Below, piece by piece: positions 1-39,960 of a stretch of 39,960 nt of DNA. The notes beneath the pieces were generated by a model. The model made no database searches, was not told where the DNA came from, and was given only the letters and a program-made list of their open reading frames with translations. Source of the stretch: an uncultured Lachnospiraceae bacterium (GTDB lineage: Bacteria > Bacillota > Clostridia > Lachnospirales > Lachnospiraceae); contig CADACD010000021.1 in NCBI GenBank assembly GCA_902786365.1, forward strand, positions 1-39,960, in the 5' to 3' direction. Made by a program: the position numbers and the translations under genes. How positions within the stretch are numbered: the first letter of the stretch is position 1; every line of letters starts with the position of its first letter.

Positions 1-316
1 TTTCTCATGCAATTTTTTCGTTCCACGGATAATATTTACTTTTCAAAGTACTTGCCAGAGTTTAGCTGGCATGAACTACTCAAGATTCCGAGAGTTCATT
101 ATATAGTAGTAGTGTTTAGAGACCCTCTCCAAGGTCTGTAAATGCTTCGTAAATCATAGTCCTTTCTTTACCTTTTCTATCAGGTTGGCTATGATATTGG
201 AGATGCTGTGGACCAGTATCACCTCGCTACCACTTGATGGTTACAGAAAGTGTCCGGACACAATCTCTTTGTATGATTGTTAATCAGTTAGTACCGCATG
301 ACGGTTTATTTAGATT
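1..316 (+). other. Non-coding end of a degraded IS110-family element
   Basis: No plausible gene is present here. The stretch lies directly upstream of a recognisable IS110 transposase N-terminus (317-486), so it is probably the element's left non-coding end. It contains short inverted repeats, for example GCCAG/CTGGC around 54-70. IS110 elements encode their guide ('bridge') RNA in such a non-coding end. Whether that RNA is still recognisable here cannot be told by eye. The left boundary lies outside the window. Confidence 0.4.
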
Positions 317-486
317 TACGTAGGTATCGATGTTGCAAAAGATCTCACAATTGCTGTATCACAAACACAGATGGTGAGGTTCTTTTCAAAACCTTCACCT
401 TTCCAAACAATCTGGACTGATTCTCAGATCTGTATCAAAAAATCAAATCCGTTATGGAAGATGTAGACAATGTAAAAGTTTTTTAT
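317..486 (+). pseudogene. IS110-family transposase, N-terminal fragment (DEDD domain), broken
   Basis: The first reading frame gives YVGIDVAKD, the start of the RuvC-like DEDD domain, in which the Asp is the first catalytic acid. After a frameshift near 370 the text continues DGEVLFKTFTFPNNLD. An in-frame TGA follows, and then FSDLYQKIKSVMED. The order and spacing match the N-terminus of IS110/IS1111 transposases. The rest of the protein is missing. With at least one frameshift and one stop this is a dead fragment. A C-terminal IS110 fragment occurs at 34618-35055, but nothing shows that the two came from one copy. Confidence 0.75.
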
Positions 487-700
487 AAAATCCCCCACTT
501 TTTATCAAAAAACAAACACTTGACAAATCCAACGAAAAATGCGGCTCTTCGCACCCTTAATCAAAAGTTAAATATTTTGTCAAAAAAATGTATTAATGGC
601 ATAATAACACAATTAGCAATATTTGTAAATACGTTATCTGTGATTTAAAACATTTTTTTCAATACTTTTTGTCGACAAAAATCGACAAACCAAATTTGAG
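487..700. repeat. AT-rich spacer with IS21-like terminal repeats
   Basis: No gene is visible. At 671-689 the motif TCGACAAA occurs twice, about 10 bp apart. Closely spaced repeats of this sort are usual at the ends of IS21-family elements, and an IS21 transposase fragment begins about 200 bp downstream. This probably marks the left end of a decayed IS21 copy. A 64-residue open frame at 454-648 lacks a ribosome site and recognisable features. Confidence 0.35.
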
Positions 701-879
701 ATATAATCCTTTTAAAAAAAGTATCAAACAATTTTAGAGATAACATTGGTGAAAATTACCGGCATTAGATTATATGGCGAGACAGGATTTATTGGAAATG
801 TGTATAGGAATTATGAATCATGAATGAGGAAAAAATGAGTAAAAATGCAGGAAAATTCTATCCGATATTTTTGATTTTT

Positions 880-1330
880 TACTACAGGAAAGTTCTATGG
901 CAGTATCTTGTGGATAACCACGGCTTTACAAGTGTTTATTGTAACTTTTGTCATTGCCTTAGAAAATACCCCGAATTCGATTCATATTTCAAAAAAGGAA
1001 GACCTTCAAATAATAACAAGGTCACAATCGATTAATGTAAACATTTTCGTCTTACTTCTTTCATACTCAAGATTCCAGGTTTTTAGAGTTTCTCTTTCAA
1101 AAACTCAGGATATACTCTTTTCATTTCTTGATGATGCATTTGAAACATTTGGCGGTGTTCCAGATGAGATAGTTACGGATAACATGAAAACTGTTATGGA
1201 TGAAGCAAGAACGAAATGCTCTGCGGGCAAAGTAAATAATAAGTTTCAGCAATTCGCTGATGATTACGATTTTAAAGTACGACCATGTATTGCAGGACAT
1301 CCTCATACCAAAGCTTATGTAAAGATTAAC
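880..1330 (+). pseudogene. IS21-family transposase (IstA) fragment
   Basis: One frame from about 1035 reads through an RNase H-like transposase core: VNIFVLLLSYSRFQVFRVS, then LDDAFETFGGVPDEIVTDNMK, then KVRPCIAGHPHTKA. These are the hallmark stretches of IstA, where the DN pair of VTDNMK belongs to the catalytic core. The N-terminal helix-turn-helix region is not readable (stops and frame changes at 770-1030). The homology stops after HTKA, where the frame runs into unrelated residues. No istB follows. It is an inactive internal remnant. Confidence 0.8.
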
Positions 1331-1417
1331 ATAACAAAGCAATTCTGTGAAGCAGTGAAGCATGGAATTTTCATTCCGGCAGACAGGATAGACCATTTCA
1401 GCTGACAGATAGCCGAT

Positions 1418-1744
1418 ATGGCAAAAGGCATGGAACAGCCGATATTATCCTCTGTTTTATGGTGGATTATCCGGGTGGGGATACCGTTATCAGCCAATTT
1501 GTTAGTCATTGCCTTTTTTATCATTTTGATAAAGCGGTATGGTCGGAGTTTATGGAAAAAGGGAATCAGCCGATGGAACTGTTCCCTGTCCGCAATGATA
1601 CTTTGCTTATTTGTCTTTTGCGGGGATTATGTGAAAGTGATACTCTACCTTAACCTTGTAATAATCTGGCTCATTCTGGATTTAGCCCTAATCGGCATAA
1701 CATGGTACAGATATGTATGTGATGAATATAGAGGGAGAAAATAA
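1418..1744 (+). CDS. Small orphan membrane protein
   Basis: An open frame of 108 residues with two strongly hydrophobic stretches: roughly residues 10-40 (VLWWIIRVGIPLSANLLVIA) and 65-100 (VILYLNLVIIWLILDLALIG). The second ends in a Trp/Tyr/Arg-rich cytoplasmic-looking tail. I do not recognise a family. The ribosome site is weak. The gene follows the IS21 fragment directly and could be a leftover of a mobile element or the tail of a larger membrane gene. It is one of the few plus-strand open frames here, which lowers confidence that it is expressed. Confidence 0.35.
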   Translation: MAKGMEQPILSSVLWWIIRVGIPLSANLLVIAFFIILIKRYGRSLWKKGISRWNCSLSAMILCLFVFCGDYVKVILYLNLVIIWLILDLALIGITWYRYVCDEYRGRK

Positions 1745-1779
1745 AAAAAAGAGAGGGTTCAAAACTATGCATCCTCTCT
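1743..1779 (-). terminator. Rho-independent terminator (minus strand)
   Basis: A seven-base-pair inverted repeat (AGAGAGG / CCTCTCT, arms 1750-1756 and 1773-1779) is followed in the minus direction by eight consecutive T. It ends transcription from the cupin / AraC remnants. Confidence 0.7.
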
Positions 1780-1919
1780 CCTGTGGCTGTTATTAGTTGT
1801 TAAGTAAATGAGAATTTGATAATTGGGATTTCTTTGTCTGGTCAAATTCTTCACAGTTACTTCTAGTATTTGTAAAATGAATTTCACCATATTAAACCTC
1901 GCTAAATTGTGAAATAATA

Positions 1920-2318
1920 TCAGCATAGTGCTGGCATGAATTTTGCAAATAAATATAGTCCATCTTCTCCTGCATGAACTTCGTGATGAACTTTAGATGG
2001 CATAACAGAAATCACTCACGGAATATATTCTATTTTATGTCCATCATTTATACAAGTACCTTTTCCAGCAACCACCTCATGTGTTTCCAACTGTGGATCA
2101 TGTATATGATCAAGAATACTCTTTCCAGGTGCAATCCTAACAAGATGAAAACTATAGGCTCCTCCTGTTTCTTTAGATGTAACAATGTGCTTTAATTCAA
2201 CTCCTTCAAAGGTCGGATGCTTTGACCATGGAATTTCCTTAAATTGTATAGTTATTCCTGGGATTTCAAATCGTCCTTCATTAAATTCTTCAAAAACTAC
2301 GTTTTCCATAATAATCAC
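1920..2318 (-). pseudogene. Cupin-domain protein interrupted by an in-frame TGA
   Basis: Read from the ATG at 2318, or the one at 2309, this is a small single-domain cupin. It has the metal-site pattern HIHDPQLETHEVVAGKG in the first motif and PSKVHHEVHAGEDGLYLFAKF in the second. The frame is the same on both sides of one TGA codon after IEYIP, at 2016-2018. Full length would be about 132 residues, usual for such cupins. The second metal-binding motif lies after the stop, so the truncated product should be non-functional. A GGA-to-TGA change would explain it. An AraC-family fragment lies just upstream in the same direction, suggesting a former sensor/target pair. Confidence 0.75.
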
Positions 2319-2354
2319 CCTTTCTACATTTGATAGGATGATAATAACAAATAA

Positions 2355-2620
2355 TCAGTCACCAGCATTGGATAAAATTGCGGAGTTTATGAATTGCTCA
2401 GGTGATATTCCAACCTGTTTTTTGAATACTCTGTCCAGATGGCTTTGATCACAAAACCCGACCATCTGTGCTACATCAATAACTTTATATCCTTGCCTTA
2501 GAAGTTGTTGAGATTTACGAATCCGACATTGCATCTGAAACTTATGCGGTGTAAGTCCATTTTCGTCAGAAAACTTTCTTATCAAATGATAAGGACTAAT
2601 ATTGATTATTAAGCATATTT
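2355..2620 (-). pseudogene. AraC-family regulator, C-terminal DNA-binding fragment
   Basis: The readable part contains the two helix-turn-helix segments of AraC/XylS proteins: SPYHLIRKFSDENGLTPHKF, then VIDVAQMVGFCDQSHLDRVF, then FKKQVGISPEQF. Coding similarity starts about 35 nt upstream of the first possible Met and then runs into a stop at about 2618. The N-terminal sensing domain, about 150-180 residues in intact members, is therefore missing. It sits immediately upstream of the broken cupin gene. It is most likely a non-functional remnant, though a DNA-binding-only peptide of about 76 residues could be made. Confidence 0.7.
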
Positions 2621-2641
2621 TCTAAATGAGCAAATAAATTA

Positions 2642-2676
2642 AGCCGTAACCCCTCAAATCATAAGGGATTACGGCT
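2642..2676 (-). terminator. Terminator of tuf
   Basis: An inverted repeat of about 13 bp with one mismatch (AGCCGTAA... / ...TTACGGCT) begins 36 nt after the tuf stop codon. It is followed in the minus direction by a T-rich stretch. Confidence 0.8.
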
Positions 2677-2712
2677 ATAAAGTTTCAATTCTTATTGATA
2701 TCGTGTTATAGA

Positions 2713-3906
2713 TTACTCGATAATTGTAGCAACCTTACCAGAACCAACTGTTCTACCACCTTCACGGATAGCGAATCCAAGACCCTGCTCCATAGCGATT
2801 GGGTGGATGAGTTCTACTGTCATCTCTACGTTATCACCTGGCATGCACATTTCTGTACCTTCTGGTAACTGGCAAACACCTGTAACGTCTGTTGTTCTGA
2901 AGTAGAACTGTGGACGATAGTTGTTGAAGAATGGTGTATGACGACCACCTTCATCTTTTGTTAAAACGTAAACCTGAGCTGTAAATTTCTTGTGGCATGT
3001 TACTGAACCTGGTTTAGCGATAACCTGACCTCTTTCGATATCTGTTCTCTGAACACCACGAAGAAGAGCACCGATGTTATCACCAGCCTGAGCCTCATCA
3101 AGAAGCTTTCTGAACATCTCGATACCTGTTACAACTGTCTTACGTATATCTTCATGTACACCAAGGATTTCAACTTCATCGTTAAGGTGAAGTGTTCCTC
3201 TTTCTACTCTACCTGTAGCAACTGTACCACGACCTGTGATTGTGAATACGTCCTCAACTGGCATTAAGAAAGGCTTATCTGTATCTCTCTCTGGATCTGG
3301 AATCCACTCATCAACTGCAGCCATAAGCTCCATGATCTTATCGCCCCATTCTCCTGTTGGATCCTCAAGAGCTTTAAGAGCTGAACCCTGGATGATTGGT
3401 GTATCATCACCTGGGAACTCATATTCATTTAATAAGTCTCTGATGTCCATCTCAACTAACTCAAGAAGTTCATCATCATCAACCATATCACACTTGTTCA
3501 TGAAAACAACGATGTATGGAACACCTACCTGACGAGAAAGTAAGATGTGCTCTTTTGTCTGAGCCATAACACCGTCAGTAGCAGCAACAACGAGGATAGC
3601 ACCGTCCATCTGAGCAGCACCTGTGATCATGTTCTTAACGTAGTCAGCATGACCTGGGCAGTCAACGTGTGCATAATGTCTGTTCTCTGTCTCATACTCA
3701 ACGTGAGCTGTAGAGATTGTGATACCTCTTTCTCTTTCTTCTGGAGCTTTATCGATGTTCTCGAAATCAACAGCTGCGTTACCAGCTACTCTTTCAGAAA
3801 GTGTCTTTGTGATAGCTGCTGTTAAAGTTGTTTTACCATGGTCAACGTGACCGATTGTACCGATATTACAATGTGGTTTAGTTCTTTCAAATTTAGCTTT
3901 AGCCAT
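2713..3906 (-). CDS. tuf: Elongation factor Tu
   Basis: A complete 397-residue EF-Tu, the GTPase that delivers aminoacyl-tRNA to the ribosomal A site. The GTP-binding motifs are all present: GHVDHGKT (residues 19-26), DCPGH, and NKCD. Domains II and III follow ([13 protein letters not shown] and the C-terminal [13 protein letters not shown]). The start has AAGGAGG about ten bases upstream. It lies 355 bp downstream of fusA but has its own strong promoter (3974-4002) and terminator, so it can be made independently of the str operon. Only one tuf copy is in view. Confidence 0.98.
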
Positions 3907-3944
3907 TTTGTGTAAATCCTCCTTACAAATCTCTTAATTTTTGA

Positions 3945-3962
3945 TATGCCCGTTACGGGCTC
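3945..3962 (-). other. Short hairpin in the tuf leader
   Basis: The near-palindrome GCCCGTTACGGGC lies in the 5' untranslated region of tuf, between the -10 box and the ribosome site. It could fold into a 5-6 bp hairpin. Its function is unknown; mRNA stabilisation is possible. Confidence 0.4.
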
Positions 3963-3973
3963 GGCTATTTAGA

Positions 3974-4002
3974 ATTATATTGCATTCTTGTTATAATTTC
4001 AA
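3974..4002 (-). promoter_or_regulatory. tuf promoter
   Basis: In the minus direction: -35 TTGAAA (3997-4002), a 17-bp spacer, and a perfect -10 TATAAT (3974-3979). The leader is about 60 nt. Confidence 0.85.
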
Positions 4003-4053
4003 GTATTATTTTACCATAAATTACCAACTTTTATGCATATTTTCTTACTTTTG

Positions 4054-4083
4054 CATTTGTGAGAGCAAAAACTCTCACAAATG
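4054..4083. terminator. Perfect 12-bp inverted repeat between fusA and tuf
   Basis: The arms CATTTGTGAGAG and CTCTCACAAATG are perfectly complementary around a 6-nt A/T loop. It lies about 180 nt after the fusA stop and about 50 nt upstream of the tuf -35 box. A long T-run is missing on either side, so it may be a weak terminator of the str operon, an mRNA 3'-end stabiliser, or a protein-binding site for tuf control. Confidence 0.5.
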
Positions 4084-4260
4084 TATCCGTAATATTTATC
4101 TTTTGTGTCAATTTTTATATAGTTGATTTATCAATCAAATCTTTTGTTATTCAATTTAACTTCTGAAATCCAAATATTTTGAATTGCTATTTATCTTCTG
4201 TGTTCTGATTGGTTGCATGTGCTTAAATCAGATTCATATATTCATTTTAATTCACGAAAA

Positions 4261-6378
4261 TTATTTTGCCTTTGTAGCAATAACCTTTTCCTGAACTGAC
4301 TTTGGAACCTGCTCATATTTCTCGAAAAACATAGAGTAGTTACCACGTCCCTGTGTCTTAGAACGTAAGTCTGTTGAGTAACCGAACATTTCTGCGAGCG
4401 GAACATAAGCTCTTACAATCTTTCCACCGCCTAAATCGTCCATACCTTCGATACGTCCACGACGAGCGTTTACGTCACCGATTACATCACCCATGTATTC
4501 TTCTGGCATTGTTACTTCAACCTTCATGATAGGCTCAAGTAATACTGCATCACCTTTGTTCATAGCATCCTTGAATGCCATAGAACCTGCGATATGGAAT
4601 GCCATTTCTGATGAATCGACTTCATGGTAAGAACCATCAAATACAGTTGCGTGAACACCAAGTACAGGGAATCCTGCAAGAATACCTGCCTGAGCAGCTT
4701 CTTCGATACCCTCGCCAACAGCTGGGATATATTCCTTAGGAATAGCACCACCAACGATAGCTGACTCGAACTTGAATGTCTCTTCACCGTTTGGATCCAT
4801 TGGCTCAAAACGAACTTTACAATGTCCGTACTGACCACGACCACCTGACTGTTTTGCATACTTGCTGTCTACTTCAACAGTCTTTGTAAATGTCTCTTTA
4901 TATGCAACCTGAGGTGCACCAACATTAGCCTCTACCTTGAACTCACGAAGAAGTCTGTCTACGATAATCTCAAGGTGGAGCTCACCCATACCTGCGATAA
5001 TTGTCTGACCTGTTTCCTGATCTGTATGAGCACGGAATGTAGGATCTTCTTCAGCAAGTTTTGCTAAAGCTTCACCCATCTTGCCCTGACTATCCTTAGT
5101 CTTAGGCTCAATAGCAAGCTCTATAACAGGTTCTGGGAATTCCATAGACTCAAGAATAACAGGGTGCTGCTCATCACAGATTGTATCACCTGTTGTTGTA
5201 AACTTGAATCCAACTGCTGCCGCGATATCTCCAGAGTAAACCTTTGAAAGTTCTTCTCTCTTATTAGCATGCATCTGAAGAATACGTCCAACACGTTCCT
5301 TCTTATCTTTTGTAGCATTTAATACATATGAACCTGAGTTCATTGTACCAGAGTAAACTCTGAAGAATGCTAACTTACCAACGAATGGGTCTGCCATAAT
5401 CTTGAATGCTAATGCTGAGAATGGTTCATCATCTGAAGAATGTCTCTCAACTTCATTACCATCAAGGTCAACACCCTTAATTGCAGGGATGTCTGTTGGA
5501 GCCGGCATATATTCAAGGATAGCATCAAGAAGCTTCTGAACACCTTTGTTTCTGTAAGCTGAACCACAGCAAACAGGAATAGCTGTACATTCACATGTAG
5601 CTTTTCTTAATACTTTCTTCATTTCTTCTACTGTTGGCTCTTCGCCTTCGAAGAATTTTTCCATCAAATCATCATCTAACTCACAGATTTTCTCTACAAG
5701 TTCATCATGATATTCATTTGCCTGATCTTTCATATCTTCAGGGATTTCTGTAACTGTAATATCATCACCCTTATCATCATTGTAGATATAAGCCTGCATT
5801 TCAAATAAGTCAATGATTCCTTGGAATTCGTCTTCTTTACCGATTGGTAATTGAAGAACGATTGCATTTTTACCTAAACGTGTTCTAATCTGATCTACTG
5901 CTCCGTAGAAGTTAGCACCTAAGATATCCATCTTGTTGATGAATGCCATTCTAGGTACGTTGTAGGTGTCCGCCTGACGCCATACATTTTCAGACTGAGG
6001 TTCTACACCACCCTTAGCACAGAATACACCAACTGCGCCATCGAGTACACGGAGTGAACGCTCAACCTCAACTGTAAAGTCAACGTGTCCCGGTGTATCA
6101 ATGATATTGATACGATGCTCTAAAGCACCCGGAGCCGGCTTTGTTTCCTTCTCCAATGTCCAGTGACATGTTGTGGCTGCGGAAGTAATTGTAATACCTC
6201 TTTCCTGTTCCTGCTCCATCCAGTCCATTGTAGCAGTACCTTCATGAGTATCACCTATCTTATAGTTAACACCGGTATAGTAAAGAATACGCTCTGTAAG
6301 TGTAGTCTTACCAGCATCAATATGAGCCATAATACCGATATTTCTTGTTCTCTCTAATGGATATTGTCTTCCAGCCAA
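4261..6378 (-). CDS. fusA: Elongation factor G
   Basis: EF-G, the translocation GTPase. G motifs are visible: AHIDAGKTT, the effector region [18 protein letters not shown] and NKMD. Domain IV has [15 protein letters not shown] and domain V has [17 protein letters not shown] place the start at a TTG codon at 6378 (first residues after it: [14 protein letters not shown]). GAGGAGG lies just upstream of it, and this gives 705 residues, close to family length. A 14-residue upstream extension is open but has no ribosome site. It is the third gene of the str operon, 165 nt after rpsG. Confidence 0.97.
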
Positions 6379-6543
6379 GGTTCTTCCTCCTCTATTATTT
6401 AATCTGAAGGTAATCATCATAACTTTTTATCTTTATATCTGATTCAAAAGTTACCTTGTCTTACCTTCCTCGCTGATTTCGAAAATAAATTTGTAATATC
6501 CGGCGATTATGCAACCCCGGTCGATACATTATCAATTCTGTAA

Positions 6544-7268
<725 letters not shown>

Positions 7269-7688
7269 CTATTTTGCGTCCTTTGGTCTCTTTGCACCAT
7301 ATTTAGAACGAGCCTGACGTCTCTTTGCAACACCTGCTGTATCAAGTGTACCTCTTACGATATGATATCTTGTACCTGGTAAGTCTTTTACTCTTCCACC
7401 ACGGATAAGTACAACACTATGCTCCTGAAGGTTGTGTCCTTCACCTGGGATATAGCTTGTTACTTCGATACCATTAGAAAGACGAACTCTGGCAATCTTT
7501 CTAAGAGCTGAGTTAGGCTTCTTAGGAGTAGCTGTCTTAACTGCTGTACATACACCTCTCTTCTGTGGAGAAGCTGTATCTGTTGCTTTCTTCTGTAAAG
7601 AGTTATAACCCTTTAAGAGTGCTGGTGCAGTTGATTTCTTTTCAGCTGTTTTTCTTCCTTTTCTAACTAACTGGTTAAATGTAGGCAT
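7269..7688 (-). CDS. rpsL: 30S ribosomal protein S12
   Basis: S12 of 139 residues, counted from the ATG at 7688 ([12 protein letters not shown]). An AGGAGGTGA site sits about eight bases upstream of it; a GTG nine bases earlier overlaps that site and is rejected. S12 controls decoding accuracy at the A site. The residues that determine streptomycin response are wild type: both lysines in [11 protein letters not shown] and the lysine in GGRVKDLPG. First gene of the str operon, with a strong promoter about 145 nt upstream. Confidence 0.98.
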
Positions 7689-7787
7689 TATTTTCACCTC
7701 CTGATTAGAATATTGTTTATAGATTTTATCTATGCCTACCTGCTATCATAAATCTGCTTGTCATTAGCACATTTATTACAGGCTAAA

Positions 7788-7825
7788 AGCGTACACCAAT
7801 AGTACTCTGCTATTTAATGCACGCT
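7788..7825 (-). other. Structured 5' end of the rpsL leader
   Basis: At the predicted transcript start, AGCGTGCA pairs with TGTACGCT (8 bp, one G-U pair), enclosing a second stem AATAG/CTATT. The RNA would begin with a two-tier hairpin about 100 nt upstream of the ribosome site. It may protect the 5' end or take part in regulation. I do not recognise it as a named leader family. Confidence 0.45.
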
Positions 7826-7830
7826 TCTTT

Positions 7831-7859
7831 ATTATAGCTTTACACTTTCCATGTGTCAA
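7831..7859 (-). promoter_or_regulatory. Promoter of the str operon
   Basis: In the minus direction, consensus TTGACA (7854-7859), a 17-bp spacer and consensus TATAAT (7831-7836). This is a perfect sigma-A promoter, as expected for ribosomal genes. Predicted start is near 7824. It lies 45 nt beyond the atpC stop codon. Confidence 0.93.
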
Positions 7860-7903
7860 GCACATTTTTACTTTTATTTACCTTTATTTTACCCATCAAA
7901 TCA

Positions 7904-8317
7904 TTAATGGAAATCAAATTTCTCTTTTCCTTTGATTCTTGCAATCGCTCTCGCAAGGCTTGCACTTGAAACATGATATTCCATAATACTCTGCTTCTGT
8001 TTCAATTGCTCTCTTGCACGCTCAAATGCTGCCTCTGCTCTGAACTTATCTATCTCTTCCGGTCTCTCCGCAGAATATACAAGCACAGTCGCCTTATTTT
8101 TTTCCATATTGATAAGACCATCTGACACGATTGCCACATGTGTATCACCATCAGGAGTTCTAAAACTTATCTCTCCTATCTCAATACTACATGTCATCGA
8201 CTCATGATGAGCCATTATCGCCATCTGTCCTCCATATCCCGGAAATATCAAAATTTCACATTCACCATCATAGAAAACTCTGTTACATGCTATAATTCTC
8301 AGTGTAAATGTATTCAT
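7904..8317 (-). CDS. atpC: ATP synthase epsilon subunit
   Basis: A 137-residue epsilon subunit of F1, part of the central stalk and an intrinsic inhibitor. The N-terminal beta-sandwich carries the usual FPGYGGQMAIMAHHESM segment. The C-terminal helical pair (AEAAFERAREQLKQKQ) is present, so the regulatory extension is not truncated. Last gene of the atp operon, about 100 nt after atpD. I saw no clear hairpin terminator before the str promoter, so some read-through into rpsL is possible. Confidence 0.95.
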   Translation of the reverse strand: MNTFTLRIIACNRVFYDGECEILIFPGYGGQMAIMAHHESMTCSIEIGEISFRTPDGDTHVAIVSDGLINMEKNKATVLVYSAERPEEIDKFRAEAAFERAREQLKQKQSIMEYHVSSASLARAIARIKGKEKFDFH

Positions 8318-8419
8318 ATCGGCACTATCCTTTCTATATCATTCAGAAACTTTCTGAAATTTTGCGTAATTTTCTGAACATATCAATTGCAAACGTTGCA
8401 TTACAACTCAAAAGCAACA

Positions 8420-10775
<2,356 letters not shown>

Positions 10776-10802
10776 ATTCCACCTCCATGCCGGTAACTAT
10801 CT

Positions 10803-12626
10803 TTAAATCTGTTCTTCATTCTTGCTCTGTTTTTTAAATTCCATAGCCAAATCAATAATTGACTGTTCTAATTCTTCAGACAATTTCTTTTCCGTGTTAA
10901 GTTCATTGATGACATTGGAATGTTTTGTTTTGAACTCGTCAAGCATGTTTCTCTGAAATTCTTTGATATTCTCTTTCTCGATTCCACTAAATATATGTGC
11001 ATTTGCTGCTACAAGTGTAATCACCTGTTCTGCCATGCTCATCGGCACTCCAAGTGGCTGTTTTAACAATTCCATCAACGCGCTTCCATGCTCAAGCTGC
11101 TTTTTTGTATTATCATCTAAATCTGATGAAAACTGGGTGAATATCTCCATCTCCCTGTACTGCGCCAAATCAATACGGATACTTCCTGCCGCTTTCTTCA
11201 TCGCTTTTGTCTGTGCTGCTCCGCCAACACGGGAAACTGACAGACCCACATTAACCGCCGGTCTCTGACCTGCAAAAAACAATTCACTCTCAAGATAAAT
11301 CTGACCATCCGTTATCGAAATAACATTTGTTGGTATATAAGCAGACACATCTCCTGCCTGCGTTTCAATGATAGGGAGTGCTGTAATCGAACCTCCTCCA
11401 AGTTCATCACTAAGACGGCTTGAACGCTCCAAAAGTCTTGAATGCAGATAGAATACATCTCCCGGATATGCCTCTCGTCCCGGAGAACGTTCAAGTAACA
11501 GAGAAATTGCTCTGTATGCAACTGCATGTTTTGATAAATCATCATAGATAATCAGCACATCTTTACCCTGGTACATGAAATATTCCGCCAATGCTGTTCC
11601 AGAATAAGGTGCAATATACTGCAAAGGTGCCGGATCTGCTGCCGTAGCTGATACTACGATTGTGTAATCCATCGCATTTGCCTTTTCAAGCGTATTGACA
11701 AGTTTTGCAATTGTAGATGCTTTCTGGCCAATTGCAACATAGATACACACTACATGCTTGCCTCGCTGGTTAATAATGGTATCCGTAGCGATTGCTGTTT
11801 TACCTGTCTGTCTGTCACCGATAATCAGCTCACGCTGACCACGTCCGATTGGAAACATCGAATCGATTGCAAGGATACCCGTCTCCATTGGTACTGATAC
11901 AGACTTTCTGTCTGTAATTCCCGGTGCTGCACATTCAAGAGGTCTGAATCCCTCTGCGACAATCTCTCCTTTTCCGTCAATCGGATTTCCAAGAGCATCG
12001 ATAACTCTTCCCTTGTATCCGTCTCCTACAGAAATACCTGACATCCTGCCCGTTCTTCTGACTCTGGTTCCCTCTTTTATCTCTGTATCTCTTCCAAAAA
12101 GTATGACACCAATCTCATCACGTCGTATATCCTGTACCATACCTTTGATTCCATTTTCAAATACAACAATCTCACCATAAAAAGCATGTTCAATTCCGGT
12201 GATATTGGTAATTCCGTCACCAACCCAATTGACATATCCTATTTCTTCATCATTGATCCCCAAATCAAAATCTTGAATCTCAGTTCTAAGAATTGAAATG
12301 AATTTTTCTGATTTCTCAAACTCTGCTGACGCACTCTCTGAAGAAATCACTACTTTTTCAACTTTTTCTTTCAGCTGTGCTATTCTTCCCTCTTCGCTCC
12401 AGTCATATTCTTTATTCCCGGCACGAAGTATGAATCCACTCTTCAGAGACTCATCTTTTTCTATCTTTAAATCTATGTTCTCTTCATTGTCTTCATGTAA
12501 TTCTCTCGCAATAAACTTTTTGATACCCGATAACTGTTCTTCTGACGGCTCGGTAACACATATAAGAGTTGCCGCCTGCGCCTTGCTTTTTTTAGTATTC
12601 GCACCAAAACCTTCTGTATGTGTCAC
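10803..12626 (-). CDS. atpA: ATP synthase alpha subunit with fused delta C-terminal domain
   Basis: A 607-residue protein starting at GTG 12626, which overlaps the atpF stop (GTGA) and has AGGTGG upstream. Residues about 105-607 are a complete alpha subunit of normal length (~503): H1-like helix KFISILRTEIQDF, RTGRMSGISVGDGYKGRVID, Walker A GDRQTGKT at 270-277. Residues about 18-92 do not belong to alpha. They match the C-terminal domain of delta/OSCP: TLICVTEPSEEQL, then IEKDESLKSGFILRAGNK, then the SxxGRIAQLKEKV ending. The linker (93-104) is Ser/Glu rich. The delta N-terminal helical domain, which normally caps the alpha N-termini, is absent, and no atpH lies between atpF and this gene. 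The protein is likely functional, as the operon is otherwise intact. I infer that the fused domain takes over binding of the b stalk. Confidence 0.93.
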   Translation of the reverse strand: MTHTEGFGANTKKSKAQAATLICVTEPSEEQLSGIKKFIARELHEDNEENIDLKIEKDESLKSGFILRAGNKEYDWSEEGRIAQLKEKVEKVVISSESASAEFEKSEKFISILRTEIQDFDLGINDEEIGYVNWVGDGITNITGIEHAFYGEIVVFENGIKGMVQDIRRDEIGVILFGRDTEIKEGTRVRRTGRMSGISVGDGYKGRVIDALGNPIDGKGEIVAEGFRPLECAAPGITDRKSVSVPMETGILAIDSMFPIGRGQRELIIGDRQTGKTAIATDTIINQRGKHVVCIYVAIGQKASTIAKLVNTLEKANAMDYTIVVSATAADPAPLQYIAPYSGTALAEYFMYQGKDVLIIYDDLSKHAVAYRAISLLLERSPGREAYPGDVFYLHSRLLERSSRLSDELGGGSITALPIIETQAGDVSAYIPTNVISITDGQIYLESELFFAGQRPAVNVGLSVSRVGGAAQTKAMKKAAGSIRIDLAQYREMEIFTQFSSDLDDNTKKQLEHGSALMELLKQPLGVPMSMAEQVITLVAANAHIFSGIEKENIKEFQRNMLDEFKTKHSNVINELNTEKKLSEELEQSIIDLAMEFKKQSKNEEQI

Positions 12627-13111
12627 GATTTACCACCTGCTTTTTCTAAAAATTTATCATAGAGACTGCTGTCCATATCTGATGCGTTTTTCGCTCCGGC
12701 AACTTTTACTGCTGCATCGACAACAATATCTGCTATCTCTTTTTCTGCTTTCTTTACAATCTTCGCTTTTTCTCCCTCTGCCTTTGTGACTGCCTGTGTT
12801 TTGACTGTCTTAGCCTCTCTCTTTGCATCACTTATGATTCTCTGATATTCCTGGTCAGCAGACTTTCTTGCCTCTTCAAGAATCTTCTTTCTCTGTACTT
12901 CTGTATCCTCAATATTCTTTTCATATTGAGTTTTTAAAGTCTCTGCCTCTTCTAACTGCTGCTTTGCTTCGTTTAATTCTTTGTCCGCCTCTTTTTGTCT
13001 CTCTTCTAATATCTTCTGCACCGGTTTAAATAAAAATATTCTTAAAGCAACGAAAAGCACTAAAAGATTTACAACTGTAACTATTATATTTTCCGGACTT
13101 ATACTAAGCAT
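12623..13111 (-). CDS. atpF: ATP synthase b subunit (peripheral stalk)
   Basis: One N-terminal membrane helix (IIVTVVNLLVLFVALRIFLF) is followed by a long charged coiled coil rich in Glu, Lys and Ala (about residues 30-135), typical of subunit b. I choose the ATG at 13111, preceded by AGGAAGG, giving 162 residues; a 15-residue upstream extension has no ribosome site. The stop overlaps the start of the delta-alpha fusion gene, so translation is probably coupled. There is no delta domain fused to b (unlike the mycobacterial b-delta protein). Confidence 0.95.
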   Translation of the reverse strand: MLSISPENIIVTVVNLLVLFVALRIFLFKPVQKILEERQKEADKELNEAKQQLEEAETLKTQYEKNIEDTEVQRKKILEEARKSADQEYQRIISDAKREAKTVKTQAVTKAEGEKAKIVKKAEKEIADIVVDAAVKVAGAKNASDMDSSLYDKFLEKAGGKS

Positions 13112-13247
13112 ATTTCCTTCCTGCCTTTCTAACAAAAATTGTAACACTCTTGTCATTGCATTTTTTCAAAATACTTCGATATATATTTTGTCCATTGACT
13201 TTGTTACAAAAAATCTATGCTAACAATTTTCACCATTCATGTGTTAA

Positions 13248-13466
13248 TTACAATTTGATAACCATCATCAACGCAATAACGAATGCATAAATGGCTGTTG
13301 CTTCTGCCAACGCACATCCAAGAATTAATGTCTTGTTAATCTTACCTTCTGCCTCCGGCTGCCTTGCAATTGCTTCTGCTGCCTTTCCTGTTGCGATACC
13401 TATACTAATACCTGCTCCAATTACACCTAATGCAGCGATACCTGCACCTATTGCTATTACTGTCAT
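13248..13466 (-). CDS. atpE: ATP synthase c subunit (proton ring)
   Basis: A 72-residue hairpin of two membrane helices with the ARQPE loop. The ion-binding Glu lies in [16 protein letters not shown]. The residues that define sodium-binding c-rings (Gln in helix 1 and Ser after the Glu) are Ile and Ala here, so proton coupling is more likely. The start is the ATG at 13466 with AAGGAG eight bases upstream. Confidence 0.96.
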
Positions 13467-13593
13467 AATCAATTCTCCTTTTCATTGATATTTTATAATC
13501 TTATTTAATGCATAATTCATATTATGCTTATCATCTAACACTTCCTGTGTAACTTTAAACATATAATACAGACTTGCCAAATATCTGCAATTT

Positions 13594-14286
13594 CTATTCT
13601 TCCACAGCTTCACTGATATATAAAGATGTCAAAAAGATAAATACATATGCCTGAAGCAATCCGTCAAATAAATCAAAATAACAGCTAAATACTGCCGGCA
13701 AAACGTAAGGCACTACCATCTTGATTAATTCCATGATAACAAATGCACCCAGTACATTACCAAACAAACGCATACATAACGACAAAGGTTTTGTCACTAT
13801 TTCAAGAATATTAATTGGTGTGACAACTGCAATCGGCTCAACAAATTTGTGCAGCCATTTCTTTATACCTCGCTGATAAATTCCTGCTGCTTCCACTAAA
13901 ATGATACTCATCAATGCCAAAGCAAGAGTGACATTCAAATCTTTTGTTGGCGGTTTGAATCCAAAAAGACCTATGATGTTTGACACACCTATATACAAAA
14001 GTATTGTCGTAAGATATGTGACATATGATTTACCATGAGGGCCTACCATACCTTCTACCATTGATGTCAGTTTCGTCACAATTGTCTCAGCAAGTGCCTG
14101 CCTTTTACTGATGTTATGAACCTTCATATTCGTTGTAAGGATTATCGCAAATAATATAAGAATCGCCATCACAATCCATGTAACAACAACTGACTCGTAT
14201 ATATTCACCTGATAACCACCTAATGAAAATGAAAATACGGTCTCACACTCCAACTGCTCCATCAGTTCTTCTGCTATATTACCCAT
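13594..14286 (-). CDS. atpB: ATP synthase a subunit
   Basis: A 230-residue polytopic membrane protein. The essential Arg of the proton path is in KPLSLCMRLFGNVLGAF; the family helices FVEPIAVVTPINILEIVTKP and LQAYVFIFLTSLYISEA are present. First gene of the operon. No atpI gene precedes it. The start ATG is preceded by GGAAGTG. Confidence 0.95.
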   Translation of the reverse strand: MGNIAEELMEQLECETVFSFSLGGYQVNIYESVVVTWIVMAILILFAIILTTNMKVHNISKRQALAETIVTKLTSMVEGMVGPHGKSYVTYLTTILLYIGVSNIIGLFGFKPPTKDLNVTLALALMSIILVEAAGIYQRGIKKWLHKFVEPIAVVTPINILEIVTKPLSLCMRLFGNVLGAFVIMELIKMVVPYVLPAVFSCYFDLFDGLLQAYVFIFLTSLYISEAVEE

Positions 14287-14318
14287 ATACTCACTTCCTT
14301 TCCAAATGCAAAAACGGA

Positions 14319-14339
14319 TATAAAGCAGTCTGCTTTATA
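14319..14339. repeat. Perfect inverted repeat in the atp leader
   Basis: The 10-bp arms TATAAAGCAG and CTGCTTTATA flank a single base. The repeat lies between the predicted transcript start (~14374) and the atpB ribosome site. It could be an operator for a dimeric regulator or an mRNA hairpin. Confidence 0.55.
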
Positions 14340-14380
14340 CCTCGCTGTATATTGGATTGCATCTATTTTAATCGTCTCGA

Positions 14381-14409
14381 ATTGTATCACAAAAGTGTAG
14401 TATAATCAA
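14381..14409 (-). promoter_or_regulatory. Promoter of the ATP synthase operon
   Basis: In the minus direction, -35 TTGATT (14404-14409), 17-bp spacer, -10 TACAAT (14381-14386). The -35 box begins only 20 nt after the stop of the preceding ABC-cluster gene. Confidence 0.75.
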
Positions 14410-14428
14410 GACAAAAAAAAATGAAAAC

Positions 14429-14932
14429 TCAAATTTGCAATATCAAATCTATATAACTCCAAATCAAAAGTAAAGTATTTCCAAGTACCGGTTTATAGAT
14501 ACATGCCAAAGACCATTTTTCCGATACTACTCCTCCAATCGTGCTCAGTATCATAGCTGCCACAAACAATTTCATAACCATCTTCAAAAGATATTTTCTT
14601 CTTGACTTCACATATTCTTTTTTATTAATTCCAAATCCTTTTACCATATCATATAATTTCAGACCTTCACCGTTTATATTAATTTTGTAATACCTCCCCA
14701 TACGCAGAACAATCCCTAGCATAATAATAGCACATTGCAAGAATATTTCTTGCGATTCCAACTCATAGCTGAAAAGCCAAAATAAACTCCCCATCACAAA
14801 GAGTGGAACATATATTATCTTCATTATTAAAATATCAGAGTCATACATTTTTCCTATCTTTTCATCAAAAACCTTTAATTTAAGCTGAATATTATTTTCC
14901 GGATTTTTATCCATATTTTTATTTTTCTTCAT
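14429..14932 (-). CDS. Membrane protein at the end of the GntR/ABC cassette
   Basis: 167 residues from the ATG at 14932, which has GGAG six bases upstream. It has a Lys/Asn-rich cytoplasmic head, then paired hydrophobic stretches at about residues 40-80 (IIYVPLFVMGSLFWLFSYEL; FLQCAIIMLGIVLRMGRYY) and 120-165 (LFVAAMILSTIGGVVS; GNTLLLIWSYIDLILQI). No family recognised. By position, directly after an ABC ATPase, it is probably the membrane partner of that ATPase. With four predicted helices it is smaller than normal permeases. Confidence 0.65.
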   Translation of the reverse strand: MKKNKNMDKNPENNIQLKLKVFDEKIGKMYDSDILIMKIIYVPLFVMGSLFWLFSYELESQEIFLQCAIIMLGIVLRMGRYYKININGEGLKLYDMVKGFGINKKEYVKSRRKYLLKMVMKLFVAAMILSTIGGVVSEKWSLACIYKPVLGNTLLLIWSYIDLILQI

Positions 14933-14972
14933 ATTTCTCTCCAATTTTCATCCGCCTGTTTTAAACCGGTTA

Positions 14973-15623
14973 TTACATATCTTTTAGAATCCCATTTCTT
15001 ACATACGCTCTTCCTTCTTTTAACTCCACCACATAATCCATATGCCTCTTTACTTCTTCCTCATTATGTGTGCTGATGAGTATAGAATGTTTTTCATCCT
15101 CCATATATTGATGTAATATCTTAAAAAAATCTTTTCGAAACACCGGATCCATTCCCGCTGTTGCCTCATCAATTAAGAGAAGTTCTAAATTCCTTGACAA
15201 AGCTAATGCAAGCTGAAACTTCATTTTTTCACCACGTGATGAACTCTCTACATGTTTTGCATAGGAAAGTTTCATTTCATTCATCAGGCTTTTAAAAGTA
15301 TCTATCGAAAATTCGTCACAGAGTAGTCCACATAAGACTGCATTATCGAGCATACTTTTATTTCCAATGAATTTCTGTTCCTCACTTATCAGTCCTATTT
15401 TACCTCTATCCGCTTTAGGATTTTTTATATCCGTTCCATCAATAAGTATCTCTCCTGTATACTTGCTGTTTTGATTCATAAGCATCTGAAAAATAGTCGT
15501 TTTACCTGCACCATTTTTGCCTATCAGTCCTGTGATAAATCCCTGCTCTATATTAAATGAAATATCCTTAAGTTCAAAATTTTTTCTTGATTTATAATGA
15601 ATATTTTTCAATTCAACCTGCAT
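14973..15623 (-). CDS. ABC transporter ATP-binding protein (second ATPase of the cassette)
   Basis: 216 residues from the ATG at 15623 (MQVELKNIHYKSRKNF), preceded by AGAAGGTG. Walker A is GKNGAGKTT, Walker B LLLIDEATAG followed by MDP. The signature is degenerate (SSRGEKMKFQLALALS instead of LSGGQ). The D-loop/H-loop region ILISTHNEEEV is intact. Such compact ATPases are usual partners of YtrA-type regulators in Firmicutes. It lies 42 nt downstream of the GntR gene. The substrate is unknown; export of peptides, antibiotics or lipids is common in this group. Confidence 0.85.
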   Translation of the reverse strand: MQVELKNIHYKSRKNFELKDISFNIEQGFITGLIGKNGAGKTTIFQMLMNQNSKYTGEILIDGTDIKNPKADRGKIGLISEEQKFIGNKSMLDNAVLCGLLCDEFSIDTFKSLMNEMKLSYAKHVESSSRGEKMKFQLALALSRNLELLLIDEATAGMDPVFRKDFFKILHQYMEDEKHSILISTHNEEEVKRHMDYVVELKEGRAYVRNGILKDM

Positions 15624-15665
15624 ATCCACACCTTCTTTTACCAATTTGTGTTCTTTCATCATTCA

Positions 15666-16049
15666 TCAATTTGCCCACAATTCTTTCATCATTGTAATAA
15701 ACTCTTCCTCCGTCATTCCTGCATTTTTGCAGTTTCCAACAAGTTCAGCGGCAGTATTTTCCAATATGACGTACTGCTTTTCTTTCAAATAATTTTTATT
15801 TGCTTCACAGACATAAAAACCTTTACCGGGCACCGAACGAATGAGCTTTGACTTTTCAAGTACATCATATGCCCGCTTTGTTGTAATGACGCTGACCTCG
15901 AGCCTGCTGGCAAGTTTCCTTATGGAGGGCATTGCTTCTCCGGATTTCAGTTCTCCTGTCAAAATTAAGTTCTTTATTTGATTCACAATCTGCTCGTATA
16001 TGGCAAGATTACTGTTTGGATTGATGTATAAATTCATAATTTGTACCAT
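15666..16049 (-). CDS. GntR-family (YtrA-type) transcriptional regulator
   Basis: About 123-127 residues; the start is uncertain between the ATGs at 16049 and 16037. An N-terminal winged helix-turn-helix has the GntR pattern IYEQIVNQIKNLILTGEL, then MPSIRKLASRLEVSVITTKRAY and GKGFYV. The C-terminal tail is short, about 45 residues, with no large ligand domain; that is the YtrA subfamily. YtrA members usually repress their own ABC operons. A long inverted repeat over the cassette promoter (17917-17966) is its likely operator, by inference. Confidence 0.9.
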   Translation of the reverse strand: MVQIMNLYINPNSNLAIYEQIVNQIKNLILTGELKSGEAMPSIRKLASRLEVSVITTKRAYDVLEKSKLIRSVPGKGFYVCEANKNYLKEKQYVILENTAAELVGNCKNAGMTEEEFITMMKELWAN

Positions 16050-16094
16050 TCTTTCATATTTTAGACTGATATATTTCCTTGCACTTTTCCTGTA

Positions 16095-16910
16095 TTACAC
16101 ATATCTGTTTAATGCAATATCCATTGACTTTTTATAATGTTTCCGAATAACCCTTAAACATATCATGCTGTTCAAAAACAGAAAACAAAGTGCAGCAATA
16201 TAATATCTCTTTGTCACCTCCGGATTTTGACTTGATGGAAATTGATTTCTTATACTTATTTCATATATAAACTTAATCATAATATAAGATAGAATAAAAT
16301 TGACTATTCTAAAAAATATAAATATAGATGACAGACTAAACGTCCTCCTTTTCCCATTTTCACTGTCATAATAGTCTTCATACTCGTCTATATCCGATTT
16401 GCCAAACATCTTATTTTTCTCTGTTACTCTTGATTGTTGTGAATATAATGAATACATTTTTAAAGGACAACAAATATTAACTGTAACTGTAAATGTAATC
16501 AATGTCCATACTGAAACAAGAAACATTTCCCATGGTATCAATTTCAAACTCCAAATCACTGTTAACAGGACAGTTCCGGATATGATTGAAAATAGAATTT
16601 TTGTCTTTAATGCTGTTCTTATATATTTCTGCTTTTCTACTGTTGTAAGTGGACACAGATTCATCATTTTATTTAGCATGTTAGGATACATCACAGGTAT
16701 CAGATAAATGATTGTGAATAACAAAATAGTAACCATTTCTGCCACTTCTATTTTTGTCCCATATTTGCCATATTGACGATTTTTTTTTAAAATCTGTGGG
16801 GTCGGATTCACAACAAAAATGTATATCCATAAAAGCTGACCACTATTCACTATATTTTTAAGTCCATTTCTGATTCCATACCGATAATTTTCTAAAACAT
16901 CTCTCACCAT
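16095..16910 (-). CDS. ABC transporter permease-like membrane protein
   Basis: 271 residues with about six hydrophobic segments: IVNSGQLLWIYIFVV, MVTILLFTIIYLIPVMY, ILFSIISGTVLLTVIW, FLVSVWTLITFTVTVNI, IFIFFRIVNFILSYIMIKF and YIAALCFLFLNSMICL. An acidic cytoplasmic loop (DIDEYEDYYDSENGKRR) lies between the fourth and fifth. I do not recognise a named family, but its place after an ABC ATPase suggests it forms the channel for it. AGGT lies shortly before the ATG. Confidence 0.7.
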   Translation of the reverse strand: MVRDVLENYRYGIRNGLKNIVNSGQLLWIYIFVVNPTPQILKKNRQYGKYGTKIEVAEMVTILLFTIIYLIPVMYPNMLNKMMNLCPLTTVEKQKYIRTALKTKILFSIISGTVLLTVIWSLKLIPWEMFLVSVWTLITFTVTVNICCPLKMYSLYSQQSRVTEKNKMFGKSDIDEYEDYYDSENGKRRTFSLSSIFIFFRIVNFILSYIMIKFIYEISIRNQFPSSQNPEVTKRYYIAALCFLFLNSMICLRVIRKHYKKSMDIALNRYV

Positions 16911-17014
16911 ATATATACCTACTTTCTTACTCTGCTCTTTATCTATGTGATTTTAATCTCAAACATATACAAATCTATGTTTTCCTTTCATAACATTTTT
17001 CAATTATTACTACT

Positions 17015-17872
17015 TCACTTCATACCCTTAATCGTATAATACATGATTTCTTCGACTGTTGGTCTTCTGACCTTTAACATTTTGTCATATGACTTTCCAT
17101 ATTTCGTATTTTTCACAAGTGCCGTTGTTCCCAGTTCATTTTCCTCCATATGAACAACTCTGTCTTCATTAATTAATTTTATCTTGTACTTTTCACCCTG
17201 CACAATGCTGTACTTATCAAGAAATGTTTCTATATCCTGACTTATTAAGACTTCTCCATGATGGATAAATGTAATATAATCTGCAATCTTATCTAAATCA
17301 CTTGTGAGATGCGTTGCAAGAATCACACTGTGTTCTCCATCACTCACAAATTCTGTGATTGTTTTTAAAAACTGTTCTCTAAATTCAGGATCAAAATTCG
17401 CTGTCGGCTCATCAAGCACTAAAAGTTTTGGTTGATGAGCAAGAGCGAATGCAAATTGAAATTTCAATTTCTGTCCCTTAGATAATTCTTTATACTTTTG
17501 TTTCTTATCAAGTTTGAATCTGCGTAAATAGTCATCAAGAATATTTCTATCATAATTTTCATAATATTTTCCATAGATTTCCGCATTGCCATAAAGAGTC
17601 ACTGCCGGATAAAACAATTCATCTGTCATCACAAATCCTATATCTTTTTTGATTTTCTTTTCATCCTCTTCACTGCCACTGTAATTCATTCCAAACAGAT
17701 GGACAGTTCCTTTGTCCGGCTTATATAGTCCCAGTATAATATTTAAAATAGTTGTTTTTCCTGAACCGTTTTCTCCAATTAAACCCATGATATAGCCTTT
17801 TCCCAGCATAAATGATATATTATTCAGACTAAATACTCCGACTTTTTTAGAAACTTCTGTCAATTTAAGCAT
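17015..17872 (-). CDS. ABC transporter ATP-binding protein (first ATPase of the cassette)
   Basis: 285 residues from the ATG at 17872 (MLKLTEVSKKVGVFSL), which has AAAGGAG seven bases upstream. The eight-residue upstream extension overlaps that site and is rejected. Walker A GENGSGKTT, signature LSKGQKLKFQFAFALA, Walker B LLVLDEPTANFDP, H-loop ILATHL. The C-terminal ~70 residues extend beyond the nucleotide-binding domain, as in YtrB-like proteins. First gene of the cassette, with promoter and probable operator directly upstream. Confidence 0.9.
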   Translation of the reverse strand: MLKLTEVSKKVGVFSLNNISFMLGKGYIMGLIGENGSGKTTILNIILGLYKPDKGTVHLFGMNYSGSEEDEKKIKKDIGFVMTDELFYPAVTLYGNAEIYGKYYENYDRNILDDYLRRFKLDKKQKYKELSKGQKLKFQFAFALAHQPKLLVLDEPTANFDPEFREQFLKTITEFVSDGEHSVILATHLTSDLDKIADYITFIHHGEVLISQDIETFLDKYSIVQGEKYKIKLINEDRVVHMEENELGTTALVKNTKYGKSYDKMLKVRRPTVEEIMYYTIKGMK

Positions 17873-17916
17873 AGACGCACTCCTTTCATTTTTCAAAAGC
17901 GGTTCATAGGCAAAAC

Positions 17917-17966
17917 AGACTGTCTATAAACTGTATATATGTCAATATACACTTTATAGACAGTCT
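17917..17966. promoter_or_regulatory. Probable operator: 22-bp inverted repeat over the cassette promoter
   Basis: The left arm 17917-17938 and right arm 17945-17966 are complementary except at one position, with a 6-bp centre. The outer 14 bp (AGACTGTCTATAAA) are perfect. It covers the whole -35/-10 spacer, the -10 box and the transcript start, so a bound dimer or tetramer would block RNA polymerase. The obvious candidate ligand is the YtrA-type regulator encoded in the same operon. Confidence 0.8.
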
Positions 17967-17972
17967 TGTCAA
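17944..17972 (-). promoter_or_regulatory. Promoter of the GntR/ABC cassette
   Basis: In the minus direction, consensus -35 TTGACA (17967-17972), 17-bp spacer, -10 TATATT (17944-17949). The first start codon is about 65 nt downstream of the transcript start. Confidence 0.85.
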
Positions 17973-18041
17973 GTACATTTTTAAGTCAATCAAAACTCTA
18001 TTTGCTACTGCATTCCAAATACATTTACAATCATAAAAATA

Positions 18042-18083
18042 AGCTGTCTTTAGACCATATTTTTACATGGTTCAAAGACAGCT
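18042..18083 (-). terminator. Terminator of the por operon
   Basis: A 17-nt arm pair (AGCTGTCTTT... / ...AAAGACAGCT) with two internal mismatches and a short A/T loop. It is followed in the minus direction by TATTTTTATG. It lies 75 nt after the porB stop. Confidence 0.8.
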
Positions 18084-18157
18084 ATCTCAAATATAATTAA
18101 AACGTATGCGCAAACTATTTCTACATTTTCAAAACTCGATATTAAACATACACTAAG

Positions 18158-19099
18158 TTAAGCATTTGCTTTTACTTTCAGTTCTTCCCATCTTCTGTCA
18201 ACTTCTTCCTGGAACTGAACGATCAAATCTTCATTGCCTTTCTTGAAGAGATGTTTGAATCTTCCCTGTTTCTTTAAGAAATCTTCGATTGGGAGTTTAT
18301 TCTTCGGCTCATAGTTGATAATCCATTTGCCATTTTCCACTTCAAAGAGCGGCCAATAACATGTTTCAACAGCAAGTTTACAGATTTCCGCCATATCTGC
18401 TGCCTCAAATCTCCAGCCTCTCGGACATGGTGCCATAATATTTAAAAATGCCGGGCCTTCTGTGTAAATCGCTTTTTCAGATTTAACATAGAGGTCTTTT
18501 AAATTTCCGATAAAGGTTGTCTGTGCTGTATAAGGAATATTGTGTGCAGCCATTACTGCCACTAAATCCTTTCTCACCTGTGGTTTACCATTGGATTGTG
18601 TACCTGCCGGTGTTGTTGTTGTATCAGCATACATTGGAGTGGCTGATGAACGCTGAATACCTGTGTTCATGTAAGCGCCATTATCATAACAGACATAGAC
18701 CATATCATGTCCTCTCTCCATTGCACCTGAAAGTGACTGCAAACCGATATCATACGTACCACCATCACCACCAAATGTGATGAATTTATAATTTTCTTTT
18801 ATCTTTCCACGTTTCTGGAGTGCCTTATATGCTGTTTCTGCTCCTGCGAGAGTTGCGCCCGCATTTTCAAATGCACTGTGGATATAACTGTCCTCATATG
18901 AGTTATATGGATATGTGAAGGAAGACACTTCAAGACATCCCGTAGCATTACCCACTACTGCCTTATCGCCCGGATGAATCGCTTTTAGAACATTACGAAC
19001 TGCTATCGTTCCACCACAGCCTGCACACATTCTGTGACCCGGAGCAAGTCTTTCAGGTCTTTCCTGAATCTCTTTAAAATTAAATTTATTTTCCATCAT
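18158..19099 (-). CDS. porB: Pyruvate/2-oxoacid:ferredoxin oxidoreductase, beta subunit
   Basis: 313 residues. This subunit binds thiamine diphosphate and a proximal 4Fe-4S cluster. Visible cysteines: two in HRMCAGCGG, one in GNATGCLEVS and one in APCPRGWRF, the full set for the cluster. The cofactor/Mg motif is GGDGGTYDIG with YDNGAYMNTG. With alpha, gamma and delta it oxidatively decarboxylates pyruvate (or a related 2-oxoacid) to acyl-CoA with reduction of ferredoxin, in the cytoplasm. Last gene of porGDAB. The pyruvate specificity is inferred from overall similarity, not from a diagnostic residue. Confidence 0.92.
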   Translation of the reverse strand: MMENKFNFKEIQERPERLAPGHRMCAGCGGTIAVRNVLKAIHPGDKAVVGNATGCLEVSSFTYPYNSYEDSYIHSAFENAGATLAGAETAYKALQKRGKIKENYKFITFGGDGGTYDIGLQSLSGAMERGHDMVYVCYDNGAYMNTGIQRSSATPMYADTTTTPAGTQSNGKPQVRKDLVAVMAAHNIPYTAQTTFIGNLKDLYVKSEKAIYTEGPAFLNIMAPCPRGWRFEAADMAEICKLAVETCYWPLFEVENGKWIINYEPKNKLPIEDFLKKQGRFKHLFKKGNEDLIVQFQEEVDRRWEELKVKANA

Positions 19100-19190
19100 A
19101 TTTAACTACCTTTCTGTAAAATTAACCGATATGAATTTCCTGCTATGTTGAGTTCATTATTCAAATTTTCCTGCAAAGGAACAATCTATC

Positions 19191-20372
19191 TTACTCTCTT
19201 ACACCAACATATCTGTAGCCTTCCTCTTTTACTCCGTTGACAGCCACATCTGCAAGGTCTTCATAAATCTTTTCAAAATCTTCCACTGTCATATCTCTTC
19301 CTGAAAGACCATATACAATATTCAAAACCTCTGCCTGATTCTTGTTCTTAAACAAAGCTGCGCCTAACTCTGCTGAAAGTGGACCGCCATTTGCGCTGTA
19401 GCTTTCACATCTGTCCATGATAGCAATTGCTTTACAATTTGCAAGTGCATCTGCCATCTCTTTTCCAGGGAATGGTCTGAATACTCTGACTTTGAGAAGT
19501 CCTGCCTTCACTCCTTTTTCCCTTAATTTATCAATTGCATCTTTTGCAGTTCCACACGCAGAACCGATAGCTACCACTGCATAATCTGCATCCTCTAAGC
19601 GATATTCTTCAAATAATCCATATTTTCTTCCTGACATCTCCTCAAATTCTTTTGCGACATCAAGGATAACCTGTTTCGCATTCATCATCGCCTGTGCCTG
19701 TGCACGTTTAGCCTCCATACAGTAATTTGATACTGCATAAGGTCCGATTGCCATTACCTCATCTTTATTGAGAAGGTAATGTTCAGGTTTGTATTCTCCA
19801 ACAAAATTCTTTACCAGATCATCCTCTAACAGTGTAATATTTTCAACAGCATGGCTTGTGATAAATCCATCCATACATGCCATGATTGGCAGCATGACAT
19901 CTTTATGTTCGGCAATTCTGTATGCCATGACAAAGTTATCATATGCCTCCTGATTATTCTCTGCATAAATCTGAATCCAACCGGAATCTCTCGCTCCCAT
20001 ACTGTCTGAATGTTCACAGTTGATGTTAAGCGGACCTGTCAGTCCTCTGTTAACAAGTGCAAGTGCAATTGGAAGCCTGTCTGATGCTGCCACATAAAGT
20101 ACTTCCCACATATAAGCAAGTCCACATGAAGAAGTTGCGGTCAGTGTTCTTGCGCCTGCTGCTGATGCACCGATTGCTGCACTCATGGAACTATGCTCAC
20201 TCTCAACCGGAATAAATTCTGTATCGATTTCACCATTTGCAATATAATTTGAAACAAACTGAGGAAGTTCTGTAGATGGTGTAATCGGGAATGCCGGCAT
20301 TACATCCGGATTAATCTGCTTGATTGCGTATGCAACTGCCTCATTTCCTGACATTCTCTCTTTTATTGCCAT
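19191..20372 (-). CDS. porA: Pyruvate/2-oxoacid:ferredoxin oxidoreductase, alpha subunit
   Basis: 393 residues. The N-terminal pyrimidine-binding domain is recognised by MSGNEAVAYAIKQINPDV, FPITPSTELPQFV and VESEHSSMSAAIGASAAG. The C-terminal half has the RVFRPFPGKE segment typical of alpha chains, consistent with CoA binding. The ribosome site overlaps the end of porD (stop at 20374), so the two are coupled. A 91-nt gap separates it from porB. Confidence 0.93.
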   Translation of the reverse strand: MAIKERMSGNEAVAYAIKQINPDVMPAFPITPSTELPQFVSNYIANGEIDTEFIPVESEHSSMSAAIGASAAGARTLTATSSCGLAYMWEVLYVAASDRLPIALALVNRGLTGPLNINCEHSDSMGARDSGWIQIYAENNQEAYDNFVMAYRIAEHKDVMLPIMACMDGFITSHAVENITLLEDDLVKNFVGEYKPEHYLLNKDEVMAIGPYAVSNYCMEAKRAQAQAMMNAKQVILDVAKEFEEMSGRKYGLFEEYRLEDADYAVVAIGSACGTAKDAIDKLREKGVKAGLLKVRVFRPFPGKEMADALANCKAIAIMDRCESYSANGGPLSAELGAALFKNKNQAEVLNIVYGLSGRDMTVEDFEKIYEDLADVAVNGVKEEGYRYVGVRE

Positions 20373-20373
20373 T

Positions 20374-20688
20374 TTACTTTCCCTCCTTCATTGTAATTGC
20401 ATGAAACGGACAGACTCCGACACATATACCACAACCCTTGCAGTGGTCATAATCAAAATCAAGTCTCTTGCCATCCTTAACAGGTATTGAACTGTCAGGA
20501 CAATATGGTACACATAACAGACACTGTTTGCATTTTTCAAAATCAATTACAGGTGTGTTCACTCTCCACTCTCCTGTATTAAATAATTTAGATGAACCAT
20601 TTTCATATATCTGTAAGCCCGGTGTCAAATCCTGCCATTTTACAGTCTCATCTATGTTTTCAGTTTTAAATTTATCTTCTAACATGTT
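20374..20688 (-). CDS. porD: Pyruvate:ferredoxin oxidoreductase, delta subunit (2x 4Fe-4S ferredoxin)
   Basis: About 104 residues counted from the ATG at 20688, with GGAGG twelve bases upstream; an 18-residue extension into porG is open but less likely. It carries two complete cluster motifs, CKQCLLCVPYCP and CKGCGICVGVCP, relaying electrons from the TPP site to external ferredoxin. Like other PorD proteins it has a short N-terminal region before the clusters (GEWRVNTPVIDFEKC). Confidence 0.93.
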   Translation of the reverse strand, partial: NMLEDKFKTENIDETVKWQDLTPGLQIYENGSSKLFNTGEWRVNTPVIDFEKCKQCLLCVPYCPDSSIPVKDGKRLDFDYDHCKGCGICVGVCPFHAITMKEGK

Positions 20689-20725
20689 TTCAATTTTCCT
20701 CCATTTCCTGGTTAATTCACCTAAA

Positions 20726-21298
20726 CTACTGAACCTGTTCAAGTGCTGCTTTAAGTGCCTTCATATTTCCTTCAAGCACTTCCGGTTTCTTTGCAAATTT
20801 ATGTTCAAGAGATGACTTCATCTCACTGATAAATCTTTCCTCATCCATCACCTCTGTAATCTTCACCATTGCTGCAAGCATTGGCATGTTCGGGAAGTAT
20901 TTTCCAAGTGCCTCCTCCGAAATCTTTCTCGCATCTATTGTATAAACTTTTCCTTTATATCCATTCAGAAGCGGAATAATTTCCTCTTTACTCTTCTCGG
21001 TATTAATCAATATTCCACCATCTTCACTCAATCCTTTTGTCACATCAACTGTATGTAATAATGTCTCATCAACAACTGCAACGAAATCCGGGTCATAAAT
21101 ATTAGAATGCACTCTGATGACATTGTCACTAATTCTGTTGTAAGCTGTAATTGGTGCTCCCATTCTCTCCGGACCATATTCAGGAAATCCCTGCACATTT
21201 TTTCCAATATTAAATGCTACATCCGCAAGCAAAAGAGCGGCAGTTTTAGCCCCCTGACCGCCTCGTCCATGCCAGCGGATTTCAATCAAATCTCTCAT
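20726..21298 (-). CDS. porG: Pyruvate:ferredoxin oxidoreductase, gamma subunit
   Basis: 190 residues. The family signature is at the start: EIRWHGRGGQGAKTAALLLA, then FPEYGPERMGAPITAYNRIS. First gene of the four-gene porGDAB operon. AAGGAAGG precedes the ATG. The leader is about 135 nt from the predicted promoter. Confidence 0.93.
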   Translation of the reverse strand: MRDLIEIRWHGRGGQGAKTAALLLADVAFNIGKNVQGFPEYGPERMGAPITAYNRISDNVIRVHSNIYDPDFVAVVDETLLHTVDVTKGLSEDGGILINTEKSKEEIIPLLNGYKGKVYTIDARKISEEALGKYFPNMPMLAAMVKITEVMDEERFISEMKSSLEHKFAKKPEVLEGNMKALKAALEQVQ

Positions 21299-21439
21299 TT
21301 GTCTTTCCTTCCTTACTTGTTTATAGATAATTACTATTTATCCCGATGCTTCCTGATTCACCGAAACTCCAAATGTATAAATAAGATTGTTTCCGACTAT
21401 ACAGTTACGGCTATAAATAGTGATAAATATATATTATAT

Positions 21440-21468
21440 AGTATAATCACATGAAATCGGGTTGTAAA
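21440..21468 (-). promoter_or_regulatory. Promoter of porGDAB
   Basis: In the minus direction, -35 TTTACA (21463-21468), 17-bp spacer, -10 TATACT (21440-21445). It is followed by an AT-rich leader with no obvious riboswitch. Confidence 0.75.
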
Positions 21469-21549
21469 GTTTTTTTTGTCATTGACTTTATTTTACACTA
21501 TATTACTATTGTAAAGAACAAAGTGCCTCGTTATTCTTTTAAATAAAGT

Positions 21550-21590
21550 AAGGACAGCACTCGTTTGGCAAATACACGAGTGCTGTCCTT
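21550..21590 (-). terminator. Strong terminator after the amylase gene
   Basis: Perfect 15-bp inverted repeat (AAGGACAGCACTCGT / ACGAGTGCTGTCCTT) with an 11-nt loop, followed in the minus direction by a T-rich tail. It lies 63 nt beyond the amylase stop and separates it from the por promoter. Confidence 0.9.
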
Positions 21591-21652
21591 ATCAGTTTTA
21601 TCATTTCCTTCAATTGCTTGTTAAGGAAAATAATTATTTTATTTTTTTGCTG

Positions 21653-24600
21653 TTACTTTACCCATATTCCTTCACTGTTAACATAATACTTTCCACCATC
21701 TACCCATTCATCCGTAGCCATAACACCGTTTGATTTGAGATAATAGTAATTTGAACCTTCTTGGTACCAGCCTGTCTGCATATATCCGTTTGCATCAAAG
21801 TGATACCATTTTTCACTAATCTTTTTCCATGCATTCTTCGAATAGGTTCCATCTGCATTCTGGTACCACCAGCCTTTGCTGTCCTGTTTCCAGCCCTCTG
21901 TCACCTTTTTCTTGCCCTCTATCCATTTTCCACTTGCATCAACATAGTATTTATCATTTTCTACCCATTCATCTGTTGCCATTACACCATTCGACTTCAG
22001 GTAGCAGTATGTGCTTCCTTCTTTGTACCAGCCGGTCTGCATATATCCGCTTGCATCAAAATGATACCATTTTTCACTAATCTTCTTCCATGCATTCTTT
22101 GGATAAGTTCCATCTGCATTCTGGTACCACCAGCCTTTGCTGTCATGTTTCCAGCCCTCTGTCACCTTTTTCTTGCCCTCTATCCATTTTCCATTTGCAT
22201 CAACATAGTATTTATCATTTTCTACCCATTCATTTGCTGCCATTACACCATTCGACTTCAGGTAGTAGTATGTACTTCCTTCTTTGTACCAACCGGTCTG
22301 CATATATCCGCTTGCATCAAAGTGATACCATTTTCCATCAATCTTTTTCCATGCATTCTTCGGATAGGTTCCATCTGCATTCTGATACCACCAGCCTTTG
22401 CTGTCATGTTTCCAGCCCTCTGTCACTACTTCCTCATTCACTGTTACTGAACATGCGGCCGTATATCCTCCGTCTGTCGTTTTTACAGTAATCACTGCAC
22501 TTCCCTTGGCAACCGCTGTCACTACACCACTACCGGATACCTTCGCCACTGATGTATTACTTGATGACCATGTTACATTCTTGTTTGTTGCGTTACTTGG
22601 AGCTACGATTGCGTTTAATGAAACCGTTCCATTAATTGATACTGAAGCACTTGTCTTATCCAGGTTCACACCTGTTACAGCCACTTCATCACCTCCACCA
22701 CTGTAAACACTCCATTTTCCTGTGCTTGCATCGTAGATGTAGCCATCTCCTGCAAAAGTAAGGTCTGCTGTCTGTGAAGCTCCTGCATTAGTGAAAATGA
22801 TTTTGTTATATTCAGATTCTGTATCATACTCATATGAGAAAACTGTGCTGTCTGAAGTCTTTGTCATCGCAACTCCAGGCCATACGTTATTCACCTGTGT
22901 TGTGCTGTTCCACATATAAGCTGTCGGGCTTGTCCATCCATTTGTATTCTTAAAGTATACCATACCTGTGGTTGGCTGAGGATTTTCTGTTACTGTCACA
23001 TTGCATGTTGCTGTAAATCCACCATCCTCAGTGGTAACTGTGATTAATGTTGTTCCAATTTTTTTTGCTAAAACCACTCCTGTACTGCTTACAGATGCTA
23101 CTGATGAATCAGATGATGACCATGTCACATTCGTATTAGATGCATCTGTCGGTGCCACATTCGCTGTCAAAGTTGCTGTATTGTTAGGTGCAATACTTAA
23201 TTTTGATTTATTAATAGAAACTCCAGTAACAGCTACTTGTGGTGCTTCTGTCTTTGTATATGTATACGTCCTTGTTACTGTTCCTGCACTGTTAGAGCCT
23301 GTAAGCGTTAATGTTACACTCTGTCCTATTGCAAGGCTCTTACCTACTACGATTGTCGTATCACCTGAGATTGTACCGCTCTCTCCTGTAGAAAGTTTAT
23401 AAGATGCAGAAGTACAATTCTTAGCAATCAATGATACTTCTAAGGAGTTTGCTGCAAATTTAGTACCATCTCCCTTAGATGCAGCCACCCACGCTTTCTT
23501 GTCCGCTGTAGGATTAGGCATTACATTCTGATAAACAACAGCTACACCCATGTCACTTCCAATAGTACCCGAAAGTGTACCACCGGATACGGTAAATGTA
23601 TTACCTGAAACCTCGTCTTTGTATGTACCATCTGCCATTCCATGAGAACTCATTGATACACTTCCTGAACCATTAAAGCTGGCAAGAACGATACCGTTTC
23701 CTCTCTGACAATACATGACATTTCCATCACATCCGATATTATCTGCAATACCGGAAAATCTGTTGTTAAAATGGTTAATCGCAGCTACTTCATTCGAACA
23801 CCATACATAAGTATTGCATTCGCCCATGATTGCCGGTGCAACTTCACCAATTGCATCATTAGACTTAATATTGTTATCCGCATCATTGCTAAGGATATCT
23901 GATGAGTTATAAGGTCTTACAAAGAATAACTTTGCTGCATTATCTTTGTTAGCCAGCATTGCCCATGCTCTTACAATCGATTTGTCTGACGCATAAACAG
24001 ATGACTCGTTCATATATGTATCATGTGATTCTGCCCAGATGACTGATTTGTCTGATGCATAGTGCTGGCTGATATTACCTGCATTGTTGTTTCTGACTGC
24101 ATCTAAGAAACTATTACCTGCAGCATTATCTGTTACTGACATATATTTGGTATAAGAACCGATATCAAAACCATCTCCTACTGTGTTTAATACCTCACCA
24201 TACACATAAAGGTCTCCACCATTTACTGACTTATAGTGTGATCTTGCCTCATTAAGCACAGTTGGCCAGAAGGCACTGGCAAAATCACCATCATCCGGTG
24301 TTTCAATATGCTTTGCTGCATCAAATCGGAAACCGTCTACACCACAGTCAATCAATTCATCCAAATACTCATAGATATATTTCTGGACAGTCTTGTTTGC
24401 TGTATTCAAGTCAGGCATTCCCATACTACCTTGTGTGAAATCTCTTCTTCCGTCACTCATCCATACCTGAAGGTCATTAATGTGCCAGTACTCTTCATTC
24501 ACCAGCATATCCGGATTCCAGTAAGTACCTACCTCGGGAGATACATCCGATAAAGAGTTCTTCCATCCTGAAATATTCGCCATATGGTTAGCTACAATAT

Positions 24601-25075
24601 CTACTACAACTTTGATACCATATTTTTCTGCTGTATCACACATCGACTTAAGTTCTGCCTTCGTTCCTAAATAAGACATCCCATTGTCATCTACGCACTC
24701 TGCTACCGGCTGGTACAATTTCCACCAGTTACCGGAACCAAATAACTTTGGCCATCCTACACAAGTATCGATAACACCTTCCCATACATAATCCTTACCC
24801 TGTGTACAAGGCGAAGTCTGAATCACTGAGTAACCACTCTGGGCAATCAACTCCATATTGTCCTCTATCGTCTTGTAGGACCAGTTGAAGCAATGAAGTA
24901 TTGTTGCATCCTGCACATTACTAATCAACCCATAGTCTGTTCCTGCCGCATTCGCCGTGACAGTACCCAAACTGCCTGAAAATACATTGAACGGTCCCAC
25001 ACCTGAAAATGCCATGCATAATGCGAGTGTTACCGCACTGACTTTTGTTACGATCTGCTTAAATCGCTTTTTCAT
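21653..25075 (-). CDS. Secreted multidomain alpha-amylase (GH13)
   Basis: 1140 residues. A signal peptide (MKKRFKQ... hydrophobic core, cleavage after about residue 43 at ANA-A) is followed by a GH13 barrel, residues ~46-515. Catalytic motifs: DIVANH (159-164), GFRFDAAKH (248-256, nucleophile D252), YGEV (acid/base E294) and ESHD (H351, D352). Residues ~520-610 form an Ig-like module of unclear family. Two Big_2 Ig-like domains lie at ~614-697 and ~797-880. Between them (704-792) is a CBM26-type starch-binding module (VYFKNTNGWTSPTAYMW). The C-terminus (884-1140) has three near-identical 87-residue wall-binding repeats (GWWYQNADGTY, GYMQTGWY). No LPXTG motif. It probably cleaves starch outside the cell while held non-covalently on the wall. 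Monocistronic, with its own promoter and terminator. Confidence 0.95.
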   Translation of the reverse strand: MKKRFKQIVTKVSAVTLALCMAFSGVGPFNVFSGSLGTVTANAAGTDYGLISNVQDATILHCFNWSYKTIEDNMELIAQSGYSVIQTSPCTQGKDYVWEGVIDTCVGWPKLFGSGNWWKLYQPVAECVDDNGMSYLGTKAELKSMCDTAEKYGIKVVVDIVANHMANISGWKNSLSDVSPEVGTYWNPDMLVNEEYWHINDLQVWMSDGRRDFTQGSMGMPDLNTANKTVQKYIYEYLDELIDCGVDGFRFDAAKHIETPDDGDFASAFWPTVLNEARSHYKSVNGGDLYVYGEVLNTVGDGFDIGSYTKYMSVTDNAAGNSFLDAVRNNNAGNISQHYASDKSVIWAESHDTYMNESSVYASDKSIVRAWAMLANKDNAAKLFFVRPYNSSDILSNDADNNIKSNDAIGEVAPAIMGECNTYVWCSNEVAAINHFNNRFSGIADNIGCDGNVMYCQRGNGIVLASFNGSGSVSMSSHGMADGTYKDEVSGNTFTVSGGTLSGTIGSDMGVAVVYQNVMPNPTADKKAWVAASKGDGTKFAANSLEVSLIAKNCTSASYKLSTGESGTISGDTTIVVGKSLAIGQSVTLTLTGSNSAGTVTRTYTYTKTEAPQVAVTGVSINKSKLSIAPNNTATLTANVAPTDASNTNVTWSSSDSSVASVSSTGVVLAKKIGTTLITVTTEDGGFTATCNVTVTENPQPTTGMVYFKNTNGWTSPTAYMWNSTTQVNNVWPGVAMTKTSDSTVFSYEYDTESEYNKIIFTNAGASQTADLTFAGDGYIYDASTGKWSVYSGGGDEVAVTGVNLDKTSASVSINGTVSLNAIVAPSNATNKNVTWSSSNTSVAKVSGSGVVTAVAKGSAVITVKTTDGGYTAACSVTVNEEVVTEGWKHDSKGWWYQNADGTYPKNAWKKIDGKWYHFDASGYMQTGWYKEGSTYYYLKSNGVMAANEWVENDKYYVDANGKWIEGKKKVTEGWKHDSKGWWYQNADGTYPKNAWKKISEKWYHFDASGYMQTGWYKEGSTYCYLKSNGVMATDEWVENDKYYVDASGKWIEGKKKVTEGWKQDSKGWWYQNADGTYSKNAWKKISEKWYHFDANGYMQTGWYQEGSNYYYLKSNGVMATDEWVDGGKYYVNSEGIWVK
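21656..22426 (-). repeat. Three tandem ~261-bp repeats in the amylase 3' end
   Basis: The three units lie at about 22166-22426, 21905-22165 and 21656-21904. They encode the wall-binding repeats and are nearly identical at the DNA level. Units 1 and 2 share the KHDSKGWW block; unit 3 has KQDSKGWW. Such homogeneity suggests recent duplication or gene conversion and makes copy number prone to change or assembly error. Confidence 0.85.
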
Positions 25076-25094
25076 AAAAACCTCCTAATTTTTG

Positions 25095-25404
25095 TTTTCA
25101 TAGTTGTTATTCACAGTCTTGATCCTGTAAAAATATGAATAGTAACATTAACTAAATATCAAGTTACCTAAGAAGGATTATATAATACAGGTATAACATG
25201 GTCAAACCCTTAAATATGCCAATATTTCTTTATTTTTTTTGTTGATATTCCACAAATCTGTATCTTACACGATTTTCTTTTTCATATTATAATACTCCTA
25301 TATGTATGCCGGTTCCGGGGATAAGCACAAAAAAATCAGATGAACATTATTAAATCAAATTTGTACAGATCTCCGGCTGATGCGACAGTCCTGCCCTCAT
25401 TGTT
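25095..25404. other. Intergenic region upstream of the amylase
   Basis: An AT-rich gap holding the amylase promoter and a ~100-nt leader. I searched by eye for a CcpA-type catabolite site and found no convincing match. A CCGGAACCGG palindrome lies at 25310-25319, followed by an A/T-rich stretch that might help end transcription of the yccF group. Confidence 0.5.
25177..25205 (-). promoter_or_regulatory. Amylase promoter
   Basis: In the minus direction, -35 TTGACC (25200-25205), 17-bp spacer, consensus -10 TATAAT (25177-25182). AGGAGG precedes the start codon at 25075. Confidence 0.85.
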
Positions 25405-25740
25405 TTATATTTTTAGATTATTTTTTATTCTATTTGATATTAATAAAGGAATTCCGATAATTGTTATACAACATATCAGACCTGCCACAGCATTTCCAAC
25501 TGCCATAGGCATTCCTGATACAATCAGCCAGATAATATTTGCAATTAAGCTAACTGCACCGCCGTCATATACCACTTCTTTTCCAAACGGAAAAAATGCC
25601 AAACCTGCAAACTTAAAGCACTGTAAGCCTATCGGTATTCCTATTATGGAAATGCACCACAGGCAACCTGCCAAAACCCACGACAATCCACTCAACAATC
25701 CACCACATATAAACCAAAGTATGTTTCCTAATATGCTCAT
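25405..25740 (-). CDS. YccF-family inner-membrane protein
   Basis: 111 residues, almost entirely hydrophobic, with two copies of the YccF repeat: GNILWFICGGLLSGLSWVLA with SIIGIPIGLQCFKFAGLAFF, then a second half NIIWLIVSGMPMAVGNAVAG with TIIGIPLL. The polar PFGKEV motif follows the first half. The biochemical role of this family is unknown. It starts 2 nt before the stop of the next upstream small gene, so it is probably co-transcribed. Confidence 0.85.
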   Translation of the reverse strand: MSILGNILWFICGGLLSGLSWVLAGCLWCISIIGIPIGLQCFKFAGLAFFPFGKEVVYDGGAVSLIANIIWLIVSGMPMAVGNAVAGLICCITIIGIPLLISNRIKNNLKI

Positions 25741-25741
25741 A

Positions 25742-25960
25742 TCAATATTCCTTCTCTATCTCTCCATCTATTCCATACATTTTCTTGAATACATCAAGAT
25801 CTGCCTGGTTCTTAATCAGCATAACCTCTTCTATCTTCCCTGTATGAATGTCCTTAAAGCCTGCAACCTGCTCGCCATTACATATGCTCGCCTTGATAAC
25901 TGGTTTCTTATTTTCTTTATCATATGTCTTTGTAACTGTCTTTTTCTTAAATAGTCCCAC
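25742..25960 (-). CDS. Conserved small protein of unknown function
   Basis: 72 residues from the GTG at 25960 (VGLFKKKTVTKTYDKENKKP), with GAAGG eight bases upstream. The N-terminal part is strongly basic, the C-terminal part acidic (MYGIDGEIEKEY). It is soluble with no membrane segment. I recall similar short proteins in Lachnospiraceae genomes but no established function. It overlaps the 3' end of the YaiI/YqxD-type gene by 14 nt. Confidence 0.65.
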   Translation of the reverse strand: MGLFKKKTVTKTYDKENKKPVIKASICNGEQVAGFKDIHTGKIEEVMLIKNQADLDVFKKMYGIDGEIEKEY

Positions 25961-26420
25961 TCTGAGCACCTTCTTTTGACTTTGCCATCAGTATTAGTTT
26001 TTCAAAGGACTGCGCAAAGCGTACATCATCATCTTCTGTACGCTTTCTCGGTCCTTTCATATGATTCTTATGAGAGCTGCGTCTTGCCTTTTTATTAAGA
26101 TGCCTCTCCATAAGCATCTGATCTATGTTCTCATTCGTGTACCACTTGCCTGATTGGTGAATAGCATGTGCACCTTTACCAAGTGCCATAGCAGCGACAC
26201 CATAATCCTGCGATACTACTACATCCCCTTTATGACTAATGCTGATCAGTTTATAATCTACTGCATCTGCTCCTGCACCTACTACAATCACCTCGCTGTA
26301 ATCAGAATACAAAATATGATTTGTATCACACAGCAATGTGGTGGGAATATTGTATTTCTCTGCTATTGTCTCGACAATGTCCACTACCGGACACGCATCC
26401 GCATCTACAAATATCTGCAT
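25947..26420 (-). CDS. YaiI/YqxD family protein (DUF188, PIN-like)
   Basis: 157 residues. The start MQIFVDADACPVVDIV and the segments VVGAGADAVDYKLIS and DVVVSQDYGVAAMAL contain the conserved acidic residues of this PIN-like fold. The basic tail has HLNKKARRSSHKNHMKGPRKR before EDDDVRFAQSFEKLI. A nuclease role is suspected for the family but not established. Confidence 0.9.
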   Translation of the reverse strand: MQIFVDADACPVVDIVETIAEKYNIPTTLLCDTNHILYSDYSEVIVVGAGADAVDYKLISISHKGDVVVSQDYGVAAMALGKGAHAIHQSGKWYTNENIDQMLMERHLNKKARRSSHKNHMKGPRKRTEDDDVRFAQSFEKLILMAKSKEGAQSGTI

Positions 26421-26441
26421 TTTTCCTCAAATCCGCTTTCT

Positions 26442-26813
26442 TCAGTTGTAACTAACTGGTGTTCGTACTTCTATAAGATTTCCTGATGGATCATAAAATC
26501 TTACAAGCTTCTGTCCACATTCAAGTTCCATTAAATCCGTAACATAACTTACTACATACTTGCCAGACTCCAGTTTTTCAATAATACCTTCTATATCATT
26601 ATCTTCAAAATAAAGTTCTGTCATATTGTTATGTGGAGTTGTATGTATTTTTGTACTATCATACCATACATCTACATCCTGCAATACAAGTCCCTCAGAC
26701 ATTATTACATTACCTTCCAACCTTGTAATTACACGCAGTCCAAACAGTTCTTCATAAAAATTAATTGATTCATCAATGTTATCAACAATGATCAATACAT
26801 TTTTCAAACTCAT
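26442..26813 (-). CDS. VOC-superfamily (glyoxalase-like) protein
   Basis: 123 residues from the ATG at 26813. It has one vicinal-oxygen-chelate repeat pair: LKNVLIIVDNIDESINFYEE, then ELYFEDNDIEGIIEKLE, ending VRFYDPSGNLIEVRTP. Proteins of this size are often dioxygenase- or resistance-like dimers; no substrate can be named. The start codon overlaps the ancestral TGA of the DUF4186 gene (ATGA). As sequenced, a one-base insertion upstream joins both genes into one 249-codon frame (26442-27191). Confidence 0.85.
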   Translation of the reverse strand: MSLKNVLIIVDNIDESINFYEELFGLRVITRLEGNVIMSEGLVLQDVDVWYDSTKIHTTPHNNMTELYFEDNDIEGIIEKLESGKYVVSYVTDLMELECGQKLVRFYDPSGNLIEVRTPVSYN

Positions 26814-27191
26814 ATTATATGTCCCTGCCTCTCCATTTCTTTTTGAATCCATGTCATAATTACATCTACAAGATAAATCCTGCTGCACCTGACTTAGTTC
26901 TTTTCCCGGCTGCATTTTATACCACTTTCGGATGCACTCCCTACAGCATGTTGCCGTTGCATGCTGGGCAATAAATACTGGATGTCCACGCATTGGTGTC
27001 TGTTTGCCATCATTTGCTATATATTCCGGAGTTTCTCTCTTTGCAATAAAATCCTTTGCATGTTGTCTTATTGTTTCCAGCCCTTTTTCATTTATGTAAT
27101 CAATATCTTTCTGCTTCAGATGGAAACTGCTTCGGAACTTAGAATTATCCAGCCACTCAAATAACTGCCGATACCATTCATCCTTCGTCAT
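26810..27191 (-). pseudogene. DUF4186 protein, frameshifted into the downstream VOC gene
   Basis: Residues 1-104 read as a normal DUF4186 protein: WYRQLFEWLDNSKFRSSFHL, PMRGHPVFIAQHATATCCR, ECIRKWYKMQPGKELS. After VQQD, near 26875, the expected ending YLVDVIMTWIQKEMERQG is in another frame and stops at 26810. The span is 382 nt, exactly one base more than a 126-residue gene. Removing one T of the TTT at about 26875-26877 restores it. This is either a real insertion creating a fusion protein, or a sequencing error. The start overlaps the stop of the upstream PNPOx-like gene by one base. Confidence 0.85.
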
Positions 27192-27583
27192 TAAAACTTC
27201 ACTACTTCCGGCTCATGTGTAAATGATGAAAATGTTGCTGTCGCATTTTTAAAATAGAACACCTCTGTATTTCCATCATCTGCTGAGTACATATTCTGTA
27301 AAGATGGATAAGCATCGAGCATAGATTGTCTTGCTTCTCTTCTGTCATCTTCTACAAGTTCTCCGGCAACACGAAGCCACTCGCCATTTTTAAATGCACA
27401 GATTTCTACCTTCGGGTTTGCGTGAATCTGCTTTGAAACATCCTTTACCTTGCCAGTCTGAATATACAGCTTTCCTTCAAAAATGTGTGCTGTTCCAAAA
27501 GGTCTAACTCTTGGCTGGTCACCTTCTACTGTTGCCAAATAATATGTCTCTGCTTCTTTTAAAAATTTTACTACTCGTTCCAT
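27191..27583 (-). CDS. Pyridoxamine 5'-phosphate oxidase-like flavin-binding protein
   Basis: 130 residues, single split-barrel domain: LKEAETYYLATVEGDQPRVR, PFGTAHIFEGKLYIQTGKVK, EICAFKNGEWLRVAGELVED. Such small proteins bind FMN, F420 or haem and are mostly uncharacterised; true PdxH activity is unlikely at this length. GGAGG lies eight bases before the ATG. Translationally coupled to the DUF4186/VOC genes. Confidence 0.88.
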   Translation of the reverse strand: MERVVKFLKEAETYYLATVEGDQPRVRPFGTAHIFEGKLYIQTGKVKDVSKQIHANPKVEICAFKNGEWLRVAGELVEDDRREARQSMLDAYPSLQNMYSADDGNTEVFYFKNATATFSSFTHEPEVVKF

Positions 27584-27602
27584 GATATAATCCTCCTGTC
27601 AA

Positions 27603-27803
27603 TTATTTAAATAAATCCATAATGCCAAAGCTCGTCTTCTTATAAACCTTATTGTAAGCTGCTTTCTTTGGATTCTTAATCCACCCTGCACTTATTTTTC
27701 CGTACCCTGGAATTAAAGCTTTCTTAACAGCTCGCTTGCCTTTTCCTGTCGTCCTTGCCTTTATTGATTTCTTTATACTCGGTGTTCTCATTCCAAACTT
27801 CAC
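27603..27803 (-). CDS. Small highly basic protein
   Basis: 66 residues with about a third Lys/Arg (SIKKSIKARTTGKGKRAVKK) and a C-terminal NPKKAAYNKVYKKTSFG. The GTG start at 27803 has GGAGG eight bases upstream. No membrane segment. I have seen this kind of short protein in Firmicutes and their phages, but no function is known. A nucleic-acid-binding role is guessed from charge only. Confidence 0.6.
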   Translation of the reverse strand: MKFGMRTPSIKKSIKARTTGKGKRAVKKALIPGYGKISAGWIKNPKKAAYNKVYKKTSFGIMDLFK

Positions 27804-27875
27804 CTTAATCGCCTCCGTTGTTCCATAAAAATCACCTGTTATTACTATCTATTAATAATAGGATTATACCACCAT

Positions 27876-28181
27876 TTACCCCTCTTCAACAAACACAATG
27901 CCATAGATTTTCTCAGTTGCCAATTCATTAATCTTATCTATTTCACATCCAGTCTGTTCCATCAGTCTTTCTAGTTGCTCCTTTGTGCACTGATATGCAT
28001 AGCTTCCCCAGTCCACCTGCTTTTCATTGTCAAAAAGCTTATTGGCAATATCAAGAAATTCCCATCCTCCAAGTTTATATACTCGATTGTTCTCAACTAA
28101 TATATTGTATGGATCTTTATTCTCGTTCCATGATACCAACTTGTCACTTTGTATTTTTCCATAATAAATAGATGACAACAT
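27876..28181 (-). CDS. Hypothetical protein
   Basis: 101 residues with AGGAGG eight bases before the ATG, which supports a real gene. Soluble and acidic (SWNENKDPYNILVENNRVYK, then GWEFLDIANKLFDNEKQVDW, ending GIVFVEEG). No family recognised. It lies 12 nt downstream of the broken SIMPL gene and probably in the same transcript. Confidence 0.6.
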   Translation of the reverse strand: MLSSIYYGKIQSDKLVSWNENKDPYNILVENNRVYKLGGWEFLDIANKLFDNEKQVDWGSYAYQCTKEQLERLMEQTGCEIDKINELATEKIYGIVFVEEG

Positions 28182-28193
28182 GCAATCAACCTC

Positions 28194-28858
28194 CTAAGCG
28201 ATTTCCCAGACTACAGTTACTGTATCAGTAACATCTATATCGTCTGCTTCAATATCTATGTCATATGCTGCCGGTGCACTCACTTCACATTCCGTACACT
28301 CCATTAATCTCATTTCATTCATTGGCTTTGTTACAAAATCTATCTCTCCCCAGGAATAATCAATCGCCTGTATTTCACCCAGTTTCACATTCGCTACTGT
28401 TGTAAGTACCTGTGCCTTTTGAATGGAATCCTCAATTGCTTTATGTAACAGCTCATTTTTACATTTTTCTACATCAGCTACAGTATATTCAATAGAAAAC
28501 TCCGGTTTTAATGAACTATGTGCCAAAGCATATAGCACCTGTCCCAGCTTTTTGTTATAGCAAACTCTATTTTCGTATGATGAATATACTTATATCCCTC
28601 AAATCTTCGCTTCCAACTCTTATCCCTGTCCTGATAGCTTTCATATTCTGTATCAACATTAAAATCTACTGTTTTAAGGTCTTTTCTCTGAAATCCAAGT
28701 TTTTCAAATAAATCCTTGAGCAGCTCTGTATCTTCTGTTGATCTGCGAAGAGTATCTTCATATTCATGGCAAAGTTCTTCCTTGTTTACATATAATCGGA
28801 TCATATCCGGCTTTACTGCTACTTTTCCTTTTCCCGTAACTTTAATTGTTCTCATCAT
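28194..28858 (-). pseudogene. SIMPL-domain (DUF541) protein, frameshifted
   Basis: The first half (from ATG 28858, GGAAG seven bases upstream) reads MMRTIKVTGKGKVAVKPDMI and KYIHHTKIEFAI. The second half, in another frame, reads KKLGQVLYALAHSSLKPEFS and ends SAPAAYDIDIEADDIDVTDTV. Together they form one SIMPL domain. The span is 665 nt, one short of a 221-residue gene. The break is at the A-run near 28548-28558, where one base is missing. The start overlaps the end of the ADP-ribosylglycohydrolase gene by 17 nt. No signal peptide is visible, so it is a cytoplasmic-type SIMPL. A sequencing error is possible. Confidence 0.85.
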
Positions 28859-30170
28859 CTTTGCTCTTCCTTTCATTCTCATAATGTTCATACCCATTGA
28901 TTAAAAGCTCTATCATCTTCTTTGTCATCTGAATATACTTACCAAAAGGATTAATCACAATTCCATTTACCTGTTTCCAATTAAGAGCCAGACGAAGTAT
29001 TGATTCAATAGACTGATTCATCTGCACATTTCCAGCAGAACCCTTATGCATCTCTTCAGAAGATGTAAATACTCCAATCCATTCTTTTTCATCAGCATCT
29101 TTCACAGTTTCTATTTTAAGTCTTACATCATGGTCAAGTGAAATCGTGTCGCCAGCCTTTACTTTACTAATCTGTTCTTCCGACATAAAAGAATTTTCAG
29201 TGATATATGGAACAACAACTTCTCCTGCCTGCTGCATTCTTGTTACCATAACTTCCATAAACAACAGCATTCCATTTTTATCCTGCTGAATATAATACTG
29301 ATCGATTGCTGCCTCAATCATCTGATTTGCCCGTATTTCATCCATTTCATCTGAATACGTATCCATGCTCCTGCCAAGAACATGATCAAATTCATCAAGG
29401 ACATCCGTCATCAGTCCCTTGTCAATCCGACTTTTACACTCTGCAATCAGCACAGCAGGGATTCCATAAAATGCTTCTGCAATACTTCCTGTAATGGTTC
29501 CAAGTGTATCCGTATCTCCACCAAGTGATACTGCATTACGCACTGCGTCCTCAAAATCCTTTGATTCCAGAAATGCGATAATTGCTTCTGGCACCGTTTC
29601 CTGACAACTTTCAACATGATGGTAGTAAGGTCGTATATTATCCAATGTTCTACTCAGATCATAATGAAACTCCCTCTCTATATACTCTTTGATTTCTTCT
29701 TTTGAAGAGCCATTCCTTGCCATGTATATTGCACTTGCTGTCGCTTCTGCACCCTTTATACCTTCCGGATGATTATGTGTCACATTTGCTGTCGCTCTTG
29801 CTACCTCTCTTGTTCTTTCAATTGAATCATAAAGCCAGCCTGCAGCTGACACTCTCATGGCTGAACCATTTCCATAGCTTCCATATGGCTTCGGATTATT
29901 TTCTTTAAGCCAATGTCTGAAGCTTCCACCATAACCTGCATGTGGATATCTTTTTCCCCAATCCTGCATGTTGGATGCTACCGCCTCTTCAATTTCCTTT
30001 ACTGCAGCTTCCGGTCCAACTGCCAGGAGAGCTTCTCCAACTGCTATTGTCATAACAGAATCATCTGTAAAGCCACAGCCTTCACTAAACAAATCAAAGT
30101 TCTTTGTTTTATCACCTCTGTCAAACTCAAACGGGCTTCCAATAATATCTCCTAAAATTGCTCCGTACAT
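28842..30170 (-). CDS. ADP-ribosylglycohydrolase with C-terminal SseB-like domain
   Basis: 442 residues from the ATG at 30170 (MYGAILGDIIGSPFEF), with GGAGG five bases upstream. Residues ~1-265 are a DraG-type hydrolase: GDIIGSPFE, the Mg-binding TDDSVMTIAV, HAGYGGSFRHWL, NGSAMRVSAAGWL and the second metal motif SLGGDTDTLGTITG. All catalytic acids appear present, so it should remove ADP-ribose from proteins or small molecules. Residues ~290-435 resemble SseB (EVVVPYITENSFMSEEQ; GIVINPFGKYIQMTKKMIE), a domain of unknown role. Its proximity to a macro-domain gene suggests a shared ADP-ribose task. Confidence 0.9.
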   Translation of the reverse strand: MYGAILGDIIGSPFEFDRGDKTKNFDLFSEGCGFTDDSVMTIAVGEALLAVGPEAAVKEIEEAVASNMQDWGKRYPHAGYGGSFRHWLKENNPKPYGSYGNGSAMRVSAAGWLYDSIERTREVARATANVTHNHPEGIKGAEATASAIYMARNGSSKEEIKEYIEREFHYDLSRTLDNIRPYYHHVESCQETVPEAIIAFLESKDFEDAVRNAVSLGGDTDTLGTITGSIAEAFYGIPAVLIAECKSRIDKGLMTDVLDEFDHVLGRSMDTYSDEMDEIRANQMIEAAIDQYYIQQDKNGMLLFMEVMVTRMQQAGEVVVPYITENSFMSEEQISKVKAGDTISLDHDVRLKIETVKDADEKEWIGVFTSSEEMHKGSAGNVQMNQSIESILRLALNWKQVNGIVINPFGKYIQMTKKMIELLINGYEHYENERKSKDDENN

Positions 30171-30279
30171 ATATGCCTCCAATCCCCGGATTACTCCGGC
30201 AGCTCTCTTTCTTTGTTACAATATGAGTATAGTTGAAAGGCATCTTCATATGGTCGCTGTTCGGGCGACACTTTTAAGA

Positions 30280-30316
30280 TAAAAAACAAACGCCGATACT
30301 ATGTGAGTACCGACGT
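30280..30316 (-). terminator. Terminator after the macro-domain operon
   Basis: 11-bp stem with two G-U pairs (arms 30290-30300 and 30306-30316), 5-nt loop, followed in the minus direction by TTGTTTTTT. It lies 13 nt past the 30329 stop. Confidence 0.8.
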
Positions 30317-30328
30317 AACATTTACTAA

Positions 30329-30619
30329 TCAATATTTACTTGTAAACTCTTCATAGAAAATAATTTCTTCATCCGCTGTTGTATCCTTATCTATGAATTC
30401 CTGCAAGTCTTTTTTCATATTATCAAATACTTCCTGACTATGACTTTTATTACAAAAAGCTGTATGCATCATACATCCATATACTCCACATGTAATTGCA
30501 TCATATCTTTCACATCTTTCCAAGGTTATCCTACACGATTCTTTATATTCCTCATCTGCAATAATCGTGCCACCCTCACTGCCAATAGAATTCGTTTTAT
30601 ATATGTCATCCCACATATC
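30329..30619 (-). CDS. Small cysteine-containing protein downstream of the macro-domain gene
   Basis: 96 residues from the ATG at 30619 (MWDDIYKTNSIGSEGG), which has AGGAG ten bases upstream and lies 10 nt after the macro gene. An upstream ATG at 30649 inside the macro gene lacks a ribosome site. Four Cys and a His cluster in ERCERYDAITCGVYGCMMHT and AFCNKSH, possibly a metal site. The tail is acidic (DEEIIFYEEF). No family recognised. Its position between macro gene and terminator ties it to that operon. Confidence 0.65.
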   Translation of the reverse strand, partial: DMWDDIYKTNSIGSEGGTIIADEEYKESCRITLERCERYDAITCGVYGCMMHTAFCNKSHSQEVFDNMKKDLQEFIDKDTTADEEIIFYEEFTSKY

Positions 30620-30629
30620 AATCTTGCTC

Positions 30630-31694
30630 CTATACTCCAAGAATTTCATTCGTATACTTAAATAATGTCACATTCAGCTGCATAATATCATACTGCTTAT
30701 CTATAATAGCCTTCTGCACGATCAGATCCACCTTACTACTTGGGCTAAATGCCCAGTCTGCTCTGGCAAGTAAGTCTTTCGACTGTTCCAAATCAAGCTG
30801 CAGTGCAATACAGAGTGCCATCACAGTCTTCTTCTTTGGATGATAATTCCGGTCACATTGAATCTTTGAAAAATGTTTTCTATCAAGGTTTGCCCGTTTC
30901 CACACATCCTTATTATCAAGATGCGATTCGTCGATCAGCTCAAATAATTTGTCATGAAATGAAACTCCGATATTTGCAAGCTGATCTTCCAAAGAAATGT
31001 CTGCTGACAGCATACAAAGCTGCGCTAACCCTGTATCTTCCTCAAGTGGATAGTTATCTTCTGTCTCTCTTTGAAGCATCTCCTCATAGAACGCTTCCTC
31101 TGGCAATTCTCTCATGCGGGTGTTGCTTCTTCTTCGCACCGGATATTCTTTTCTATGACTTTCCCTGACATAATTAGCATCTATATAGGAATCAATATCA
31201 CCTACAATCTGACCGGAAAGCTGAAAAGACCTTTTATCAAACACTACCAATATAATTTCAATTTCATTTTCGGTAAGAAAATGGCTGAATACTGACACAG
31301 CAATCTGTAATGCCTTATCCTTCGGGAATCCATATACTCCTGTCGAAATTAATGGAAATGCAATGCTCTCGCACTTAAGTTCCAATGCTTTTTGCAATGA
31401 TTTACGATAGCAGTCCTCCAGAATTTCAAATTCATGATGCAATCCATCCGTCCATACCGGTCCTACTGTATGAATAATATATTTTGCCTTTAGGTTATAT
31501 GCACCAGTGACAGCAATATCACCTCTTGCAATTTTGCCGATGTTCGCTCTTTCTGCAAGAAGCTTTTCTTTTCCTGCTGCCTCATATATTGCCAAGTCCG
31601 TGCCACTTGCACATATTGGATTTGGATTAGCAGTATTTACGATTACATCTGCTTTTACCTTTGTTATATCGTTGCGGACAATCTTAAATGACAT
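30630..31694 (-). CDS. Macro-domain protein with C-terminal helical domain
   Basis: 354 residues, AGGAGGTG before the ATG. Residues ~1-170 are a macro domain: FKIVRNDITKVKADVIVNTA, NPNPICASGTDLAIYEAAG, YIIHTVGPVW, FPLISTGVYGFPKDKA. This binds ADP-ribose or related nucleotides and may hydrolyse ADP-ribosyl esters. A charged linker (YPVRRRSNTRMRELPEE) leads to residues ~235-354, a helical domain (SFHDKLFELIDESHLDNKDV, RANLDRKHFSKIQ, KKTVMALCIALQLDLEQ) resembling an XRE-like fold often fused to macro domains in Firmicutes. Substrate unknown. Confidence 0.9.
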   Translation of the reverse strand: MSFKIVRNDITKVKADVIVNTANPNPICASGTDLAIYEAAGKEKLLAERANIGKIARGDIAVTGAYNLKAKYIIHTVGPVWTDGLHHEFEILEDCYRKSLQKALELKCESIAFPLISTGVYGFPKDKALQIAVSVFSHFLTENEIEIILVVFDKRSFQLSGQIVGDIDSYIDANYVRESHRKEYPVRRRSNTRMRELPEEAFYEEMLQRETEDNYPLEEDTGLAQLCMLSADISLEDQLANIGVSFHDKLFELIDESHLDNKDVWKRANLDRKHFSKIQCDRNYHPKKKTVMALCIALQLDLEQSKDLLARADWAFSPSSKVDLIVQKAIIDKQYDIMQLNVTLFKYTNEILGV

Positions 31695-31721
31695 TGCGGC
31701 ACCTCCTTATCCATGCCTGTA

Positions 31722-32453
31722 TTACTTTAATATCTTCCTTATCTGCTTATCCGTTGCCTCCGGATACATCTTACGCATATAGTCTACAAGCTGTTTCCAT
31801 GAATCCTGTGGATTATCCTTATAGCAGGAAGTTACATAATCGTATCCATAGATATGCTCAATAGATGAATACACTGCAACATCCCATCCATATTCAATAC
31901 CACTCTTATTCACTCGCTTCTTAAAATCACAGTTGCACAGATAGGTCTGCATCATAAGATTCGTTATTGCACCATCAAATCCCTTTTCTCCATCCTTACC
32001 AAATCCAGCTTGTTTTTTCAATTCATTGGAATAAATCTCTGAATCAGCATTATTTTCCATAAAATTGACCATTATCTTTTTATGCTTATTAGGTGCTTTA
32101 CCATCATCATATAATGCATCAAAATCATATCCATCCCGGCGGTAATTAGCAAATACAGGAAGCCACTTTTTTGATATAAATCCTGCCTTCTTATCAAAGA
32201 ACTTTCCATAGACGATATCATGCCGCCTTGCTATAATAGCCCGCCACATCCATGGATCAATCTCTGGATCATCACTCCACCAATACTCTGGAACAGTTCT
32301 TTCTTCAAGTGAAAACCCATCTATATCATTCTTAAATAATGGTAAAAAGCCAAATTCATTTATATACTTGATTGCTTCATCTACAGACTGGATGCAATCC
32401 GGGTTGTCCCTCTTCATGCCATGCATAATCCATTCACCTGATTCGTTTCCCAT
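31722..32453 (-). CDS. AlkZ-related protein (winged-helix glycosylase-like)
   Basis: 243 residues from the ATG at 32453. Recognisable blocks: IDPWMWRAIIARRHDIVYGK, FDKKAGFISKKWLPVFANYR, LKKQAGFGKDGEKGFDGAIT, then a C-terminal DSWKQLVDYMRKMYPEATDK. These resemble proteins described as AlkZ-related, a distant branch of the winged-helix DNA glycosylases. I do not see the QxQ/QxD catalytic motif of true AlkZ, so glycosylase activity is uncertain. It precedes the macro-domain gene by 27 nt and is probably in the same transcript. Confidence 0.6.
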   Translation of the reverse strand: MGNESGEWIMHGMKRDNPDCIQSVDEAIKYINEFGFLPLFKNDIDGFSLEERTVPEYWWSDDPEIDPWMWRAIIARRHDIVYGKFFDKKAGFISKKWLPVFANYRRDGYDFDALYDDGKAPNKHKKIMVNFMENNADSEIYSNELKKQAGFGKDGEKGFDGAITNLMMQTYLCNCDFKKRVNKSGIEYGWDVAVYSSIEHIYGYDYVTSCYKDNPQDSWKQLVDYMRKMYPEATDKQIRKILK

Positions 32454-32526
32454 AATACACACGTCACCTCTATATGAACACCATTACAGTATTATTATTT
32501 TCTTCATATTTATGAAAATCCACTGT

Positions 32527-33561
32527 TTAATGAAACTCTTCCCATGTTTTTCCATCCAGTATTGATGCTATTTCATCTGTTTTAGGCAACGTTTTACTTT
32601 TGAACATTTCTGCCAGATTAAAATATTTACTTTTTTGAATCGGGTTTTTACTTGCTTTTTTAAAATCTGTTGGATAAAAATGCTCAACTATAAAATATCT
32701 ATGCTTAACTGTTTTCAAATTGTATCCATATTCTGACTCTGCATGAACAATAGCCTCTTTAATCTTTTCTATCTCCTCTTTTGTAGCAGCTTCTCCGCTT
32801 TCATTAATATATGACACTTCTCCATTTACTAACTCTGCAACAACTGTCTTTTTCAATTTTCCGATTGCTCTAATACTCTTTCCTTTATATAAGCCAATGT
32901 ATCCATGACCTGAATAGCCTCTAGAAGCTTGATCATAATAAAAATCATATTTCAAATTATCTTCAAGTGTTGTTCCCGCAACAATTGCCCTCATCCATTT
33001 TCCATCATCAGGTATCAGTTTTTCATCAAAGCAATACTTCTTATAATCATCAAGCACAGACATTATCTCTGAATCTCTCTCATCTACAATATCTTCCATT
33101 GCAGCAACTAATTGCTCAAATGTAATATTTACATGCCTTATTGGTGTTTTTATTTCATTAATCCTGTCTGTATTATACTTTTTCAACACTGTGCCAAAAC
33201 TATCCATCAATGACTCTTTCATAGGTTTTGGATCTAACGTTAATAGCACTTTTATCTCCTCTGTTCCAAACTGAGTAAGATGTTTTTCAAGCTGAGACTG
33301 TTGAAATTGATTATGTAATTTTGTCTCAACTACTATTTTAAAACTTTTCTGGCTTATAATCGCATCTGGAACGCTTTCGTCTCCCACTACCTGAAGATCA
33401 AATGTTATTTCAGGTGTCTCATCTTGTTCCAGTATTAAAGCATTCAACATTGCAAAGAATTTATCCGCATTATAATTATATAAGCGAGATAACATCAGCA
33501 TAGTATTAGATGTATCTACATTCTCCTTTGAATGATATCTTTGAAAATAGTGTATCTGCAC
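32527..33561 (-). CDS. PD-(D/E)XK-like nuclease, second gene of an Abi_C cassette
   Basis: 344 residues from the GTG at 33561, with GGAGGG six bases upstream and only 2 nt after the preceding stop. The N-terminal third has a restriction-endonuclease-like core: VGDESVPDAIISQK with the Asp in PDA, followed after a short hairpin by FKIVVETKL, the E-x-K motif; then an alpha helix SQLEKHLTQFG and strand EIKVLLTLD. The C-terminal ~180 residues are unassigned and rich in basic/aromatic residues. I do not know this architecture as a named system. The neighbour suggests phage defence. Confidence 0.7.
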   Translation of the reverse strand: MQIHYFQRYHSKENVDTSNTMLMLSRLYNYNADKFFAMLNALILEQDETPEITFDLQVVGDESVPDAIISQKSFKIVVETKLHNQFQQSQLEKHLTQFGTEEIKVLLTLDPKPMKESLMDSFGTVLKKYNTDRINEIKTPIRHVNITFEQLVAAMEDIVDERDSEIMSVLDDYKKYCFDEKLIPDDGKWMRAIVAGTTLEDNLKYDFYYDQASRGYSGHGYIGLYKGKSIRAIGKLKKTVVAELVNGEVSYINESGEAATKEEIEKIKEAIVHAESEYGYNLKTVKHRYFIVEHFYPTDFKKASKNPIQKSKYFNLAEMFKSKTLPKTDEIASILDGKTWEEFH

Positions 33562-33563
33562 AT

Positions 33564-34121
33564 TTATCCCTCCAATTTATCTAAATTTTGATTTTCATAT
33601 GTACTCCAGATAAAATCAACAAAAGTAATACTACTCCCAACAGCAAGCTTAGCATGTCTAACTTCAAGTCCTTGAAAAGATGCACTCTTACCATGACCAC
33701 TTCCGAATGGATTTCGAATTTCTGCTAGTTTTGTAGGAATAGCTCTAAGATTTCCAAGAACTGCTTTAATTGCATCTGCCCCTCTATCTGTAGGCTGTAC
33801 ATTGGATGGAAGTAGATTTAAAGCTTTCATTGTCTTATCTGCCAATTGCGGTACATCATCATCTTTCGAATACGATATCTGCATTTCTTCAAGAATTGTT
33901 TTACAACAACTTTCAATCAATTCCTTTGCCATTCCGATTGCATTGGTTGGATTCGTATTCTGCATTTCTACCATCAAATCGATCTGTTGCGAAAGGTACT
34001 CGCTTGAAAACTTATTTTTTAAGTTCTCTGCTGTCATTGCAATTACTGTTGTGCCACCTTTTAAACGTGCTACTATTTCTTTACACCTTCCTATAATGTC
34101 AAGCCCTAAATCATTGAATTT
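33564..34121 (-). pseudogene. Abi_C-domain (abortive-infection-like) protein, 5'-truncated
   Basis: From the first Met (34037) 157 residues are readable. They form the abortive-infection C-terminal domain: MAKELIESCCKTILEEMQIS, VPQLADKTMKALNLLP, the RNPFGSGHGKSASFQGLEVRHAKLAVG core. The frame stays open for 28 codons upstream, with protein-like sequence LDIIGRCKEIVARLKGG, then meets a stop at the edge of an IS110 remnant. I infer that the N-terminal part was lost at this junction. A shortened protein could still be made. It was probably the first gene of a two-gene defence cassette with the nuclease. Confidence 0.75.
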
Positions 34122-34125
34122 TCAG

Positions 34126-34617
34126 GCTTTTTCTTTAAATATTTACCTCATAACAAGAGCCAAAAGTGTAGAACAGTCATTGTATCAAGTACTAAATAGC
34201 TGAAAATGAGTAAAACCAATAAAGCATCCTTGATTTCTGCTTTATAAAGGCTATAATTCCTCTGTTCAACTATGATGGTGAACCTTCCGTGTCTAATGGT
34301 ATCCTGTACCAACTTCCTTCGTCCCACCTGCTCATACACCGAGTGCCAGCTAAGCTTTCAAACAGGGTCATGCCCTACGGAGTGAACTACTGCCAGCTAC
34401 AGCTCTTGTTTGTATTTGATTTTTACTGACCTTCTTCTTACTCCAAGAAAACTGTTTTTCAGTGGACGCTCTCCCTTGTTTCATCTGCTGGTCTTGTATT
34501 GATGCAGTGCTTCCCACACTTCATCTGGGTTTACGGGTTTCTTATCCAGGACCCTGCTCGATTTCAGATTGATCTGGAACCCAACAGGGTTCTGGATTAT
34601 AATACAATCTGTTGTTT
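34126..34617 (-). other. Non-coding end of an IS110-family remnant
   Basis: About 490 nt downstream of the transposase fragment without a credible gene. It contains several inverted repeats: GAACCC/GGGTTC around 34577-34592 with a 4-nt loop, AGGG/CCCT at 34364-34376, and two copies of GCCAGCTA near 34350 and 34391. In IS110 elements a long non-coding end encodes the bridge RNA (upstream in the IS110 group, downstream in the IS1111 group). This could be such an end. Confidence 0.45.
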
Positions 34618-35055
34618 TTATGCTACCTGTGTTAACTCCTGATTTGTTCTTACAATGTCTCCTAACATCTTATTCGGATCGTATGTTGTCCCCTTTGTCA
34701 GGATTGTGTAAATCACCCTCAGTATTTTGCAGGCTATCACTATAAGCGATTGCATCTTCTTTAGTGGATTGACTTTTCTGGTTGTGTAATACACATGCAG
34801 TTCCTTAAATTCCTTCGCATGCGCAACTGCCGATTTTGCTGCCTGGAATAACCAGTATCTTAGTCGTTTGCGTCCTCTGTGACTGATTTTGGTTTCTCCC
34901 TTATGTTTGCCAGAGCTGCAGGCTACCAGACCTAATCCACTTAGTTTCTGTATTTCCTTTACATCATCGAATCTTGTTATATCTCCCATTTCTGCGAGTA
35001 TTCCGGAAAGTATGTTCTCACCGATTCCAGATATCGCAAGATGATTCTGCTCCAT
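34618..35055 (-). pseudogene. IS110-family transposase, C-terminal fragment
   Basis: 145 residues matching the Transposase_20 (serine-type) C-terminal half: ISGIGENILSGILAEMGDI, QKLSGLGLVACSSGKHKGET, KISHRGRKRLRYWLFQAAK. The N-terminal DEDD half is absent: a stop lies just upstream in frame and the preceding DNA does not continue it. With half of the catalytic site gone it cannot transpose alone. Confidence 0.85.
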
Positions 35056-35111
35056 CCTTAATACCTACACTTTTCCTCGCATACTCCAGAATAGAAGTTG
35101 CATTTGCATAG

Positions 35112-35255
35112 CCACGTCAGGAAATCATTGCAAAAGCTGAAGCGATAATGAGCAATCTAAAAGCTTCAACCTGGCATGAGTTAGAGACCAAAGGTAAGTT
35201 TGATAAAAACGAAAAGCTCTCATTTATTAATATGATATGCTTATATTAGGATGCG
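35112..35255 (+). pseudogene. Unidentified coding remnant
   Basis: A plus-strand frame reads RQEIIAKAEAIMSNLKASTW then HELETKGKFDKNEKLSF without a start codon, ending at TAG 35254. The composition looks protein-like (helical, charged). No family recognised. It is possibly a scrap of a mobile-element gene. Confidence 0.3.
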
Positions 35256-35310
35256 ATGTAGGCAGTGAAACTCATTATGCAAGGGCTATTGATACAAGAG
35301 GTATCTAATT
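35242..35310 (+). pseudogene. IS110-family transposase, N-terminal scrap
   Basis: The plus-strand frame MLILGCDVGSETHYARAIDT shows the first strand of the DEDD domain with its catalytic Asp, as in the GMDVGSETHYARA type of IS110 protein. It ends in TAA after RGI. It points away from the C-terminal fragment at 34618-35055, so it is from another copy or a rearrangement. Confidence 0.65.
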
Positions 35311-35693
35311 GTCTTAATCATAAGTGGATTGATTCATTTTTCTCCATCTGACAACGAAGATCATCAAGTCGAATCTGATTCTGCCATAGCGACTTCGTCA
35401 ACAGATGATTCCCATCCAAAGGAATCTGCTTATACATTCAGGAATGAAACCCTGTTGAACCAGCACTATGAAAAACATGGAATTGAAATGGGATTTTCTA
35501 ATGCAATAGAATATGAAACCGCTGCAAACAAAGTGATTTCAAATCCAAATTCTTTACAAAAAAAGAAGCTGAAGATAATGATGATGTCTACTACCTTGAG
35601 GCGACAAACGAATTTGTGATTGTATCTGTTGACGGGTATATCCGTACCTATTTCAAGCCGGACAGAGGAATTGATTATTACAATAAGCAATAG
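35305..35693 (+). pseudogene. Putative membrane-anchored BECR-type (barnase/EndoU/RelE-like) nuclease domain, truncated and frameshifted
   Basis: A hydrophobic segment (LIVLIISGLI) leads to an acidic/Ser linker and a compact domain: YTFRNETLLNQHYEKHGIEM, then after a frame change DDVYYLEATNEFVIVS and DGYIRTYFKPDRGIDYYNKQ. The HYEKHG and DGYIRTYFKP motifs resemble the phage-type barnase-EndoU-colicin-RelE nuclease group; this call is from memory of the family style. The frame breaks in a run of seven A near 35562; one more A would restore a single frame to TAG 35693. The 5' end is cut by the IS110 scrap. Confidence 0.55.
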
Positions 35694-35896
35694 TAAATCA
35701 TACCAATGATGAAAAATTCCATTACCTTCTGATGCAGCAGATTCATATTTCTCGTAATGCTGAGACTGATGAAAAATGCGCCAATGATACATAGAACACA
35801 GCAACCAAATGACATTAATTTTACCGTCATTCGCAACTGATGCAAATCTTTGTTGACTCTTTTTATGCCAATATCACATCCCACTATACCAACCAC
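35678..35896 (-). pseudogene. Fragment of a membrane sensor or chemoreceptor
   Basis: 72 codons: VVGIVGCDIGIKRVNKDL-like end of an extracellular Cache domain (here MVGIVGCDIGIKRVNKDLHQ), a membrane helix (FGCCVLCIIGAFFISL) and the beginning of a HAMP-like segment (SITRNMNLLHQKVMEF). The signalling part is missing. Probably the stub of a transmembrane receptor lost in the same rearrangements. Confidence 0.5.
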
Positions 35897-35926
35897 CTGG
35901 TGATTTTCAAACTACCATTATACAAT

Positions 35927-35973
35927 AAAAAAAGAAATTTCTCTACTGATATTATCGCATCAGCAGAGAAATT
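35927..35973 (-). terminator. Terminator of the MacAB-type export operon
   Basis: 15-bp stem with one G-U pair (arms 35936-35950 and 35959-35973), 8-nt loop, followed in the minus direction by TCTTTTTTT. It lies 29 nt past the permease stop. Confidence 0.92.
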
Positions 35974-36001
35974 ATTATTCTATGATTTTTATTCTATGTT
36001 T

Positions 36002-37321
36002 TTATTCAAATCGCAAAGCATCAATCGGTGACAGTTTTGCTGCCCTCTTTGCAGGATACGAACCAAAGATGATTCCTGTCAATACCGAAAATACAACTGA
36101 AATAATAATTGCGTTGATGGATGGTCTGACTGTAACAGTTAAAAGTGATGCAACACCCGTACCCATCTGAGATATCATCATTCCTGCCACTTTTCCAATA
36201 ATCACACCATTTAGGATTCCTATGAGGATGCCTAGTATACCACCAATCACGCAGATGACAACCGACTCCATCAAAAACTGAAGCTGTATGCTTCCATTTT
36301 TTGCCCCTAATGCTTTTCGGATACCGATTTCTCTCGTTCTTTCAATGACACTGACCAACATGATGTTCATCACTCCCACGCCTCCAACCAGGAGTGAGAT
36401 TGCTGCAATAACAGAAATCGCAATCGTCACAATATCAAGAACCTTATTTGTCATACTTAACTCTGATTTAAGATCATAACATGTAAGTACAAGATTTTCT
36501 TTGTCGGAATAAAGTTTTTCTTTAAAATACTTTTCAGTTTCCTTAGCAACTTTTGATGCATCATAACCTGTTGCTGTCAGAAAATTAAACGACTCAAAAC
36601 CTTCCGGTTTTCCCATACTTCTCAAAATATTTAGTGAATATGTCAAAGGGATGAATAGATGTGTCTGACTTTCAGAATCTCTTCCTTCGCCTCCACCAAA
36701 CCTTGAAAGGTCATAATGATATATTCCGACCACATATACATTGAGCACTGTTCCATCCATCAACTTAATTTCTACCTTTTTTCCTAAAGGATCGGCTCCC
36801 TTCAACACATTTTTCACAAACAAATCGGATACCACCGCTGTAGCTCTTTTTTCATCATTATCTCTCTGTGAAATCTCTCTTCCTCTGATGAGATCAATCT
36901 TGTTCATTTTCAGGTATCCCGGCATTACCCCAAACACACCCACCTTTGACGTACCATTTTCTCCTGCAACCTGCCCTAAGCCGACACCACTGAGGGCTGC
37001 TACAGATTTTACTTTATCTTTGAATTCCTCCTGATAATCCATCAAATCTTCATAGGTAATATAATCCTCCCCTGTCATTTCATAGGCTGTCGGATCATAA
37101 TTTGCATCTTTGTCTACTATTTCTATGTAAGCCGAAACCAGATTGGTTCCACCTATTGAGGCAAATGTGTTGGCAATCGTGGCTTTGAGGGATTCACCTA
37201 TTGTCGTAATCGTGATGACGGAACTGATACCAATGATGATTCCGAGCATCGTAAGAAACGACCGCAATTTATTTGAACGAATATTTCCAAAAGCAAGCCT
37301 TATACTCTCTGATATATTCAT
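36002..37321 (-). CDS. MacB-type ABC transporter permease
   Basis: 439 residues. One N-terminal membrane helix (FLTMLGIIIGISSVITITTI), a large extracellular MacB_PCD domain (~45-280), then three C-terminal helices of the FtsX fold (IAAISLLVGGVGVMNIMLVS, MESVVICVIGGILGILIGIL, and the last with FGSYPAKRAAKLSPIDALR). The coupling motif ERTREIGIRKALGAK is present. The start ATG overlaps the ATPase stop. With the ATPase and adaptor it forms a mechanotransmission-type exporter of peptides, antibiotics or lipids; substrate unknown. Confidence 0.93.
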   Translation of the reverse strand: MNISESIRLAFGNIRSNKLRSFLTMLGIIIGISSVITITTIGESLKATIANTFASIGGTNLVSAYIEIVDKDANYDPTAYEMTGEDYITYEDLMDYQEEFKDKVKSVAALSGVGLGQVAGENGTSKVGVFGVMPGYLKMNKIDLIRGREISQRDNDEKRATAVVSDLFVKNVLKGADPLGKKVEIKLMDGTVLNVYVVGIYHYDLSRFGGGEGRDSESQTHLFIPLTYSLNILRSMGKPEGFESFNFLTATGYDASKVAKETEKYFKEKLYSDKENLVLTCYDLKSELSMTNKVLDIVTIAISVIAAISLLVGGVGVMNIMLVSVIERTREIGIRKALGAKNGSIQLQFLMESVVICVIGGILGILIGILNGVIIGKVAGMMISQMGTGVASLLTVTVRPSINAIIISVVFSVLTGIIFGSYPAKRAAKLSPIDALRFE

Positions 37322-38076
37322 GAAATACCACCTCCACTCATCTTCTCAAGGTCTATTCTATTATCTCTTTCGATTTTTGCGAAATTCATCTCATCAGAAA
37401 TAATATTTCCATCACTGATGGTAATGATCCTCTCTGTCTCTTTTGCCAATTCTCTACTGTGTGTAATGAGAACAATCGTCTTTTTCTGTTCGTCATGGAG
37501 CTTGTGAAAAATGTCCATCACAAGATGTCCTGTTTTTGAATCGAGAGCACCTGTCGGTTCATCTGCCAGAATGATTGACGGATCATTTGCCATAGCCCTT
37601 GCAATTGCTACTCTCTGGTTCTGTCCACCGGAAAGTTCATTCGCCTTATGATTTGCCCTCTCTCCCATTCCAACCATTTCGAGAAGTTCATATGCTCTCT
37701 TTTTTCTTTCACGTCTTCCAACTCCCGCATACATCATCGGCACTTCCACATTTTTCACTGCCGGAGTTCTTGGGATCAGACAAAAGCTCTGAAAAACAAA
37801 TCCTATTTTCTGGTTTCTGATCTCGCTTAATTCCCTGTCCTTAAGACTTGAAATATCTTCATTATCCAAGAAATACTCTCCCTCCGTCGGTCGGTCGAGG
37901 GCGCCAATGATATTCATCAGTGTACTTTTTCCGGATCCCGACTCACCAACAATTGCTACAAACTCACCTTCGTAAATCTGTAAATCAATTCCATGAAGGA
38001 TTTCAAGCTCATTGGGTTCATTCTCGTAATATTTTTTTACAATTTTTCTTAAATCAATGACTACTTTTTTCTCCAT
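37318..38076 (-). CDS. MacB-type ABC transporter ATP-binding protein
   Basis: 252 residues from the ATG at 38076 (MEKKVVIDLRKIVKKYYE), preceded by a weak AGGT; a 10-residue upstream extension is open. Walker A GESGSGKST, signature LSGGQNQRVAIARA (usually LSGGQQQR), Walker B IILADEPTGALDS, H-loop VLITHS. Belongs to the LolD/MacB group of ATPases. Translationally coupled to the permease; 125 nt downstream of the adaptor gene. Confidence 0.94.
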   Translation of the reverse strand: MEKKVVIDLRKIVKKYYENEPNELEILHGIDLQIYEGEFVAIVGESGSGKSTLMNIIGALDRPTEGEYFLDNEDISSLKDRELSEIRNQKIGFVFQSFCLIPRTPAVKNVEVPMMYAGVGRRERKKRAYELLEMVGMGERANHKANELSGGQNQRVAIARAMANDPSIILADEPTGALDSKTGHLVMDIFHKLHDEQKKTIVLITHSRELAKETERIITISDGNIISDEMNFAKIERDNRIDLEKMSGGGIS

Positions 38077-38201
38077 AATATACCTATGCAAAATCTTAAC
38101 TTTCAAAGAAGCTGTACAATCATTCTATGAATCCTGTACAAAATGCATTTATCCTTTCATCTTCCAATCTGATCTTATGAGTATCACGGTATTTTGTTAT
38201 T

Positions 38202-39557
38202 CTAATCTTCTGCATCATGTATATTTACTCGTACTTCTTCACCTACTGACACCTGATTCGGATAATTGACAACCAAATCACCCTCACTTAAGCTATCAGA
38301 AGTTACTTCTGTGTAGTATCCGCTGTCCTTTCCCGATGTTACACTGACTTTTTCAATTTTGTAATTATTCTCTGATGATTTTGATGCCTTATAGACATAG
38401 GTACCATTCTCTTCTTTTATAATGCTGTCATAAGGAAGTGAAAGCGCACTGCCATTATCTTCAAGAATAATCTCCACTTTTGCAGACATTCCAAGAAGAA
38501 GATTTGTATCACCTTCAATGATAATTTCTGCACTGTATCCACTATCCGCTATGCCTGTACCTGCTGTCGCCATATTAGATGTTCCGGCTGAAGCAGAAAA
38601 GTTAATCACCTTGCTTACTCTTCCTGAATATTTTTCATCCGGCAATGCATCTGATGTCACATTGGCAACCATATCATCCGTGACATAAATAATATCCTTT
38701 TCTTTGATCCCTACTTTGATCTTTAAGTTTTTGTTGTCTTCAATCTGCATTAACATTCCATTTGAAATAGAACCCTGCGAGGTGTTTAATACTGTGATCA
38801 CACCGGACTGACCTGCAACGATTTTCACACCTTCTAACTGTCTGTACAATTCTGATAATTCTTTTGTCGCTTCACTGTTGCCGCCGTTTGAAATGGAATT
38901 GAGATCCAGTGTGTCCTGTGCGCTTTGTACCAATTCATTGGCACTGCTCTGAACGGTTTCAATATTTTTTTCTGCCTCTTTTAATGCCGTCTCTAAACTT
39001 TTTATCTGCTGATTTAACAAAAGTGCCTCTTCGGTATTTTTATCCGGTAGCGCATTATATTTGTTTACGGCATCATTGTATTCTGTTCTCGCTTCGTCAG
39101 CTAATTCTTTTGCATTTGCCACTGCTTTATCTCTGTTGTCCTGAGCCTGAGTGAGATTTCTTTTTGCAATTTCATTCTGTTTTGCGGCAAGCTTTTCGGA
39201 ATCTGATACCTGTGATTCCAGCGTTTCTATTGCTTCTCTAATCTTTGAATCATCAAGTACACACAATACATCACCTTCATTGACATAATCTCCAAGAGAA
39301 ACATTCAATTCTTTTACTTTACAGGTCAAATCTGTTGCTACTGTAAGAACATTCTGACTCTCAACAGTTCCTGAAACATTGATTGATTTCGTCAAATCAT
39401 GCATTTTGTAAGTCTGAACCTGAATAGTTTCCTCACCTTCTGCCATTTCCGGTGTTCCTGATCCAAGAATACCTCCTGCAATTCCCACAACACCTATGAC
39501 TGCCACAATCGCAATTACTATCCCTACTACTTTCTTTTTACCATTTTTTTTCTTCAT
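38202..39557 (-). CDS. Membrane-fusion (HlyD/MacA-like) adaptor protein
   Basis: 451 residues from the ATG at 39557 (GGAGG five bases upstream). An N-terminal membrane anchor (VVGIVIAIVAVIGVVGIAGG) is followed by a split lipoyl-like domain (LGDYVNEGDVLCVLDDSKI ... AGQSGVITVLNTSQGSI), a long coiled-coil hairpin at ~125-225, and beta-barrel domains (VSKVINFSASAG; LPYDSIIKEENGTYVYK). In Gram-positives such adaptors work with MacB-type permeases without an outer-membrane channel. First gene of the three-gene operon. Confidence 0.93.
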   Translation of the reverse strand: MKKKNGKKKVVGIVIAIVAVIGVVGIAGGILGSGTPEMAEGEETIQVQTYKMHDLTKSINVSGTVESQNVLTVATDLTCKVKELNVSLGDYVNEGDVLCVLDDSKIREAIETLESQVSDSEKLAAKQNEIAKRNLTQAQDNRDKAVANAKELADEARTEYNDAVNKYNALPDKNTEEALLLNQQIKSLETALKEAEKNIETVQSSANELVQSAQDTLDLNSISNGGNSEATKELSELYRQLEGVKIVAGQSGVITVLNTSQGSISNGMLMQIEDNKNLKIKVGIKEKDIIYVTDDMVANVTSDALPDEKYSGRVSKVINFSASAGTSNMATAGTGIADSGYSAEIIIEGDTNLLLGMSAKVEIILEDNGSALSLPYDSIIKEENGTYVYKASKSSENNYKIEKVSVTSGKDSGYYTEVTSDSLSEGDLVVNYPNQVSVGEEVRVNIHDAED

Positions 39558-39960
39558 AGCAACCTCCATGATTTATTTTTTTCTCTTTTAGATATCATTG
39601 TGTTTCATCATTATGTCTGTAATTTTTTCATTACAATCGTATCTTATATACCATTGTATTAATGGCTTAATACAGATTACCACATCCTTCATTCTCTGTC
39701 AATCGCTTTTTACGAGTCTCCGGATGAAATATCCTCCGGCTAATGTTCCCTGATTAAGTTCTATCCGTATCATATCAAAAAAATGGAACTTTTTTGCAAA
39801 TTTGTGGTAAATTGCATTTTTTTGTGTCGAAATACATCTTTTACAAAACGAATCCTTTATGTTATACCTGAATCCGTGAAACACATTTATTGCCAATTAG
39901 TGTAACTGCTTAAAATTCAAGGATTAACTGCATTTTTATTAGTTAATTTTTCTTCACCTA
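39558..39960. other. Intergenic region upstream of the export operon
   Basis: About 400 bp, AT-rich. It holds the operon promoter at 39674-39702 and an imperfect CCGGA/TCCGG repeat at 39720-39739. A 65-codon minus-strand frame at 39699-39896 has no ribosome site or family signs. No gene for a two-component regulator, often found beside such exporters, is in view; it may lie outside the window. Confidence 0.4.
39674..39702 (-). promoter_or_regulatory. Probable promoter of the MacAB-type operon
   Basis: In the minus direction, consensus -35 TTGACA (39697-39702), 17-bp spacer, weak -10 TAATCT (39674-39679). A weak -10 would suit an activator-dependent promoter. Confidence 0.5.

Follow-up and report, generated by a model that had tools for sequence, protein, structure and literature searches.

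The window analysed here, a stretch of 39,960 nucleotides from an uncultured Lachnospiraceae bacterium, carries an F-type ATPase operon in the order a-c-b-[delta CTD-alpha]-gamma-beta-epsilon, where CTD denotes the C-terminal domain of delta, and every gene of the operon lies above its Pfam cut-off. The genes, all on the reverse strand, are atpB (subunit a, 13594..14286 (-); PF00119, 147.6 bits, with the motif LCMRLFGN), atpE (subunit c, 13248..13472 (-); PF00137, 63.6 bits, its ATG probably at 13466), a single copy of atpF (subunit b, 12623..13156 (-); PF00430, 59.1 bits), the fusion gene (10803..12626 (-)), atpG (gamma, 9834..10775 (-); TIGR01146, 264.1 bits), atpD (beta, 8420..9823 (-); TIGR01039, 808.4 bits, with Walker A, GERSREG and EELSDED) and atpC (epsilon, 7904..8317 (-); TIGR01216, 78.9 bits). 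The product of atpF is an ordinary b subunit of 177 aa with no OSCP match, and no other delta, or part of a delta, was found elsewhere in the operon.

The fusion gene is read from 12626 to 10803 as a single open frame of 607 aa, which opens with GTG and contains no internal stop. The GTG overlaps the stop codon of atpF (junction GCAGGTGGTAAATCGTGACAC) and has AGGTGG six bases upstream of it, such that the start is indeed coupled to atpF, as an initial annotation of this DNA had proposed. Among the first 140 codons an in-frame ATG, GTG or TTG is found at codons 1, 93 and 122, and a Shine-Dalgarno-like sequence (judged by eye) at codon 1 only; there is no plausible start codon near residue 105, at which the alpha part begins. 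The identical joint, moreover, recurs across many independent assemblies. An annotation artefact, already judged improbable in that annotation, is made the more so by these observations: the fusion of a delta CTD to alpha is real and uninterrupted.

Residues 13-88 of the fused protein (12363..12590 (-)) form the b-binding C-terminal domain of delta/OSCP. They match positions 99-171 of PF00213 (OSCP) at 23.1 bits (E 8.7e-5), a small margin over the curated cut-off of 22.3, and a whole-genome search with PF00213 gave 26.4 bits (E 1.1e-5) for the fusion. In other words, what passes the cut-off is the C-terminal half of delta, and the N-terminal helical domain, which would precede position 99 of the profile, is absent. 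When the N-terminal 108 codons were compared as a single sequence with PDB chains, the signal was weak: the best hits were delta chains at E 0.014-0.021, with unrelated antibody light chains and WHY2 near E 1. Profile-profile comparison with a delta alignment returns a probability of 100%, which is not independent evidence because the delta profile contains these fusion sequences; the fusion-type CTDs of relatives align readily to complete deltas. The AlphaFold2 model of the fusion, built on 44 aligned sequences (mean pLDDT 71.4), has a strand at 18-23, a helix at 29-42, strands at 52-57, 65-69 and 72-75 and a helix at 78-97, a beta-alpha-beta-beta-beta-alpha order, after which pLDDT falls below 50 at 98-105. 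When the CTD was modelled alone (65 sequences; pLDDT 79.3, pTM 0.54), the model gave 17 PDB matches at E <= 0.001, all of them chains of ATP synthase entries and, wherever chain names were given, delta/OSCP chains. Residues from about 17 to 97 are thus predicted to fold like the OSCP CTD.

The linker that follows (residues 89-104, 12315..12362 (-)) partly prolongs the last CTD helix and leads to a complete alpha body (10803..12314 (-)), which opens with a predicted alpha N-terminal helix (residues 106-118, 12273..12311 (-)), the motif of which is common to unfused alphas. From residue 105 the alpha part matches positions 3-500 of TIGR00962 over residues 105-600 at 754.7 bits (cut-off 484.45), and it contains GDRQTGKT and SVSRVGGAAQ, with Walker A at residue 270 and the latter motif at residue 463, as befits an F-type alpha. 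Both the delta/OSCP domain, which the initial annotation had placed at residues ~18-92, and its in-frame run into a full-length alpha are therefore upheld by profile search and by structure prediction.

A second complete F-ATPase operon is present in the same genome, on another contig (L003:6288-13254, contig C16). Its separate delta of 182 aa is the one full-length delta of the genome, and ahead of the operon small membrane proteins are encoded that resemble the products of AtpI/AtpZ-type genes. The c-subunit of this operon has Q and ETT..Y at positions which we take to be a Na+ signature, and this second F-ATPase is probably of the Na+ type; the window c-subunit lacks the Q and has EAT, for which reason the fused enzyme is probably a proton enzyme. 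RnfC is also present in the genome (511 bits). In this genus the window operon seems to provide an accessory enzyme: two same-genus genomes gave no match to the fusion when searched, and the alignment of each to the window runs through rpsG-rpsL without taking in the ATPase operon. In one of these congeners (L171) other genes follow rpsL, up to its amylase-like gene; in the window, the interval from rpsL to the amylase-like gene (7700-25075) is occupied by the ATPase operon and, judged by eye, by genes of ABC/GntR and 2-oxoacid:ferredoxin oxidoreductase-like type. An ORF at 908-1405 of the window resembles, also by eye, part of a putative IS21-type transposase.

The window layout recurs in dozens of genomes. 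In a survey of 396 genomes of the family, a profile spanning the joint (match threshold E <= 1e-38) found matches in 143, and 87 of the matches span the joint, 74 of them without an internal stop. When sorted by frame length, which is a rough proxy for layout (the 787-aa frame of G068 is counted as full-length, yet its OSCP match starts at profile position 54), the 74 comprise 44 frames of 560-659 aa, 27 of at least 660 aa and 3 cut by contig ends. Alphas of ~600 residues, for which the initial annotation had looked to the Lachnospiraceae, are thus many in the genomes of this family. Among the 13 joint-spanning matches with a stop, those of G002 and G007 proved on reading to be uninterrupted CTD-only fusions (L009, L014). 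A similar survey of 398 genomes of the phylum gave at least 16 uninterrupted fusions; of the fusions listed, 11 lie outside the class, under six family codes, and all 11 proved on reading to be CTD-only (L146-L156).

Loci were read for the best 80 of 578 confirmed relatives, a choice biased to close ones, and for 29 more from a 150-genome sample of the family. The 80 are mostly labelled Lachnospiraceae, Clostridia, or with genera such as Mediterraneibacter, Blautia and Eubacterium. Three layouts are found: a separate delta and alpha (layout S); a full-length delta fused to alpha (layout F), with frames of about 670 aa and with L034, L036, L048, L053, L076 and L081 among its loci; and the CTD-only delta-alpha fusion of the window (layout C), with frames mostly of 580-625 aa. 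Across the deduplicated set, which has 57 fused rows, the linker from CTD end to alpha start measures 9-20 residues. In all, 113 alpha rows were sorted, 49 into S, 35 into F and 28 into C, with one left unclassified. These rows include copies of both the window and the second operon, while L024, the contig of which ends early, was never among them.

A deduplicated alpha tree of 104 rows (S 46, F 32, C 25 with the window included, and the genome's own second alpha) leaves out copies (L001, L002, L004), duplicates (L005, L009, L018, L025, L028) and the unclassified L080, which was dropped by the duplicate filter. It needs 17 layout changes, and its well-supported branches alone force at least seven for C, at least seven for F and at least two for S. 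An alpha tree of 129 rows (LG model, quick search) was made after removal of 17 near-copies of the first set, of new copies or near-copies (L115, L116, L120, L139, L144, L148, L164 and the full-length fusion L114) and of L141, which has no usable alpha. On this tree fused versus separate needs 8 changes, at least four of them forced by starred branches, and presence or absence of the delta N-domain needs 19, at least seven of them forced. Most separate relatives sit within the mostly fused part of the tree, and L146-L156 (10 after removal of one near-copy) fall on three separate branches. Layout changes thus recur on the alpha tree, although the counts carry no direction and some of the changes may be re-splitting.

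Some individual loci may be mentioned here. At L072:6192-6300, within a well-supported and mostly fused clade, an unfused delta and alpha lie in frame with one stop and then an ATG between them, possibly a re-split fusion. In the unfused relatives L019 (1683-1795), L021, L077, L088 and L103 a GGAGG lies within the last delta codons (GGAGGTGA), just before the alpha start, such that delta and alpha are tightly coupled in these relatives and near to fusing. None of 46 separate deltas is without the N-domain; in another family, L163:4685-5144 (-) encodes a separate delta of 153 aa that is short of about 20 N-domain profile positions.

Twenty-four chosen genomes were searched for atpA: that of the window, 17 of its family, chosen as having the fusion and a single delta match, and six from outside, for which having the fusion was the sole ground of choice. 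In 22 of the 24 no alpha but the fused one exceeds the cut-off, a figure which, the genomes having been chosen, is not a rate; two alphas exceed the cut-off in the window's genome (G000) and in G944. The only alpha is fused in five of the six outside genomes, including the single-contig G717 and G1076 (rated 100% complete, both CTD-only). Matches below the atpA cut-off in some of the 24 are taken as V-type subunits. When the search for delta was extended to 28 genomes (the 24 and four more), 25 proved to have no above-cut-off delta apart from the fusion; G000, G944 and G809 have a separate delta as well. That the delta N-domain might be encoded elsewhere was rejected following a search of the 28 genomes with PF00213 at E up to 0.1, which gave three sub-cut-off matches only (13.7-15.1 bits, in G360, G000 and G079), none convincing. 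In G062 the PF00213 match spans profile positions 22-170, across a stop, and its upstream part is taken as the putative helical end of b. Each F1 contains three alphas, such that in genomes where the sole alpha is fused each F1 head should carry three CTDs, and with them three stalk docks.

In an ordinary F1 the delta N-domain lies on the three-fold axis, where it grips the alpha N-termini and where there is room for one, and the alpha N-terminal helix contacts delta. An F-type ATP synthase is, as a rule, taken to have a single a-subunit. A delta CTD-alpha fusion has been engineered in Bacillus PS3 by Ueno et al. 2025 (PMC12229609; PDB 9jc1). Delta residues 2-104 were deleted and the delta C-terminus was joined to the alpha N-terminus via a short linker. 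The resulting deltaDeltaN-alpha FoF1 carries up to three stalks (on average about two), each with its own a-subunit; its H+/ATP is 5.8 vs 3.0, and a less steep proton gradient suffices for it to make ATP. The delta N-domain, on the pseudo-three-fold axis, is argued in PMC12229609 to restrict the stalks to one.

By analogy, every alpha of the window enzyme would bear the b-binding delta CTD, the delta N-domain being gone, and b2 stalks would dock directly on each unit of CTD and alpha N-terminus. More than one b2-a unit could then assemble round one c-ring. The ion/ATP ratio would climb with the number of a-subunits and, as a consequence of this raised ratio, ATP would still be made, or spared from hydrolysis, at low proton-motive force. 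We infer both the direct docking and the additional stalks from the design that the window shares with the engineered PS3 enzyme (PMC12229609), and on balance we favour the view that the window encodes a natural deltaDeltaN-alpha stator. Of its parts, the role of the fused CTD as stalk dock is very probable, while the likelihood of a multi-stalk assembly is evenly poised. The broader proposition is put forward more tentatively, at somewhat short of even likelihood: that multi-stalk F-type ATP synthases occur naturally and have arisen repeatedly in Bacillota, loss of the N-domain freeing the three-fold axis, such that up to three b2-a units surround each c-ring and the ion/ATP ratio is raised two- to three-fold.

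It may instead be that the alpha CTD simply replaces delta as the tether of a single stalk, with one b2-a unit, two CTDs left empty and an ordinary ion/ATP ratio, in which case loss of the N-domain would be mere economy after fusion. This we doubt, while regarding it as a serious possibility. The window operon and 18 further operons that were read each have a single gene for a and a single gene for b, and the DNA therefore gives no sign of the excess of a and b that multiple stalks need. Moreover, the share of triple-stalk molecules in cryo-EM of the engineered enzyme is extremely low, which its authors blame on dissociation, but that same enzyme, of the same design as the window fusion, averaged two a-subunits with a doubled H+/ATP (PMC12229609). 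The three sites are, furthermore, identical, with no known bar to further stalks. The full-length fusions lend the single stalk some weight, since they keep a constrained N-domain: among pairs with a CTD identity of 0.40-0.60, mean N-domain pair identity is 0.362 in full-length fusions vs 0.370 in separate deltas. No relaxation of the N-domain is seen in full-length fusions, and fusion alone does not, therefore, imply many stalks; with their N-domains not relaxed, full-length fused enzymes probably still use one of them. Full-length fusions would bring three N-domains to each F1, although an ordinary F1 has room for one.

In keeping with the delta contacts that a natural deltaDeltaN-alpha stator would have lost, the mean entropy of the alpha N-terminal helix is 0.60 bits in S, 1.35 in F and 2.05 in C, the corresponding values for the 45 alpha columns that follow being 0.78, 0.85 and 1.25. 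The trend is uncorrected for relatedness, and the C set is more divergent overall. A tie between fusion and ion type was considered and rejected, since in most rows the c-subunit looks much the same whether the relative is fused or unfused. One branch with a different c includes five CTD-only loci (L097, L107, L109 and L113, with L098, which has no c match), the first four of which have GxVFIET where most relatives have AEAT. Among the loci listed, the genome's second operon alone bears what we take to be the Na+ signature.

An improbable reading is that of mixed subunits, by which an internal start or proteolysis frees some alpha and each F1 holds one CTD-bearing alpha. The window does have a GTG at codon 93, but this lacks a Shine-Dalgarno-like sequence; a few relatives have a possible in-frame start near the alpha boundary, the best being that of L109, an ATG at the boundary with a fair Shine-Dalgarno-like sequence, AGAAGG, five bases before it. 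A scan across the 57 fused joints, however, showed no conserved start position, and in many rows there is no candidate at all. A programmed 1:2 stoichiometry by internal start, for which single rows only have candidates, is rejected on this ground, and three CTDs per F1 are to be expected in cells whose sole alpha is fused. A functionless, decaying accessory operon or an assembly artefact is very improbable indeed, for while the genome holds a second complete F-ATPase and the two congeners searched are without the window operon, all seven genes are intact, alpha, beta, a and c retain their key motifs, and the layout is found in dozens of genomes and provides the sole alpha in 22 of the 24 examined.

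If the natural deltaDeltaN-alpha stator does work with several stalks, anaerobes could go on producing ATP, or be spared its waste, at proton-motive forces at which an ordinary enzyme would run in reverse, and the window organism would pair a low-gear H+ enzyme with an ordinary, probably Na+-driven one. Carriers in which the sole alpha is fused let the multi-stalk question be tested without a background enzyme, and the full-length delta-alpha fusions are natural controls for the CTD-only type, in that a single stalk is expected of them if it is the N-domain that limits the number.

The initial annotation passed over both the loss of the delta N-domain and the three docks per F1 that would follow, and it knew of no described alpha fusion. 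This last point has to be corrected, since Ueno et al. 2025 engineered exactly such a fusion and noted natural ones without the delta N-domain (Acidaminococcus fermentans; UniProt G4Q3K6, A0A1I2C5T3) in PMC12229609, and the window fusion accordingly belongs to a kind already in print. Like the PS3 construct, the window has the delta CTD in frame before alpha, no N-domain and no separate delta in the operon. Indeed, positions 27-593 of the profile of the window family (A3) cover residues 7-575 of 9jc1_I without a break, and the spacing of the two differs by a net two residues. Unlike the construct, the stalks and H+/ATP of which were measured, the window fusion is natural and known from sequence, and its epsilon keeps the helical domain (PF00401), whereas the epsilon C-domain was removed from the construct. 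With the Acidaminococcus fermentans and UniProt cases, by that paper's description, the window shares the fused delta-alpha and the missing delta N-domain. Its relatives also include full-length delta-alpha fusions, of which the accessible part of PMC12229609 makes no mention. In distinction to the Acidaminococcus case, the relatives of the window are mostly labelled Lachnospiraceae, and its genome adds a second, ordinary F-ATPase.

The mycobacterial b-delta fusion, present in one copy per enzyme, likewise ties stalk parts into one chain. It joins delta to a b-type chain, not to alpha, and its delta is almost whole (profile 15-155 of 164; PDB 7jg5 and others; NF009961); the window b scores 29.1 against the NF009961 cut-off of 328 and is not of this type. 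The N-ATPases (TIGR03324) resemble the window in that their F-type operon has no gene for a separate delta; that N-ATPase operons lack delta agrees with the order of genes given in PMC5709465. Unlike them, the window retains a delta CTD, and its alpha, at 605.2 against the TIGR03324 cut-off of 750.5, falls outside the group. In their accessible parts, the 2017 survey (PMC5709465) describes a delta/b fusion, with no delta/alpha fusion seen there, and that of 2014 (PMC4154653) contains nothing on delta/alpha fusion. In the open-licence literature no report was found of Lachnospiraceae or full-length delta-alpha fusions, nor a biochemical test of a natural fusion without the N-domain. What the present analysis adds to these known systems, as far as the literature was searched, is the spread of the fusion, the full-length delta-alpha type, the genomes in which a fused alpha is the only one, and the co-residence of the fusion with a standard, probably Na+-type, F-ATPase.
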